NCBI GenBank assembly: GCA_013141125.1
Contig: JABFRO010000001.1
Span: 1,364,001-1,428,000, forward strand
DNA: 64,000 nucleotides
Source of the DNA: Methylophilaceae bacterium
GTDB lineage: Bacteria; Pseudomonadota; Gammaproteobacteria; Burkholderiales; Methylophilaceae
Reading direction: 5' to 3'
Of this stretch, positions 1 to 64,000 are shown piece by piece. Under the pieces are notes generated by a model. That model saw nothing but the letters and a program-made list of their open reading frames with translations, was not told the origin of the DNA and made no database searches. Both the position numbers and the translations under genes were made by a program. Each line of letters begins with the position of its first letter. Positions within the stretch are counted from its first letter, which is position 1.

Positions 1-652
1 AGCCCAGCACATCCAGGGCCACACTTTCAGATGCAACAATATGCTCCAAGCCTTGTTCACTCATGCGTTCGCCTATCACCAAGGGACGTATGCCATTGGG
101 ATCACGAAAAGCCAGCAAGCCGAAATTGGCCACCATGGCTACCACGGCGTATGCCCCACGACAGCGGTTATGTACGCCGGCAACGGCCTGAAAAATCATA
201 TCGGCATCCAGCACTGCGCTACGTGTGCTGGATTCAATTTCATGTGCCAATACATTGAGCAAAACTTCCGAGTCGGAATTGGTATTGATATGGCGCAAAT
301 CCTGGCGAAACATTTCCTGTTTCAATTGCGCTGAATTAGTCAAATTACCATTGTGACCCAGCACAATACCAAAGGGTGAGTTTACGTAGAATGGTTGTGC
401 TTCCGCAGCGCTGGAAGAACCTGCCGTTGGATAACGTACATGGCCTATCCCGGCATTGCCAATTAGATTGCGCATGTGACGCGTCTGGAAAACATCTTGC
501 ACCAAGCCGTTGCTTTTGTGCATGTAAAATGTATTGCCATCGCAAGTCGCAATGCCTGCAGCATCTTGTCCGCGATGCTGTAAAACCAGCAGACCATCAT
601 AGAGCACTTGGTTCACTGGACTCTTACCAACTATTCCGATAATTCCACACAT
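1..652 (-). CDS. purF: amidophosphoribosyltransferase (PurF), N-terminal part, cut by window edge
   Basis: Catalyses the first committed step of purine synthesis, transferring glutamine-derived ammonia to PRPP in the cytoplasm. The minus strand reads openly from an ATG at 652 to the window edge, giving 217 codons. The protein starts MCGIIGIVG, so Cys2 is the N-terminal nucleophile after Met removal, as expected for class II glutamine amidotransferases. Family blocks such as [21 protein letters not shown] and GHNGNLTN follow. The phosphoribosyltransferase half lies outside the window. It sits just downstream of cvpA on the same strand, the classic cvpA-purF pairing. Confidence 0.95.
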
Positions 653-818
653 GTCGTTTAGTGCCCCTAAGATGACTTACTTGTAAGTGATATTTAATTT
701 AAAAAAGAACTTATTGCTGGCCATGCCGTTGGATATCTGCTTTGCTATCCACAGACAAATAAAATGATAGCGCTGTAATCTATTTTTTTAGAAAAGTTTG
801 GGCTTATGAAGAAAACTA

Positions 819-1310
819 TTAGTCATATTTAACATGTTTGGCTATATCTGCAGGAAGCCAAGGCAGCACTTTATTAACCAGAGCTTCCAACGGCGCATTA
901 AACATGGCATTACGCCAGCGTATATCCTTGGGCGCGCTGGTAAAACCAGCAAGAAAAACCAAAACACCCACAATGACAACCCCTCGAATTAATCCAAATA
1001 ACGCCCCCAAACCACGATTAAACCAACCCAGCCCAGCCTGCTTAAGTATTTGCGAAAGTGCTATTGCCAACAGATTACAAACCAGCAATGTCGCTAAAAA
1101 AAGCAAAAGGAAAGCAGCAAAAAAACGTAAGGATTCCGAAGGAAGTGCATCTGGCAATAATGGTGCCAACTGCAAGGTATACAACTTGGCAACGAAAAAA
1201 GCCAGAACCCAGCCAGCTAATGCTAATAACTCGCGCACCAAGCCACGCATCATACTAATCAAGACGGACAATCCAATAATTACCAGTACCGCATAATCAA
1301 AACCTGTCAT
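819..1310 (-). CDS. cvpA: CvpA family membrane protein
   Basis: A 163-residue inner-membrane protein of the CvpA family (colicin V production and, in enterobacteria, envelope or bile stress tolerance; molecular role unclear). It begins MTGFDYAVLVIIGLSVLI and has four hydrophobic stretches. I chose the ATG at 1310 over an upstream GTG at 1328 because family members begin at this point; neither has a strong ribosome binding site. It lies between the SPOR-domain gene (30 bases upstream) and purF (166 bases downstream), probably one operon. Confidence 0.9.
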   Translation of the reverse strand: MTGFDYAVLVIIGLSVLISMMRGLVRELLALAGWVLAFFVAKLYTLQLAPLLPDALPSESLRFFAAFLLLFLATLLVCNLLAIALSQILKQAGLGWFNRGLGALFGLIRGVVIVGVLVFLAGFTSAPKDIRWRNAMFNAPLEALVNKVLPWLPADIAKHVKYD

Positions 1311-1340
1311 GTGTGAATTTTCAAGCACTGTACTGACCGC

Positions 1341-2006
1341 TCACTTGGTAATCACCATGCCGGATAAACCAATCTTGCTTATCTCAGCCAATGCATTCTC
1401 TGCGTCTGTACGACTGGCAAATGAACCCAAGCGCAAACGAATTTTTTCACCTTTAGCGGTGACAAGTTTTTCAGTGTGTGATTTATAGCCTTGTTCTTGT
1501 AGTTTTAACTGCAATTGCTTGACATTGGCCGGATCGGAAAACACACCAATTTGCACCAAAAACATACCCTGTTTATTAGCTTCTATTTTTACAGGTTTCT
1601 TTTCCAAATCTTTAGTTTGAATAGTTTGATTGTCGATCATAGGTTTATCCACCGTCAAAGCCAGCGGGCGAGGCCCACTTGTTTTTTCAGCGGAATCCGG
1701 CTTATCTTTTATGGATAAATCGGATGTCGTATGCGTCTGCTCAATTGGCGAATCCAAGCGATCAGCTTGAACGGGGACAGACGCTACACCTTGTGCTACG
1801 GGTGTAATTTTGGAATTAAAATCTTCAGCATCCTGACTTGGAATAGTAATTGCAATTTCCTGTAGTTGTGGCTTATTCGTACGGTCATGCAATAACATCG
1901 GCAGTACCGTTACAATTAAAATTACCAGCGCGATGGCTCCTACCAGTCTCCTGCGGGCACGTTTTTTGAATTGTAACTCTTGCTCATTTATCTGATCTGG
2001 GCGCAT
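1341..2006 (-). CDS. SPOR domain-containing (DedD-like) envelope protein
   Basis: A 221-residue single-span membrane protein. A basic cytoplasmic segment (KKRARRR, about residues 14-20) precedes one transmembrane helix (about 22-40) and a long low-complexity periplasmic linker. A C-terminal SPOR domain occupies about residues 145-220 and starts near FLVQIGVFSD. SPOR domains bind denuded septal peptidoglycan, so the protein probably acts at the division site as DedD does. The start is an ATG four bases after the folC stop, and the folC-SPOR-cvpA-purF order is the usual proteobacterial one. Confidence 0.85.
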   Translation of the reverse strand: MRPDQINEQELQFKKRARRRLVGAIALVILIVTVLPMLLHDRTNKPQLQEIAITIPSQDAEDFNSKITPVAQGVASVPVQADRLDSPIEQTHTTSDLSIKDKPDSAEKTSGPRPLALTVDKPMIDNQTIQTKDLEKKPVKIEANKQGMFLVQIGVFSDPANVKQLQLKLQEQGYKSHTEKLVTAKGEKIRLRLGSFASRTDAENALAEISKIGLSGMVITK

Positions 2007-2010
2007 TGGT

Positions 2011-3351
2011 TTATCCTAAATTTAGAGCCTGTTTTGCTGATTGACCACCTAAAACACGCATAATATCGGCCACGGTAAAAAATGAACCAAACACGATAAT
2101 TCTATCATTTTCAGCCGCCTCTTTATAGGCTTGACGAAAAGCCAGGATCACATTTGAAAAGCCTGCAACCGTGCAATCTGGTATTTGCTGACAGATTGAA
2201 TCAACTAATTGAGAGGCTTTAGCTCCTCGCGCATGGTCAATATCAGCAACGTACCAAGCATTTATTTGCGATTTCACCGCATGGATAACACCGGCAATAT
2301 CTTTATCTGCGAGCATGGCAAATACCGCCAAGGTTCGGCCACTACACGGCAAATGGCGCAAGTTCTCAACTAATGCCAATGCGGCGTGAGGGTTATGCGC
2401 AACATCCAGAATAATTTGCGGATGACTATCAACTCGTTGAAAACGCCCCGCAATATTGACGGCTTTCAGACCCGAAACCATTTGTGAATGGTTGACTGGT
2501 AAGCGGGTTTGCAAGGCCTGAATGGCAGCGATGACACAAGCTGCATTGTGTAATTGAAAATCCCCCTTTAACGCGGGAAATGGTAAATCAGCAATTTCTG
2601 TAGGTAATTTTTGCGGTGTTTCTTCGCGATAAGTCCAGCTTTCATCCGTTGAATAAAAGCCGAAATACTGCTGGATAAGTTGAAAATCAGCACCAATAGC
2701 TTGTGCATGAGTCACTAAAGTGGCGGGAGGATTGGCATCCCCGCAAATGGCCGGTACGCCTTTTCTAAAAATGCCAGCTTTTTCAAAGCCTATACTTTCC
2801 CGGCTATTTCCCAAAAATTCCATATGATCAAGAGCAACACTGGTCACAATAGTACAAGATGGCTCAAACGCGTTTACAGCATCCAATCTACCACCCAAAC
2901 CAACTTCCAAAATCGCTATATCCAGCTGCATCTTTTTGAATAGCCAAATGGCAGCGAGTGTGCCTGATTCAAAATAGGTAAGCTCTGTGTTTTCCCGTGC
3001 CTGCTCTACGGCGGCAAATGCTGAACAAAGCGCTGCATCATTAGCCTCCAAGCCATTGATACGCACACGTTCGTTATAATGCAACAAATGGGGAGAGGTA
3101 TAACAGCCTACCGAGTAGCCTGCATCCAGATAAATACGCTCCAGCATAGCGCAGGAGGAACCCTTGCCATTGGTACCAGCCACTGTAATAACAGGAAAAT
3201 CCAAATCCAGAAGCAAACGTTGCTTAACTTCGTTCACTCTATCCAAACCCATAGCAATGGATTTTGGATGCAGTGATTCAATATGTTTTAGCCAGTCTTC
3301 TAGCGTTAGCAATCGGCTGTTCTGTGTTAATTGCGAAGTGAAATCAGACAA
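2011..3351 (-). CDS. folC: bifunctional folylpolyglutamate/dihydrofolate synthase
   Basis: Adds glutamate to dihydropteroate and to folates using ATP, in the cytoplasm. The 446 residues match the Mur-ligase-like family length. A P-loop VAGTNGKGSS lies near residues 57-66, EVGLGGRLDAVNA supplies acidic and ribose-binding residues, and VALDHMEFLG and LDVAHNPHA are further family blocks. The apparent start is TTG at 3351 with no clear ribosome binding site; later in-frame starts would remove the conserved LEDWLKHIE segment. It lies 21 bases after accD, the common accD-folC pair. Confidence 0.93.
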   Translation of the reverse strand: MSDFTSQLTQNSRLLTLEDWLKHIESLHPKSIAMGLDRVNEVKQRLLLDLDFPVITVAGTNGKGSSCAMLERIYLDAGYSVGCYTSPHLLHYNERVRINGLEANDAALCSAFAAVEQARENTELTYFESGTLAAIWLFKKMQLDIAILEVGLGGRLDAVNAFEPSCTIVTSVALDHMEFLGNSRESIGFEKAGIFRKGVPAICGDANPPATLVTHAQAIGADFQLIQQYFGFYSTDESWTYREETPQKLPTEIADLPFPALKGDFQLHNAACVIAAIQALQTRLPVNHSQMVSGLKAVNIAGRFQRVDSHPQIILDVAHNPHAALALVENLRHLPCSGRTLAVFAMLADKDIAGVIHAVKSQINAWYVADIDHARGAKASQLVDSICQQIPDCTVAGFSNVILAFRQAYKEAAENDRIIVFGSFFTVADIMRVLGGQSAKQALNLG

Positions 3352-3372
3352 AAGAAGTAGCTGCTACGGTTC

Positions 3373-4251
3373 TTAAGCCACTACTGGAGCCGCTATTGGC
3401 AAATGCATCATGCTGGCAAGCAACATCACCAGTTTGTCACGTAATACACGTCGATCGACTATCATATCAATCGCACCGTGTTCCAAAAGAAACTCTGCAC
3501 GCTGGAAGCCGTCCGGCAAGGTTTCCCGCACCGTCTGCTCAATCACGCGCGGACCCGCAAAACCAATCAACGCTTCTGGCTCGGCGATAATAATATCACC
3601 TAGCATAGCAAAGCTTGCCGAAACGCCACCCATCGTTGGATCAGTTAAAACGGAGATAAAAGGCAAACCTGCCCGGCTCAATTGTGTCAGTGCTGCGCTT
3701 GTTTTTGCCATTTGCATGAGAGAAAGCAAACCTTCTTGCATACGCGCACCGCCACTAGCGGAGATACAAATAAAGGCCGCTTTATTTTCAATAGCCGCTT
3801 GCACACCTCTAACAAAACGCTCTCCAACGACAGAGCCCATGGATCCACCCATGAATTTAAACTCAAAAGCAGCTATCACCACTGGCACAGTTTTAATGCT
3901 GCCTTGAATAACGATTAACGCATCTTTCTCGCCCACTTCTTTTTGCGAAAGCTTGAGACGGTCAGCATAACTCTTGGTATCTTTAAACTTGAGTGGATCC
4001 AATGGGATAACTGTCACTCCAATTTCAACACGCCCATCTTTATCCAACAGCAAGTCAAGCCGCGTTCTTGCGGAAATACGATTGTGATAGCCACATTTCG
4101 GACACACTTCCGAATTACTCTCCAAATCTGTTCGATACAGCACAGATTCACAAGACTGACATTTGCTCCATAACCCTTCTGGAACTTTCCGCCTGGTCGC
4201 GCCTACCAGGCGCTTAATTTTAGGTGGTAGTAACTTTTGTAACCAACTCAT
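3373..4251 (-). CDS. accD: acetyl-CoA carboxylase carboxyltransferase subunit beta
   Basis: Beta subunit of the carboxyltransferase that makes malonyl-CoA for fatty acid synthesis. The 292 residues include an N-terminal zinc ribbon with two Cys pairs (CQSC about 32-35 and CPKC about 51-54). The crotonase-like fold follows, with [10 protein letters not shown] and a glycine-rich [11 protein letters not shown] block for acetyl-CoA binding. It is preceded by trpA (45 bases) and followed by folC, matching the trp-accD-folC arrangement of many beta- and gammaproteobacteria. Confidence 0.96.
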
Positions 4252-4296
4252 GTGATATTCCTTGAAATAACAAGTGGCAGATCCAAGCAGATCTAA

Positions 4297-5100
4297 TTAG
4301 TTAACAACATCAATTGCATAACGCAATTCCGCAACCAATTTAGCCAAATTAGCCGCTACATTTTCTTCAGTAGATTGTTCAACGGTTTGCACCATACGAC
4401 TACCTACCACCACCGCATCGGCGATTTCAGCAATAGCCTTGGCTGTAGCGGCATCACGCACACCAAAACCAACACCCACAGGCAAATCCGTTTTAGTGCG
4501 TATAGCGGCAACACGCTCAGCCACTTCGATAAGATCCAGATTTTGCGCACCTGTTACACCTTTCAAGGAAACGTAATACACAAAACCACTGGCATTTTTG
4601 ATAATAGTTTCAATACGTGCAGTCACGGTAGTAGGCGAAAGCAGGAATATAGGATCAATATCGCGAGCTCGTAATAAATCAACAAACCCTCCGCACTCCT
4701 CAGGTGGATAATCCACTGTAAGCACGCCATCCACTCCTGCAGCTTTGGCACGATCAGCAAAGCGCTCCGCACCCATGGCTTCAATCGGGTTGGCATAACC
4801 CATGAGCACAACGGGTGTCAAATTATCTTTTTGGCGAAACTCACTCACCATGTCCAGCACTGAACGTAAACCCACATGGTGTGCCAATGCTCTTTCACTG
4901 GCACGCTGAATTACCGGACCATCCGCCATAGGATCGGAAAACGGAACCCCTAACTCGATAATGTCTGCTCCATTTTCCACTAGCGTATGCATCAGCATCA
5001 CTGTGTATTTAGGATGCGGGTCACCAGCTGTTATGTAGGGAATAAGGGCTTTTTTGTTTTGCTGCTTTAAAGCTGCAAAGGTCGTTTGGATACGTGACAT
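4297..5100 (-). CDS. trpA: tryptophan synthase alpha subunit
   Basis: Cleaves indole-3-glycerol phosphate to indole and glyceraldehyde 3-phosphate; indole is channelled to TrpB. The 267-residue TIM barrel shows the catalytic Glu in [17 protein letters not shown] and the catalytic Asp in [14 protein letters not shown]. The phosphate loop GVGFGVRD and VVGSRMV near the C terminus are also present. It is the last trp gene of trpF-trpB-trpA, 62 bases after trpB. Confidence 0.97.
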
Positions 5101-5162
5101 GTCTGCTGGATTCTTAAAATTAAGCTGGTTTGGTGAGAAGAAGAAATTAGAGCGCGTGAAAC

Positions 5163-6365
5163 TTAGAGCGTTAAACCGGAAAGTTGCGCTACCGTATTGA
5201 TGTCTTTATCGCCACGGCCGGAAAGATTTACTAAAATTACTTGGTCTGGCGACATGGTAGCGGCAAGCTTCTCGGCGTAGGCCAACGCATGGCTGGATTC
5301 CAATGCAGGAATAATACCTTCCGTGCGACACAAATTATGAAACGCTGCCATAGCTTCGTCATCGGTAACAGCAACATATTCCGCACGCTTGCTGTCTTTC
5401 AACCATGCATGTTCAGGACCTACACCAGGATAATCCAATCCTGCAGAAATGGAATGCGTTTCAACAATTTGTCCATCTTCATCTTGCATAAGATAAGTAC
5501 GGTTGCCATGTAACACACCAACCGGACTATTTGCGGTTAAAGGCGCGGCGTGCTTGCCCGTTTCCATGCCCAAGCCAGCCGCTTCAACGCCTATCAAGCG
5601 CACATTTTCGTCATTGATGTAAGGGTAGAAAATCCCCATGGCATTGGAACCGCCGCCTACACAGGCAACTACAGCATCCGGCTGACGGCCCAACATTTCC
5701 TGCATTTGCTGCTTGGCCTCAATGCCAATCACTGATTGAAAATCACGCACCATCATCGGGTAAGGATGCGGACCGGCCACTGTACCAATAATATAAAAAG
5801 TATCGGCCACATTGGTTACCCAATCTCGCATCGCTTCATTGAGCGCATCTTTAAGCGTCTTCGAACCACTTTCAACCGGGACAACCGTAGCCCCAAGCAA
5901 TTTCATGCGATAAACATTCGGTGCTTGGCGTTTGATGTCTTCAGAACCCATGTACACCACACATTCCAAACCCAGACGCGCTGCAATCGTCGCGGTAGCC
6001 ACACCGTGTTGACCTGCGCCGGTTTCGGCAATCACACGCGGCTTGCCCATGCGTTTGGCCAACAACGCCTGTCCTACAGTATTGTTAACTTTATGCGCGC
6101 CGGTGTGGTTCAAATCTTCACGTTTTAGATAAATTCTGGCACCCCCAACACGCTCGGACCAGCGCTTGGCGTAATAAATCGGGCTAGGACGACCAACAAA
6201 GTGTTTTAAATCATAAGCAAATTCAGCTAAAAATTCAGGATCATTACGATATTTCTCATACATCAAGCGCAATTCTTCAATAGCTTCAATCAAGGTTTCA
6301 GCAGCAAATACGCCGCCATAAATACCAAAATGGCCATGCGCATCGGGCATATCATATAATTGCAT
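5163..6365 (-). CDS. trpB: tryptophan synthase beta subunit
   Basis: PLP enzyme condensing indole with serine to give tryptophan. The 400 residues match the family. The Schiff-base lysine is K92 in [10 protein letters not shown], the catalytic Glu is in AETGAGQHG, and the phosphate-binding loop is [15 protein letters not shown] closes the C terminus. The gene overlaps the end of trpF by 14 bases, indicating coupled translation, and works as an alpha2-beta2 complex with TrpA. Confidence 0.97.
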
Positions 6366-6975
6366 CTCTTACTCCTCGCATGAATGTGGCTATTTTTTCC
6401 ACATCCTTTATACCTTTGGACTTTTCCACACCACCACTCACATCCACCGCATAAGGCCGTACTTGCTGTATGGCATCACGCACGTTGCCAGCATTTAAAC
6501 CGCCTGCCAAGATAATGGATTGCGGTAAATCCTGTGGAATCAACCGCCAATCAAACACCTGCCCTGTACCGCCTGCAACACCTTCAGCGAAGGCATCCAG
6601 CAACAAAGCTTTAGCGTCTGTAAAATCAAGCGCGTATTGTATCAAATTTGAATCACTTCTGACGCGTATTGCCTTCATGTAAGGCATGCGGTATTGGCGG
6701 CATTCCTCCGGTGTCTCATCACCATGAAATTGTAGCAAGTCCAGATGCACCGCTGCCAATGTTTGACGAATTTCCGCAGGATCAGCATCAACAAACAAGC
6801 CCACAACACTGACAAAGGCGGGAAGCTCAGCCACAATCCTGGCGGCTTGTTGCCGACTTACATTACGCGGACTCTTGGCATAAAAAACCAGACCGATGGC
6901 ATCAGCACCGTGCTGTACTGCAGCAATCGCATCTTCCACACGAGTAATACCGCAAATTTTAACGCGAGTTCGCAA
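6352..6975 (-). CDS. trpF: phosphoribosylanthranilate isomerase
   Basis: Converts phosphoribosylanthranilate to its carboxyphenylamino-deoxyribulose form in tryptophan synthesis. The 207-residue TIM barrel has the catalytic Cys in VKICGITR and the catalytic Asp in [20 protein letters not shown] and [15 protein letters not shown] form the phosphate site. It starts the trpF-trpB-trpA-accD-folC transcription unit, 48 bases downstream of truA. trpC, trpD and trpE are not in this window. Confidence 0.95.
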
Positions 6976-7023
6976 TTTTTATACGCTCTAAAAGTATTGA
7001 TGTAGGGAAATCAACTTAAAAAT

Positions 7024-7812
7024 TCAGACTAAGCAGCCAAAATTCAAAGTTCGCTCTGTCTCTGGCAGATCCCACATAGCATCATAGCCTACGCCTGTTA
7101 GATACAAACCCGCAGGTGAAAATGTAGGTGGGGATAGTCTGCGATCGCGTGATGCCAGCAGCGTTTCCATATACTCAGGTTTATATTTGCCCTTACCAAT
7201 ATAAACGAGCGCACCCACCATATTTCTTACTTGATGATGCAAAAAAGCACCCGCACAAAAATCAAACAAGTAGCCATTTCCAATCTGCACGACGCTGGCA
7301 CGATGCATAAATTTGACAGGTGATTTCGCTTGACACTCAGCGGCTCGAAACGCACTAAAATCATGCTGCCCCAATAAATATTCGGCGGCAAACTGCATCG
7401 CTCCAATATCCAGGGGCAAATGAAACCAACCAGCCTTACCTGCCATCACCGCCGGGGCAACAGGTTGATTAATTAACAAGTATTGATAGCTGCGTTGTTG
7501 CGCATCAAACCTGGCATGAAAACGCGCATCCACCGCTTGCGCCCATAATACGCGAATACTATCTGGCAGATTGGCATTAACACCCCGCACCCATGCCGAC
7601 ATAGGTCTTGTTGTCAATGTGTCGAAATGTACAATCTGGCTCAGTGCGTGCACGCCTGCATCGGTGCGACCCGCCGCAGAAACACGAAGTGTATGATTCG
7701 CCATTTTTTGCAAAGCATGCTCCAGACAGTCTTGAATTGCGCCCCCGTTAGCTTGGCTTTGCCAGCCACAATATTTTGCCCCGTCATATTCAAGCCCAAG
7801 TGCAATTCTCAC
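7024..7812 (-). CDS. truA: tRNA pseudouridine(38-40) synthase
   Basis: Makes pseudouridine at positions 38-40 of tRNA anticodon arms. The 262-residue protein has the catalytic Asp in AAGRTDAGVHA and the family segment HHQVRNMVGALVYIG. I chose the GTG at 7812 over a TTG at 7818. The GTG overlaps the preceding stop in a GTGA arrangement (4 bases), typical of coupled translation, and gives the family-like start MRIALGLEYDG. It follows the EcfT-like gene and precedes trpF, a common arrangement in betaproteobacteria. Confidence 0.94.
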   Translation of the reverse strand: MRIALGLEYDGAKYCGWQSQANGGAIQDCLEHALQKMANHTLRVSAAGRTDAGVHALSQIVHFDTLTTRPMSAWVRGVNANLPDSIRVLWAQAVDARFHARFDAQQRSYQYLLINQPVAPAVMAGKAGWFHLPLDIGAMQFAAEYLLGQHDFSAFRAAECQAKSPVKFMHRASVVQIGNGYLFDFCAGAFLHHQVRNMVGALVYIGKGKYKPEYMETLLASRDRRLSPPTFSPAGLYLTGVGYDAMWDLPETERTLNFGCLV

Positions 7813-8516
7813 AACCAATACAACCCTGCCAGAATGAGGCCTAGCACTACTAATTTGTCACGCTTAGTCAACGCTGGCAAATGCAGTAAAATATACTCGG
7901 GCGCACCTAGCAATCCATTGCTATCACTATTCGCCAAATGAGCGTGCGAGTTATGAAAATATTCATATATATCACGACTAAGGCTCACACGTGGCGTTTG
8001 CTCAGCATAATGCAAAGTCAAACACAATCTGGCAGCAAATTTTTCAGTAGGTATATTAAAGTTTCGTAGCGGAGCCGTAATCTGGTAAAAACCAGCGATT
8101 AAGCTTTCGCGACTGCTGGTAGCTAATAACAAAGACAAACCAGCCAACACCATAAGCAACCTTACTACATGTAACAAGCCGGCAGACAAACCTTCGTAAG
8201 TGGGTGCCAACTCAAACGGCCATTGCCGTACATATTCCCCAGGAGTACTAAATGAAAATATGAACATCATAGAGATAATAAGCCAACGCATACGTTTTAA
8301 CATACGATAAAAAATATGGGGTGAGGAGAAAACAAAACCAACCACTAATACACTGGCAACTAAAATGTTAGCTAAAAGGTTTTGCGTTTGAGCAAGGATT
8401 ACAAGCGCTAATAATAGAGCAATTTTTACAGAAGGGTGCAAGATTAAATACCGATTGTATTTAGAGGGGGCTTTTATGTATTCAAGTTTGCAAGGAGTAA
8501 GGAGTAAGCGATACAT
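7809..8516 (-). CDS. CbiQ/EcfT-like membrane protein
   Basis: A 235-residue membrane protein with several hydrophobic segments in its N-terminal half. A region of EcfT/CbiQ character covers about residues 110-170: LRLL-like VVRLLMVLAGLSLLLATS, then ITAPLRNFNIPTEKFAARL. EcfT proteins couple substrate-binding and ATPase subunits of energy-coupling-factor vitamin and metal transporters. No ATPase or S component is adjacent, so the partner is unknown and the family call is moderate. It overlaps truA by 4 bases, so the two are probably co-transcribed. Confidence 0.6.
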   Translation of the reverse strand: MYRLLLTPCKLEYIKAPSKYNRYLILHPSVKIALLLALVILAQTQNLLANILVASVLVVGFVFSSPHIFYRMLKRMRWLIISMMFIFSFSTPGEYVRQWPFELAPTYEGLSAGLLHVVRLLMVLAGLSLLLATSSRESLIAGFYQITAPLRNFNIPTEKFAARLCLTLHYAEQTPRVSLSRDIYEYFHNSHAHLANSDSNGLLGAPEYILLHLPALTKRDKLVVLGLILAGLYWL

Positions 8517-8625
8517 CTTGACGCGATATATATTGGATATGTGTAAATATTTTTTGTGAGTACCGCTGGTATAACGACGAAAAGTATATATGGTGTCTTT
8601 AAATTAACAACGGTGCTCTTTAAGC

Positions 8626-8662
8626 ATTAAGTATGCAAAGATACTCTCTCTGCATACTTAAT
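8626..8662. repeat. perfect 12-bp inverted repeat (hairpin) downstream of fimV
   Basis: Twelve-base arms (ATTAAGTATGCA and its complement) surround a 13-base loop. It lies about 85 bases past the fimV stop. No T-run follows directly on the minus strand; on the plus strand a short T-run begins a few bases later. It may be a weak terminator or an mRNA-stabilising hairpin. The rest of the 8517-8747 gap shows nothing I recognise. Confidence 0.5.
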
Positions 8663-8747
8663 CACCTTTTTAAAAACTTTATCTGTGAACTACTTTGTGC
8701 AAAAAATAACATAAAGTAAACTAAAAGCTTAAAGCCTTACTGCCAAA

Positions 8748-11591
8748 TCACTCAAGACTATTCAATAAACGTTGTGCACGTTGACGTTGCTGTGACCCAC
8801 CCTCTAACAACACCTCCTCTAGCAGCTCACGCGCGCCCTCTTTATCATCCATATCAATATAAGCTGTCACCAAATCCAGCTTGGTATCAACCTCCGATGA
8901 TTCATTTACCAAGACAACATCCTCAATGACGACCTCTTCATCCGGCACATTAAGGTTGAGATCTGGCAAGCCTAACTCGGGTATGGTGCTGGCAGAAAGT
9001 TTTGGTGATAAATCCAAGCTCTGCGCATCCTCATTATCGAACGCAATATTAAAATCAAAATCCAGCTTATCGGATTTCTCTGATTCAGCTTCAACTTTTT
9101 GATCGTCTGCAATTGCATCAATATCTATATGACTATCAAGCTCAGGCAGTTGTAAATTCAAAGTCTCGGTTACTGATTCTGCTGACACAGGGAGCAGATT
9201 TTCCCCGTCGGCAATTTCCATTTCCGCTTCTTTTTCTGTCACATCTCCAAAACCTGATTCTTCTATCAGTAGATTAGGCATATCCAACGCCGCGCTGGCT
9301 ATTCGATCACCGATACTCAAAGAGCCAATAACCTCTTCGGAAGGTTTATTTTCAACAGATACTTCTTTCAATTCAACTTCAGGCTCAGTTGATTCAAATT
9401 CCAGCAAAATTTCATTTTCACCACTAGTAAGCTCGGTATCTATTTTATCTACAATATCTGTTGCGACGTTGCTATCAAAATCAAGAAGTGTCTCATCTTT
9501 TGTGTCTTCCGACCAAACCATGGATTTATCTTGCTTCTGTTTTAATTCGACAAAACTATCTGCATCTGCGGCATCTGCGGCATCTGCGGCATCTGCGGCA
9601 TCTCGCGCATCACTGCCATCAATAGCATTAATGTCCGACTTATCCGCAATTACGTCATCAGCAGCTTCATTTGTGATAGTAGCTCGTTGGTATAGCGGAT
9701 TATCCGGCTCCATTTCATGGCCTATTTCAGCAATTTTAAGCCACACAGGGTCACCAGCACCCAAAGTTGAATAAAGCTCTCCAGCTACAGCATCAAAGGC
9801 CAAACTGTCTTTACGCCCAGCATAAATCTCAAGCAACTTGAGAGATAAATCATGACGCTTTGGCTCTTTTGCGATGGCATCTTTAAGAATTTCTTCTGCT
9901 TGTATTTCACGTCCGTAAGCCATATAAACCTCAGCTTCGGCTAACGGATCCACGTCATGCGTATCTATCATGCCACCGGTGCCGTGAGTGAACGCTGTAA
10001 GAAAAGAAGTATCGCCCGTATCCACAGTTCCACCTGCAGTACTACCGAATACCGTTTTAGCGTTAAGGCCGCCAGTGGTCAAAATGTCTTGCTCGAACTT
10101 ATCCAAGCTGTGCATGCGCCGATTGCGCAAAAACAACCAGCCGCCAACAGACAATACCAAAGCCGCACCTGCGGCACCAAGCAACACAACATTTTCCATT
10201 AAGCTATCAACTATACCGCCAGCCGCAGCTGGTGGCGAAGCAGAGGCTTTGACAGACACATCAGGCCGAATAGTTTTCAGCGGTTTATCACTTGCTTTTA
10301 ACGCTGGCACTTCTGGCTGACTAGACGCAGTTTTGGCTTGCGGCTCTAAAACAGCGACCGCTGTTGGTTGAGGGTTTGCCTGACTCATTGATTTTTTAGA
10401 TTCAGTCATTGATTTTTCAGCTAATTTTTGCAAATCAGCCATTGCCTGACCTTTCAATTCCAGCAATTTTTGCATATCCTCAAGCTGCTTAGTCAAGGCA
10501 GCGATGCGTTCATTAGCTTCTTTTATCCTTCCATCATTAGCCACGGCCTCTTCCTGAAGCGCGTTTTGTTGCGCTTGTACCGTTGCTTCGCTCGTCCTTT
10601 TACCCGTTACAACATCACCTTTGGAAAGCTTAACGACATCACGTGATCCACTCGCTAACGGCCGCACAAGCTCTTCTGCAGGTTTGGTTATTCGTCCGCT
10701 TGCCGTTTTTTTTGATACTTCCGCTCCCAACGCTTCAGATCCGGCAACCACTTCGGCAAGCTTATTTCGATAGGCATTCCAATTTGCTACTTGTACTTGA
10801 ACCTCCTTGCTTGCCTCACGCCTATCAATAGCACCAAGTTCAACGCCTGCAGGTATGCGAATTATTTGTCCAACTTTTAGCCTATTGATATTGCCACCTA
10901 TGAATGCATTGGTGTTGGCTCTATACAGCCCAACAAGCATTTGATCCAAGCTGACATTTTCAATAGGTTTTTGTCTGGCAATTCCAAGCAAAGTATCACC
11001 ACGCTTTACTTTATATTCATCACCAGCAGAACTGCCTGACAGCGAACGTGCCGGTGAAGTCTGTCTTCTATCACTTTTTCTGCCCTGCCTGGCGGGAATA
11101 TCAACCAGGACATCCTGGCCGGAGTTAACATTCCCCATTGAGCGCCTGCTTTCTGGCGCTTCTGCATTGGGTACATTATTATTTGAAGAATAGCCTGGAG
11201 GATCTAGCAGAGCCGTATATTCGCGTATTAAACGCCCTGAATTCCAATCGACCTGAATCAGCATATCCAAATAAGGGTCACTCACCGGCTGTGATGTACT
11301 CAACTTTAAAACATGCGTTCCATCCGCCTTTTTAGCTAGCTCTATTTTAATAGAGCTATGAAATGCAGTTCGCTCAACGCCCTGTGCCGAATAAGCAGTA
11401 TCAGGCGCAATGGCTGCAGATAAAGAAGATAACTCTTCGGTGCTAACGGACAGCAACTCAATTTCAGCCCTTAACGGCTCACCGAGAGCTGAACTAACAT
11501 TCATTTTACCCAAGCCTGCTGCGTCTGCTGCAAGCGATGCCATTGCAAGCCATACGGCGAATGTCACACGCTTTAGTTTTGACCTATGCAC
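8748..11591 (-). CDS. fimV: FimV-like polar peptidoglycan-binding protein
   Basis: A 947-residue FimV/HubP-type protein that organises pole-associated structures such as type IV pili. A signal peptide (about 1-25, ending ADAAG) leads into the FimV N-terminal domain (about 27-130). A LysM peptidoglycan-binding motif follows (about 192-248, YKVKRGDTLLGIA), then a coiled coil rich in Glu and Lys. One membrane span (VVLLGAAGAALVLSVGGW) precedes a very acidic cytoplasmic region and the C-terminal FimV TPR-like domain (DLVTAYIDMDDKEGARELLE). An Ala/Asp low-complexity stretch is encoded by a 9-bp tandem repeat. Its position next to asd-leuB and truA is usual for the lineage. Confidence 0.9.
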   Translation of the reverse strand: MHRSKLKRVTFAVWLAMASLAADAAGLGKMNVSSALGEPLRAEIELLSVSTEELSSLSAAIAPDTAYSAQGVERTAFHSSIKIELAKKADGTHVLKLSTSQPVSDPYLDMLIQVDWNSGRLIREYTALLDPPGYSSNNNVPNAEAPESRRSMGNVNSGQDVLVDIPARQGRKSDRRQTSPARSLSGSSAGDEYKVKRGDTLLGIARQKPIENVSLDQMLVGLYRANTNAFIGGNINRLKVGQIIRIPAGVELGAIDRREASKEVQVQVANWNAYRNKLAEVVAGSEALGAEVSKKTASGRITKPAEELVRPLASGSRDVVKLSKGDVVTGKRTSEATVQAQQNALQEEAVANDGRIKEANERIAALTKQLEDMQKLLELKGQAMADLQKLAEKSMTESKKSMSQANPQPTAVAVLEPQAKTASSQPEVPALKASDKPLKTIRPDVSVKASASPPAAAGGIVDSLMENVVLLGAAGAALVLSVGGWLFLRNRRMHSLDKFEQDILTTGGLNAKTVFGSTAGGTVDTGDTSFLTAFTHGTGGMIDTHDVDPLAEAEVYMAYGREIQAEEILKDAIAKEPKRHDLSLKLLEIYAGRKDSLAFDAVAGELYSTLGAGDPVWLKIAEIGHEMEPDNPLYQRATITNEAADDVIADKSDINAIDGSDARDAADAADAADAADADSFVELKQKQDKSMVWSEDTKDETLLDFDSNVATDIVDKIDTELTSGENEILLEFESTEPEVELKEVSVENKPSEEVIGSLSIGDRIASAALDMPNLLIEESGFGDVTEKEAEMEIADGENLLPVSAESVTETLNLQLPELDSHIDIDAIADDQKVEAESEKSDKLDFDFNIAFDNEDAQSLDLSPKLSASTIPELGLPDLNLNVPDEEVVIEDVVLVNESSEVDTKLDLVTAYIDMDDKEGARELLEEVLLEGGSQQRQRAQRLLNSLE
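9562..9597. repeat. 9-bp tandem repeat inside fimV
   Basis: Four perfect copies of GCATCTGCG followed by a degenerate fifth. On the coding strand they encode an Asp-Ala-Ala run in the acidic cytoplasmic region of FimV. The unit is a multiple of three, so slippage would change length without shifting the frame. Confidence 0.9.
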
Positions 11592-11743
11592 TATTTCACC
11601 TCTATCTAACGCAAGATTAGAATTATCAACTTAACATCAATTAGTTAGACATGCAAGCTCGTGCTGCACGGCATATTTTTTTACTGCATTAATACAGAAA
11701 ACCAACTTAGTCTTAGTGTATATCGTTATATATTCACTAAACT

Positions 11744-12856
11744 TTACTTTTCAATAAGAATGCGTAGCATGCGCCGCAATGGTTCAGCTGCCCCCCACAG
11801 CAATTGATCGCCAACAGTAAACGCTGAAAGATACTCATCGCCCATACTCAGCTTGCGCAAACGGCCTACTGGAGTCAGAAGCGTACCGGTTACAGCCGTG
11901 GGAGTCAGCTGCCGCATGGTGATTTCACGCTCGTTTGGCACAAGCTTAACCCATGGATTAGCCTCAGCCAACATAACGTTAATTTCATCCAGCGGTACAT
12001 TTTTTCTGAGCTTGATGGTCAATGCTTGGGAGTGGCAGCGCATGGCACCAATACGCACACAAAGACCATCAATCGGTACAGGGCTAGCTTCTCGACCAAG
12101 TATTTTATTGGTCTCGGCTTGTCCTTTCCATTCCTCTTTACTTTGGCCATTCCCCAGATCTTTGTCAATCCATGGAATCAGGCTACCCGCCAAAGGCACA
12201 CCAAAACTGGAAGTAGGAAAGCTTTCATCACGAAGTATAGCGGCAACTTCACGATCAATATCAAGAATCGCTGAAGCAGGGTCAGCTAACAAGGTATTCG
12301 CGACACGATGCGCTTCACCCATCTGCTTTAATAGCTCACGCATGTTCTGCGCACCTGCGCCCGAAGCGGCCTGATACGTCATGGAAGTCGCCCATTCAAT
12401 CAGGTTTTCCCGGAACAGTCCGTGCAAAGCCATCAACATTAACGATACTGTACAATTACCACCTATCCAATTCTTATTACCTTTTGCATAGCTGTCCTGA
12501 ATGACATGTATGTTCACTGGATCAAGAATAATAACAGCATCTTTTTCCATACGCAGGGTGGAGGCCGCGTCAATCCAATGCCCATTCCAGGCTTCAGCAC
12601 GTAGCTTGGGGAATATTTCCGTTGTGTAATCACCCCCTTGACAAGAAATAATCACATCCATCAACTTCAGCTCGGTGATACTTTTTGCATCTTTGAGTGA
12701 CTGAGTATCTTTACCCACATCAGGACTTTTATTACCCGTTTGTGACGTGGTAAAAAACACAGGCTCAATCAATTCAAAATCGTGCTCTTCTCGCATGCGC
12801 TGCAACAGCACTGATCCCACCATACCGCGCCAACCGACAAACCCTACTTTCAACAT
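11744..12856 (-). CDS. asd: aspartate-semialdehyde dehydrogenase
   Basis: Reduces aspartyl phosphate to aspartate semialdehyde for Lys, Met, Thr and diaminopimelate synthesis. The 370 residues fit the proteobacterial form. The N-terminal NADP-binding [13 protein letters not shown] is present, as is the catalytic Cys in [10 protein letters not shown] near residue 135. The active-site His lies in the [14 protein letters not shown] segment. It lies 46 bases after leuB and ahead of fimV, the usual leuB-asd-fimV order. Confidence 0.96.
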
Positions 12857-12902
12857 ATTATTCCCTAAAACTCTACAAAACAGCCTTTACCAAGCAGCCT
12901 TA

Positions 12903-13958
12903 TTATAAGGCCGCGACGACCGCATCACCCATTTCACTACACTTCACAAGCTTGGTGCCTTCGGTAAAAATATCAGCCGTTCTAAACCCAAGCGCCAGTG
13001 ATTTTTTAACGGCGCTTTCAATACGCTGCGCATTGGCTTCATCGTTAAAAGTGTAGCGCAACATCATGGCGGCGGAGAGTATGGTGGCTAATGGATTAGC
13101 AATATCCTTGCCTGCAATGTCTGGAGCCGAGCCGTGGCTAGGTTCATACATACCCTTGTTGTTGGCATCCAGCGAAGCAGAAGGCAACATACCGATAGAG
13201 CCGGTGAGCATCGAAGCTTCATCCGACAAAATGTCGCCAAAAATATTACCCGTCACCATCACATCGAACTGTTTTGGTGCACGAATCAATTGCATGGCAG
13301 CATTATCTACATACATATGACTTAATTCGACTTCAAGGTATTCTTTAGATAACTCTATCATCACTTGCCGCCACAACTCTGTGGTTTCCAGCACATTGGC
13401 TTTATCTACTGAACAGACCCTTTTGTTACGCTTCATTGCAATATCAAACGCGACGCGACCGATACGCCTGATTTCCGACTCACAGTAACGCATGGTATTG
13501 ATACCCTCACGCTCACCGTTTTCAAGCTGGCTAATACCGCGTGGCTGGCCGAAGTAAATATCACCTGTGAGTTCGCGTACTATCATAATATCCAAACCAG
13601 AAACCACTTCCGGCTTGAGCGTAGAGGCATCCGCCAACTCTGGATAAAGAATGGCTGGGCGTAGATTGGCAAATAAATTCAGTTCTTTGCGGATACGCAA
13701 TAAACCACGCTCCGGGCGCAGATGACGTTCTAGCTTGTCATATTTCCAATCCCCTACTGCGCCCAACAAAACCGCATCAGCCTCTTTTGCCAGTTTCAAG
13801 GTTACATCAGGCAATGGATCACCAAAAGCTTCATAACCCGCTCCACCAATGGGCGCACCCTGCATGTGCAACGCAAGGCCAAGGCTTTTTAAAACCTTGA
13901 CGGCTTGTGACATAATTTCCGGACCAATACCATCACCAGGCAAGACTGCAATCTTCAT
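12903..13958 (-). CDS. leuB: 3-isopropylmalate dehydrogenase
   Basis: Oxidatively decarboxylates 3-isopropylmalate in leucine synthesis. The 351 residues begin [16 protein letters not shown]. Substrate arginines lie in [14 protein letters not shown] and NLFANLRPA, and catalytic Lys and Asp in SVDKANVL and [15 protein letters not shown]-binding GSAPDIAGK is near the C terminus. I preferred the ATG at 13958 over the one at 13964 because an AAGG ribosome binding site is better spaced from it. It follows leuD by 31 bases. Confidence 0.96.
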
Positions 13959-13989
13959 TCTCATACCTTAAAATCTAATTAAAAAGGCC

Positions 13990-14628
13990 TTAATTAAAAA
14001 GCCATGGTTGTGCTGCTTTATGCTTCACTTCAAACGCCTTAATAGCGTCCATTTGTTGTAACGTTAGCCCAATATCATCCAGGCCATTCAGCAAGCAATG
14101 TTTGCGAAATGCATCAACTTCAAAACCATAAACGTTGCCATCAGGGGTAATTACCGTCTGTTTTTCCAAATCGATAATAAGTTGGTAGCCCACACTCCCA
14201 TCAACCGCCTTAAATAGCGCATCAACAATTTCCGCACTCAATACAATCGGCAACATGCCATTTTTGAAGCAATTATTGTAGAAAATATCAGCATAACTTG
14301 GCGCAATAATGGCGCGAAAACCATAATCTTCCAAGGCCCATGGCGCATGTTCGCGACTGGAACCACAACCAAAATTCTCGCGCGTAAGCAAAATGCTTGC
14401 GCCTTGGTAGCGAGGTTGATTCAGCACGAAATCAGGATTTATTTTACGCTTGGAGTTATCCATTCCCGGTTCGCCATGGTCGAGGTAACGCCACTCATCA
14501 AAGGCATTTGGGCCGAAGCCGCTGCGTTTAATAGACTTGAGGAATTGTTTGGGGATGATCGCATCCGTATCTACGTTGGCCCTATCCAGCGGGGCAACCA
14601 AGCTATTTATTTGGGTAAATTTTTGCAT
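13990..14628 (-). CDS. leuD: 3-isopropylmalate dehydratase small subunit
   Basis: Small subunit of isopropylmalate isomerase, partner of LeuC. The 212-residue swivel domain shows the family blocks [12 protein letters not shown] and [14 protein letters not shown]. Its ATG overlaps the leuC stop by one base (TAATG), so the two subunits are translationally coupled. leuB follows directly. Confidence 0.96.
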
Positions 14629-16043
14629 TAAAACAACCCTCGCACATCCACAAAATGCCCGGCAATAGCTGCAGCTACTGCCATTTCCGGGCTAACCAGG
14701 TGCGTGCGCCCACCCTGCCCCTGACGGCCTTCAAAATTGCGGTTTGAAGTTGAAGCACAGCGCTCGCCCGCTTCCAGTCGATCCGCATTCATAGCTAAAC
14801 ACATGGAACAGCCTGGCTCCCGCCATTCAAATCCGGCCTCAATAAAAATCCTGTCCAGGCCTTCTTGCTCGGCTTGAGCTTTTACCAAACCAGAACCCGG
14901 CACCACCAGTGCCAATTTCACATTAGACGCAATATGTTTACCTTTTGCTATGTTGGCCGCAGCACGCAAATCCTCAATACGTGAATTAGTACATGATCCG
15001 ATAAACACCTTATCAATACTAATCTGATTAATCGGTGTATTTGCCTGCAAACCCATATATTGCAGCGCACGCTTCATCCCGCTACGCTTGGTCAAGTCAG
15101 ATTCTTTTTCAGGATCAGGTACTCGGCCATCAATACCGACGACCATCTCGGGCGAGGTTCCCCAAGTAACCTGTGGTTGAATATTTTCAGCACAAATTAC
15201 AACATTCGCATCAAATTTCGCACCATTGTCACTTTTCAGTGTTTGCCAATAGGCCACGGCCGCATCCCATTGTGATGCATCAGGTGCGTAAGGACGATCC
15301 TTTAGGTACTCTGTTGTCGTGTCATCTACCGCAATTAAGCCAGCGCGTGCGCCTGCTTCAATCGCCATATTACACAGCGTCATGCGACCTTCCATGCTTA
15401 AGGCACGAATCGCTGAACCCGCAAATTCAATCGCATAACCATTGCCGCCTGCAGTACCAGTTTTGCCAATGATAGCTAGGGCTAGATCTTTAGCGGTTAC
15501 GCCGTTACCTAATTTGCCGTCTACCAAGACCTGCATGGTTTTAGATTTTTTCTGCACCAGGCATTGTGTAGCCAGTACATGCTCAACTTCAGAAGTACCT
15601 ATTCCATGAGCCAGTGCACCAAACGCCCCGTGCGTACTAGTATGTGAATCACCACAAACCACCGTCATCCCAGGCAAAGTAGCACCCTGCTCAGGGCCAA
15701 TAACGTGAACAATGCCCTGACGCGCATCCATGAAAGGGAAATACGCCTTGGCACCAAATTCACGAATATTGGTATCCAAAGTCTCAATCTGCAAACGTGC
15801 AACGGGATCCGTAATTCCATCCAAACCCATATCCCAATGATCGGTAGGCGTATTGTGGTCAGCCGTCGCCACGATAGTAGAAACACGCCAAGGTTTACGA
15901 CCAGCCAGACGCAAACCCTCAAATGCCTGCGGGCTGGTCACTTCATGCACCAAATGGCGGTCGATGTAAAGCAATGCAGTACCATTTTCCTCACGCACTA
16001 CATGGGAATCAAACAACTTGTCATATAACGTTTTAGCAGTCAT
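14628..16043 (-). CDS. leuC: 3-isopropylmalate dehydratase large subunit
   Basis: Aconitase-family subunit that carries a 4Fe-4S cluster and isomerises 2- to 3-isopropylmalate. The 471 residues are standard length. Cluster ligands are the Cys in [12 protein letters not shown] (about 348) and the pair in [11 protein letters not shown] (about 408 and 411). The [14 protein letters not shown] block is intact. It heads the leuC-leuD-leuB-asd unit, 26 bases after the yajQ stop. Confidence 0.97.
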
Positions 16044-16069
16044 CTTATTACAATATTAATCCAAAAAAA

Positions 16070-16564
16070 CTAGTCTCTAAAATTACCAAATTGCAGTGGG
16101 AAATCGGTCACGGATTTTTTAACGAAAGCAATGGCATCTTGCAAAATATCGCGCTTTGCTCCTGTCACACGCACAGATTCGCCTTGAATACTAGCCTGTA
16201 CTTTGAGTCCACTATCCTTAAGTAGTTTAACCATTTTCTTAGCCAACTCGGTATCAATACCGTCTTTGATCTTCAACTCTTGCTTGACCTTGTTGCCGGA
16301 AATTGTTTGTACATTCTGATGATCCAAGCGTTTGGCACTGTCGGCTTCTTTTTTTCCCATTTCAGGAAGCAGAATCGTTTTGATTTGATCCAGTTGAAAA
16401 TCGGAATCGCCAAAAATAGTCAATACACTGTCTTTTTCATTCAGCTCAATTTTTGCAGAGGTACCTTTGAAGTCATGCCGACCAATGATTTTTTTACCTA
16501 CTGCATCAATGGCGTTTTTCAAGTCAGCCTTATTCACTTCTGAAGAAATATCAAACGAAGGCAT
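16070..16564 (-). CDS. yajQ: YajQ family nucleotide-binding protein
   Basis: A 164-residue cytoplasmic protein of the YajQ/UPF0234 family, which binds nucleotides; some homologues act as cyclic-di-GMP effectors. The start MPSFDISSEVNKADLKNA and the blocks RHDFKGTSA and KDGIDTELAKKMVKLLKD are characteristic. It lies between ppnP and leuC on the same strand. No direct clue to its role here comes from its neighbours. Confidence 0.93.
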   Translation of the reverse strand: MPSFDISSEVNKADLKNAIDAVGKKIIGRHDFKGTSAKIELNEKDSVLTIFGDSDFQLDQIKTILLPEMGKKEADSAKRLDHQNVQTISGNKVKQELKIKDGIDTELAKKMVKLLKDSGLKVQASIQGESVRVTGAKRDILQDAIAFVKKSVTDFPLQFGNFRD

Positions 16565-16593
16565 TCAAACTCCTAACTATAGGTTTTATTGTG

Positions 16594-16908
16594 TTATTCA
16601 AAATGGCAAACGTAATCGAGTGTTTCACTCACTTCTATATCAAAACTGGAATTGCCAGGTACTGTAAACTTATCACCTTCGCCATATGCTTTCCATGCCT
16701 CCTCGCCTTTGAGGCGCACCTTACAGGTGCCAAGATTAATCTCCATGAGCTCTGGGGATTCCGTATTAAATGTCAACAAGCTTGGGAAAATCACACCCAC
16801 CGTAGATCGAGTGCCATTCGGCATCAACACAGTATGGCTAACACACTTGCCATCAAAATAAACATTGGCTTTCTTTTTCACACTGACATTATCAAATTGC
16901 GCCATCAT
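16594..16908 (-). CDS. ppnP: pyrimidine/purine nucleoside phosphorylase (PpnP, DUF1255)
   Basis: A small single-cupin protein of about 104 residues that in E. coli phosphorolyses several nucleosides. Family segments include [25 protein letters not shown] and the C-terminal [15 protein letters not shown]. The reading frame runs further upstream, but tandem ATGs at 16908 and 16905 follow an AGGAG site and match the family start, so I placed the start there. It lies 19 bases after argG. Confidence 0.88.
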
Positions 16909-16927
16909 ATTTCTCCTAAGTTTATCG

Positions 16928-18151
16928 TTATTTATTTTTAATGCGAAGATTTGCCGCAATGCGCATACGCAGAGCATTTAGCTTGATGAAGCCGCCTGCA
17001 TCTTTTTGATCGTAAGCACCTTTATCATCTTCAAAGGTGGCAATTGTAGAATCAAACAGTGAATCTGTTTTACTATCGCGCCCAGCGACAATCACATTGC
17101 CTTTATACAACTTTAATCGCACCCAGCCATTAACTGATTTCTGAGTGTGATCAATGAGCGTTTGCAAGGCGATACGTTCGGGACTCCACCAGTATCCGTT
17201 ATAAATCATACTGGCATAGCGCGGCATCAAATCATCTTTCAAATGCGCCACTTCCCGATCCAAGGTGATACTTTCAATCGCGCGATGCGCTTTCAGCATA
17301 ATAGTGCCACCTGGCGTTTCGTAACATCCACGTGATTTCATACCCACGTAGCGGTTTTCCACCAAGTCCAAGCGGCCTATGCCGTGTTTGCCGCCCACTT
17401 CATTGAGCTGAGCAAGTAAATCATGGGGCTTGAGCATTTCACCATTGAGCGAGATAGGGTCGCCATTGACATACTCAATATCCAGATATTCGGCAACATC
17501 TGGCGCTTTTTCTGGTGACACTGTCCAGCGCCACATATCTTCTTCCGCTTCAGCCGCCGGGTTTTCCAAGTGGCGGCCTTCAAAGCTGATATGCAAAAGA
17601 TTAGCATCCATACTGTAAGGGCTGCCACCTTGCTTATGCTTCATTTCTATTTGTATGCCATGTTTTTCGGCGTAAGCCAGCAGCTTTTCACGGCTTAACA
17701 AATCCCATTCACGCCAAGGTGCAATGATATGAATATTGGGATTTAAGGCATAAGCACCCAACTCAAAACGCACTTGGTCATTGCCTTTACCGGTTGCACC
17801 GTGGGAGATGGCATCGGCATTGGTTTCACGCGCAATTTCGATCAAACGCTTGGCGATTAAGGGACGCGCAATCGAAGTCCCCAGCAAGTATTCACCTTCA
17901 TACACCGTATTGGCGCGAAACATTGGAAAAACAAAGTCGCGCACAAACTCTTCGCGCACGTCATCAATATAAATTTCCTTAACGCCAGCCGCTTGCGCCT
18001 TTAGGCGTGCCGGCTCCAACTCCTCGCCTTGCCCCAAATCAGCGGTAAAAGTCACCACCTCGCATTGGTATTCGTCTTGCAACCACTTCAAAATAACTGA
18101 AGTATCCAAACCACCAGAATAAGCCAAAACTACTTTTTTAATATCACTCAT
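16928..18151 (-). CDS. argG: argininosuccinate synthase
   Basis: Ligates citrulline and aspartate with ATP to argininosuccinate, the seventh step of arginine synthesis. The 407 residues are the common bacterial length. The ATP-pyrophosphatase P-loop [12 protein letters not shown] is at residues 10-21. [15 protein letters not shown] and the C-terminal [10 protein letters not shown] are family blocks. argF and argD lie upstream on the same strand after a 317-bp gap, so arginine genes are clustered here though probably not in one transcript. Confidence 0.97.
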
Positions 18152-18468
18152 ACTTCCAATCCTTAATCCGAAATTAACTCAAATGCTAGCAAAAACCAAA
18201 TAAATACCATCATGCCCAATTCCATTAAAACAGCCGCCCAGCTTAGCGCTCAATGCGCAATAAAATCACCTCTGTGCCAAATAGAGCATTAAGAAAGCAT
18301 AATGTTAGTGAGAAATTTAAGCTAGCTATGGCAATTAACTGATCCGTACAAGATGGTATTGTTTTTAAGGAGCCGACGGCATCACTGAAATGACCGTTAT
18401 GCTGACACCAACCTTGGTTGCCGCCACAGGCTAATTGCTGTAGAAGTGGCTGGCTAGTTTGTTTTCTA
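18152..18468. other. 317-bp intergenic region between argF and argG
   Basis: No coding frame of useful length and no convincing RNA or repeat seen. It should contain the argG promoter (reading leftward), but I could not identify clear -35/-10 boxes or an ARG box. Confidence 0.5.
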
Positions 18469-19389
18469 CTAAACTTTCAAATAGCCTAGCAGTAGAAATT
18501 CCATAAGCGCTTTCTGCACATGCAATCTATTCTCAGCTTCATCCCATACCACCGACTGCACACCATCAATTACCTCAGCCGCCACTTCCTCTCCACGATG
18601 AGCCGGTAAACAATGCATGAATAAGGCATTGCTTGCAGCCACTTCCATCATGTCTGCGTCCACTTGCCAATCTGCGAAATCACGCATACGTTCTTCGTTT
18701 TCAGCTTCAAAGCCCATGCTCGTCCATACGTCAGTGGTCACTAAGTCAGCACCACGAGCCGCTTCCATGGGGTCGGCGAATTCCTCGTAATGATCGTGCC
18801 CATATAAATTAGCGCGCTCAGGCTCTACTTCATAGCCTGGTGGTGTCGATACATGCACATTGAAATCCAGTATTTCAGCCGCTTGTAACCATGTGTTACA
18901 CATGTTGTTGGAATCACCTATCCAGGCCACCGTTTTACCCTTAATCGAACCACGATGTTCAATAAATGTAAAAATATCTGCCAAAATTTGACAAGGATGG
19001 TATTCATTGGTGAGTCCATTAATCACCGGTACACGCGAATTTGCTGCAAATCGCTCAATAATATCTTGCTCGAATGTGCGTATCATCACCATATCGCTCA
19101 TACGTGAAATTACCTGTGCTGCATCTTCCACAGGCTCACCACGCCCTAGCTGTGAATCGCGTGTATTTAAATAAATAGCCGAACCGCCTAGCTGATGCAT
19201 ACCGGCTTCAAACGAAAGCCGCGTACGCGTACTGGCTTTTTCAAAAATCATCACCAAAGTACGATCCGTTAATGGCCAGTATTGCTGATAAGCCTTGAAC
19301 TGTGCCTTGATCCAGCGCGCACGTTCAAACACATACTCAAGTTCAGCACGACTTAAATCATTAAATTGTAAAAAATGTCGAATAGCCAT
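18469..19389 (-). CDS. argF: ornithine carbamoyltransferase
   Basis: Makes citrulline from ornithine and carbamoyl phosphate. The 306-residue protein has the carbamoyl phosphate loop EKASTRTRLSFE, the HPCQILAD block and the ornithine-binding Cys in MHCLPAHRG. I chose the ATG at 19389 over an upstream TTG at 19395. It follows argD by 16 bases, so argD-argF are likely co-transcribed. Confidence 0.96.
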   Translation of the reverse strand: MAIRHFLQFNDLSRAELEYVFERARWIKAQFKAYQQYWPLTDRTLVMIFEKASTRTRLSFEAGMHQLGGSAIYLNTRDSQLGRGEPVEDAAQVISRMSDMVMIRTFEQDIIERFAANSRVPVINGLTNEYHPCQILADIFTFIEHRGSIKGKTVAWIGDSNNMCNTWLQAAEILDFNVHVSTPPGYEVEPERANLYGHDHYEEFADPMEAARGADLVTTDVWTSMGFEAENEERMRDFADWQVDADMMEVAASNALFMHCLPAHRGEEVAAEVIDGVQSVVWDEAENRLHVQKALMEFLLLGYLKV

Positions 19390-19405
19390 AGTCAACCATA
19401 CTAAC

Positions 19406-20596
19406 TCATGAAGTTTTCAAACTTAAAAATTGCTTAATTAAAGGCGCTAAAACATCAACCAAATGCTGCGCTTCACTCTGATTCATAATCAGTGGGGGTA
19501 GCAAACGCACTACTTTTTCCACCGTAACATTGATAAGCACTTTAGCTTCAAGCGCTTGCTTCACCAGCTCGGTGCACGGCCTATCAAGCTCAATACCTAT
19601 CATCAATCCAGCATTGCGTACGGTTATCAGCCCTGGCGTATTTTGTAGTTCTGCCAAAAACGCATCACGAATCCAGCATCCCAGCACTTCTGCATGCTCT
19701 AGCAAATTCTCTTCTTCTATGACTTGCAGCGTCACTAACCCAGCCGTAGCCGCTAACGGATTTCCTCCAAAAGTTGAACCATGCTTACCATAAGTAAATA
19801 CCTCTGCTGCCTCACCACGTGCAAGACATGCGCCTATAGGCACCCCGGAGCCCAAGCCCTTGGCCAAACTCATTACGTCAGGTTTAATATCAGTATGCTG
19901 AAATGCAAACCATGTGCCGGTACGGCCAATGCCGCTCTGCACCTCATCAAGCATTAATAGCCAGCCATGCTCATCGCAAATTTGACGCAAACCCTGCAAA
20001 TAATTTTTGGCATCCTTAGGTACATTCACACCGCCCTCACCTTGAATTGGCTCTACCAGAATGGCGACCACATTCGAGCTGTGCAAGGCAACATTACGCA
20101 CAGCCTCCAAATCGTCAAATGGTACGCGTATAAATCCGCTAACCAAAGGCTCAAAGCCTGATTGAACCTTGCGATTGCCCGTCGCTGAAAGTGTTGCCAA
20201 AGTGCGACCATGAAAAGCATGCTCCATCACAATAATTTCAGGCATGTCTATACCCTTATTGTGTCCATAAAGCCTTGCCAATTTAATTGCTGCTTCATTC
20301 GCCTCGCAGCCAGAGTTACAGAAAAACACTTTATCCATACCGGAGATTTCACACAACTTGTCTGCAAGTTGGCTTTGCTCGGCTATTTGATAGTTATTGG
20401 ATACATGGATAAGCCTAGCGGCTTGTGCACTGATAGCCTGAACCAACCTGGAGTGTGAGTGCCCGAGCCCGTTCACCGCAACACCAGCTAGCGCATCCAA
20501 ATAGCAGTTGCCCAGATCATCCCAAAGCCATGCACCCTCACCTTTAACAAAGGTAACAGCCTGCCTTGCATAAGTATTCATTAAATGTTGCGACAT
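19406..20596 (-). CDS. argD: acetylornithine aminotransferase
   Basis: PLP-dependent class III aminotransferase converting N-acetylglutamate semialdehyde to acetylornithine; it may also serve the succinyldiaminopimelate step of lysine synthesis. The protein is 396 residues from the ATG at 20596; a GTG two codons upstream is possible. NSGCEANEAAIKLAR, the Asp in MLDEVQSGIGRTG and the PLP lysine in SLAKGLGSGVP are all present. It is the first gene of argD-argF. Confidence 0.94.
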   Translation of the reverse strand: MSQHLMNTYARQAVTFVKGEGAWLWDDLGNCYLDALAGVAVNGLGHSHSRLVQAISAQAARLIHVSNNYQIAEQSQLADKLCEISGMDKVFFCNSGCEANEAAIKLARLYGHNKGIDMPEIIVMEHAFHGRTLATLSATGNRKVQSGFEPLVSGFIRVPFDDLEAVRNVALHSSNVVAILVEPIQGEGGVNVPKDAKNYLQGLRQICDEHGWLLMLDEVQSGIGRTGTWFAFQHTDIKPDVMSLAKGLGSGVPIGACLARGEAAEVFTYGKHGSTFGGNPLAATAGLVTLQVIEEENLLEHAEVLGCWIRDAFLAELQNTPGLITVRNAGLMIGIELDRPCTELVKQALEAKVLINVTVEKVVRLLPPLIMNQSEAQHLVDVLAPLIKQFLSLKTS

Positions 20597-21080
20597 TTTC
20601 ACATACTCAAATTAAATGCTATCTTCAAAAAATAAGCGGCGACAATAGCCGCCGTAATTATCCTGCTAAACTTAAGCGTTCGCCAATCTCTTAGCTATAT
20701 TTATAGCCACAGACGCGCTTACACCAACGGCTTGACGTTCCATGAGATAGCAAACACAACAAATCTACCCATGTCCCAATCTAACGTTAAGCATTTTGAA
20801 TGAGTTTGACACTCAATCATTGCACACGCGCTTTTTCAATAAGACATATATTAAGCCGAAAAAAACGCCAGTGTTACTGGCGTTTAAACTTAAAAGATTT
20901 GGTTAACCACGAGGAGGCAACTAGAGTCACAGCCATTATTTAAAGCTACTGTATAAACCACTCAACGTTAGGACAGTATTCTTCCACTTAAAATCTTAAC
21001 CCATCCGGCATTCACGTCCAACATACTTCCACTAAGCCCTCATGGATTTAAACCTATCAAATCATAAATTACAGTATTAA
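20597..21080. other. 484-bp intergenic region between hupB and argD
   Basis: No gene recognised. It holds one strong hairpin terminator for leftward transcripts (annotated separately). The remainder, on both sides of that hairpin, shows no repeat, RNA gene or clear promoter that I can support, though the argD promoter should lie near its left end. Confidence 0.5.
20859..20885 (-). terminator. rho-independent terminator downstream of hupB
   Basis: Ten-base arms (AAACGCCAGT and complement) with a 3-base loop. On the minus strand the hairpin is followed by a run of T residues (plus strand A-run at 20859-20865). It is about 200 bases past the hupB stop. Confidence 0.8.
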
Positions 21081-21353
21081 CTAGTTAAGAGCATCTTTCA
21101 AGGACTTCCCAGCACGAAAACCGGGTGCATTACGCTTAGCAATTTTAAGCTCCTTACCAGTTTGAGGATTCCGACCAGTACGCTCAGCACGCTCAGTAAC
21201 GGTAAAAGTACCAAACCCGATCAAAGTGACATTATCACCAGATTTCAATGCAGTGGTCACACTATCAGTAAATGCATCAACAGCCCTACCTGCTGCAGCT
21301 TTACTAATTCCTGCGCTATTAGCGATTTGTTCAATTAATTCTGTTTTATTCAT
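21081..21353 (-). CDS. hupB: DNA-binding protein HU
   Basis: A 90-residue nucleoid protein that bends DNA non-specifically as a dimer. The start [15 protein letters not shown], the GFGTFTV block and the DNA-binding arm [14 protein letters not shown] are diagnostic of HU rather than IHF. An ATG four codons upstream is in frame but makes an atypical N terminus. The gene lies downstream of ppiD, as in many proteobacteria (lon-hupB-ppiD neighbourhood). Confidence 0.95.
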
Positions 21354-21533
21354 TTGTGAGATCATCCTCTGCTAGTTAAGGGAAACATATAATAACCCAG
21401 CTTTCAAAATTTTGTGTAAAACTTAACAAACTCTGACGCTTATGCGACCGTCTTCTTAGTAACGGCATTTCTGTATCAATCACAATTAAGAATGGATTAA
21501 CGACTCACAGGCATTAACTTATACACAACACCT

Positions 21534-23438
21534 TTATTCCTTAATGCCAGATTGAAGCCGTTCAGCGTGCACAACAATTTTACTCGAGGCTTTTAGCGTT
21601 TTCATATATGCAGACTCATACTCTGTAGATAGGGCTTTTTGTAGATCTTCTCTAGCCGCTTGAGCCTCATTTGCACTCAAGTCAACTTTAGCCTCTACCT
21701 GATTCACTCGTATTAACAAATAGCCATTATTGTTATCTTCCACCCCAACAAAAGTAGGCAACTTGTCGGCTTTAGCCTTAAATGCATTCATCCTCACCAG
21801 ATCCGTTAAACCTTGTGCAACTTTCCGATTCGCTATAACAGGTGCTGTCCAATTTAAACTCAAATCGTCTTTCCCTTGTTGCAAGCTGCTAATTACAGCC
21901 TTGCCTTTTTGCACAGCCAGTTTAGCAGCAGCCTCTTGCTTGAGAAAATCTTCTATAGAAATCTTAACTTCATCATAGCCACGTATTGTGGCAGGCTTAT
22001 AATCTATCACTCGAGCCGCCGCTAATGTATTAGAAGCTACTTCAACAGCTTCCGAATTACGCCTTTCCTTCAAAACCTCATCTGAAAATAAAGTGCTACC
22101 TAATTTATCGCTCTTAAAAAACTTAATAGCTTCTGCCCGTGTTAGCCAACCACTGGTTTGAACTTGCAAACCGAATGCTGTAGCAGCTGGCTGCAAACTG
22201 GCAGACTGCTCATAGACCATATTACTAAAAGCCTCTGCTTGCTCGGAAAATTTATCCAACGCTTTCTGATACATTAAATCACCCTTGATTTGGGCTTTCA
22301 CATCATTATAATCTTGTCCAAGCCCTTGAATTTCCGTAAGTTTAATAATGTGATAGCCAAACTCTGATTCTATCAACTCGCTGATAGCTCCCGGTTTCAT
22401 TGCAAAAACAGCATCCTCAAAAGGCTTAACCATCACTCCTCTTGCAATCACACCCAGATCGCCACCTTTATTTGCAGAACCTGTATCTTGCGAATATTGC
22501 CTAGCAAGCTCTTCAAAATTCTTAGGATCATTTTTGACTAAAACCAACACTTCTTCAGCTTTTTTTCGCGAGGCCTGCTTGCTTGCTGCCGTAGCACCCA
22601 CACCAAAAGGGATCAGAATATGGCTGGCGCGACGCTGCTCATTCCCCTGATATTTACTTGAGTTTTCCTGATAAAACTTTCTAACCTCAGCATCAGTAAC
22701 CATTGCTGAAGGTATAAGTGAGTTAGCGGACATCAATACAAAATCTAGCTTGACCTGCTCTGGAACACGAAACTTTTCTTTATTTTGCTCATAATATGCT
22801 TTGACTTGTGCTTGATTGACATTAACTCCAAGCAAAAAGTCTGCTGACTTTATTTCAGCCACACTAACTACGCGTTTTTGCAAAGCCAACGTCAAGGCTT
22901 GCTCTGTCACGCCACTTGGCTGGTATGCTAGTTTGGGTATACTTGCATAAACCTGCTGCTCAGCCAAGCCATTACGTATGCGAATTTCAAACTGTGAAGG
23001 TGACAGTCGATTTTGCAGAAGTGTACGGTCGTAAACTTCTTGAGAAAATTTGCCATCTTTATGAAACTCCGGCATAGATAAAATATAACCACTTAGCTGC
23101 TCATCTGTAACAATATATTTTTTGTGCTTAATTTCATCGTTAAGCAAGCGATCTGAAATTAAGCGATCAAGTACGGATTGTTTAAACTTTGCATTCTCCA
23201 AGATTGCCGCATCAACTTTTCCGCCATTAGCAAGCCGAACCGCCTCTTTTGCCTCTTGTAGCGCCTTGTTAAATTGCTCCATGGACACGTCATTACCACT
23301 CACCGTTGCAATCGGGATATTAGATCCTGATTGGGTTAGATAAGAATCAATACCAAACAAGGCAAACGGGATAATAATGGCGGCCAGAATAAGCTTAGCA
23401 AGCCAGCCCTTGGAGTTTTCACGAAGCACTTCCAACAT
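21534..23438 (-). CDS. ppiD: peptidylprolyl isomerase PpiD-like periplasmic chaperone
   Basis: A 634-residue inner-membrane-anchored periplasmic foldase. One N-terminal transmembrane helix (about 14-32, LAKLILAAIIIPFALFGI) precedes a SurA-like N-terminal chaperone domain. A parvulin (PPIC) domain covers about residues 265-365, with RRASHILI, GGDLGVIARG and FGYHIIKL. A long C-terminal helical region completes it. PpiD helps newly exported proteins leave the Sec translocon. It is followed by hupB and preceded by two tRNA genes. Confidence 0.93.
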   Translation of the reverse strand: MLEVLRENSKGWLAKLILAAIIIPFALFGIDSYLTQSGSNIPIATVSGNDVSMEQFNKALQEAKEAVRLANGGKVDAAILENAKFKQSVLDRLISDRLLNDEIKHKKYIVTDEQLSGYILSMPEFHKDGKFSQEVYDRTLLQNRLSPSQFEIRIRNGLAEQQVYASIPKLAYQPSGVTEQALTLALQKRVVSVAEIKSADFLLGVNVNQAQVKAYYEQNKEKFRVPEQVKLDFVLMSANSLIPSAMVTDAEVRKFYQENSSKYQGNEQRRASHILIPFGVGATAASKQASRKKAEEVLVLVKNDPKNFEELARQYSQDTGSANKGGDLGVIARGVMVKPFEDAVFAMKPGAISELIESEFGYHIIKLTEIQGLGQDYNDVKAQIKGDLMYQKALDKFSEQAEAFSNMVYEQSASLQPAATAFGLQVQTSGWLTRAEAIKFFKSDKLGSTLFSDEVLKERRNSEAVEVASNTLAAARVIDYKPATIRGYDEVKISIEDFLKQEAAAKLAVQKGKAVISSLQQGKDDLSLNWTAPVIANRKVAQGLTDLVRMNAFKAKADKLPTFVGVEDNNNGYLLIRVNQVEAKVDLSANEAQAAREDLQKALSTEYESAYMKTLKASSKIVVHAERLQSGIKE

Positions 23439-23633
23439 AACGGTATGTTTTCCAAAAGTAAAATTAGCTTAACTTAATAATAAACTGCGAAAGTGAGTGA
23501 CGAATAAAAAACCTAAACCCCACAAAAGCATTGCGGAAAGAATATACCACACGCAGATATGGCATGACAGGCCGAACTTCAGAATCAAATATAGCAGGTC
23601 AGGCTTACCAAAACATGTACGTAATTTACAAAT

Positions 23634-23664
23634 AAAAAAAGACAAGCCTAGGCTTGTCTTTTTT
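23634..23664. terminator. bidirectional hairpin terminator after tRNA-Asp
   Basis: GACAAGCC and GGCTTGTC arms (23641-23658) around a 2-base centre are flanked by an A-run on the left and a T-run on the right, so it would work in both directions. It most likely ends the leftward tRNA-Val/tRNA-Asp transcript, being only four bases past the tRNA-Asp CCA end. Confidence 0.85.
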
Positions 23665-23668
23665 GAAT

Positions 23669-23745
23669 TGGCGGAGTGGACGGGACTCGAACCCGCGACC
23701 CCCGGCGTGACAGGCCGGTATTCTAACCAACTGAACTACCACTCC
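23669..23745 (-). tRNA. tRNA-Asp (GTC anticodon)
   Basis: A 77-nt cloverleaf on the minus strand: acceptor stem GGAGTGG/CCACTCC, discriminator G, encoded CCA. The anticodon arm reads CCTGTCACG with anticodon GTC, and the T-arm is GGTTCGAGTCC. It lies just downstream of tRNA-Val and is probably co-transcribed with it. Confidence 0.96.
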
Positions 23746-23810
23746 AGTTTACTACAGCTAATCTTATTAGCTTTCACCACAATTAACCACCAACATTACG
23801 ACTCTTAAAT

Positions 23811-23886
23811 TGGTGGGTGCTGACGGGGTCGAACCGCCGACATTCGCCTTGTAAGGGCGACGCTCTACCAACTGAGCTAAGCACCC
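23811..23886 (-). tRNA. tRNA-Val (TAC anticodon)
   Basis: A 76-nt cloverleaf on the minus strand with acceptor stem GGGTGCT, encoded CCA, D-arm AGCTCAGTTGGTAGAGC and anticodon loop CCTTACAAG (anticodon TAC). It lies 65 bases upstream of tRNA-Asp and downstream of lon. Confidence 0.96.
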
Positions 23887-24173
23887 TGCCTGAACCAACA
23901 ACAGCTGCGCATTATACAGCACCTTTTTTCTTTTTGCCAATCCTAAATCCATATTGACTTAAAACTAAGATGCATTCCTAAGCTAACAACTGCGCACTCG
24001 CTCCCTATTTCGTCAGGACAATTGAAACGAGATGCGCATCTTACTAACAGTAGCAATTTTTCTCAAGTCATTTTAACAAAAAAACAACTTGCTTTTCTAT
24101 ATTTGCAAGCTTTGAGCAACTCTAAAAAACTACATCATAGAACAAAATTAATAATGATGACTAATTGAGTTTT

Positions 24174-26612
24174 CTAGTGCGTCATTACCCCAGTTACTTC
24201 ACTTGCTCCATCTGCCAGAACAACATCTTTCACAGGCAAGACTTCTTCACAGCTTTTTGGAGCCCTCTCTAACGCTAGCTCCAGCACCTGATCTATCCAT
24301 TTTACTGGGTGGATATTAAGAATATTTTTGATATTCTCTGGGATTTCCTTAAGATCCTTAACATTTTGCTCGGGGATCAATACTGTTTTAATCCCTCCCC
24401 TATGTGCCGCTAAGAGTTTTTCCTTAAGCCCACCAATAGGTAGCACTTCACCGCGCAACGTAATTTCACCAGTCATCGCTACATCAGCCCGCACAGGAAT
24501 ATTGGTCAGAACAGAAACTAAAGCTGTGCATATTCCAATACCTGCACTTGGCCCATCCTTGGGTGTGGCACCTTCAGGAAAGTGAATATGAATATCATTC
24601 TTCTCGTAGAAATCAGGTGCTATCCCCAATCTTTTAGCTCGGCTACGCACAACACTCATTGCTGCTTGTATCGACTCTTGCATAACCTCCCCCAGCTTGC
24701 CCGTACTTATAGCCTTACCTTTACCTGGCAACAATACAGACTCAATGGTCAATAACTCACCTCCCACCTCTGTCCATGCCAAACCAGTCACTTGTCCAAC
24801 CTGGTTTTCCTTGGCGGCTATTCCATAATCGTAACGTTGTACACCTAAATATTTTTCCAGATTTTTTGGGTTCACATTAACTTTACGAGCAACTTTTCCA
24901 TCGGCTTTCGTTTTATTCGTTAATAGCTCCTTAACCACTTTTCGGCATATTTTAGATATTTCACGATCAAGGCTACGCACACCTGCCTCACGTGTGTAAT
25001 ATCGTACCGCATCCCGAATTGCAGGTTCTGATACGCTAATTTCTTCAGCCTTAAGTCCATGTGCACGAAGCTGTTTTGGCAATAAATAGCGCATGGCTAT
25101 ATTGACTTTTTCATCTTCAGTATATCCGGCCAGACGTATTACTTCCATGCGATCAAGCAAAGCGGGCGGTATATTCATGGAATTAGCTGTAGCAACAAAC
25201 ATTACATCCGACAAATCATATTCAACTTCCACATAATGATCTACAAAAGTATGGTTCTGCTCTGGATCCAACACTTCAAGCAATGCGGATGAAGGGTCTC
25301 CACGCATATCCTGCCCCAACTTATCTACCTCATCCAGCAGAAACAATGGGTTTTTAACACCCACTTTTGCCATACTTTGCAAGACTTTTCCTGGCATTGA
25401 TCCAATATATGTACGCCTGTGCCCGCGGATCTCAGACTCATCACGAACGCCACCAAGTGCCATACGCACAAATTTACGATTAACTGCTTTGGCTATACTT
25501 TGCCCCAGCGAAGTCTTACCAACACCGGGAGGACCAACCAAGCACAAAATTGGAGCCTTAAGCTTGCCTACCCGCTGTTGCACGGCAAGATACTCAACTA
25601 TACGTTCCTTTACCTTCTCCAAGCCATAGTGATCCGCATCCAGTATCGCTTCTGCTGTTGCTAAATTCCGACTGATTTTCGTTTTTTTCTTCCACGGCAA
25701 ATTAGCCAATGTCTCAATATAGTTGCGCACTACAGAAGACTCAGCAGACATTGGCGACATCATTTTAAGCTTCTTCATTTCCGAATTTGCTTTCAACATC
25801 GCTTCTTTAGACATTTGCGCAGATGTAATACGTTTTTCAAGTTCACCTAACTCGTCGCCCTCATCCTGCTCACCAAGCTCTTTCTGAATTGCTTTAACCT
25901 GTTCATTTAAATAGAAATCACGCTGACTCTTTTCCATTTGGTGCTTTACTCGACCGCGTATTCTTTTTTCAACTTGTAGAATATCAATTTCCGCCTCTAG
26001 CAAGCCTAACAAATGTTCTAACCGCTCTACAACACTGAACATTTCAAGTATTTTTTGCTTTTCCTCAAGCTTAAGTGTGAGATGAGCCGTAACCGTATCT
26101 GCTAAACGCCCTGCATCATCTATCGTAGCAAGAGATGTAAGAATTTCCGGTGGGATTTTTTTGTTTAATTTAACGTACTGATCGAATTGAGAAAATACTG
26201 TTCGCGTTAGCGCTTGTATTTCGCTATCTTCCTGTAAAACAGGTTCGACTTTTTCAACCTTTACGGCTAGGCAATCCTCTGTTTCAACAAATTCTGACAC
26301 TTTGGCGCGATGTACACCTTCAACCAGCACTTTTACAGTGCCATCAGGCAGTTTAAGCATTTGCAGGACGGTTGCTATCGTTCCAACCTCATAAAGATCG
26401 GATGAACTAGGTTCGTCTTTACTCGCGGACTTTTGCGCAATTAGAAATATTTGCTTATTTCCCTCAGAGGCAAGCTCAAGGGCTTTAACCGATTTAGGAC
26501 GACCAACAAAAAGCGGTATAACGAGATGCGGATATACAACTACATCACGTAATGGAAGCAGAGGTAACAAGCCTTCATCTGAAGAGAAAGGCGGTAAAAT
26601 ATTTTCAGTCAT
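24174..26612 (-). CDS. lon: ATP-dependent protease Lon (LonA type)
   Basis: An 812-residue hexameric cytoplasmic protease that degrades misfolded and regulatory proteins. It has an N-terminal LON substrate domain (about 14-205). The AAA+ module contains Walker [10 protein letters not shown] (about 359-367) and Walker B FLLDEVDK. The protease domain has the catalytic Ser in [10 protein letters not shown] and Lys in [13 protein letters not shown]. It follows clpX behind a strong terminator, so it probably has its own promoter in the 26613-26664 interval. Confidence 0.98.
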
Positions 26613-26664
26613 GATGCACCTCTTGAAAAAGCTGCGTATAGCAACATGCTACACTCTCAAAAAC

Positions 26665-26705
26665 AAAAATGGGGGGTAGACCCAAAAATTCAAGTCTACC
26701 CCCCA
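26665..26705 (-). terminator. rho-independent terminator downstream of clpX
   Basis: Twelve-base perfect arms (TGGGGGGTAGAC and complement) around a 12-base loop. On the minus strand they are followed by TTTTTG. It begins about 18 bases after the clpX stop and separates clpX from lon. Confidence 0.88.
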
Positions 26706-26723
26706 CATATTTTCAATACCAGA

Positions 26724-27992
26724 TTAACTAACTGACTCAGCTAGAAGTGGCTCTTCACCGTAAATTAAAATAGGCTGCGAGTCACCGCTAATTACACCTT
26801 CATCAATAACCACTTTAACCAAATTCTCAATTGAAGGCAGATCAAACATTATTTCCAGCAATGCATGCTCCAAAATAGAACGCAAACCACGAGCTCCCGT
26901 CTTTCGCTCAAGTGCTTTTTTTGCAATTAAAAAGAGTGCGGATTCACGAAACTCCAAATCAACACCCTCCATCTTGAAAAGCTTGGCATATTGCTTGGTT
27001 AGTGCATTTTTTGGCTCTGTCAGAATTTGCATCATGGCAGCTTCATCGAGCGACTCAAGTGTTGCAATGGCTGGCAGGCGACCAACGAATTCAGGAATCA
27101 GACCGAATCTCACTAGATCATCCGGCTCCACATCCATCAACACTTCGCCCACGGAACGCACATCTTCCTTGCTTTTCACTTCGGCCCCAAAACCGATACC
27201 ACCTTTCTCAGAGCGGCGGCGAATGATTTTATCCAACCCATCAAAAGCACCTCCGCAAATAAAGAGGATGTTGGTAGTATCAAGCTGTACAAACTCTTGG
27301 CTTGGATGTTTGCGGCCACCTTGTGGAGGGACTGAAGAGACCGTCCCTTCAATCAGCTTAAGCAACGCTTGCTGCACACCTTCACCAGACACATCACGTG
27401 TAATAGAAGGACCTTCAGATTTACGTGTAATTTTATCAATCTCATCAATGTAGATGATTCCGCGCTGAGCTTTTTCAACGTCATAGTCGCATTTCATTAG
27501 CAGTTTCTGCATAATATTTTCGACATCTTCACCCACATAACCAGCTTCAGTTAATGTAGTAGCATCAGCAATTACAAACGGCACATCCAGCACTCGCGCC
27601 AAAGTTTGCGCCAACAACGTCTTACCTGAACCAGTGGGGCCAATAAGCAGAATATTGCTCTTGGTAATCTCCACATCATCAATTTTCGCAGTCTGGGTTA
27701 AGCGTTTATAGTGATTATAAACTGCCACAGCCAGACTCTTTTTAGCCGCCGATTGACCGATAACATAATTATCCAGTGTAACTCGGATTTCTCTTGGCAC
27801 CGGCAGACCGATTTCACCTTTTTTGGATTCGCTTTCTGCTTCTAAACCTTCTTTTACAATGTCGTTACACAAATCAACACATTCATCACAAATGAAAACG
27901 GATGGTCCGGCTATCAGCCTCTTTACTTCATGCTGACTTTTACCGCAAAACGAACAATGTAATAACTTTTCACCTTCTGCCTGAGTATCCAT
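26724..27992 (-). CDS. clpX: ATP-dependent Clp protease ATPase subunit ClpX
   Basis: A 422-residue AAA+ unfoldase that recognises tagged substrates and feeds them into ClpP. An N-terminal zinc-binding domain has CSFCGK and CDECVDLC (about 14-41). Walker A is GPTGSGKT and Walker [10 protein letters not shown]. The ClpP-contacting IGF-type loop reads GGIGFGAEV. It lies 42 bases after clpP, forming the standard tig-clpP-clpX operon. Confidence 0.98.
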
Positions 27993-28033
27993 GAAATCGC
28001 TCCCGAAAATTTAGAACTGCTGTTTATATAATG

Positions 28034-28660
28034 CTATACAAGATCGTTGCGACTAGTGATAATTTTATCGACAAAACCGTAACTTAATGCCTGATCTGCA
28101 CTCATAAAGTTATCGCGATCAGTGCCATCAACAAGCGCTTCGTAGGATCGGCCGCAGTGCTTTGCCATGATTTGATTAAGTCTTTCTTTTAAGAATAAAA
28201 TCTCTCGAGCATGAATTTCAAAATCGGATGCCTGCCCCTGATAACCACCTGATGGCTGGTGAATCATCACACGTGAATTTGGCAGAATGAAGCGCTTGCC
28301 TGCCGCGCCTGCGTTTAACAGAAAGGCTCCCATACTAGCTGCTTGTCCGGCACACAAAGTACTCACATCAGGCTTGATAAATTGCATGGTGTCATAAATT
28401 GCCAAACCAGCAGTTACTGAACCACCGGGAGAGTTTATGTAAAACGAAATGTCTTTATCAGGATTCTCCGCTTCAAGAAAAAGCAATTGTGCAACCACTA
28501 AATTTGCAGTTTCATCATTTACCGGCCCCACCAGAAAAACAATGCGCTCTTTAAGCAAGCGAGAAAATATGTCATAAGACCGTTCACCACGCCCCGTTTG
28601 CTCCACCACCATAGGAACAAGACCCAATCCTTGCGGCTCCCACTGACTATTTATTGCCAT
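28034..28660 (-). CDS. clpP: ATP-dependent Clp protease proteolytic subunit
   Basis: A 208-residue serine protease that assembles into the 14-subunit barrel. The catalytic Ser lies in [13 protein letters not shown], the His in [12 protein letters not shown], and the Asp in the [12 protein letters not shown] region. It begins 3 bases before the clpP-tig junction: the tig stop is followed immediately by a GAGGAGA site inside tig's end region, so translation is probably coupled. Confidence 0.97.
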
Positions 28661-28662
28661 TT

Positions 28663-29970
28663 TTAAGATCTCCTCCCCATCAAGTTATCGAAATCAACCG
28701 CCTTATCAACCTGCTCAGCGTGTTGCAACACCCATGCCACTACGTTTTCCTCTGTTGCCAATGTAGCAGGCTCAGTGAGACGCTCTTTGTCTGCGTAATA
28801 CCAACGCACCACATCTTCAGGTTTTTCATAACTTTGAGCAAATTGATCTACCGCAGCACGAATTTGCTCGGTATTCGCCAACAAGCCATTCTTATTAACC
28901 AGCTCGATCAGGATCAGACGTAACTTCAAACCTCGCTCGGCTTGCTCCGCGAACATATGTCGCTCAAGCTTTATCTCCGAAAGATTGGCTCCAGCATTCG
29001 CAAGGTCGTCCTGTGTTTTTTGAAGGTGCTGTTCGATTTCGGCGGTGATTGCCGCCTGGGGCAACTCAACCTCTGTAGAAGCAAGCAAAGCCAGAAACGC
29101 CTGCTCCTTGATTCTAGCGCGAACACGCTTCGCTACTTCCTGATTCAAACTTTCTTTTATATCGGCATACATCTTCTCTACGCTGCCATTTTCAACGCCG
29201 AGACTGCGTGCGAACTCATCATCAATTTCCGGAAAATGAGGCTCTGACACAGTATTAACCGTCACTTCATATTTTACTGTTTTTCCAGCCAACTCCGCCG
29301 AGCCATGGTCAGCCGGGTAGGTTATATCAAAACTTTTGTTAGAGCCAGGCTCGGTTCCCAGAAGATTATTATCCACCTCAGCTACACGACCACCCTCGCC
29401 AAGAACCAAATCTATACTTTGACCATCTGTGCTCTCAATCTCCTCACCATCCAGAGTTGCGCTCAGAACTATGCTCACCATATCACCCAGCTTCGCCGCT
29501 CTGTTCACAGCCTCATAAGTTGCACGCTGCCTAACAAGAACATCTACCGTTTTCTTAACGTCAGCATCACTTACTTCAACTACCGGACGCTCCACTTTCG
29601 TTTTACTCAAATCACCAATGACGATTTCTGGAAATATCTCAAAAGTTGCCACATATTCAATGAACTCTGCGGTTGCACCGCCAAAGTTATGCTCAATTTT
29701 AGGCAAACCAGCGACGCGCAACTTATGCTCCGCGACCGCATCTTTAAAGCTTTGTTCAATATTATCAGCAAAGACTTCATCGTAAACTTGCTGACCGCGC
29801 TGCTGCTGGATCAGGCTAGCAGGAGCTTTACCTTCACGAAAACCTGGCACTTTGAGTGTTTTAGCTAGATGAGCTACCCGCTTCGCCACTTCTTCTTTAA
29901 TTGGCTCTAGCGGGACTTGCACCGTCAGACGGCGCTCAAGCTTACTTGTTGTTTCGAGTGATGCTGACAT
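28663..29970 (-). CDS. tig: trigger factor
   Basis: Ribosome-bound chaperone and prolyl isomerase that meets nascent chains at the exit tunnel. It is 435 residues. The N-terminal ribosome-binding domain has the signature FREGKAP ([13 protein letters not shown]), an FKBP domain lies around 150-245, and the C-terminal helical chaperone domain follows. The frame extends further upstream, through the tRNA-Leu end, but I set the start at the ATG at 29970, which follows a TAGGAAAG site and matches family starts. Confidence 0.96.
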
Positions 29971-29994
29971 GAGTCGCTTTCCTAAATGAATACC

Positions 29995-30079
29995 TGGTGC
30001 GAAAGGAGAGACTCGAACTCTCACGCCTTGCGGCGCTGGAACCTAAATCCAGTGCGTCTACCAATTCCGCCACTTTCGC
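29995..30079 (-). tRNA. tRNA-Leu (TAG anticodon)
   Basis: An 85-nt class II tRNA on the minus strand: acceptor stem GCGAAAG/CTTTCGC, encoded CCA and anticodon loop GATTTAGGT (anticodon TAG). The long variable arm is GCGCCGCAAGGCGT and the T-arm GAGTTCGAGTCTC. It lies immediately upstream of tig, 24 bases from its start, so the two may share a transcript. Confidence 0.96.
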
Positions 30080-30290
30080 AGGTTGCTTTATATTTACCTC
30101 AGGCCAAACTTCGATCAGAGGCACAGAAGCGCGACAGTATAGCAAATTTTTTAATTTATGAAGCTTGTCATTAAAGAAATATTACAGTTAAATTACCGAC
30201 GCATTGTAATTAAGCATCAACTTTTGATTACACTATTTACTTGATTACTTCACCAAGCATCTTTGCCTTGATATTAACTTTGAATCAAAT

Positions 30291-31091
30291 TCAAATTGAC
30301 TTATTGTGCTCTATCAACGCATAAGCTGAATGGTTATGAATTGATTCAAAATTTTCCGATTCAACCACATAAGACTCTATACGCGGCTCTGCATTTAATT
30401 GCGCAGCAACATCACGCACCATATCTTCTACAAACTTGGGATTGTCATAAGCGCGCTCGGTTACAAACTTTTCGTCAGGGCGCTTGAGCAAGCCATACAG
30501 CTCACACGAAGCCTGGCTTTCCACCATACGTATAATGTCTTCCACCCATATAAAGTCGTTGATGCGAGCTGTTACAGTGACGTGCGAGCGCTGATTATGC
30601 GCACCATAATCAGATATTTTTTTGGAGCACGGACACAGGCTGGTAACTGGAACCAATACTTTGACGGTGATTCCAAATTCCCCATGATTTATTTCGCCTA
30701 TAAAAGTAACCTCATAATCCAATAGACTTTGCACGCCTGAAATAGGCGCAGCTTTATTGATAAAATACGGAAAAGTCATTTCGACATAACCAGACTCAGC
30801 CTCAAGACGCTTTACCATTTCACGCAATATGGTCTCAAACGATTCTACTGAAATCTCACGCTCGTTCATGTTGAGTATCTCAACAAAACGCGACATATGC
30901 GTGCCTTTGAAATTGTGCGGCAAATGTACGTACATATTAAATAATGCAACGGTATGTTGCACGCCGCCCGTCTTGTCTTTAACCTTGACAGGATGGCGTA
31001 TAGACTTAATGCCAACCTTGTCTATGGCTAGATGACGAACATCAGGGGTATTTTGTACATCTTCAATTGCAGGTTTGTGTGCATTACTCAT
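30291..31091 (-). CDS. folE2: GTP cyclohydrolase FolE2 (type IB)
   Basis: Makes dihydroneopterin triphosphate from GTP, the first folate step. The 266 residues belong to the COG1469/type IB family, unrelated in length to the FolE type IA enzyme. The likely metal-ligand Cys lies in [21 protein letters not shown], and the [11 protein letters not shown] block is intact. Type IB enzymes work with metals other than zinc, so they are often associated with low zinc. It follows dxs on the minus strand in the opposite sense of flow: dxs is downstream, 60 bases away. Confidence 0.95.
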
Positions 31092-31150
31092 AAAAATACC
31101 GCTATTCCACTTAAATAGTTCACGTTAACTCAACCCAATAGTTGAGTTTA

Positions 31151-33010
31151 CTACTCGGTTAATTTTTTTTCAATCGCTGATATGATGCCTGCGGCATTAA
31201 GCCCACATTCCGCCAACATGTTTTCATGTACGCCGTGCTCAATAAACACATCAGGCAGACCCAGGCATAATATAGCAATGTGGCTACCAATACCTTGCAA
31301 TACCTCCATCACGGCGGCACCCGCACCTCCCATGATGGCGTTTTCTTCAATGGTCACCAGCAAGTCATATTGAGTAGATAACTTCGCAATAAGTTCCACA
31401 TCCAGTGGCTTTACAAAACGCATGTTGGCTACCGTAATATCCAGCGTATTTGCCACTTCCAGTGCCGGGCTTACCATGCTACCAAATGCCAATAATGCGA
31501 TTTTTTTACCCGAATACCCAGCACCTTCACGCAACACTTCTGCACGGCCTATGGGTAAAGCCTGCATAGCTTTGGAAATTTCCACACCTGAACCACAACC
31601 ACGCGGATAACGTACAGCGGTAGGGCCATCGTATTGAAACGCAGTGTAGAGCATCTGCCTGCATTCGTTTTCATCGCTTGGTGCCATCACTACCATATTG
31701 GGAATACAACGCAAAAAGCTAAGATCAAAACTACCTGCATGAGTTGGGCCATCCGCGCCCACCAAGCCAGCACGGTCTATGGCCAATACAACGGGCAGAT
31801 TTTGTAGTGCAATGTCATGTATAAGCTGGTCGTATGCACGTTGCAGGAAAGTTGAATAAATCGCAACTACCGGCTTCAAACCGTCGCAAGCCATGCCGGC
31901 AGCAAAGGTGAGCGCATGTTGCTCGGCAATACCCACATCAAAAAAGCGCTTCGGATATTTTTCTGCGAAGTCATTCAGACCCGAACCATCAGACATAGCA
32001 GGCGTAATGCCAATTAATCGTTCATCCTGGCTGGCCATATCCACCAGCCACTCACCAAACACCTGAGTGTAGGTTTTTTTGCCAGCCGCAGCCAGAGAAT
32101 CGCCATTGCTCGGATCGAATTTACCAACCCCGTGGAATTTACCCGGGTTATTTTCAGCAGGTAGATAGCCTTTTCCCTTTTGTGTTGAAACATGTAAAAA
32201 CTGCGGCCCTTTAAGATGGCGAATATTATTTAGTGTTGCGACTAGCGTATCGAGATCATGGCCATCAATTGGCCCATGATACTGAAAACCAAACTCCTCA
32301 AACAGTGTGCTTGGCGTAATCATGCCTTTCACATGCTCTTCCGTGCGTCTTGCCAGCTCTAAAATGTTCGGTGCCACGCCCAACACTTTTTTTGTACTGG
32401 AACGCAAATGGTTGTATAACTGGCCGGACATTAGTCGGGTGAGATAATTATTCAACGCACCCACATTTGGGGAAATCGACATATCATTATCATTCAAGAT
32501 TACGAGCAGATTAGCATCCATGGCTCCCGCATTATTCAGCGCTTCAAACGCCATGCCTGCCGTCATGGATCCATCACCTATGATAGCTACTGCGCGACGC
32601 TCTGAGCCAGCATGCTGGGCGGCAACTGCCATGCCAAGCGCGGCTGATATGGAAGTGCTGGAATGACCAGCACCAAAACTATCATATTCACTCTCAAAGC
32701 GACGCGGAAAACCAGCAATGCCACCGGGTTTTCGCAGCCCACTCATGGCTAGCCGACGACCCGTCAGAATTTTATGTGGGTAGGTCTGATGTCCAACATC
32801 CCATACCAGCTTGTCGTCAGGCGTGTTAAACACATAATGCAAGGCAATCGTAAGTTCAACCACCCCTAAATTGGAAGAGAGATGGCCGCCGGTTTGCGAT
32901 ACGCTTTCAATCACAAACGCACGCAATTCTTCAGCTAAAGCGGGTAATTGTTTGCGATCCAGATCACGAAGTTGATCGGGAGAGTTAATACTGTCGAGTA
33001 AAGGATACAT
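31151..33010 (-). CDS. dxs: 1-deoxy-D-xylulose-5-phosphate synthase
   Basis: Thiamine diphosphate enzyme joining pyruvate and glyceraldehyde 3-phosphate at the entry of the MEP isoprenoid pathway. It is 619 residues from the ATG at 33010; a TTG at 33031 is less likely. [17 protein letters not shown], the ThDP motif [18 protein letters not shown], and DVGIAEQHA with the catalytic Glu are all present. It lies 26 bases after ispA, giving xseB-ispA-dxs, a very common arrangement. Confidence 0.97.
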
Positions 33011-33036
33011 ATTCAGTCTGTATATTTCCAAATATT

Positions 33037-33954
33037 TTAAAAACTACGCTGGGTAATAAAATCAGCTAATTCAATCAAGCGCCTGGCCTCTTGCCCATAG
33101 ACAGCTAGCGGCCGTAGCGCATTTTCATGCAGATCAAGCGCCAACTGTTTGGCGCGACCCAAACCCAGAATGGTCACATACGTTGGTTTATTGCCTTGTG
33201 CATCCTTACCTGCCGTTTTACCCAATGTTTCTGTATCAGCCTCGGCATCCAGAATGTCATCCACCACCTGAAAAGCCAAGCCAATATTTTGCGCGTAGTG
33301 ATCTATCGCCTTAATACGATCAAGATCCAACTCAGCCTCCTTGTCATCCGCGCAATAGGCACCCAACAACGCTGCAGCGCGAATCAGAGCCCCTGTTTTA
33401 TGAATATGCATCAACTCAAGTTCAGATTGATCGAGATTGTAACCAACACTGGCAAGATCAATGGCCTGACCGCCAGCCATACCGCGTGAACCGCTGGCAA
33501 CAGCCAACAAATGCACCATTTCAAGTTGCAGCCGTGGATGCTGACAAAAATCCTTTTGCGCGAGAATCTGGAAAGCCAGCGTTTGCAAAGCATCACCCAC
33601 CAACAGCGCGGTCGCATCATCATATTGCTTATGACATGAAGGCTTACCTCGGCGCAGATCATCATCGTCCATACACGGCATATCATCATGCACCAAAGAA
33701 TAAGCATGAATCAATTCAACCGCTGCAGCTGCCACGTCAATTTTATGCAAATCAGCACCACACAACTCACCTGCCGCATGAGCCAACAAAGCACGCACAC
33801 GCTTGCCACCACCCAACACAGCATAGCGCATCGCCTGATGTAAACGCTGCGGGACAATTTCTTCACTAGGCAATAGGTGCCCCAGCACTTGTTCGGTTCG
33901 GCTCTGCATCGCAGATGCCCAAATTTTAAATGTAGTTGTTTGATTATCAGTCAT
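33037..33954 (-). CDS. ispA: (2E,6E)-farnesyl diphosphate synthase
   Basis: Condenses isopentenyl diphosphate with DMAPP and geranyl diphosphate. It is 305 residues from the ATG at 33954. The first aspartate-rich motif is [14 protein letters not shown] and the second is [20 protein letters not shown] binds substrate. The frame continues far upstream, but that part overlaps xseB; the chosen ATG overlaps the xseB stop by 8 bases, which is the usual layout. Confidence 0.96.
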
Positions 33955-34189
33955 TGGTGGCAGTAAAAGTTTGTAATTGATTGGATTCGTTAAGGATGCG
34001 CACTTCTTGCTCGACATCAGCCAGTGATTTCTGACAGGCCTGCAACAGCTCAACGCCTCGCTTATAGGCAATAAAAGACTGTTCAAGCGGCATCTGGCCT
34101 GATTCCATGTTGCCGACGATAGACTCAAGCTCAGTCAGTGCATCTTCAAAATTGGCAGGGGGTGTCTTGGGACGTGTAACTTTGCTCAT
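33947..34189 (-). CDS. xseB: exodeoxyribonuclease VII small subunit
   Basis: An 80-residue helical protein that partners XseA in exonuclease VII. The family core FEDALTELESIVGNMESGQMPLE-type segment spans about residues 13-35 and is followed by YKRGVELLQACQKSL. The start at 34189 (MSKVTRPK) was preferred over a longer in-frame extension. It heads xseB-ispA-dxs. Confidence 0.93.
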   Translation of the reverse strand: MSKVTRPKTPPANFEDALTELESIVGNMESGQMPLEQSFIAYKRGVELLQACQKSLADVEQEVRILNESNQLQTFTATND

Positions 34190-34259
34190 ATTAACCAACC
34201 TTGCGAAGGCTTGCACCTTAACAAAATCGTGACGCACGGTCAAATTCGAGCAAGCCCCA

Positions 34260-34919
34260 TCAATACCTTTTGGTTAAGGTCAACACCAAGCCTTCACGTT
34301 TCATTTCCATTCGATTTAGTGCGGTCATTCCCAGCAAAACTATCTGAGGTGAGCCACCTTCAAGCACCACTGCGTCCACTTGATGCAAGATAATGCCACC
34401 CAATTTCAAGGTGTTGATGACGACATAATAGGCATCCACAATGCCACTTGCCGTTTGCATTTGGATTTTTTTGCCTTTTTTGTAATCAATCCCGGCATAT
34501 TTGGCATCACCACTATTCATTGCAATAGCCGTTGCCCCGGTATCCACCAAAAATTTTAGTGTAGCGCCGTTAATCTGCCCCTCACTAAAATAATGTCCAG
34601 CAGCATTGGCATATAAAACCACACTGCCAGCGGCCGAAGTCGGGCTGGCAGCAGCAGTAAAAGCTGAACCCATACCTAACTCTTTGCGCTTACCTTCAAT
34701 TTCCAGCGTAGCCTTGTTACTGTCTGCCGACAACAGTCGGACACCTTCTGCTGAAGATTGACCAACAGACAATGTGATTGGCTTGCTGCCATTAATCACC
34801 AGCACGGCTTTGCCATTAAATAAACCTACCACGTTAACTCGCATTTCCGCCCATGCACAATTTTGCGTTAGCAGATTTGCCAAAACCAGTAAACACTTAA
34901 TCAAATTACGCAATGGCAT
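34260..34919 (-). CDS. retropepsin-like aspartic protease family protein (clan AA)
   Basis: A 219-residue protein with a signal peptide (about 1-25, cleavage after AWA). Its C-terminal single-domain pepsin-like module has the catalytic motif FLVDTGATAIAMN at about residues 128-140, and the flap-like region and LLGMTALNRMEM close it. Family members are probably membrane- or periplasm-associated; substrates are unknown. The N-terminal third (about 26-80) has no motif I recognise. It is divergent from recQ across a 207-bp gap. Confidence 0.85.
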   Translation of the reverse strand: MPLRNLIKCLLVLANLLTQNCAWAEMRVNVVGLFNGKAVLVINGSKPITLSVGQSSAEGVRLLSADSNKATLEIEGKRKELGMGSAFTAAASPTSAAGSVVLYANAAGHYFSEGQINGATLKFLVDTGATAIAMNSGDAKYAGIDYKKGKKIQMQTASGIVDAYYVVINTLKLGGIILHQVDAVVLEGGSPQIVLLGMTALNRMEMKREGLVLTLTKRY

Positions 34920-35126
34920 CTATAGCTTGCCTCCAAGAGGGTAAATTCTGGCTTAATAAATAGGATGCCAAGCTCATATGTGCTGTATGTGAACATACGA
35001 TGTACGAATGTCATGGCTGCCAGGTGAATCAAGCCTTATATTAGGGAATCTCCGGCGTAAAATAATCCCCTAAATGTTAGTATTTAACAACAATCTACAA
35101 GCTGCATAAAATTCACCCTTCACGCC

Positions 35127-36971
35127 ATGAATAATCCCACCTCCGCCCAGCAACTCCTGCATGACATCTTCGGCTACGACAGTTTTCGTGGCGAGCAGCT
35201 GGCTATTGTAAACCATGTAGCCACTGGCGGTGATGCGCTGGTGCTGATGCCTACGGGTGGCGGCAAATCGCTGTGTTATCAGATTCCGGCTTTATTGCGA
35301 CCAGGCGTGGGGATTGTGGTGTCGCCACTGATTGCGCTGATGCAGGATCAGGTAGACGCCTTGCACCAGCTGGACGTGAAGGCGGCGTTTCTTAATTCCA
35401 GTCTGGATGCCGACACGGCGCGCGAGGTGCAGCGCCAATTGCTGCGCGGTGAGCTGGATTTATTGTATGTAGCACCGGAGCGCATGCTCGCTCCCAGCTT
35501 TCTGGCGCTGCTGGAGCAAGTGCAGCAAAGTGCGGGCATTGCCTTGTTTGCGATTGATGAAGCGCATTGCGTTTCGCAATGGGGGCATGATTTCCGTCCC
35601 GAATACCGCGCACTGACGGTGTTGCATGAGCGCTTTCCCACTGTGCCGCGCATTGCGCTGACGGCAACCGCCGATGCACCGACGCGCGCGGAAATTATTG
35701 AACGCCTGACGCTGGAGCAGGCGCGCCAGTTTGTTTCCAGCTTTGACAGACCCAATATCCACTACCGGGTGACACAGAAAAACAATGCGCGCAAGCAATT
35801 GCAGGCGTTTCTTGAAAGTGAACACCATAGCGATGCCGGCATTGTGTATTGTTTATCACGCAAAAAAGTGGAAGACACCGCCGCCTGGCTAAAAGAGCAG
35901 GGCTGGGATGCACTGCCTTATCACGCGGGATTGGATGCCGCCACGCGCAATGCCAATCAGCGCCGTTTTCTGCGTGAGGAAGGGGTTATCATGGTGGCCA
36001 CCGTGGCTTTTGGCATGGGCATAGACAAGCCCAATGTGCGTTTTGTGGCTCATCTTGATTTACCCAAAAGCATGGAAGGCTATTATCAGGAAACCGGGCG
36101 CGCCGGGCGTGATGGGCTGCCTGCTAATGCCTGGATGGCTTATGGTTTGGGCGATGTGGTTTCCATGCGCCAAATGTTGAGCAGTGGCGATGCGCCTGAA
36201 GAACGCAAACGTCTGGAGCTGCAAAAACTGGATGCCTTGCTTGGGTTTTGCGAATCCACTTCCTGCCGCCATCAAACCATCTTGCGCTATTTTGGCGAGG
36301 AACATCCCGGCGACTGCGGCCAATGCGACAACTGTCTGGAACCGGTAGATACCTGGAATGGCACGCAAGCCGCGCAGATGGCGCTGTCCTGCGTTTATCG
36401 TACCGGCCAGCGTTTTGGAGCCGGACATCTGATCGACGTGTTACTGGGCAAACTCACGCCGCAGGTGAACAATTTTCAGCATCAAAACCTTTCCACCTTT
36501 GGCATAGGCAAAACGCACGCGCAGTCGCAATGGAGCAGTGTTTATCGACAATTGATCGCGGCTGGATTTTTAGAGGCGGATATGGCAGCCTATGGTGGCC
36601 TGAAACTCACAGCAAGCTCACGCCCGGTATTGCGCGGTGAAACAGAAATCTGGCTGCGCACCGATGCCGAACCGGTGAAGCGCAGCCCCAACAAATTCAG
36701 CAAGGCCGAACGCGCCTCCCGCGCCAAGGAAGCTTTTTCCAGTGTAGGGGATGATCCGCTATGGCAAGCGCTCAAAGCCAAGCGCATGGAACTCGCGCGT
36801 GAACAAGGTGTGCCGCCGTATGTCATCTTTCACGACAGCACCTTGCTGGAAATCATGAACCGTCTGCCTGAAACCCTGGATGAGCTGGCGAGGATTCCCG
36901 GCGTGGGGCAAGCCAAGCTAACGCGTTATGGCGATGATATTCTTAAAGTGCTGGAAGATAAACGCCAATAG
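35127..36971 (+). CDS. recQ: ATP-dependent DNA helicase RecQ
   Basis: A 3'-5' helicase that processes stalled forks and suppresses illegitimate recombination. The 614 residues show Walker [13 protein letters not shown], the DEAH box [19 protein letters not shown] and motif [13 protein letters not shown] zinc-binding Cys set covers about 375-400 ([15 protein letters not shown]), followed by a winged helix and a C-terminal HRDC domain ending [16 protein letters not shown]. It is the first plus-strand gene of the window. The composition is more GC-rich than the minus-strand genes before it. Confidence 0.97.
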
Positions 36972-37082
36972 GCGCTCTTTTCATGCGCCCAGCCACAGGG
37001 TATAGTAAACATACCTTAGCCTGAGTATGGATATTTGTAATACTGATGCAGGGTCTACCTAGTCAATCACCAGCGGAGAATC

Positions 37083-37607
37083 ATGATGAAGAAATTGTTT
37101 TTTGTCTTAATAGCAGCGTTCTTTTACTCTATGAGCGCTTTTGCAGCCGTTAATCTCAATACCGCAACCAAGGAAGAACTGGAATCACTTAAAGGCGTAG
37201 GCCCGGCAAAAGCCCAGGCTATTCTGGATTATCGTCAAAAAAATGGCAGCTTCAAAACTGTCGATGACTTGAATAATGTGCCGGGCTTTGGTGATAAAAC
37301 GCTGGCTAAATTAAGAAGTGAAATCAGCGTCAGCGGCAAGACTACGGTAGCCGCGCCCGTTGCAGCGCCAGCCAAAGCCACACCAGCGGCAAAAGTAGAC
37401 AAATCCAAATTGACCGACAAACCAGCAAAGGAACCTAAAGTAGTGCCCGCACCTGCTCCCGCACCAACGGCAGCAGCTCCAGTAGCTGCACCAGCCAAAC
37501 CGGAAGACAGCGCAAAAGCCGCCAAAAAAGCTGCTGCTGAAGAGAGGAAAGCAGCCAAAGCTGCCAAAAAAGCAGCCGATGCTGCAGCCGCACCAGCTGC
37601 CAAGTAA
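37083..37607 (+). CDS. ComEA-like helix-hairpin-helix protein with Lys/Ala/Pro-rich tail
   Basis: A 174-residue secreted or periplasmic protein. A signal peptide (about 1-21, ending AFA) is followed by a ComEA-type double helix-hairpin-helix DNA-binding domain (about 23-83; LNTATKEELESLKGVGPAKA and FGDKTLAKLR). A long tail of Ala, Lys and Pro follows with no motif. ComEA proteins bind incoming DNA during natural transformation, but stand-alone HhH proteins like this are widespread and their role is often untested. A ribosome binding site GCGGAG precedes tandem ATGs. It ends at a strong terminator. Confidence 0.85.
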   Translation: MMKKLFFVLIAAFFYSMSAFAAVNLNTATKEELESLKGVGPAKAQAILDYRQKNGSFKTVDDLNNVPGFGDKTLAKLRSEISVSGKTTVAAPVAAPAKATPAAKVDKSKLTDKPAKEPKVVPAPAPAPTAAAPVAAPAKPEDSAKAAKKAAAEERKAAKAAKKAADAAAAPAAK

Positions 37608-37613
37608 TCTTTA

Positions 37614-37673
37614 GCAACTTCGGTCATAAAAAAGCCCCGTTTGTTTGCGGGGCTTTTTTATGACCGAAGTTGC
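37614..37673. terminator. bidirectional terminator with 26-bp perfect arms
   Basis: A perfect inverted repeat, arms 37614-37639 and 37648-37673, with an 8-base loop. The GCCCCG/CGGGGC core is flanked by six A and six T residues, so it terminates transcripts from both sides. It separates the convergent comEA-like gene and metG, ending 15 bases before the metG stop. Confidence 0.92.
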
Positions 37674-37688
37674 TTTCGCGCCTAAAAT

Positions 37689-39749
37689 CTACTTCACGCG
37701 CATTCCAGGCTGGGCACCGGCATCCGGTGCCAGAATAAACGGCCCGCCACGCTCGTCGGAAGCTGCCAGCACCATGCCTTCGGACAGGCCGAATTTCATC
37801 TTGCGCGGAGCCAGATTGGCTACCATCACCGTCAGGCGCCCCACCAGCGTGGCGGGGTCATAAGCTGATTTAATCCCGGCAAACACCTGACGCGGTTTTT
37901 CCTCGCCTATATCTAGTGTTAGTTTCAGCAACTTTTCCGCACCTTCCACATGCTCGGCGTTGACGATTTTGGCAATGCGCAAATCCACTTTGGCAAAGTC
38001 GTCAATGGAGATATAAGCGGGTTCTTCCGTCACGATTTCAGCTTTGGCTTCGTTTTGCTGATGCTGGGCATGGCGCTGTTCGGAATGCGCTTGTGGAATA
38101 GGCTGCAAGCTTTCCTTGTTGGCTTCCACCATGGCTTCGATTTGTTTAGGCTCAACGCGTGTCAATAAATGCTGATAGGCGTTGATGGTGTGGCCGGAGG
38201 CCAGATTGACATTAACATCGTCCCATATCAACGCCTCAATATTAAGAAAAGCCTCCACTTGCTTGGCAAGCTCGGGCAGCACAGGCTTGAGATATAGCGT
38301 CAAATCTCTGAACAGGCGCAAGGCGGTGCTGCAAACGATATGCAGCTCCTCTTCTTTTCCCTCTTCTTTCGCCAGACTCCAGGGTTTTTTATCTGCAATA
38401 TATTGATTGGCGACATCCGCCAGCGCCATGATCTCGCGCAAGGCACGGCCAAAATCGCGCGCTTCGTAACTATTGCGAATAGTTTCGGCTTTGGCGGCAG
38501 AGTTTTTCTCGATGTCGGAAGCGCTTGCTTCTCCCAACTTTCCTGCAAAATTTTTGCTGATAAACCCTGCTGTGCGGCTGGCAATATTCACATATTTACC
38601 CACCAGATCACTATTCACCCGCGCCACAAAATCTTCCAGATTGAGGTCTATGTCTTCCATGGTGCCGTTGATCTTGGCGGCGTAGTAATAGCGCAGATAT
38701 TCGGGATTCTTCACATGCTCCAGATAGCTGCGCGCGTTAATGAAAGTGCCGCGTGATTTGGACATTTTTTCGCCATTCACGGTTAAAAAGCCATGGGCGA
38801 AAACTTGCGTGGGTTTGCGGTAGCCGGAGTATTCCAGCGTGGCAGGCCAGAATAGCGCGTGGAAATAGAGAATATCCTTGCCGATGAAATGGTACAGCTC
38901 GGTGGTGGAATCCTGTTTCCAGTATTCGTCAAAATCCAGCCCGGCTTTACCGCACAGGTTTTTAAAACTTGCCATATAGCCGATAGGTGCATCCAGCCAC
39001 ACGTAAAAATACTTGCCCGGCGCATCGGGGATTTCAAAACCGAAATACGGTGCATCGCGCGAAATATCCCAATCGGACAAACCGGATTCAAACCATTCGC
39101 CCACCTTGTTGGCGGCCTCATTCTGCAAGCTGCCGGAGCGTGTCCAATTCTGCAAAAATTCGCCGCATTCGGAAAGCTTGAAGAAGAAATGCTCGGTTTC
39201 CTTACGCACCGGCACCGCGCCGGAGACCGCTGAGAACGGGTTAATCAGCTCGGTGGGGTTATAGGTGGCGCCGCAAACTTCGCAGGAATCGCCATACTGA
39301 TCCTTGGCATGGCACTTGGGACATTCGCCTTTGATGAAGCGATCCGGCAAAAACATATTCTTGACCGGATCAAAATACTGTTCAATGGTCTTGCTGGCGA
39401 TTTTGCCTGCGGCTTGCAATGCCTGGTAAATACCGCTGGCCAGCACGCGATTTTCTTCGGAATTGGTGGAATAATAATTATCGAATTCCACCAGAAAATC
39501 GGCAAAGTCGGCGCTGTGTTCGGCATGAACGCGGTCTATCAGCTGCTCAGGCGTAATGCCCTCTTTCTCGGCGCGCAGCATGATGGGAGTGCCGTGGGTA
39601 TCATCGGCGCACACATAATGCACGCTATGCCCCTGCATTTTCTGAAAACGTACCCAAATATCGGTTTGGATATATTCGACCAGATGACCAAGATGAATGC
39701 TGCCGTTGGCGTAGGGCAAGGCGGAGGTGACCAGGATTTTGCGTGGCAT
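37689..39749 (-). CDS. metG: methionyl-tRNA synthetase
   Basis: Charges tRNA-Met. The 686 residues form the long dimeric type. The HIGH-like motif is ANGSIHLGH (about 14-22), the zinc knuckle is [17 protein letters not shown] (about 143-160) and the KMSKS loop is [11 protein letters not shown]-terminal tRNA-binding OB-fold (about 580-686, [12 protein letters not shown]) provides dimerisation and tRNA affinity. It is divergent from the mrp gene across 106 bases. Confidence 0.97.
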
Positions 39750-39855
39750 AGGAATTAACTTTAGATTTTTGCGTAAAAGCTCATTTTAGCAAATGACGCG
39801 CTTTGTCACATAAGATAAAATTTGCAGCTTACATCACCTTTAAAAAGTCACGCTC

Positions 39856-40944
39856 ATGGCCATCTCGGAAACCGATATTCAAACCGTACTCAAAGCCACC
39901 ATAGACCCTAACACTGGCAAAAGCTTTATCGCCAGCAAATCTGCCAAAAACATCAAAATCACCGGCGATCACGTCAGTCTGGATATCCTGTTGGACTACC
40001 CGGCCAAAAGCCAATTCTCCAGCATTCGCGCCTTGGTGGAAAGCGCACTGAAAACCCTGCCTGAAATCGGTACTGTCGCGGTTAGTGTCAGCAGCCGTAT
40101 CGTTTCGCATAGCGTGCAGCGCGGCGTGCAATTGCTGCCAAATGTTAAAAACATTATCGCTGTGGCTTCCGGCAAAGGCGGCGTGGGAAAATCCACCACT
40201 GCGGTCAATCTGGCCTTGGCACTGGCAGCAGAAGGTGCCAATGTAGGCATACTGGATGCCGACATCTATGGCCCCAGCCAACCGCAAATGCTGGGCATTT
40301 CCGGCCGTCCGGAAAGCAGCGACGGCAAAAGCATGGATCCCATGCGCAGCCACGGCATACAAGCCATGTCGATAGGCTTTTTGGTAGATGTGGATACGCC
40401 CATGGTATGGCGCGGGCCTATGGTCACCGGTGCGCTGGAGCAATTGCTGCGCGATACGCGCTGGGATAATCTGGATTATCTGGTGATTGATTTGCCCCCA
40501 GGTACCGGCGATATTCAACTCACACTGGCACAAAAAGTTCCGGTCACCGGCGCTATTATCGTCACCACCCCGCAAGATATAGCCTTGCTGGATGCGCGCA
40601 AGGGTTTGAAAATGTTTGAAAAAGTCGGCATACCAATTTTGGGCATCGTCGAAAACATGAGCACGCACATTTGCAGCCAATGCGGCCATGAAGAACACAT
40701 TTTCGGCGCGGGCGGTGGAGCCGCCATGTGCAAGGATTACAACGTGGATCTACTGGGCAGCTTGCCGCTGGATATTAGAATCCGCGAACAAGCCGATAGC
40801 GGTAAGCCCACGGTTATTGCTGAACCAGACGGCAAAATTGCAGAAATCTACAAGCAGATCGCCCGCACCACCGCCATCAAGCTATCTCAACTGGCACAAG
40901 ACCACAGCAGCAAGTTTCCTAATATTGTGATTCAAAATACTTAG
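39856..40944 (+). CDS. apbC: iron-sulfur cluster carrier protein Mrp/ApbC
   Basis: P-loop NTPase that carries 4Fe-4S clusters to target proteins. The 362 residues start with a MIP18/DUF59-like domain (about 5-85). The deviant Walker A ASGKGGVGKSTTAVNL follows (about 102-117), then the switch DADIYGPSQPQMLG. The cluster-bridging CSQC pair is in the HICSQCGHEEHIFG block. The metG-mrp divergent pair is conserved in many beta- and gammaproteobacteria. Confidence 0.95.
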   Translation: MAISETDIQTVLKATIDPNTGKSFIASKSAKNIKITGDHVSLDILLDYPAKSQFSSIRALVESALKTLPEIGTVAVSVSSRIVSHSVQRGVQLLPNVKNIIAVASGKGGVGKSTTAVNLALALAAEGANVGILDADIYGPSQPQMLGISGRPESSDGKSMDPMRSHGIQAMSIGFLVDVDTPMVWRGPMVTGALEQLLRDTRWDNLDYLVIDLPPGTGDIQLTLAQKVPVTGAIIVTTPQDIALLDARKGLKMFEKVGIPILGIVENMSTHICSQCGHEEHIFGAGGGAAMCKDYNVDLLGSLPLDIRIREQADSGKPTVIAEPDGKIAEIYKQIARTTAIKLSQLAQDHSSKFPNIVIQNT

Positions 40945-40951
40945 CAACTAC

Positions 40952-41731
40952 GTGACCTTATTCTCACGTTATATTGGCATTGATTATTCCGGTGCTGAAA
41001 CTGCCAATTCCAGTCTGAAAGCGCTGCGGGTTTATCTGGCAGAAGGTGATACCGAACCGGCAGAGGTCTTGCCGCTGCCCAGTTCGCGCAAATATTGGAC
41101 GCGGCGCGGCATTGCCGAATGGTTGATAGAAAAACTAGCCGAGGATGTGCCTACGCTGGTAGGCATGGATCATGGCTTTTCCTTTCCCCTGCGTTATTTT
41201 GAAGTGCATTTGTTGCCGCCCGATTGGCCAAGTTTTCTGGATGATTTTCAGCAGCATTGGCCCACCGATCGTGACCATCTGTATGTGGATTTCATTCGTA
41301 TAGGCTCACATGGCAATGGCGCGGAACGTATGGGCAATTCACGCTGGCGGCGTTTGGCGGAAATCCGTTGCGGTGCAAAATCAGTGTTTCATTTCGATGT
41401 GCCGGGCTCTGTCGCTAAATCTACCCATGCCGGCATTCCCTGGTTGCGCGTAATCCGCCAGCAGTTAGGCGAGCGTGTGCATTTCTGGCCATTTGATGGC
41501 TGGGATATTGCCGCAGGCAAATCGGCCATGGCCGAAGCCTACCCGGCACTATGGAAGAAAAATTACCCCGGCGCTGGCCGCACAGCGGATCAGCACGATG
41601 CCTACAGCATTGCCGCCGGATTGCGCGATGCTGACCGTGAAGGTTGTTTGCAAGCGCTGTTGCACCCCGAAATGTTGGCAAGAGAACGTGGGGAAGCCGA
41701 AGTGGAAGGCTGGATATTGGGTGTGCCGTAA
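40952..41731 (+). CDS. DUF429 family protein
   Basis: A 259-residue cytoplasmic protein beginning at a GTG, 7 bases after mrp, so probably translated from the same message. The N-terminal YIGIDYSGAE strand with a conserved Asp, MDHGFSFPL and the C-terminal DQHDAYSIAAGL (late acidic residues) suggest the RNase H-like fold proposed for DUF429. The function of the family is not established. It converges on the terminator at 41818. Confidence 0.7.
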   Translation: MTLFSRYIGIDYSGAETANSSLKALRVYLAEGDTEPAEVLPLPSSRKYWTRRGIAEWLIEKLAEDVPTLVGMDHGFSFPLRYFEVHLLPPDWPSFLDDFQQHWPTDRDHLYVDFIRIGSHGNGAERMGNSRWRRLAEIRCGAKSVFHFDVPGSVAKSTHAGIPWLRVIRQQLGERVHFWPFDGWDIAAGKSAMAEAYPALWKKNYPGAGRTADQHDAYSIAAGLRDADREGCLQALLHPEMLARERGEAEVEGWILGVP

Positions 41732-41817
41732 GCTTTCAAGTTAACGGGTTTCATTTTTATTGAATGCCGATTTCCTTTAGTGCGACGGGCTACTAAGCCA
41801 GGAAGAAGCACAAACAA

Positions 41818-41845
41818 AAAAAGCTGAGTAAAAACTCAGCTTTTT
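41818..41845. terminator. bidirectional hairpin terminator
   Basis: Twelve-base arms (AAAAAGCTGAGT and complement) with a 4-base loop, A-run on the left and T-run on the right. It lies 20 bases past the stop of the leftward Lys/Ala/Pro-rich gene and 86 bases after the DUF429 gene, so it can end both. Confidence 0.88.
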
Positions 41846-41865
41846 GACTTAATGCTTGAATAAAC

Positions 41866-42201
41866 TTACTTGGCCGGGGCAACCTCAGTAGCCGGTGCAG
41901 CTTCGGCAGCTGGTTTCTTGGCATGTTTTTTAGCATGCTTCTTCTTTGAAACCTTCTTTACCGGTGTTGCCGCTGGTTTTTCTGCAGGCGCTGCAGCAGC
42001 GGCAGGTGCTGGAGCTGGTGCAGCGGGTTTGGTAGCTTCAGTTACTGCAGATTTCAAAGTATCGGTAGCGGCTGCTTTAGCCTTATCGGTAGCGGCAGAC
42101 TTGGCTGCATCAACCGCAGGTGCGGCTAGATCAACCGCATAGGCAACGCTAACAGAGGCAGCGAAAAGACCAGCAATCAAAGTGGCGATCATTTTATTCA
42201 T
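41866..42201 (-). CDS. small exported Lys/Ala/Pro-rich protein
   Basis: A 111-residue protein with a signal peptide (MNKMIATLIAGLFAASVSVA, about 1-22). Ala/Asp/Lys-rich helical repeats follow (about 26-58), then a Pro/Ala linker and a very basic segment (KKVSKKKHAKKHAKK, about 82-96). I see no known domain. The ATG at 42201 follows an AAGGAG site at good spacing; an in-frame start 5 codons upstream is less likely. The tail resembles that of the HhH protein at 37083 in composition only. The 163 bases upstream hold nothing else I recognise. Confidence 0.75.
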   Translation of the reverse strand: MNKMIATLIAGLFAASVSVAYAVDLAAPAVDAAKSAATDKAKAAATDTLKSAVTEATKPAAPAPAPAAAAAPAEKPAATPVKKVSKKKHAKKHAKKPAAEAAPATEVAPAK

Positions 42202-42364
42202 TTGAAACTCCTTCATTAAGATAAAAAACGTAACTGCTCGGGATTAAAACCACACAGAGAACCAGTAAGCTACCCAACTCCCAGTAAGTGCATTGTACTC
42301 ATCAGCCTTACACGAACCTTACAACATGAAAAATCAAGCAAAAAAATGTAGAGGCTCTAAGAAA

Positions 42365-43048
42365 TTAACTTAACTGCACACCAAAACAATACACATCCAC
42401 GCCACTACCAGGGCTTATGGCACTGGCTGGAATATTCACTCCGGCACGCCAATCATTAATGGCGGTTTGTTTACCCTCACCACTCACCAAAAACAAAACT
42501 TGCCGCGCAGCACTTAGTCTGGAAGCCGAGATTGACACGCGTTCCGCTGGCGGCTTGGGTGCATGGTTCACGGCAATGGCCGCATTACCGTCATCCCATG
42601 GTTTGCCGGGAAACAAACTGGCAGTATGGCCATCCTCTCCCAACCCTAGTAATACCAGATCAAAATCACCCGGATTTTTCAATTGCCCAGCATAAGCCTG
42701 TGCGCCTTGTATAGACCCCAGTTCAGCGGGAATCGCATGAATCTGCCGAGGTGGAATCGCCACATGATAGAGCAGCGCTTGTTCAGCCATCAAACTGTTG
42801 CGGTCTACATGATCACGCGCAAGACAGCGCTCGTCTCCATAATAAACATGCCATTTTGACCAATCCGTTGGTGCATCGCGTAACAATCTATAAACCGCGC
42901 GTGGCGTATTACCCCCGGCCAGCACGATAATAAATTGCCCGCGCTCGGCGATGGCCAACGCGGCTCTTTGCACAATGACATCACAGGCTGCGTGCCATAA
43001 GTTGGAGATGCTATCAAAATGTTGCCATCGAATCTGTTGAGTTTGCAT
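42365..43048 (-). CDS. pgl: 6-phosphogluconolactonase (DevB type)
   Basis: Hydrolyses 6-phosphogluconolactone, the middle step of the oxidative pentose-phosphate pathway. The 227 residues carry LAGGNTPRAVYRLL, YYGDERCLARDHVDRNS and the signature LGLGEDGHTASLFPG. The other two enzymes, Gnd and Zwf, are encoded at 44190-46678, so the pathway is complete here. It is divergent from the dienelactone hydrolase-like gene across 207 bases. Confidence 0.95.
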   Translation of the reverse strand: MQTQQIRWQHFDSISNLWHAACDVIVQRAALAIAERGQFIIVLAGGNTPRAVYRLLRDAPTDWSKWHVYYGDERCLARDHVDRNSLMAEQALLYHVAIPPRQIHAIPAELGSIQGAQAYAGQLKNPGDFDLVLLGLGEDGHTASLFPGKPWDDGNAAIAVNHAPKPPAERVSISASRLSAARQVLFLVSGEGKQTAINDWRAGVNIPASAISPGSGVDVYCFGVQLS

Positions 43049-43255
43049 GATATTTGCTTGCGAAATAATGCTGGCTTGAGAAATGGGGCGAGCTAATCAG
43101 ATTACGTTCTGAAACCATAACATTATTAATCAAAGCTAGCTTGCATTGTAACTTCCCCGACAAATAGCGAAAATTGTCTTACATTTTCACGCTAAATTAT
43201 TGTGCGATTACCCCCTGTTGCATTAACATGAACGCCCGTTTAAAAGGATAAAAAA

Positions 43256-44047
43256 ATGCTCATTAAAGAAAGCGAGATTGCTGATATTGTCACGCCAACC
43301 GGAGATATGCGCTTGCATATTTTTCGTCCATTAGCGCCCGGTAAATACCCCGGCATTCTCATGTACTCGGAAATTTTTCAGGTAACCGCGCCTATTCGTC
43401 GCACCGCGATGATGCTGGCCGGCCACGGCTTTATCGTGGCTTGCCCGGAAATTTACCATGAGCTGGAACCAGCAGGCACGGTGCTTGGCTATGATGAGGA
43501 AGGCACGGTTCGCGGCAATGCGCACAAAATCACCAAAGAGCTTTCTTCGTATGATACCGATGCGCGTGCTGTACTGGATTACCTGAAATCCCGCGATGAT
43601 TGCACCGGCCGTCTGGGCGTGATGGGTATTTGCATAGGCGGGCATCTGGCTTTCCGCGCTGCCATGAATCCTGATGTGTTGGCAACGACTTGTTTCTACG
43701 CCACAGATATTCACAAAAAAGGCTTAGGCTTGGGCACTAACGATAATTCCCTGGATCGCGTACCTGAAATCAAGGGCGAGTTACTGCACATCTGGGGTCG
43801 TCAGGATCCGCATGTACCACTAGAAGGTCGCAATCTGGTAAAAGCGCGTCTGGATGAAGTGGGCACCAAATATACTTGGCATGAATTCAATGGTCAGCAC
43901 GCGTTCATGCGTGACGAAGGTCATCGCTACGATCCGGCCTTGGTGTTGCAAAGCTGGGGCTTATTGCTGGAATTATTCCATCGCCGTCTGGGTTATGGTG
44001 ATCTGGATATTGTTGCCGACACAGCTGCGGCAGAAAGTCGTCATTAA
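43256..44047 (+). CDS. dienelactone hydrolase family protein
   Basis: A 263-residue alpha/beta hydrolase. The nucleophile elbow is MGICIGGH with Cys in place of the usual Ser (about residue 125), as in dienelactone hydrolases. The acid is probably the Asp of WGRQDPHVPL and the base the His of NGQHAFMRDEGHRYD. The substrate cannot be read from sequence; no aromatic degradation genes are nearby, so a housekeeping or carbohydrate-linked role is as likely. An AAAGGA site precedes the ATG. Confidence 0.88.
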   Translation: MLIKESEIADIVTPTGDMRLHIFRPLAPGKYPGILMYSEIFQVTAPIRRTAMMLAGHGFIVACPEIYHELEPAGTVLGYDEEGTVRGNAHKITKELSSYDTDARAVLDYLKSRDDCTGRLGVMGICIGGHLAFRAAMNPDVLATTCFYATDIHKKGLGLGTNDNSLDRVPEIKGELLHIWGRQDPHVPLEGRNLVKARLDEVGTKYTWHEFNGQHAFMRDEGHRYDPALVLQSWGLLLELFHRRLGYGDLDIVADTAAAESRH

Positions 44048-44136
44048 TCCTACTCATTGAGCCATCCTAATACTCGGCATTCAGCCAACTCGGTGAATCC
44101 CCAGCTTTACCAAAACTCAAGCTTTTTTAACAATCC

Positions 44137-44168
44137 CATTCCTCTATACCATAAAGGAATGTTTTTTT
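44137..44168 (+). terminator. rho-independent terminator before gnd
   Basis: Seven-base arms CATTCCT and AGGAATG are followed by seven T residues. It ends rightward transcripts about 90 bases past the dienelactone hydrolase-like gene and lies just ahead of gnd, which therefore needs its own promoter or read-through. Confidence 0.7.
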
Positions 44169-44189
44169 ATCCTTATCCAGGAGTAAGCC

Positions 44190-45116
44190 ATGAAATTAGC
44201 AATGATAGGTTTAGGTAAAATGGGCGGCAACATGGCCACCCGTCTGTTACGTAGCGGGTTTGAAGTAGTGGGTTATGACCGAAGTGCCGAAGTCGTCAAT
44301 ACGCTGGTTACCAAAGAGGGGTTGATTGCCGCCAGCTCAGTAGCTGATGCTGTAAACAAACTGGTAGAGAAAGAGGCCTCAGCCCGCCGTATTATCTGGA
44401 TCATGCTGCCCAGCGGCGATATTACCGAAAATCAAATTAAAGACCTGGTACCGCTGCTGAATAAGGGTGACATTATCATTGATGGTGGCAATTCCAATTA
44501 CAAACACAGCCAAAGGCGTGGTGCCTGGCTAGCTGAACAAGGCATAGGTTTTATGGATAGCGGCACCTCCGGTGGCGTATGGGGCTTGGATAATGGCTAT
44601 TGCCTGATGGTAGGCGCAACGGCAGAAGTCGCAAAAATAGTAGAGCCTATTCTGATTGCGCTGGCTCCTTCCAAAGAAAACGGCTGGGCGCACGTTGGTC
44701 CGGTTGGCTCCGGCCATTTTACCAAAATGATCCACAATGGCATTGAATACGGCATGATGCAGGCCATGGCAGAAGGCCTGGATTTGCTCAAAGGCAAACA
44801 AGAGTTTAATCTGGATCTGGCACAAATCACCGAACTATGGCGGCATGGCTCCGTGGTGCGTAGCTGGTTGCTGGATTTAACCGCTGAAGCCTTGCAACAC
44901 GATCAAACCCTGCACGATATTGAACCGTATGTGGCGGATTCCGGCGAGGGTCGCTGGACGGTGGTAGAAGCTGTAGAGCAAGGTGTGGCCGCGCCGGTGC
45001 TGACACTGGCACTGCAAATGCGTTTTGCCAGCCAGGATGACCACGGCTATAGTCACAGAGTACTTTCCACCATGCGCAATGCCTTTGGCGGCCATGCCAT
45101 CAAGCCTAAAAGTTAA
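44190..45116 (+). CDS. gnd: 6-phosphogluconate dehydrogenase, decarboxylating (short form)
   Basis: Oxidises 6-phosphogluconate to ribulose 5-phosphate and CO2. The 308 residues are the short bacterial form rather than the roughly 470-residue enzyme. The nucleotide-binding loop GLGKMGGNMATRLL is at the N terminus, DSGTSGGVWGLDNG binds substrate, and the catalytic Lys is in HFTKMIHNGIEYGMMQ. AGGAG precedes the ATG. zwf follows by 56 bases, so the two are probably an operon. Confidence 0.95.
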   Translation: MKLAMIGLGKMGGNMATRLLRSGFEVVGYDRSAEVVNTLVTKEGLIAASSVADAVNKLVEKEASARRIIWIMLPSGDITENQIKDLVPLLNKGDIIIDGGNSNYKHSQRRGAWLAEQGIGFMDSGTSGGVWGLDNGYCLMVGATAEVAKIVEPILIALAPSKENGWAHVGPVGSGHFTKMIHNGIEYGMMQAMAEGLDLLKGKQEFNLDLAQITELWRHGSVVRSWLLDLTAEALQHDQTLHDIEPYVADSGEGRWTVVEAVEQGVAAPVLTLALQMRFASQDDHGYSHRVLSTMRNAFGGHAIKPKS

Positions 45117-45172
45117 TAATTTAGAAAATCTCGTTATTTAACGAGACCTCAAACCATGAAAGACATCAAACC

Positions 45173-46678
45173 ATGAAACCCATTGATCCCTGTACGCTGA
45201 TTATTTTTGGCGCTGCTGGCAACCTCTCCCGTGTCAAATTAATGCCGGGGCTATATCGCCTGGAGCGTGGCGGCCGGTTGCCAGAGGGCATGGCCATACT
45301 TTCCGTTGGGCGGCAACATCACACGCGTGAAGATTGGCAAAAAGATGTACGCGCCATGTTGGAAACTAAATTCAAAGGTGATTTGGACGAGGCCATCGTT
45401 GCACGTTTAATGCAACGAATGCACTATCATGAAAATCCGCCTGGCGATGCCAATGCCTATGTGCGTTTAAATGAAACGCTGGCCGATCACTCTGTATTTC
45501 CCGCTAATATCGTGTTTTTCCTCTCGGTTCGCCCTACAGATTTTTCAGACATTGTCAGCCACTTGGCAGGCGTTGATTTGCTGAAAGAAAATAAAGGCTG
45601 GCGCCATGTGATTATTGAAAAGCCTTTCGGCACCGATCTGGTGAGCTCGCAAGCCTTGCAAGATGAGCTTGATAAATATCTTACTGAAAAACAAACCTAT
45701 CGTATTGACCATTATCTGGGCAAAGGCACGGTGCAAAATATCATGGTATTGCGTTTTGCCAATATGTTGCTGGAACCGGTTTGGAACCATCACTATGTGG
45801 ATCATGTGCAAATCACGCACTCTGAAACACTGGGCGTGGGCGACCGCACCGAGTTTTATGAGCATACCGGTGCCTTGCGCGATATGATTCAAAGCCATTT
45901 GTTACAATTAGTAGCACTGGTAGCGATGGAAGCACCTGCCGATATGAGTGCGGATAGTTTGCGCGATGAAAAAGTAAAAGTGCTAAAAACCATACGACCT
46001 TTTACCGAAGAAACCATTAAAACAGACACCTTTCGCGGGCAATATGCAAGCGGCATTATTAATGAAAAATCAGTGCCAGGCTATTTGGAAGAGCATGGCG
46101 TAGCAAAAGACAGCGTGGTTGAAACCTATGCCGCCATGAAGTTTTATGTGGATAATTGGCGTTGGGCAGGCGTGCCATTTTATGTAAACACCGGCAAGCG
46201 CTTAGCCGAAGGCGGCTCATCCATCGCCATTCGTTTTAAAACACCTCCGCAGGATTTAATGCACACGCGTTGCGGGCAAACCTCGCCAGCCAACTGGATT
46301 ATGATAGGCATACAACCCAATGAAACCATGAAAATGGAATTGCAGGTAAAAGTCCCAGGTTTGGACTTAGCCACGCGCACCATGAGCCTGGATGCTTGTT
46401 ATAAGAATGAAGGCGATGAAGATTATGATGCTTACGAAAGTCTGTTGCTGGATGTGATGGAAGGCGATCAATCACTGTTCCTGCGCATGGATGAGGTGGA
46501 ATGGGCCTGGCGTGCCGTTGATCCTATCATCAAGCACTGGGCTGCTGACCGCTCACCCGTTGCGCAATACGCGGCAGGTAGTTGGGGGCCGGCAGGCACT
46601 AAAAACATTTTTGAAAAACCGGAACAGTTCTGGCGGCATTCGATTGAGCTTGGCGGTGCAAAAGTAGAACCTTATTAA
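45173..46678 (+). CDS. zwf: glucose-6-phosphate 1-dehydrogenase
   Basis: First oxidative pentose-phosphate enzyme. The 501 residues carry an N-terminal dinucleotide loop (FGAAGNLSRVKLMPGLY, slightly unlike the usual GASGDLA), EKPFGTD, and the active-site signature RIDHYLGKGTVQN with the catalytic His. Downstream, GVPFYVNTGKRL is typical. The Gnd-Zwf-Pgl set supplies NADPH; in methylotrophs the same enzymes run the dissimilatory ribulose monophosphate cycle, but no methylotrophy gene is seen here. Confidence 0.96.
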   Translation: MKPIDPCTLIIFGAAGNLSRVKLMPGLYRLERGGRLPEGMAILSVGRQHHTREDWQKDVRAMLETKFKGDLDEAIVARLMQRMHYHENPPGDANAYVRLNETLADHSVFPANIVFFLSVRPTDFSDIVSHLAGVDLLKENKGWRHVIIEKPFGTDLVSSQALQDELDKYLTEKQTYRIDHYLGKGTVQNIMVLRFANMLLEPVWNHHYVDHVQITHSETLGVGDRTEFYEHTGALRDMIQSHLLQLVALVAMEAPADMSADSLRDEKVKVLKTIRPFTEETIKTDTFRGQYASGIINEKSVPGYLEEHGVAKDSVVETYAAMKFYVDNWRWAGVPFYVNTGKRLAEGGSSIAIRFKTPPQDLMHTRCGQTSPANWIMIGIQPNETMKMELQVKVPGLDLATRTMSLDACYKNEGDEDYDAYESLLLDVMEGDQSLFLRMDEVEWAWRAVDPIIKHWAADRSPVAQYAAGSWGPAGTKNIFEKPEQFWRHSIELGGAKVEPY

Positions 46679-46700
46679 CGACATTCAACCCTGCCGCTCC

Positions 46701-46738
46701 GAGCCAGTCAGCTTTCAAGCATCAATCGTGACTGGCTC
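46701..46738. other. hairpin downstream of zwf
   Basis: GAGCCAGTCA and TGACTGGCTC form 10-base arms around an 18-base loop, 22 bases after zwf. No T-run follows, so it may be a factor-dependent terminator or a processing signal. Confidence 0.45.
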
Positions 46739-46800
46739 AATAGCATTAAACGCGGTAACTTAACAAATGTTGCGCAGAGCATTAAAAAAATGAATCGGTA

Positions 46801-46878
46801 AGTTGGATAAGCAACGCGCATCCATTTTCTACCATTCGTAGCCATGCAGCTTTTGTGGATGCGCAATGTTTATCCACT
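46801..46878. repeat. imperfect inverted repeat upstream of dcd
   Basis: Arms at 46801-46824 and 46856-46878 share GGATAA and GCGCATCCA blocks with a few mismatches, enclosing about 31 bases. It resembles a small non-coding palindromic repeat. I see no second copy in the window. It lies 80 bases upstream of dcd. Confidence 0.5.
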
Positions 46879-46957
46879 AAAACTTAAGTTAGCAAGTAAA
46901 TCCAATTAACAAGCAACCCAATTTCATTCCTCATAAATCACCTGGCGCATAAACACA

Positions 46958-47533
46958 ATGAGCATTAAATCCGACAAATGGATACGCCGCATGGCAGAAC
47001 AACACGGCATGATAGAGCCGTTCGAGCCGAATCAGGTCAAGCAGAATGCCAATGGCGAGCGCATGGTGTCCTACGGCACCTCCAGCTACGGCTACGATAT
47101 ACGCTGCTCGCGTGAATTCAAGCTGTTTACCAATATCAACAGCACCATTGTTGACCCGAAAAATTTCGATCCCAATTCCTTCGTCGAAGTGAATGCCGAT
47201 TACTGCATCATCCCGCCCAATTCCTTTGCCCTGGCCAGAACCGTGGAATATTTCCGTATCCCGCGCAATGTACTGACCATCTGTCTGGGCAAATCCACCT
47301 ACGCGCGCTGCGGTATCATCGTCAACGTCACCCCGTTTGAGCCCGAGTGGGAGGGCTATGTCACGTTGGAATTTTCCAATACTACACCGCTGCCCGCCAA
47401 AATCTACGCCAACGAAGGCTGCGCGCAAGTGCTGTTTTTTGAAGCCGACGACAATGATATTTGCGAAACCTCCTACAAAGATAGAGGCGGCAAATACCAG
47501 GGGCAGGTTGGCGTGACACTGCCCAAGATATAA
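46958..47533 (+). CDS. dcd: dCTP deaminase
   Basis: Deaminates dCTP to dUTP as the main dTMP precursor route. The 191 residues show [12 protein letters not shown], the substrate-binding [10 protein letters not shown], and the catalytic Glu in [17 protein letters not shown]. The C-terminal [14 protein letters not shown] is intact. It marks the last ordinary gene before the AT-rich His-Xaa-Ser region; the hxsA start is 111 bases downstream. Confidence 0.97.
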
Positions 47534-47644
47534 ATAGCCATGTCAAACGTTAAATTAGTTCTATTAAGTATTTGTGAATATTTAATAGTAATATTGACAA
47601 CTAGTACTTGGGGGGTTCATAGTCGTATTAACCTAGGAGGCAAT

Positions 47645-47923
47645 ATGAATAATAAACGTAAATTTCTGATTCCATTGGTAGCTTTAGCTAGTGCTTTCAT
47701 TACAGGTAATGCTTCAGCAAATGTTGCTAATAACGTTACTGAAACAGTAACTCAAAGCTCAAGCAGTCAAAATGAAAATGTTGTTGCTAACAACGCTGAT
47801 GTGTTCAAGTTCATCTTGAAGACCCCAGCTCAAAGTCAATTCATGGCTTACCATAGCTCACACAGTTCACATAGCTCTCATGCGTCACACGCATCTCATA
47901 GCTCGCATCAATCTGGTTATTAA
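47645..47923 (+). CDS. hxsA: His-Xaa-Ser repeat peptide, HxsA-like precursor
   Basis: A 92-residue precursor-like peptide. A Sec-type signal sequence (KRKFLIPLVALASAF, cleavage likely after NASA near residue 25) is followed by an Asn/Ser/Thr-rich spacer. The C-terminal tail has seven consecutive His-Xaa-Ser triplets starting at the His after FMAY and ending QSGY. These repeats are what the Hxs radical SAM enzymes are believed to act on. I chose the ATG at 47645, preceded by AGGAGG four bases away, over an in-frame ATG at 47540. A TTGACA at 47594 could be a -35 box, but no good -10 is seen. It overlaps hxsD by one base (TAATG). Confidence 0.85.
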   Translation: MNNKRKFLIPLVALASAFITGNASANVANNVTETVTQSSSSQNENVVANNADVFKFILKTPAQSQFMAYHSSHSSHSSHASHASHSSHQSGY

Positions 47924-48231
47924 TGGTAAGTGTTGCTGTTGAACTCGTCTTTGATGAGCGATTATATTCTTTAGAGGCTGTTCAAAAAGCAGCGTATAGG
48001 TTTATTCATCTTTTCACTACGGACATGAGCTTAAGCGACGGCAAGATTGTTTGTTCTCTAAAGCCAACGCAAGAGCAAACGCCTGAGGGTCTAGAGCATT
48101 ATGTTGATGAGTTTAAGAAAGAAGTTCTAGACCAACATTTGAGAATTAAGATAAAAGCTGAAACTGAGGATGTGCGTAATCTAGTTTTAGGTATTGCGTT
48201 CTCAAACTCAGGGTTATTGGCTAGTGAGTAA
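47923..48231 (+). CDS. hxsD: His-Xaa-Ser system protein HxsD
   Basis: A 102-residue cytoplasmic protein always found beside the two Hxs radical SAM genes; its role is unknown, perhaps in precursor recognition. The conserved C-terminal part reads EVLDQHLRIKIKAETEDVRNLVLG, matching the family's Leu-rich DxxLR and TExVRNL pattern, followed by AFSNSGL. It starts at the TAATG overlap with hxsA, and its stop overlaps the GTG of hxsB by 8 bases, so all genes are translationally coupled. Confidence 0.82.
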   Translation: MVSVAVELVFDERLYSLEAVQKAAYRFIHLFTTDMSLSDGKIVCSLKPTQEQTPEGLEHYVDEFKKEVLDQHLRIKIKAETEDVRNLVLGIAFSNSGLLASE

Positions 48232-48331
48232 ATTCCATCAAAAAGAACATTACCTATCAACTGAAACAGAATACAAGCTTCTTCCTTTTAAGTTTGATCG
48301 GCTGAATGATAGCGAATACGTTCTAACTAAC

Positions 48332-50216
48332 GACGCTGTAGAAAAACCCCATTCTAAACCGCCCGTTTATTCCGCAGAGAATTTTTTAAAATGCGCATTT
48401 TCATCCATCCCCAGCCCCTTTTTCGATGTTCATTCATTCCCGCCGTTTTTTTGCCCGGTTCACCGTGTTAGTCCAGCCTATGGGCACTTCTGCACACGCA
48501 TGGTTACCTTCCTGATCCCGGCCTCAGCTGGCATAACCATGATGCGCCAGTTTCTCCACGTTATGCATCAAACAATACAGCTTCCATTGCCCATCCACTT
48601 TATCTTTGCCACGTAGCGTAAAGCGGTGCAGATGTTTATTCCCGCGCAAGTTGCCAAACACGGGTTCCACGGTGGCAAAGCGGCGTGTAATCATTGCCTT
48701 TCCACGCGCACTGTCGATCCTGGCTTTCATTTGTTCCAACACACTGGGGCTGGAATCGCGCCTCCCCTGCAAAAAGGCCACTTGCCGGACCAGTGTTTTA
48801 TCCGGGGTGCGTAAGCACTCGTTACGTTTGTCGCATGGCACACAATCCTGTTTGGCTCCCGAGAATTTGAGGGCGATGCGTCCGCCTATGGTGCAATTGG
48901 AACCATTGCCATACAGTCGTTTTCCGCCCGGACACAGGCAGTGCGAATGATCCTCGGCCAATACAAAGTCGGCAGGCTTGAAACAGCGGGCTTTCTTTTT
49001 GTGTGTGGCGACTTTCCCTGACCTGGCCTTGTTCCACAACGGATCCGGTTTGGCCGTATGAATCCCCTGGTCGGCATAGCGCTCATCGCGCTTGCGGTAA
49101 TCCGGGTCGGGGATATAGGCTTCGATGGATTGGGTGGCCAGTGCCTGGCAATTGCTTTCCGAATAATATCCGGCATCGGCGGTAATCACCGTTTCCGGTG
49201 TCATATAGGCGGCGACGGCTTTTATCGCGGGGAGCAGCAAGGCTTGTTCCGAGCCGGTGCCGTGGGCTTCTGCATCCAGAATGATCTGCGCTTTCTCATC
49301 CACGGTAGCGACACCGGTATAGCCTTGCACCACGCCCTTGCCGGTGGCCATTTTGGCGGATTCGTTATCAGTGCGGTTGGAGAGGATGACGCTGCCACGG
49401 CTGCCCTTGCGGTCATGGGGGTTGGCTTGCAGCCAGTCACGCAGTTGGGTGGCCTCCTTTTGCAATCGCGCGAGCTTGTTGGCCTCGCGTTGCCCCATCG
49501 CTGCCTCCGTGAGCGCGGCATCGGCGCGTTGGTGTTTCTCCAGCAGGGTCTTGGCGGCTTGCTCCATTCTCTCCATTTGCCGCTGATAATCGGCGCGTGT
49601 GCCGGATTTGGCCTTGCTGGCATTGGCGGGCAGTTTAACGCCGTCAATGGCAAACATCTCGCGCCCGATCAAGCCCTGACGATCACACACCAGCAGCACT
49701 TGGGCAAAGAGGGAGGCGATGGCATCGCCCATGCCGGACACAAAGGCGGCAATGGTGCTGAAGTGGGGTTGGCTGTCACCGGAGACGGCGATAAAGACTA
49801 TGTTCTCGCGGCAGGCGGCTTCTATCCTGCGGCTGTAAAGGAGGCCGCGACTGTAGGCGAGCAAAATGATCTTGAGAAGTGCGGCGGGGTGATAGGCGGA
49901 AGCGCCACCGTCGTCGTTCTGGTAACGCGCATGGAAAGCAGAAAGATCGAGTTCGTGATCGATGAGATGGCACAAGGCATGTTCAAAGGTGCCGGGGAGG
50001 ATTTGCTGGTCAAAGTCAACGGCCAGGAGTTTCAGGCCTTTGTGGGTGGGTTTGAAACGTGCCATGGGGAATTCCTGCCGAGCCAGTGAATTGGAATGGC
50101 GGAATTATAACATAAAATCAAGCGGCTACCATCAATAACTTCCAATAAAACAATGGCTTGGGTGAATTCGCGGGGTGGAATTGGGCAAAATTCGGAGGGG
50201 GTTTTTCTACAGCCTC
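48332..50216 (-). mobile_element. IS1182-like insertion sequence, copy 1, inside hxsB
   Basis: A 1,885-bp element with terminal inverted repeats of 19 bases differing at one position (GACGCTGTAGAAAAACCCC and GAGGCTGTAGAAAAACCCC), flanked by the direct repeat AAC (48329-48331 and 50217-50219). It encodes one transposase on the minus strand. Ends and duplication were fixed by comparison with copy 2 and its empty site. The IS1182-like assignment rests on the transposase architecture and is moderate. Confidence 0.92.
48524..50065 (-). CDS. IS1182-like transposase, copy 1
   Basis: A 513-residue DDE transposase that moves its own element. The N-terminal DUF772-like region (about 15-110; ALCHLIDHELDLS, YHPAALLKIILLAYS) precedes the catalytic core, which has a first Asp in FAIDGVKLPANASK (about 147) and a second in TADAGYY. 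A Cys-containing block (CLCPGGKRLY, CVPCDKRNECL) follows, then a C-terminal RRFATVEPVFGNLRGNK segment supplying the Glu. The frame is intact, so the element may still be active. It differs from copy 2 at about a dozen residues. Confidence 0.92.
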   Translation of the reverse strand: MARFKPTHKGLKLLAVDFDQQILPGTFEHALCHLIDHELDLSAFHARYQNDDGGASAYHPAALLKIILLAYSRGLLYSRRIEAACRENIVFIAVSGDSQPHFSTIAAFVSGMGDAIASLFAQVLLVCDRQGLIGREMFAIDGVKLPANASKAKSGTRADYQRQMERMEQAAKTLLEKHQRADAALTEAAMGQREANKLARLQKEATQLRDWLQANPHDRKGSRGSVILSNRTDNESAKMATGKGVVQGYTGVATVDEKAQIILDAEAHGTGSEQALLLPAIKAVAAYMTPETVITADAGYYSESNCQALATQSIEAYIPDPDYRKRDERYADQGIHTAKPDPLWNKARSGKVATHKKKARCFKPADFVLAEDHSHCLCPGGKRLYGNGSNCTIGGRIALKFSGAKQDCVPCDKRNECLRTPDKTLVRQVAFLQGRRDSSPSVLEQMKARIDSARGKAMITRRFATVEPVFGNLRGNKHLHRFTLRGKDKVDGQWKLYCLMHNVEKLAHHGYAS

Positions 50217-51572
50217 AACCTTTCAGGTGAGTTTACAGTCGTAAAAAATAATGAGTTGGATAGGGTGGTTAACCATCAGCTGAGTCCTGATGAGCCTTTG
50301 TATTCAGACCTTCGTTCTAGACAATTCATATATGAGCTTAATGACAAAGCTCCTATTCAGCTTCTAGCATTAAAAGTAAGGACGAAGCTTTCTAGACTCG
50401 CTAATTTCACCAATTTACACATTTTCGTCGTTACTCTTCGTTGTGACCACAGTTGTCCATATTGTCAGGTCTCGCGTCAGTCAGAAGATAAAGCTGCTTT
50501 TGATATGACAAAAGAAATGGCGGATAAGGGTTTGGATTTGGTTTTCCGTTCGCCATCACCTGCACTCAAGATAGAGTTTCAGGGCGGGGAGCCTCTGCTA
50601 AACTTTGAGCTTGTTAAATATATAGTTCTTGAGGCTGAGAAGCGTAATGAGAGTTTAGGTAGGGATTTGGCTTTCGTTATAGCAACCACTCTATCTCTTC
50701 TTACGGATGAAGTATTAGACTTCTGTAAAGCTCACAACATTTATCTGTCATCATCGCTTGATGGTGTTGAAGAACTTCATAATACAAACCGACCTAGAGC
50801 TGGCAAAAACAGCTATCAGAAATTTATTGAGGGGTTGGACAAGGCTAGGTTGTCTTTAGGCTTCAATAGTGTGTCTGCTTTAATGACGACAACAGAGCAA
50901 AGTCTTCCCCAAGTTAAATCAGTTATAGATGAGTACCTTCGTTTGGGTTTTAATGGGATATTTCTTAGGCCTTTATCGCCTTATGGCTTTGCTATTAAAA
51001 CCAAAAAGTATCGTGCTTACAACACCGAGCGTTGGCTTGATTTCTACAAAGAAGGTTTGGCATACATAATAGAGCTGAATAAAAGCGGTATCAGGTTCAC
51101 CGAGCAGTACACATCGTTAATTCTTACAAAGATGCTAACTTCAAATGACCCTGGATTTGTTGACTTAATGAATCCTTCAGGTGCGGGGATTGCAGCTATT
51201 GTAATTAACTATGATGGTGGGGTGTATGCTTCCGATGAAAGTCGTATGCTTGCAGAGATGGGTGATGAAAGTTTTAGGTTGGGTCATATTGAGCATAATA
51301 CCTATGAAGAGATTATGCTTTCAGACAAGCTTTTAGATGCCTTAGAGGATTCATTTACACTCAGTGTCCCCATGTGTTCGGATTGTGCCTTTGAGCCATA
51401 CTGTGGTGCAGAACCTGTATATCATCACGCGGTATATGGGGACACGGTAGCAAGAAAACCTGAGTCAGAGTTCTGTAAACGCAACATGGCAATATTCAAA
51501 CATCTAATTGAACTTATGCGTTCAGATGCTGAGACAAAACAAATATTCTTAGGTTGGGCTAATAGATGCTAA
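50175..51572 (+). CDS. hxsB: truncated HxsB radical SAM enzyme, core domain intact
   Basis: The longest frame left after the insertion starts at a GTG inside the insertion-sequence end and encodes 465 residues. The first 15 come from the element and replace the native 36. The radical SAM cluster motif is CDHSCPYC (Cys90, 94, 97), a glycine-rich EFQGGEPLLNFE block binds SAM, and a Cys-rich SPASM-like tail (CSDCAFEPYC, then EFC) could bind further clusters. No good ribosome binding site precedes the GTG, so expression is uncertain. It overlaps hxsC by 7 bases. Confidence 0.75.
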   Translation: MELGKIRRGFFYSLNLSGEFTVVKNNELDRVVNHQLSPDEPLYSDLRSRQFIYELNDKAPIQLLALKVRTKLSRLANFTNLHIFVVTLRCDHSCPYCQVSRQSEDKAAFDMTKEMADKGLDLVFRSPSPALKIEFQGGEPLLNFELVKYIVLEAEKRNESLGRDLAFVIATTLSLLTDEVLDFCKAHNIYLSSSLDGVEELHNTNRPRAGKNSYQKFIEGLDKARLSLGFNSVSALMTTTEQSLPQVKSVIDEYLRLGFNGIFLRPLSPYGFAIKTKKYRAYNTERWLDFYKEGLAYIIELNKSGIRFTEQYTSLILTKMLTSNDPGFVDLMNPSGAGIAAIVINYDGGVYASDESRMLAEMGDESFRLGHIEHNTYEEIMLSDKLLDALEDSFTLSVPMCSDCAFEPYCGAEPVYHHAVYGDTVARKPESEFCKRNMAIFKHLIELMRSDAETKQIFLGWANRC

Positions 51573-52729
51573 AGCTTGGGGGTAGGGTTGTAGAGATAAA
51601 GTCTCAGGAAGTTAACAACAATGAGCTTTTTAGCGTTAGCACTAAAGAAGATTTACCCAAAGTACTAAGAGCTTCTAGAGCGTTCTTAGTGAGTGACGCT
51701 GACGTTCCTGAAGGCTTTAAGCACTATTTAATTTTGGAGAGCGTTGCTCACCTCATAAACGCATTGCCAGTTAATTCTGAATATACGGTTCTTCCACAAG
51801 ACTACTCATACATAGCAGATGAGGATGTAATTAGGATTTCAAAAGACAAGTCTTCGATAAGAGTTCTTTATCGAGCTTCTTCACCCAATAATGGGATACT
51901 TATTTCTGAGCAATGCAATCACTATTGCTTGATGTGCTCTCAGCCTCCCAAGGCTATAGACGACTCATGGCTGTTAGCTGAGGCAGCCCAGTTAATAAAG
52001 TTAATTCCTCAGTACACCAGAGAAATCATCTTCACAGGCGGCGAGCCTACGCTGTATGGGGGAAAATTCTTGGATATCTTAAGGTTGGCAAAAAGCTACC
52101 TTCCTAATACCAGTGTCCATATTTTGTCTAATGGGCGAAGTTTCAAAAGTGATGCCTTTACAAAAAGTTATTCGCTTATTGACCATCCTGACATGATGGT
52201 TGGTATTCCAATTTATTCTGATGATCCTGCACAGCATGATTATATAGTTCAAGCTAAGGAAGCTTTTGATGAGGCAATTTTAGGGATTCTAAACCTTAAG
52301 AAGTATGAGCAAAAAGTTGAAGTTAGAGTAGTGCTTCATAAGCAGTCAATTGGTAGACTCAGGCAGCTTTGTGAGTTCATTGGAAGAAACTTGCTATTTG
52401 TAGACCATGTAGCCCTAATGGGACTTGAGATGACGGGTTTTACTAGAGCCAATCTTGATGAGCTTTGGATAGACCCTTATGACTATAAAGATACGTTAAG
52501 TGATGCCGTGAAAATACTAGCTGGTTATGGGATGAATGTATCTGTCTATAACCATCAGCTGTGCTTGGTTAACGATGACATAGCGCCTTATTATAAGAAA
52601 TCTATTAGTGACTGGAAAAATGAATACGTCGAAGAGTGTGATGGCTGCAAGAGGCTAAGTGAGTGTGGCGGTTTCTTTTCTTCAGGTGTTCAGAACGGTT
52701 ATAGTAAGAAACTAACTGCTTTTAAGTAG
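51566..52729 (+). CDS. hxsC: His-Xaa-Ser system radical SAM protein HxsC
   Basis: A 387-residue second radical SAM enzyme of the system. The cluster motif is CNHYCLMC (Cys117, 121, 124), followed by the SAM-binding IIFTGGEPTLYGGKF. C-terminal cysteines (358, 361, 367, in CDGCKRLSEC) suggest an auxiliary metal site. Its chemistry on HxsA is unknown. The ATG overlaps the hxsB stop by 7 bases. The gene is complete and as AT-rich as hxsB and hxsA. A long palindrome begins exactly at its stop codon. Confidence 0.87.
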   Translation: MLKLGGRVVEIKSQEVNNNELFSVSTKEDLPKVLRASRAFLVSDADVPEGFKHYLILESVAHLINALPVNSEYTVLPQDYSYIADEDVIRISKDKSSIRVLYRASSPNNGILISEQCNHYCLMCSQPPKAIDDSWLLAEAAQLIKLIPQYTREIIFTGGEPTLYGGKFLDILRLAKSYLPNTSVHILSNGRSFKSDAFTKSYSLIDHPDMMVGIPIYSDDPAQHDYIVQAKEAFDEAILGILNLKKYEQKVEVRVVLHKQSIGRLRQLCEFIGRNLLFVDHVALMGLEMTGFTRANLDELWIDPYDYKDTLSDAVKILAGYGMNVSVYNHQLCLVNDDIAPYYKKSISDWKNEYVEECDGCKRLSECGGFFSSGVQNGYSKKLTAFK

Positions 52730-52820
52730 CGCGGTAGGTTGGGCAGAGCGGTAGCGAAGCCCAACATTCAAGGAATTGTTTATTGTTGGGCTTCATTGCA
52801 TTCTGCCCAACCTACCGCGC
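52729..52820. repeat. long palindromic repeat (REP-like hairpin) downstream of hxsC
   Basis: Outer arms of 19 bases (GCGCGGTAGGTTGGGCAGA at 52729-52747 and its complement at 52802-52820) plus inner arms containing GAAGCCCAACA and TGTTGGGCTTC can fold into one long hairpin. GTAGGTTGGGC-type palindromes are common intergenic repeats in proteobacterial genomes. The left arm overlaps the last base of hxsC, so it may also end or stabilise the hxs transcript. Confidence 0.8.
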
Positions 52821-52864
52821 TGGTGGCTTGTATGCGTAAATTGCTGGTGATTTTGAATGCCATA

Positions 52865-52905
52865 TAAAATTAGGGTCAGTCTCGAATAGCGCTTACTTAA
52901 ACGTT
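52865..52905. repeat. 41-bp AATTAGGGTCAGTCTCGAAT repeat, copy 1
   Basis: Start of duplication unit 1. It recurs at 55288-55328 with one difference (GCGCTT versus GCACTT). Sequences beginning AATTAGGGTCAG are often seen around IS200/REP-type elements, but no transposase of that kind is present here. It ends in GTT, the target of insertion sequence copy 2. Confidence 0.75.
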
Positions 52906-54790
52906 GAGGCTGTAGAAAAACCCCCTCCGAATTTTGCCCAATTCCACCCCGCGAATTCACCCAAGCCATTGTTTTATTGGAAGTTATTGATGGTAGCCGC
53001 TTGATTTTATGTTATAATTCCGCCATTCCAATTCACTGGCTCGGCAGGAATTCCCCATGGCACGTTTCAAACCCACCCACAAAGGCCTGAAACTCCTGGC
53101 CGTTGACTTTGAGCGGCAAATCCTCCCCGGCACCTTTGAACATGCCTTGTGCCATCTCATCGATCACGAACTCGATCTTTCTGCTTTACATGCGCGTTAC
53201 CAGAATGACGACGGTGGCGCTTCCGCCTACCACCCCGCCGCACTTCTCAAGATCATTCTGCTCGCCTACAGTCGCGGCATCCTTTACAGCCGCAGGATAG
53301 AAGCCGCCTGCCGCGAGAACATAGTCTTTATCGCCGTCTCCGGTGACAGCCAACCCCACTTCAGCACCATTGCCGCCTTTGTGTCCGGCATGGGCGATGC
53401 CATCGCCTCCCTCTTTGCCCAGGTGCTGCTGGTGTGTGATCGTCAGGGTCTGATCGGGCGCGAGATGTTTGCCATTGATGGCGTTAAACTGCCCGCCAAT
53501 GCCAGCAAGGCCAAATCCGGCACACGCGCCGATTATCAGCGGCAAATGGAGAGAATGGAGCAAGCGGCCAAGACCCTGCTGGAGAAACACCAACGCGCCG
53601 ATGCCGCGCCCACGGAGGCGGTGATGGGGCAACGCGAGGCCAACAAGCTCGCGCGATTGCAAAAGGAGGCCACCCAACTGCGTGACTGGCTGCAAGCCAA
53701 CCCCCATGACCGCAAGGGCAGCCGTGGCAGCGTCATCCTCTCCAACCGCACTGATAACGAATCCGCCAAAATGGCCACCGGCAAGGGCGTGGTGCAAGGC
53801 TATACCGGGGTCGCTACCGTGGATGAAAAAGCGCAGATCATTCTGGATGCCCAGGCGCACGGCACCGGCTCGGAACAGGCCTTGCTGCTCCCCGCGATAA
53901 AAGCCGTGGCGGCCTACCGGACACCGCAAACGGTGATTACAGCCGATGCCGGGTATTACACGGAAAGCAATTGCCAGGCACTGGCCACCCAATCCATCGA
54001 AGCCTATATCCCCGACCCGGATTACCGCAAGCGCGATGAGCGCTATGCCGACCAGGGGATTCATACGGCCAAACCGGATCCGTTGTGGAACAAGGCCAGG
54101 TCAGGGAAAGTCGCCACACACAAAAAGAAAGCCCGCTGTTTCAAGCCTGCCGACTTTGTATTGGCCGAGGATCATTCGCACTGTCTATGCCCGGGCGGAA
54201 AACGACTGTATGGCAATGGTTCCAATTGCACCATAGGCGGACGCATCGCCCTCAAGTTCTCGGGAGCGAAACAGGATTGCGTGCCGTGCGACAAACGCCG
54301 CGAATGCTTACGCACCCCGGACAAGACACACGTCCGGCAAGTGGCCTTTTTGCAGGGGAGGCGCGATTCCAGCCCCAGTGTGTTGGAACAAATGAAAGCC
54401 AGGATCGACAGTGCGCGCGGAAAGGCAATGATCACACGCCGCTTTGCTACCGTGGAGCCTGTGTTTGGCAACTTGCGCGGGAATAAACGTTTGCACCGCT
54501 TTACGCTACGTGGCAAGGACAAGGTGGATGGGCAATGGAAGCTGTATTGTTTGATGCATAACGTGGAGAAACTGGCGCATCATGGTTATGCCAGCTGAGG
54601 CCGGGATCAGGAAGGTAACCATGCGTGTGCAGAAGTGCCCATAGGCTGGACTAACACGGTGAACCGGGCAAAAAAACGGCGGGAATGAATGAACATCGAA
54701 AAAGGGGCTGGGGATGGATGAAAATGCGCATTTTAAAAAATTCTCTGCGGAATAAACGGGCGGTTTAGAATGGGGTTTTTCTACAGCGTC
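52906..54790 (+). mobile_element. IS1182-like insertion sequence, copy 2
   Basis: A 1,885-bp element in the opposite orientation to copy 1, with the same terminal inverted repeats and a 3-bp GTT duplication (52903-52905 and 54791-54793). The uninterrupted site is preserved at 55321-55340 in the neighbouring repeat unit, reading AAACGTTGCAGAAAG. That shows exactly which bases came with the element. Confidence 0.94.
53057..54598 (+). CDS. IS1182-like transposase, copy 2
   Basis: A 513-residue DDE transposase with the same layout as copy 1: DUF772-like N terminus, FAIDGVKLPANASK, TADAGYY and the C-terminal VEPVFGNLRGNK. An AGGAA site precedes the ATG, and a TATAAT at 53013 could be its -10 box. 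Substitutions against copy 1 include FERQ for FDQQ, TEAV for TEAA, YRTPQTV for YMTPETV and KRREC for KRNEC. The two copies are therefore not a fresh duplicate pair. The frame is intact. Confidence 0.92.
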   Translation: MARFKPTHKGLKLLAVDFERQILPGTFEHALCHLIDHELDLSALHARYQNDDGGASAYHPAALLKIILLAYSRGILYSRRIEAACRENIVFIAVSGDSQPHFSTIAAFVSGMGDAIASLFAQVLLVCDRQGLIGREMFAIDGVKLPANASKAKSGTRADYQRQMERMEQAAKTLLEKHQRADAAPTEAVMGQREANKLARLQKEATQLRDWLQANPHDRKGSRGSVILSNRTDNESAKMATGKGVVQGYTGVATVDEKAQIILDAQAHGTGSEQALLLPAIKAVAAYRTPQTVITADAGYYTESNCQALATQSIEAYIPDPDYRKRDERYADQGIHTAKPDPLWNKARSGKVATHKKKARCFKPADFVLAEDHSHCLCPGGKRLYGNGSNCTIGGRIALKFSGAKQDCVPCDKRRECLRTPDKTHVRQVAFLQGRRDSSPSVLEQMKARIDSARGKAMITRRFATVEPVFGNLRGNKRLHRFTLRGKDKVDGQWKLYCLMHNVEKLAHHGYAS

Positions 54791-54793
54791 GTT

Positions 54794-55282
54794 GCAGAAA
54801 GTCGCTCGCCTGGAGCCTGGCAGGGGCGAACAAAAGCGTTATCTTGTCCCCCAGGCTTTCAACGAGGGCATTGACCCACTCTACACGTCGAATGGTGTTT
54901 TGCATCCACCTGGCTGGCAAACGCCGCCCAAACTCCCAGCCAGCCACCATTGAAATCGGGGGGGAATTTCTTTGATGTGCTCATGGCTGTCTCCTCCCGG
55001 AGATTGGAGATCCTCCAGACCCGGAGCCATTCAGTATTAAATCGTCATGAAAACAGAGGATTTTTACATTATCATAGCGCTCAATTGAATTTGCCGGATG
55101 CTATAGCGGCATCATTTTTAGCGTTTATTAAAGGTCATTATGAAATTTCGCTTCCCCGTCATCATTATTGATGAAGACTTCCGCTCCGAAAACTCCTCCG
55201 GTCTGGGGATACGCGTGCTGGCCAAAGCCATTGAGGATGAGGGTTTTGAGGTGCTGGGGGTGACCAGTTATGGTGATCTCGC
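54794..55282. repeat. tandem duplication unit 1, right part (upstream region and 5' end of decarboxylase gene)
   Basis: With 52865-52905 this forms the first of two tandem units; the second is 55288-55752. The units are nearly identical apart from scattered base changes and a 65-base segment (54807-54871) missing from unit 2. Each contains the decarboxylase upstream region, its ribosome binding area and its first 47-48 codons. A minus-strand frame of about 60 codons across 54765-54950 is not convincing as a gene. Confidence 0.88.
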
Positions 55283-55286
55283 TTAA
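55140..55286 (+). pseudogene. duplicated 5' fragment of the decarboxylase gene
   Basis: Encodes the first 48 residues of the decarboxylase (one visible change, Val for Ile at residue 7) and then stops at TAA where the duplication joint begins. It keeps the same upstream sequence as the intact gene, so a 48-residue peptide could in principle be made from an identical promoter region. It is a by-product of tandem duplication, not an independent gene. Confidence 0.9.
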
Positions 55287-55287
55287 G

Positions 55288-55752
55288 TAAAATTAGGGTC
55301 AGTCTCGAATAGCACTTACTTAAACGTTGCAGAAAGTCGCTTGACCCACTCTACACGTCGAATGGTGTTTTGCTTCCACCTGGTTGGCAAACGCCGCCCA
55401 AACTCCCGGCCAGCCACCATTGAAATCGGGGGGGAATTTCTTTGATGTGCTCATGGCTATCTCCTCTCAGAAATTAGAACACCTCCAAACCCGGAGCCAT
55501 TCAGTATTAAATCGTCATGAAAACAGAGGATTTTTACATTATCATAGCGCTCAATTGAATTTGCCGGATGTTATAGCGGCATCATTTTTAGCGTTTATTA
55601 AAGGTCATTATGAAATTTCGCTTCCCCATCATTATTATTGATGAAGACTTCCGCTCCGAAAACTCCTCCGGTCTGGGGATACGCGTGCTGGCCAAAGCCA
55701 TTGAGGATGAGGGTTTTGAGGTGCTGGGAGTGACCAGTTATGGTGATCTCGC
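55288..55752. repeat. tandem duplication unit 2
   Basis: Second copy of the unit, starting with the AATTAGGGTCAG repeat and running into codon 48 of the intact decarboxylase gene. It carries the empty target site of insertion sequence copy 2 at 55321-55340. The 323 bases between the fragment stop (55286) and the decarboxylase start hold this repeat and the presumed decarboxylase promoter, and no other gene that I can see. Confidence 0.88.
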
Positions 55753-57850
55753 CTCCTTTGCGCAGCAGCAAAGCCGTGCTTCGGCGTTTATTCTGTCGAT
55801 TGACGATGAAGAGTTTGTGGAAGGCTCGCAGCAGGCGCTGGATAATTTGCGCCGGTTTGTGGATGAGATTCGTTATCGCAATGAGGAAATCCCGATTTTT
55901 CTGCATGGTGAAACGCGTACCTCACGCCATATTCCCAATGAGATTTTGCGCGAGCTGAACGGCTTTATTCATATGTACGAAGACACGCCGGAGTTTGTCG
56001 CGCGCGTGATTCTGCGTGAAGCCAAGGATTATCTGGATTCATTGCCACCGCCATTTTTTCGCGCACTGGTGCATTATGCGGCGGATGGTTCCTATTCCTG
56101 GCATTGTCCCGGGCATTCCGGCGGTGTGGCTTTTCTAAAATCGCCGGTCGGCCAGATGTTCCACCAGTTTTTTGGTGAAAATATGCTGCGCGCCGATGTG
56201 TGCAATGCCGTGGATGAGCTGGGGCAATTGCTGGATCACACCGGGCCGGTGGCGGCTTCGGAACGCAATGCAGCGCGCATATTCAACTGCGACCATTTGT
56301 ACTTTGTGACCAACGGCACTTCCACTTCCAACAAAATCGTGTGGAATTCCACGGTAGCGCCGGGTGATGTGGTGGTGGTAGATAGAAACTGTCATAAGTC
56401 GGTATTGCATTCCATCATCATCACCGGGGCGATTCCAGTATTTTTAATGCCTACGCGTAATCATTTCGGTATTATCGGGCCTATCCCCAAGGCAGAATTT
56501 GAATGGGAAAACATCAGGAAAAAAATCGAGGCGAATCCGTTTGCGCTGGATAAAAACGCCAAGCCGCGCGTGCTTACCATCACTCAATCCACCTATGATG
56601 GCGTGTTGTATAACGTGGAGGAAATCAAGGAAATGCTGGATGGCAAAATCGACACTCTGCATTTTGACGAAGCCTGGTTGCCGCACGCCACTTTCCATGA
56701 TTTTTATGGCGATTATCATGCCATAGGCGCTGACCGCCCGCGCTGCAAGGAATCCATGGTGTTTTCCACACAATCCACGCACAAAATGCTGGCGGGCCTC
56801 AGTCAGGCCTCGCAGATTCTGGTGCAGGATGCGGAGAATATTCAGCTGGATAGAGATGTCTTCAACGAAGCCTATTTGATGCATACCTCCACCAGCCCGC
56901 AATACGCCATTATTGCCAGCTGCGATGTGGCGGCGGCGATGATGGAAGCGCCGGGCGGCACCGCTTTGGTGGAAGAATCCATTATGGAAGCGCTGGATTT
57001 CCGCCGCGCCATGCGCAAGGTGGATGAAGAATGGGGCGCGGATTGGTGGTTCAAGGTATGGGGGCCGGATGATCTTTCCGAAGAAGGCATAGAAGAGCGC
57101 GAAGCCTGGATGCTGAAAGCGGGCGAACGCTGGCACGGCTTTGGCAATCTGGCCGAAGGCTTCAACATGCTGGATCCGATCAAGGCTACCATCATCACAC
57201 CGGGACTGGATGTGGATGGCGATTTTTCCGATAACTTCGGCATCCCTGCCGCCATTGTCACCAAATATCTGGCGGAACACGGCGTAATTGTGGAAAAAAC
57301 CGGGCTTTATTCGTTCTTCATCATGTTCACCATAGGCATTACCAAGGGCCGCTGGAACACCATGGTGGCGGCGTTGCAACAGTTTAAAGATGATTACGAC
57401 AAGAACCATCCCTTATGGAAAGTGTTGCCGGAATTCGTCTCCAAACACCCGCGCTATGAACGCATAGGTCTGAAAGATTTATGCACGCAGATTCATGAAA
57501 TTTACAAGGCCAATGACGTGGCGCGTCTGACCACGGAAATGTATCTTTCCGACATTGTGCCCGCCATGAAACCCACCGATGCTTTCGCCAGAATGGCGCA
57601 TCGCAGAATTGACCGCGTGCTGATTGATGAACTGAAAGGCCGCATTACCGCCGTACTACTCACCCCCTACCCGCCCGGCATTCCGCTTTTAATACCAGGT
57701 GAACAATTCAATGACATCATCATCAACTACCTGAAATTTGCACGCGCCTTCAACGAACGCTTTCCCGGCTTTGAAACGGATGTGCACGGATTGGTGAAAA
57801 CGGTGGTGGATGGAAAAGCGCTGTATTACGTGGATTGCGTGGCGCAGTAA
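55610..57850 (+). CDS. Orn/Lys/Arg decarboxylase (AdiA/CadA/SpeC family)
   Basis: PLP-dependent fold-I decarboxylase forming a polyamine or agmatine/cadaverine from a basic amino acid. The 746 residues fit the family. A response-regulator-like wing domain (about 1-130, IIIIDEDFRSENSSG) leads into the core. GHSGGVAFLKSPVG, VTNGTSTSNKIVWNS and the Schiff-base lysine Lys392 in STQSTHKMLAG are clear. The C-terminal domain with PPGIPLLIPGE is complete. The length is closest to arginine decarboxylase AdiA, but substrate choice cannot be settled by eye. The promoter region and 5' end are tandemly duplicated upstream. Confidence 0.92.
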   Translation: MKFRFPIIIIDEDFRSENSSGLGIRVLAKAIEDEGFEVLGVTSYGDLASFAQQQSRASAFILSIDDEEFVEGSQQALDNLRRFVDEIRYRNEEIPIFLHGETRTSRHIPNEILRELNGFIHMYEDTPEFVARVILREAKDYLDSLPPPFFRALVHYAADGSYSWHCPGHSGGVAFLKSPVGQMFHQFFGENMLRADVCNAVDELGQLLDHTGPVAASERNAARIFNCDHLYFVTNGTSTSNKIVWNSTVAPGDVVVVDRNCHKSVLHSIIITGAIPVFLMPTRNHFGIIGPIPKAEFEWENIRKKIEANPFALDKNAKPRVLTITQSTYDGVLYNVEEIKEMLDGKIDTLHFDEAWLPHATFHDFYGDYHAIGADRPRCKESMVFSTQSTHKMLAGLSQASQILVQDAENIQLDRDVFNEAYLMHTSTSPQYAIIASCDVAAAMMEAPGGTALVEESIMEALDFRRAMRKVDEEWGADWWFKVWGPDDLSEEGIEEREAWMLKAGERWHGFGNLAEGFNMLDPIKATIITPGLDVDGDFSDNFGIPAAIVTKYLAEHGVIVEKTGLYSFFIMFTIGITKGRWNTMVAALQQFKDDYDKNHPLWKVLPEFVSKHPRYERIGLKDLCTQIHEIYKANDVARLTTEMYLSDIVPAMKPTDAFARMAHRRIDRVLIDELKGRITAVLLTPYPPGIPLLIPGEQFNDIIINYLKFARAFNERFPGFETDVHGLVKTVVDGKALYYVDCVAQ

Positions 57851-57910
57851 ATTTACTTTTTATCCTGATAACGAATTGGGGTGACGTTTTAGCGCTGTGA
57901 GAAAGCCAAT

Positions 57911-57931
57911 AGCCAATAAAGGGTATTGGCT
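57911..57931. terminator. possible hairpin terminator after the decarboxylase gene
   Basis: AGCCAATA and TATTGGCT form 8-base arms with a 5-base loop, 60 bases past the decarboxylase stop. Only a weak T-rich stretch follows, so termination strength is doubtful. The interval 57851-58060 should also contain the promoter of the following biosynthetic operon. Confidence 0.4.
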
Positions 57932-58060
57932 GTTCTGGTGTAGAATACAGTACAAGAGAAAATTCTGTATCTGCTGATCTACACATTGCCTCTAAAGCAC
58001 GTCATATCAAACAGTTGCAGCCTACTTTCCTATATTTGCGAATCATTCAGGCGATACAAC

Positions 58061-58351
58061 ATGCAAGAAAACCCTAATTCCATTCCCTCTAACTCTCCAG
58101 AGTTGCAGCGTGAAGTGGCTGCATTAATGGTTGAGTGTCTTAATCTTGAAATCAGCGCCGATCAAATCATTCCCGATGCGCCCTTGTACGGCGAAGGTTT
58201 GGGTCTGGATTCGATTGATGTGCTAGAAGTGGCGCTGGTAGTTTCCAAGCGTTACGGCTTGCAACTGCGCAGCGATAGTGCTGACAATCGGCATATTTTC
58301 AGCTCGCTACACAGCCTATCCGACTATATCGCTGCCAAAAGAACCCGCTAA
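58061..58351 (+). CDS. acyl carrier protein of the aryl polyene-type cluster
   Basis: A 96-residue acyl carrier protein. The phosphopantetheine attachment Ser lies in GLGLDSIDVLEVAL, near residue 49. The frame extends 25 codons upstream to 57986, but the ATG at 58061 gives a normal length and N terminus. It overlaps the next gene by one base (TAATG). It would carry the growing polyene chain or its starter unit. Confidence 0.85.
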   Translation: MQENPNSIPSNSPELQREVAALMVECLNLEISADQIIPDAPLYGEGLGLDSIDVLEVALVVSKRYGLQLRSDSADNRHIFSSLHSLSDYIAAKRTR

Positions 58352-58992
58352 TGCTGCGTCGCATTCTGTGCGGGCTGGGCATTGCTGCGCTGGTAATCGG
58401 CTATCAGCTTTTGGCGCATTACACCAATGAATCTACAGAAAATGGCCGTTGGGGCGCATGGGTGGCCATTGCACCAGTACTATTGATTGCTTTGCTGCTG
58501 GCTTGGCGCTCAAGTCGGCGCGTTATTATGCTGGGCGGGTTAATTTTGTTAAGTCTGGCATTGTGGGCAAAATGGCCGTTACTTGAACATCACTTCGGGC
58601 TGGTTTATTGGCTGCAAAGTGCGGGTATGCAACTTATATTATTCGTGACCTTCGGCCGCACCCTGCTAGCCGGGCGGCAACCTCTGTGTACTCGCTTTGC
58701 CATGATGGTGCATGGCTCATTGAACCCGCAGCATGAAATTTACACCCGTCAAATCACTTTAGCCTGGGCTATGTTTTTTGCCGTAATGATGCTTACCTCT
58801 ACTTTGCTGTTTTTTCTGACATCACTCGCCACCTGGTCGTTCTTTGCCAATCTGTTAACGCTACCTTTGATTGCCTTAATGTTTATCGTCGAATATAGCG
58901 TGCGCAAATGGCGGCTACCCGATACCCAACATGCGCATTTCCTGGATGCAATTCGGGTATTTTTGAACAGCTCCGCACGTTCTTCACGCTAA
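58351..58992 (+). CDS. COG4648-like membrane protein of the aryl polyene-type cluster
   Basis: A 213-residue protein with about six hydrophobic segments, no catalytic motif visible, and charged stretches typical of an inner-membrane protein. Proteins of this kind sit between the carrier protein and the AMP-ligase in aryl polyene clusters; their role is unknown. It is coupled to the upstream carrier protein by a TAATG overlap and is followed after 7 bases by the ligase gene. Confidence 0.72.
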   Translation: MLRRILCGLGIAALVIGYQLLAHYTNESTENGRWGAWVAIAPVLLIALLLAWRSSRRVIMLGGLILLSLALWAKWPLLEHHFGLVYWLQSAGMQLILFVTFGRTLLAGRQPLCTRFAMMVHGSLNPQHEIYTRQITLAWAMFFAVMMLTSTLLFFLTSLATWSFFANLLTLPLIALMFIVEYSVRKWRLPDTQHAHFLDAIRVFLNSSARSSR

Positions 58993-58999
58993 TTTCATC

Positions 59000-60334
59000 A
59001 TGACCTCATTGCCACTGCTTTCGCATGCTGCTCGGGACAGCATTATTGCCTGGTGTGCCGAAGGGACTGTCACGCTGCACCAGTTTCTAGCCGAAGTGCA
59101 TCAGCTTGCTGCGCGCTTTCCAGCCGGCAGCCACCTGCTCAATATGTGCTGTGACCGCTACCACTTTAGCGTCGGCCTGGCGGCGGCGATTGTGGCCAAC
59201 AAAATCAGTTTGCTGCCATCTACCCACACCCCGGAAATAGTACGCCAGATCAATATTTTTGCGCCTGATGTATTTTGTTTGACCGATAACGAAGCTTGCA
59301 CGGTAGACCTGCCGCAAATGCGCTATCCAGATATGGCCGTTAGTCCGACAGATACTTATGCCATCCCGCAAATAGATAGCAAACAATGCATCGCCATCGT
59401 ATTCACTTCCGGCTCCACCGGCACTCCCCAACCGCATCCAAAAACCTGGGACGCACTGGTGAGCAGTGTGCAGGCAGAAGCCTTGCGTTTGGGGCTGTTA
59501 CCTAATTCACACAGTACCATTATTGGCACTGTACCGCCGCAGCATATGTATGGCTTTGAATCCACAGTGCTGATGGCATGGCTTAGCGGAAATGCACTCA
59601 GTCATGCGCAGCCATTTTACCCGGCTGATATTGGCCAAACACTGTCAGCAATAGCCGCACCACGTGTGTTGGTGTCTTCGCCATTTCATTTGCGCGCTTT
59701 GCTGGATGCGGGGCTGGTGTTACCAGAAATTGCACAAGTAGTTTGCGCTACAGCACCGCTATCAAAGCCGCTTGCACATGCCATTGAGGCACGTTGCCAT
59801 GCGCCGCTTATGGAAATCTATGGCAGCACCGAAACCGGTCTGATTGCTACCCGCCACCCCACACAAACCGCAGAATGGCAGTTGTTGCCTGGCGTTGAAC
59901 TAATCAAGGATGACAATGGTGTGCGCGCTTATGGAGCCCACATTATGGGCTCAATCACCATGGGCGATATTATTGAACCGATTTCAGAAGAACACTTTTT
60001 ACTGCATGGGCGTATCGCCGATATGGTCAATATCGCTGGTAAACGGCACTCATTGGCGAGCCTCAATCATCTGTTGAATAGCATTCCCGGCGTGGTGGAT
60101 GGGGCTTTTTATATGCCTAAGGAAAGCGAAGAGGATCGCATTACCCGAATGGCTGCATTTGTAGTCGCACCCGGGATGGAGGCTTCTTATTTGCTGGCGG
60201 CATTGCGCGAACATATTGATCCGGTGTTTTTACCGCGTCCCTTGCAGTTTGTGGATGCGCTACCTCGCAACCACACAGGAAAACTACCTCAATCCGCATT
60301 GCAAGCGCTGATGCAAGCGCAAAAGCTCGCATGA
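59000..60334 (+). CDS. AMP-dependent acyl/aryl ligase
   Basis: A 444-residue member of the ANL adenylating superfamily, short for the family. The nucleotide loop is FTSGSTGTPQPHPK (about 135-148), YGSTETGLIA is the adenine-binding motif, and the HGRIADMVNIAGKR hinge with NHTGKLP near the C terminus supplies the catalytic Lys. In aryl polyene clusters such ligases activate 4-hydroxybenzoate-type starters for the carrier protein. It overlaps the next gene by 4 bases (ATGA). Confidence 0.88.
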   Translation: MTSLPLLSHAARDSIIAWCAEGTVTLHQFLAEVHQLAARFPAGSHLLNMCCDRYHFSVGLAAAIVANKISLLPSTHTPEIVRQINIFAPDVFCLTDNEACTVDLPQMRYPDMAVSPTDTYAIPQIDSKQCIAIVFTSGSTGTPQPHPKTWDALVSSVQAEALRLGLLPNSHSTIIGTVPPQHMYGFESTVLMAWLSGNALSHAQPFYPADIGQTLSAIAAPRVLVSSPFHLRALLDAGLVLPEIAQVVCATAPLSKPLAHAIEARCHAPLMEIYGSTETGLIATRHPTQTAEWQLLPGVELIKDDNGVRAYGAHIMGSITMGDIIEPISEEHFLLHGRIADMVNIAGKRHSLASLNHLLNSIPGVVDGAFYMPKESEEDRITRMAAFVVAPGMEASYLLAALREHIDPVFLPRPLQFVDALPRNHTGKLPQSALQALMQAQKLA

Positions 60335-60633
60335 GCAACACCGCAAGCTGGACAGTTCCCTTGGATCACCCCGCTTTTGCCGGGCATTTTCCCGGCATGC
60401 CTATACTCCCCGGCGTGGTGCTACTGGACGTTGTACTCCATACCATAACGGTAGCGATCGGACAGGCACTGGCGGCTTGTGAAATCAGTTCTGTCAAATT
60501 TCTAAACCCGGCAAAACCGGGTGACGAACTGCTGATTCAATATATTATTCAACCTAACGGCACCATACGTTTTGACATTGCGGCAGGTCTGCGCAAAATT
60601 GCCAGCGGTAGTATTTTGACCAAATTATCTTAA
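60331..60633 (+). CDS. FabZ/ApeI-like hotdog dehydratase
   Basis: A 100-residue hotdog-fold protein with the dehydratase signature DHPAFAGHFPGMPILPGVVLLD-like block at about residues 12-33 (catalytic His in GHFPG). In aryl polyene synthesis such proteins remove water from 3-hydroxyacyl intermediates to create the conjugated chain. It starts at an ATGA overlap with the ligase and is followed 14 bases later by the acyltransferase gene. Confidence 0.85.
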   Translation: MSNTASWTVPLDHPAFAGHFPGMPILPGVVLLDVVLHTITVAIGQALAACEISSVKFLNPAKPGDELLIQYIIQPNGTIRFDIAAGLRKIASGSILTKLS

Positions 60634-60647
60634 ATTACCGAATCCGC

Positions 60648-61586
60648 ATGACACACCATCAAGCCGCCAACCACACCGCATGGGTGCATAATAAAGAACG
60701 TAGCAATATGTTTATGATGCGCGTCATGACCTGGATTTCATTGCGTATGGGGCGGCGCATTGCGCGTGCGGTGCTGCATATGATTGCTCTCTATTTTCTG
60801 CTATTTGCGCCAGCTAGTCGGCAAGCCTCGCGTGCTTATCTTCGGCTTGCCTTAGGCCGCCCTGCCCGTTGCCGTGATTTGTACCAGCATTTCTTCACCT
60901 TTGCTGCCACTATTCATGATCGCGTTTATCTGGTCAATCGCCGATTTGATTTGTTTGATTTTGAAGTGCATGGCTTGGATACTCTGAATGACCTGCTTGC
61001 CAATGGCAAAGGTTTGTTTCTGATGGGGGCGCATCTGGGTAGCTTTGAAGCCATCCGTGCGCTCGGTCGCAAAGATCCAAATTTGCGTGTCGTCATGGTC
61101 ATGCACGAGGATAACGCTAAAAAAATCAACGCCATGCTGACGGCCATTAATCCTGAAGCCGCGTTGGATATTATCGGATTGGGGCATATCGACTCCATGA
61201 TAAAGTTGCAGGAACGATTGGATGAAGGCTATGTGGTTGGCATGTTGGGGGATCGCACACCCGGCAATGATCCCTTGTACCCTGTGCAGATTCTCGGCAC
61301 CGAGGCTAGCTTGCCCAGCGGCCCTTTTCGCTTGGCAGCATTGCTCAAGCGTCCAGTGGTGTTTATGACCGGGCTATATATGGGCGGCAATCGTTATTCC
61401 ATCCATTTTGAAGCGTTGGCGGATTTTTCCAATATCACCCGCAGCGAGCGTGATGCCGCGCTACAAACGGCTATCACGCGTTATGCTACGTTGCTGGATC
61501 AATACTGCCGCAAGGCACCCTACAACTGGTTTAATTTTTTCGATTTCTGGCAACCTGCAAGCACTGAAAACTCTCCCAAATCATGA
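60648..61586 (+). CDS. LpxL/HtrB-type lysophospholipid acyltransferase
   Basis: A 312-residue membrane-associated acyltransferase. A hydrophobic N-terminal segment (about 38-58) precedes the HX4E active-site motif GAHLGSFEA (His near 127). A second block reads GMLGDRTPGNDPLYPV, then LPSGPFRLAALLKRPVVF. In aryl polyene clusters such an enzyme is thought to attach the polyene to a lipid-like anchor for outer-membrane display. The stop overlaps the next start by 4 bases (ATGA). Confidence 0.85.
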   Translation: MTHHQAANHTAWVHNKERSNMFMMRVMTWISLRMGRRIARAVLHMIALYFLLFAPASRQASRAYLRLALGRPARCRDLYQHFFTFAATIHDRVYLVNRRFDLFDFEVHGLDTLNDLLANGKGLFLMGAHLGSFEAIRALGRKDPNLRVVMVMHEDNAKKINAMLTAINPEAALDIIGLGHIDSMIKLQERLDEGYVVGMLGDRTPGNDPLYPVQILGTEASLPSGPFRLAALLKRPVVFMTGLYMGGNRYSIHFEALADFSNITRSERDAALQTAITRYATLLDQYCRKAPYNWFNFFDFWQPASTENSPKS

Positions 61587-62206
61587 TGACATCACCCTCC
61601 TTTTTTGCGCTGCACTGTTTGCGGCACATGCTCATTGCGCTCATGCTGATCCCCACGCTGACATCGATGACAAGTTTTGCCGCCCAGTGGAATGCCGACT
61701 GGAATATAGACCAGCTCATGCGTGGTCTGGCGCAAAGCCCTTCCGGCCGTGCCAGCTTTGTTGAAAAAAAATCCATCGCCATGCTTGACAAACCGGTGGA
61801 ATCCTCGGGCGAGCTGTTCTACAGCGCGCCCGACCATCTGGAAAAACGCACCCTCAAACCCAAACCTGAATCCATGATTCTCGATCAAGGCACGCTGCTC
61901 ATCGAACGTGGGCGTAAACAACATCGTTTGCCATTGCAGGATTACCCGGAACTGGCAGTTTTTATCGACAGCATACGCGGCACGCTGGCGGGTGATAAAC
62001 AGGCACTGGAGCGCAATTACAAACTAAGTCTGGAGGGTGGTGCTGAAAACTGGACACTGCAACTGTTGCCGACCAATGAAAAAATGCTGACGGTAGTGCG
62101 GCGCATCCGCATCGCCGGCGCGCGTGATGCGGTACTTAGTATCGAAATCATCCAGACCGATGGCGACAGCTCGCTCATGCTCATCGAGAAACTACCCACG
62201 CCATGA
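61583..62206 (+). CDS. LolA-like outer-membrane lipoprotein carrier family protein
   Basis: A 207-residue periplasmic protein with a signal peptide (about 1-33, ending SFAAQWN) and a LolA-like beta-half-barrel: RASFVEKKSIAMLDKPVESSGELFY-type opening and FYSAPDHLEKRTLKPKPESM. It probably carries a hydrophobic cargo across the periplasm for the exporter encoded next. It is coupled by ATGA overlaps on both sides. Confidence 0.82.
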   Translation: MMTSPSFFALHCLRHMLIALMLIPTLTSMTSFAAQWNADWNIDQLMRGLAQSPSGRASFVEKKSIAMLDKPVESSGELFYSAPDHLEKRTLKPKPESMILDQGTLLIERGRKQHRLPLQDYPELAVFIDSIRGTLAGDKQALERNYKLSLEGGAENWTLQLLPTNEKMLTVVRRIRIAGARDAVLSIEIIQTDGDSSLMLIEKLPTP

Positions 62207-64000
62207 GCAAAAAACCAAACCGGGTCAAGTCTGGCCGGATTGCCATTGTCTTGTGGTTGGCATTCATCCTCGCTTGCGCCTTTATCATCAGCCGCAGCCA
62301 GTTCACTGCCGACTTATCCGCTTTTTTTCCGCGTAGCCCGGCACCGGCACAGCAATTAATGTTAGAACAACTGCACGATGGCCTGGCTTCGCGTCTGATC
62401 CTGGTGGGCATAGAAGGCTCAGACACCGCCACCCGCGCCCGACTTTCCAAACAAATGGCGCAGCGTCTGCGTGTAGACGCAGCTTTCATCAGCGTCAATA
62501 ATGGTGAACCGGTCAGCGCCGAGCGTGACCGTGCCTTTCTGTTCAACCATCGCTATCTGCTCAGCCCAGCCGTATCGCCTGCACGTTTCAGCGCGGAAGG
62601 TCTACACAACGCCTTGAGCGACAGCATAGACCTGCTCGCCTCACCCGTCGGCTTGATGGTTAAATCTTTGCTACCGCGCGATCCTACCGGTGAGATGCTG
62701 CAATTGTTGGAACAGCTCGACAGCGGCAGCCAGCCGAGCTTGGTCGATGGTGCCTGGGCATCTCGCGATAGCAAACGCGCATTGTTACTGCTGCAAACGC
62801 ACGCTTCCGGCTCCGATACCGATGCCCAGCAACGTGCCATGACGGCCATTAAGTTGGCATTCAAGAGTGCCGCCAGCGCTACACCAGCTGCCAGCCTGGT
62901 GATGACCGGTCCCGGCGTATTTTCGGTCACCTCACGCGACACCATCCGAACCCAGGTCAGCCGTTTATCCATCATCAGCATGGCGCTGATTGCTACATTA
63001 TTATTGCTGGTTTACCGCTCTTTCACCGCGCTGGCGCTGGGCTTTTTACCCGTTATCAGCGGTGCGCTGGCAGGCATCGCCGCTGTCAGTCTGGGCTTTG
63101 GTACAGTGCATGGCATCACCTTGGGCTTTGGCACGGCCTTGATAGGCGAGGCCGTGGATTATTCGATTTACCTGTTCATGCAATCGGAGCAGTCAAACCA
63201 ACAGGATGCTAACCAGCATAACTGGATCCAGCGCTTCTGGCCGACGATACGCCTCGGTGTATTGACCTCGATATTCGGCTTTGCCTCGCTGCTGCTCTCC
63301 GGCTTCCCTAGTCTGGCACAGCTAGGCCTGTATTCCATTGCCGGACTGATAACTGCCGCCAGCGTGACGCGCTTCATCCTGCCGCATCTAATACCCAGCC
63401 ATTTCCGCATTCATGATGTTTCCACCATCGGCCGCTTGCTCTCGCGTCTGGTACAGCGCGTTACCGTCCTGCGCTGGGCAGTGGCCATATTACTGCTGGC
63501 CGCCTGTACCGTTCTCATCCAGCACCGTGCCAGTTTGTGGAATGATAAAATATCTTCATTAAGTCCCGTATCGCAGGCCGATATTGCACTGGATGCCAGC
63601 CTGCGCGCCGACATGGGCGCACCGGATGCGCGTTATCTGGTGGTGGTATCTGGCGTCAGTCAGGAATCCGTTTTGCAGTCTGCTGAACAAGTTTCCGCGC
63701 TGCTGCAAACACTGGTCGAAACAGGCGCACTTGCCAGCTTTGAAAGCCCCAGCCGCTATCTGCCCAGCGCCGCCACGCAATATGCCCGACGCGCCAGCCT
63801 ACCGCCAGCCGATGTACTGCAAAATGTTATCCAACAAGCGGTTGAGGGCTTGCCGATACAGGCGCAGCGCTTCGCACCGTTTATTGCCGATGTCACCGCC
63901 GCCCGCAATCAGCCGCTGTTGCAGCCGGGCGATCTGCAACAAACCTCCATGGCCATGGCCGTGGATGCCCTGCTCATTCATAGCAAGCAGCACTGGAGCG
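62203..64000 (+). CDS. MMPL/RND family exporter, 3' end beyond window
   Basis: An open frame from the ATG at 62203 to the window end (599 codons, no stop). One N-terminal transmembrane helix (about 12-30) leads to a periplasmic domain. A cluster of helices then includes TLLLLVYRSFTALALG, ISGALAGIAAVSLGFG and FGTALIGEAVDYSIYLFMQ, with a conserved Gly-Glu-Asp pattern typical of the proton relay. A second periplasmic domain begins near residue 445. In aryl polyene clusters an MMPL protein exports the product. Confidence 0.87.
   Translation, partial: MSKKPNRVKSGRIAIVLWLAFILACAFIISRSQFTADLSAFFPRSPAPAQQLMLEQLHDGLASRLILVGIEGSDTATRARLSKQMAQRLRVDAAFISVNNGEPVSAERDRAFLFNHRYLLSPAVSPARFSAEGLHNALSDSIDLLASPVGLMVKSLLPRDPTGEMLQLLEQLDSGSQPSLVDGAWASRDSKRALLLLQTHASGSDTDAQQRAMTAIKLAFKSAASATPAASLVMTGPGVFSVTSRDTIRTQVSRLSIISMALIATLLLLVYRSFTALALGFLPVISGALAGIAAVSLGFGTVHGITLGFGTALIGEAVDYSIYLFMQSEQSNQQDANQHNWIQRFWPTIRLGVLTSIFGFASLLLSGFPSLAQLGLYSIAGLITAASVTRFILPHLIPSHFRIHDVSTIGRLLSRLVQRVTVLRWAVAILLLAACTVLIQHRASLWNDKISSLSPVSQADIALDASLRADMGAPDARYLVVVSGVSQESVLQSAEQVSALLQTLVETGALASFESPSRYLPSAATQYARRASLPPADVLQNVIQQAVEGLPIQAQRFAPFIADVTAARNQPLLQPGDLQQTSMAMAVDALLIHSKQHWS

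Follow-up and report, generated by a model that had tools for sequence, protein, structure and literature searches.

A presumed peptide-modification operon of the Hxs type with an insertion-split hxsB in a Methylophilaceae genome

Within the 64,000-nucleotide stretch of a Methylophilaceae genome analysed here (the window), a compact group of genes lies between dcd and an Orn/Lys/Arg decarboxylase gene, which raises the question of what the group encodes, whether it belongs to this site and whether it can still work. The initial annotation read it as the TIGRFAM-defined HxsA/B/C/D set, with a peptide ending in seven His-Xaa-Ser triplets, a small HxsD-like protein and two radical SAM enzymes with CxxxCxxC motifs. 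The Hxs families were named long ago, and a literature search found no report on the chemistry or role of the Hxs product. We judged family membership by the curated NCBIfam cut-offs and found all four Hxs proteins above them. The precursor gene (47645-47923, forward strand, like the other Hxs genes) encodes 92 amino acids (47645-47920) whose C terminus reads HSS HSS HSS HAS HAS HSS HQS and then GY, so that the seven triplets are present as described. Its product matches HxsA2 (NF038296, 69.2 bits, cut-off 48) rather than classical HxsA (TIGR03979), for which its 38.4 bits fall below the cut-off of 121.65; the HxsB, HxsC and HxsD members of the annotated set therefore stand and HxsA is replaced by HxsA2. 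The 102-residue accessory protein encoded by hxsD (47923-48231) scores 61 bits against TIGR03976 (cut-off 50). The hxsB gene is found in two pieces, a 5′ piece of 36 codons (48224-48331) and a 3′ piece of 451 codons (50217-51572) carrying the radical SAM and auxiliary-cluster cysteines. The 3′ piece alone, searched as the open reading frame 50175-51569, scores 616 bits against TIGR03978 (cut-off 370), with the match beginning only at profile position 17 because an insertion sequence splits the gene. The other radical SAM protein, the product of hxsC (51566-52729), bears four C-terminal cysteines and scores 382.8 bits against TIGR03977 (cut-off 267.9; searched as 51566-52726). Both radical SAM proteins carry the motif, and the profile searches that the annotation had proposed placed HxsD and HxsC above cut-off. 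The coupled A-D-B-C order is that of the named relatives found with hxsB, unlike the D-B-C-A order of other members, such as that on a Klebsiella plasmid. From these matches we take the locus to be an Hxs operon, hxsA2-D-B-C, and thus a presumed ribosomally made, post-translationally modified peptide (RiPP) system. The Hxs system is already known; the copy here is a further member, differing in its A2-subfamily precursor, in place of TIGR03979 HxsA, and in its split hxsB.

AGGAGG precedes the hxsA2 ATG, as read from the sequence, and a consensus scan found a promoter-like pair upstream (TTGACA-18-CATAGT, 47594-47623, forward strand, 10 of 12), which is weak evidence because the stretch holds 11 such sites against 7.9 expected. 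The operon is more AT-rich than its neighbours, as had been noted: hxsA2, hxsD, the hxsB 3′ piece and hxsC have 38-41% G+C and the hxsB 5′ piece 35%, whereas dcd has 51.7% and the decarboxylase gene 51.8%. Since the first 35 kb of the window (1-35 kb) has 44.9% G+C, the contrast is real, yet milder than the one against these two genes. Further evidence on the horizontal acquisition that the annotation considered likely came from relatives in the family. Forty of them have dcd, and at 29 of these loci the junction with the decarboxylase gene was examined; it was empty in all 29, with 16-391 bases between the two matches. The synteny comparison thus speaks against these genes being core genome, and hxsC was found in only 5 of 187 family genomes, our own included, at three or more sites. 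On these comparisons a horizontal arrival of the operon between dcd and the decarboxylase gene is well supported. A quick tree placed the window branch at the base of a Pseudomonas/Bartonella/Gilliamella/Methylobacillus group (SH-aLRT 93); as to a donor lineage, no starred set in this tree contains the window branch.

We then compared the surroundings of 53 named loci, which had been found via hxsB, so that linkage here means linkage of hxsC and the precursor to hxsB. Both radical SAM genes were linked in 52 of the 53 loci (the exception, L057, lies on a short contig, and its hxsC match breaks off close to the contig end), and an ORF with HxS repeats was present in 51. When the ORFs were clustered, the HxsA, D, B and C families alone were shared by more than eight loci, and in Pseudomonas different flank groups have little more than hxsADBC in common. 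Five loci with less than 5 kb of flank were left out of the G+C count. Integration at tRNA genes was rejected, as a tRNA gene lay within 500 bases of the operon only in L096 (tRNA-Lys) among 47 loci scanned. We likewise rejected a constant cassette integrase: a tyrosine-recombinase-like family (cluster 16, labelled from reading the sequence) occurs in 5 of 53 loci, so that integrative elements may carry some copies, but it is not a constant companion. Separately, three genomes of one genus in the family have a fifth gene behind hxsC, encoding 188 amino acids; its product has no Pfam match, and tblastn against the remaining Hxs loci that were searched recovered nothing.

Relatives of hxsB were also found on 414 plasmid records (E of 1e-30 or better), in 2 phage records (1e-20) and on 16 predicted viral contigs, 15 of which also encode an HxS-repeat peptide; tblastn on these 16 viral loci detected HxsC in all 16 and HxsD in 5, HxsD elsewhere being divergent, missing or cut off. 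One report describes hxsDBCA-like cargo in a Salmonella Typhi prophage-like element (PMC10686908). This distribution would suit a matured peptide that serves as a bacteriocin-like antagonistic or exclusion factor, carried as plasmid or phage cargo, but because no family beyond the cassette passes the eight-locus mark, no gene for immunity, transport or proteolysis accompanies it constantly. PADLOC matched only viperin (pVip) models to the two radical SAM proteins, at up to 37.5 bits, which counts against antagonism and led us to reject a defence system. We consider an antagonistic role unlikely, although it deserves to be kept in mind.

How the operon was damaged is visible in the DNA. Copy 1 of an IS1182-family element (1885 bp, 48332-50216, reverse strand; transposase 48524-50065) interrupts hxsB after codon 36, with a 3-bp target duplication (AAC at 48329-48331 and 50217-50219), so that the hxsB reading frame is no longer intact. 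Its transposase scores 267 bits against NF033551, slightly below the cut-off of 270, and lies above cut-off for Pfam DDE_Tnp_1_6. The genome holds three full copies of the element, and copy 2 (52906-54790, forward strand; GTT at 52903-52905 and 54791-54793) is inverted to copy 1, the two forming a 1898-nt inverted repeat at 97%. The annotation had the operon bordered by mobile elements; this is true of copy 2, downstream, whereas copy 1 sits inside hxsB and is not a mere border. A composite transposon, in which the two inverted copies would have moved the hxsB 3′ piece and hxsC, was rejected, because the two copies are flanked by separate target duplications and independent insertions are simpler. 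Residues 1-36 of the 5′ piece, which alone has no NCBIfam match, are 50-56% identical to the beginning of hxsB in four relatives from the family, and in these relatives the 5′-piece match directly adjoins the 3′-piece match. That the insertion came later than the arrival of the operon is the best explanation. Two other repeats lie downstream. A near-perfect 94-nt palindrome (52728-52821; RNA fold of -67.4 kcal/mol, z -11.7) begins inside the hxsC stop codon and is a dispersed repeat, with 11 near-full-length places in its own genome, itself included, at 89% identity or more. Ahead of the complete decarboxylase gene, its upstream region and the start of its reading frame occur a second time in part (54871-55287, forward strand), as a 300-nt direct repeat at 95%.

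An insertion inside hxsB means that the strain can probably not mature the peptide fully. The Hxs system of the window strain is thus probably non-functional, and its HxsA2 is probably left unmodified or partly modified. We weighed this against an operon that still works, in which the insertion gives a shortened HxsB a new start and may also bring a promoter driving this HxsB and HxsC, the lost N-terminal strands being dispensable or peptide binding being taken over by HxsD. A GTG at 50175, within the end of the element, would yield a 465-residue protein that keeps all cysteines and may have partial activity. The 3′ piece is open and retains the residues that are invariant across a 28-sequence alignment, the window among them; the end of the element contains, at 50091-50118, a promoter-like site scoring 9 of 12; and hxsA2, hxsD and hxsC have no visible damage. 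However, no good ribosome site is seen ahead of the GTG in the sequence, promoter-like sites are near their chance number, hxsB ORFs of at least 480 amino acids are kept in 51 of the 53 named loci and the open frame may just reflect a recent insertion. A working operon therefore seems improbable to us, and we keep to a system that is probably non-functional.

Models of the proteins suggest what the insertion removed. In HxsB the CxxxCxxC motif and four further cysteines, seven in all, are invariant in an alignment of 28 sequences, and in HxsC the motif and four further cysteines are invariant in an alignment of 24 (window included in both). A full SPASM domain has more than four cysteines, so the four that HxsB keeps outside the radical SAM motif are fewer. 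A model of HxsB from an intact relative, L045 (mean pLDDT 86.1), had as its best Foldseek match the SCIFF/ranthipeptide maturase CteB (PDB 5wgg/5why), with which it aligns from the N-terminal domain onward (VIA-align Z 30.4, model residues 19-472, 409 residues, 4.1 A); against anSME the alignment covers residues 97-485 (Z 32.7, 360 residues, 3.0 A). The next-best NCBIfam score of HxsB was to the PapB family (NF047865, 122.9 bits, cut-off 340). In the L045 model, strands at residues 16-18, 21-25 and 30-35 precede the break point, which falls after residue 35. The model thus predicts that the insertion takes three N-terminal strands and spares the catalytic core, and the order of strands and helices and the whole-chain alignments would suit an RRE-like N terminus. 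The AF2 model of HxsD (mean pLDDT 90.6) has the order strand-helix-strand-strand-long helix. The top Foldseek matches listed were mostly Pcc1 chains (best E 6.6e-3), VIA matches were of mixed folds at Z 8.3 and below, and no PqqD-labelled chain was among the 50 matches listed in the Foldseek or VIA results. HxsD is modelled with a ferredoxin/KH/Pcc1-like fold; the model and these matches do not support a PqqD-like RRE, although HxsD may still be one.

What the enzymes might do can be narrowed by the precursors, 56 of which were aligned with window positions as reference. Across triplets one to six (window positions 70-87), 54-56 of the 56 sequences retain His and 53-56 retain Ser; the X position varies, with S 162 times, A 48, Y 45, R 39 and further residues. 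SCIFF/ranthipeptide maturases act on Cys residues, whereas 55 of the 56 mature parts, the window peptide among them, contain no Cys. A thioether product of the sactipeptide or ranthipeptide type, with a Cys donor in the core, was therefore rejected as unlikely. In triceptides, whose motif logic involves three residues with an aromatic first position, the aromatic side chain is crosslinked two places on; His-X-Ser would suit this by sequence motif. Scores against the profiles of triceptide maturases (GrrM/OscB, YhhB) were 39-64 bits, with cut-offs of 310-445. Unmodified His-rich tails are able to bind metals, and HxsA2 might thus be an ordinary His-rich export protein whose triplets form a metal-binding tail that the radical SAM enzymes leave covalently unchanged. 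The strict His-x-Ser spacing and the linkage to both radical SAM genes in 52 of 53 loci, albeit loci found by hxsB, make this very improbable.

The window precursor begins with a signal-peptide-like stretch. Between signal and core, HxsA2 has a conserved segment, FxFVLKR..G..MAYH, in which the window peptide lacks some of the commonest residues (F-K-F-I-L-K-T for the usual F-x-F-V-L-K-R). By a crude hydrophobicity rule, 41 of the 56 precursors have a signal-like N terminus, compared with 0 of 54 HxsB, 0 of 52 HxsC, 0 of 46 HxsD and 53 of 462 remaining ORFs; among the 15 precursors that fail, 2 do so narrowly and 13 seemingly because an internal Met was picked as start. A precedent for RiPP precursors with a Sec signal in place of a classical leader is provided by the bufferins, whose maturation relies on MNIO enzymes and whose precursors mostly bear Cys motifs (PMC12452194), whereas HxsA2 has radical SAM partners and no Cys.

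What the operon is, how its genes are ordered, that it is foreign to this site and that hxsB is split are shown above; beyond this, we infer the following course. HxsA2 would bear a Sec signal, and its FxFVLKR..G..MAYH segment would dock, with HxsD serving as adaptor, on a putative RRE-like domain at the N terminus of HxsB. HxsB and HxsC, each of which has the cysteines to hold a radical SAM cluster and one auxiliary cluster, would then act on the His-X-Ser triplets, the likelier product being a His-Ser linkage inside the triplet or another modification of His or Ser. This would precede export, in which Sec and signal peptidase would release the His-rich peptide into the periplasm or out of the cell. 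Metal binding is a first guess; among the 53 loci, whose neighbours were compared by clustering, no metal gene was seen recurring beside the operon. In the window strain, loss of the three N-terminal HxsB strands would probably leave the peptide unmodified or partly modified. We give a probability of about 0.6 to this explanation as a whole: an acquired hxsA2-D-B-C operon for presumed peptide modification and export, later split in hxsB by the insertion.

With its near-exact cassette limits, conserved pre-core segment, almost Cys-free core and natural hxsB split, the operon offers a compact four-gene target, and the family-level comparison presents a peptide system whose spread involves little besides the cassette itself. 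More tentatively, and with considerable doubt, it may be a self-contained RiPP cassette, which moves between bacterial chromosomes, plasmids and phages although no constant integrase belongs to it, and whose product would be Sec-exported and His-to-Ser-linked, with a ferredoxin/KH/Pcc1-like HxsD adaptor and an RRE-like HxsB domain, uncoupled here by the insertion. If so, Hxs peptides would constitute a new exported RiPP class that may bind metal, and the insertion, by removing just the docking strands of HxsB, would be a natural uncoupling.

In contig C4 of the 3.2-Mb host genome, we identified hxsA2, hxsD, hxsB and hxsC (47645-52729) on the + strand, with overlapping ends. They are preceded by dcd (46958-47533; a name taken from the initial annotation and sequence reading) and followed by an Orn/Lys/Arg decarboxylase gene at 55610-57850 (Pfam OKR_DC_1). 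The initial annotation had claimed an HxsA/B/C/D set, which held for HxsD (NCBIfam score 61, cut-off 50), HxsB (616, cut-off 370) and HxsC (383, cut-off 268) but not for the precursor, which fell below the cut-off of TIGR03979 HxsA (38.4 against 121.65) and is instead HxsA2 (69.2, cut-off 48). Profile searches of the genome returned a single hxsB and a single HxsA2 over cut-off.

hxsB is split by an IS1182-family element. Its 5' piece (48224-48331) encodes 36 residues that are 50-56% identical to the hxsB starts of four family relatives, in which the match of the 3' piece directly adjoins that of the 5' piece; the HxsB profile match begins no earlier than profile position 17. The element separating the two pieces (copy 1, 48332-50216; 1885 bp) has AAC on either flank, and each of two further full copies in the genome has GTT, its complement, on either flank. 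One of these two (copy 2, 52906-54790) lies downstream of hxsC and is inverted relative to copy 1. The 3' piece retains seven cysteines that are invariant across 28 HxsB sequences, including its own. The operon here is an IS-broken representative of an already known system. Elsewhere, a frameshift splits hxsB in the draft record of Methylobacillus glycogenes (L096:7899-9354); either genuine decay or an error in the sequencing may account for it. On the pSym plasmid of Cupriavidus necator, hxsB and hxsC are truncated and a search for an HxS-repeat ORF found none; this is another decayed Hxs copy.

Horizontal acquisition, as first proposed, is well supported by comparison within the family. The decarboxylase gene follows dcd, with 16-391 bases between the matches, in all 29 relatives examined (those with flanking DNA among the 40 found), and the hxs genes are not core in these close relatives. 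hxsC exceeded the cut-off in 5 of 187 family genomes and 3 of 24 genera, own genome counted, and the remaining four hxsC-bearing genomes carry the operon at sites other than the dcd-decarboxylase junction. In one, it lies behind ffh (named by sequence reading) and a tRNA-Lys gene, with the same neighbours as at the M. glycogenes locus. Likewise named by reading, the Ffh-like protein of that locus shares 96% identity with that of family member G010, 84% with that of the window genome and at most 74% with those of genomes outside the family, the within-family span being 66-96%. On this comparison, the family of the window genome is very probably Methylophilaceae, which includes M. glycogenes. 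In three genomes of one genus (g20), hxs lies near genes read as ribonucleotide reductase-like. A fifth gene overlaps hxsC in these three genomes (L163:5629-6195, L164:5627-6193 and L165:5877-6443); its 188-aa product, by eye a possible membrane anchor, had no match in a Pfam search and no tblastn match across the other Hxs loci searched.

The DNA around the operon contains further repeats. A 94-nt near-perfect palindrome (52728-52821), whose first bases lie inside the hxsC stop codon, occurs near full length at 11 places in the genome at at least 89% identity, its own copy counted, and looks like a dispersed REP/MITE-type repeat. The decarboxylase upstream region and approximately the first 46 codons are present in two tandem copies (52865-52906 plus 54794-55640; 95% identical over 300 nt), each preceded by a 42-nt repeat; IS copy 2 sits within the first of these units. 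The duplication may record the way in which the insertion came about.

The G+C content of hxsBC was below that of the flanks in 44 of 48 loci (mean difference over all 48, 6.8 points). Among 24 Pseudomonas loci, which form 11 groups sharing at least two neighbours (seven are single loci, some of them short contigs), the segment that members of separate flank groups have in common begins, for the most part, about 100 bases ahead of hxsA and ends close to the hxsC stop; some pairs share up to about 660 bases more, and in the most divergent pairs the alignment is limited to parts of hxsD, B and C. Apart from HxsA, D, B and C, no gene family recurs in more than eight of the 53 named loci. HxsB exceeded its cut-off in 14 of 398 genomes of a phylum sample and HxsD in 3 of 369 of a class sample, own genome counted in both. 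Relatives of hxsB were found in 414 plasmid records, of which Klebsiella accounts for 317 (33-34% identity among those listed), in two phage records and in 16 IMG/VR contigs, which are predicted to be viral and may include host DNA; these last encode an HxS-repeat peptide in 15 of 16, an HxsC match in all 16 and an HxsD match in five. Near-identical HxsB proteins in Bartonella (L070, L071 and L074) and a Gilliamella MAG contig (L075) reflect either a transfer in the recent past or the misassignment of a 3.5-kb contig.

Structural models were compared with known structures. An intact HxsB model (from locus L045) aligns with anSME over residues 97-485 and with CteB over 19-472. CteB has an RRE, a precursor-binding domain, in its N-terminal region that aligns with HxsB; the modelled N-terminal order of HxsB (strand-strand-strand-strand-helix-helix-strand-helix) is compatible with such a domain. 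The break in the window hxsB maps after residue 35 of this model, where the third strand ends. HxsD gave a high-confidence strand-helix-strand-strand-long helix model, for which Foldseek ranked Pcc1 chains first with no match at E 1e-3 or better, and VIA-align returned mixed folds, many ferredoxin-like (Z at most 8.3), so that these searches support a general fold only. In HxsC, C117, C121, C124, C333, C358, C361 and C367 are invariant in 24 sequences, its own counted.

We aligned 56 precursors (loci L045-L097, L130, L132 and the window). The window HxsA2 has seven His-Xaa-Ser triplets in a row, as the initial annotation had counted, and 40 of the 56 have six in a row; in the first six, His and Ser are almost invariant and X varies. 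Cysteine occurs in the mature part of one precursor. A second conserved block lies ahead of the core (window numbering, counts of 56: F54 42, F56 49, V/I57 53, L58 52, K59 44, R60 40, G64 45, M67 40 and A68 48), from which the window precursor departs with T60 and S64; we infer that this block is a candidate docking strand. By a crude rule, 41 of the 56 precursors have a Sec-signal-like N terminus, compared with 53 of 462 other ORFs. In PMC12452194, signal peptides are termed rare among bacterial RiPP precursors and Sec export is demonstrated for bufferins. Three loci, L065 (7265-7549 and 10510-10809), L091 and L092, have two HxS-repeat precursor ORFs for a single enzyme set.

The Hxs system was reportedly defined by Haft and Basu in 2011. 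A literature search, with most subscription journals outside its reach, found no paper giving the structure or role of the Hxs product. In three of the sources covered, Hxs names occur in a relevant sense: HxsB is listed as a previously annotated cluster, with maturation by HxsB and HxsC termed putative (PMC9062424); Hxs names appear in a gene list of a Pseudomonas aeruginosa genome study (PMC8446631); and Hxs is putative cargo on a prophage-like element of Salmonella Typhi (PMC10686908). The present data make it easier to test how the two radical SAM enzymes act on His-X-Ser.
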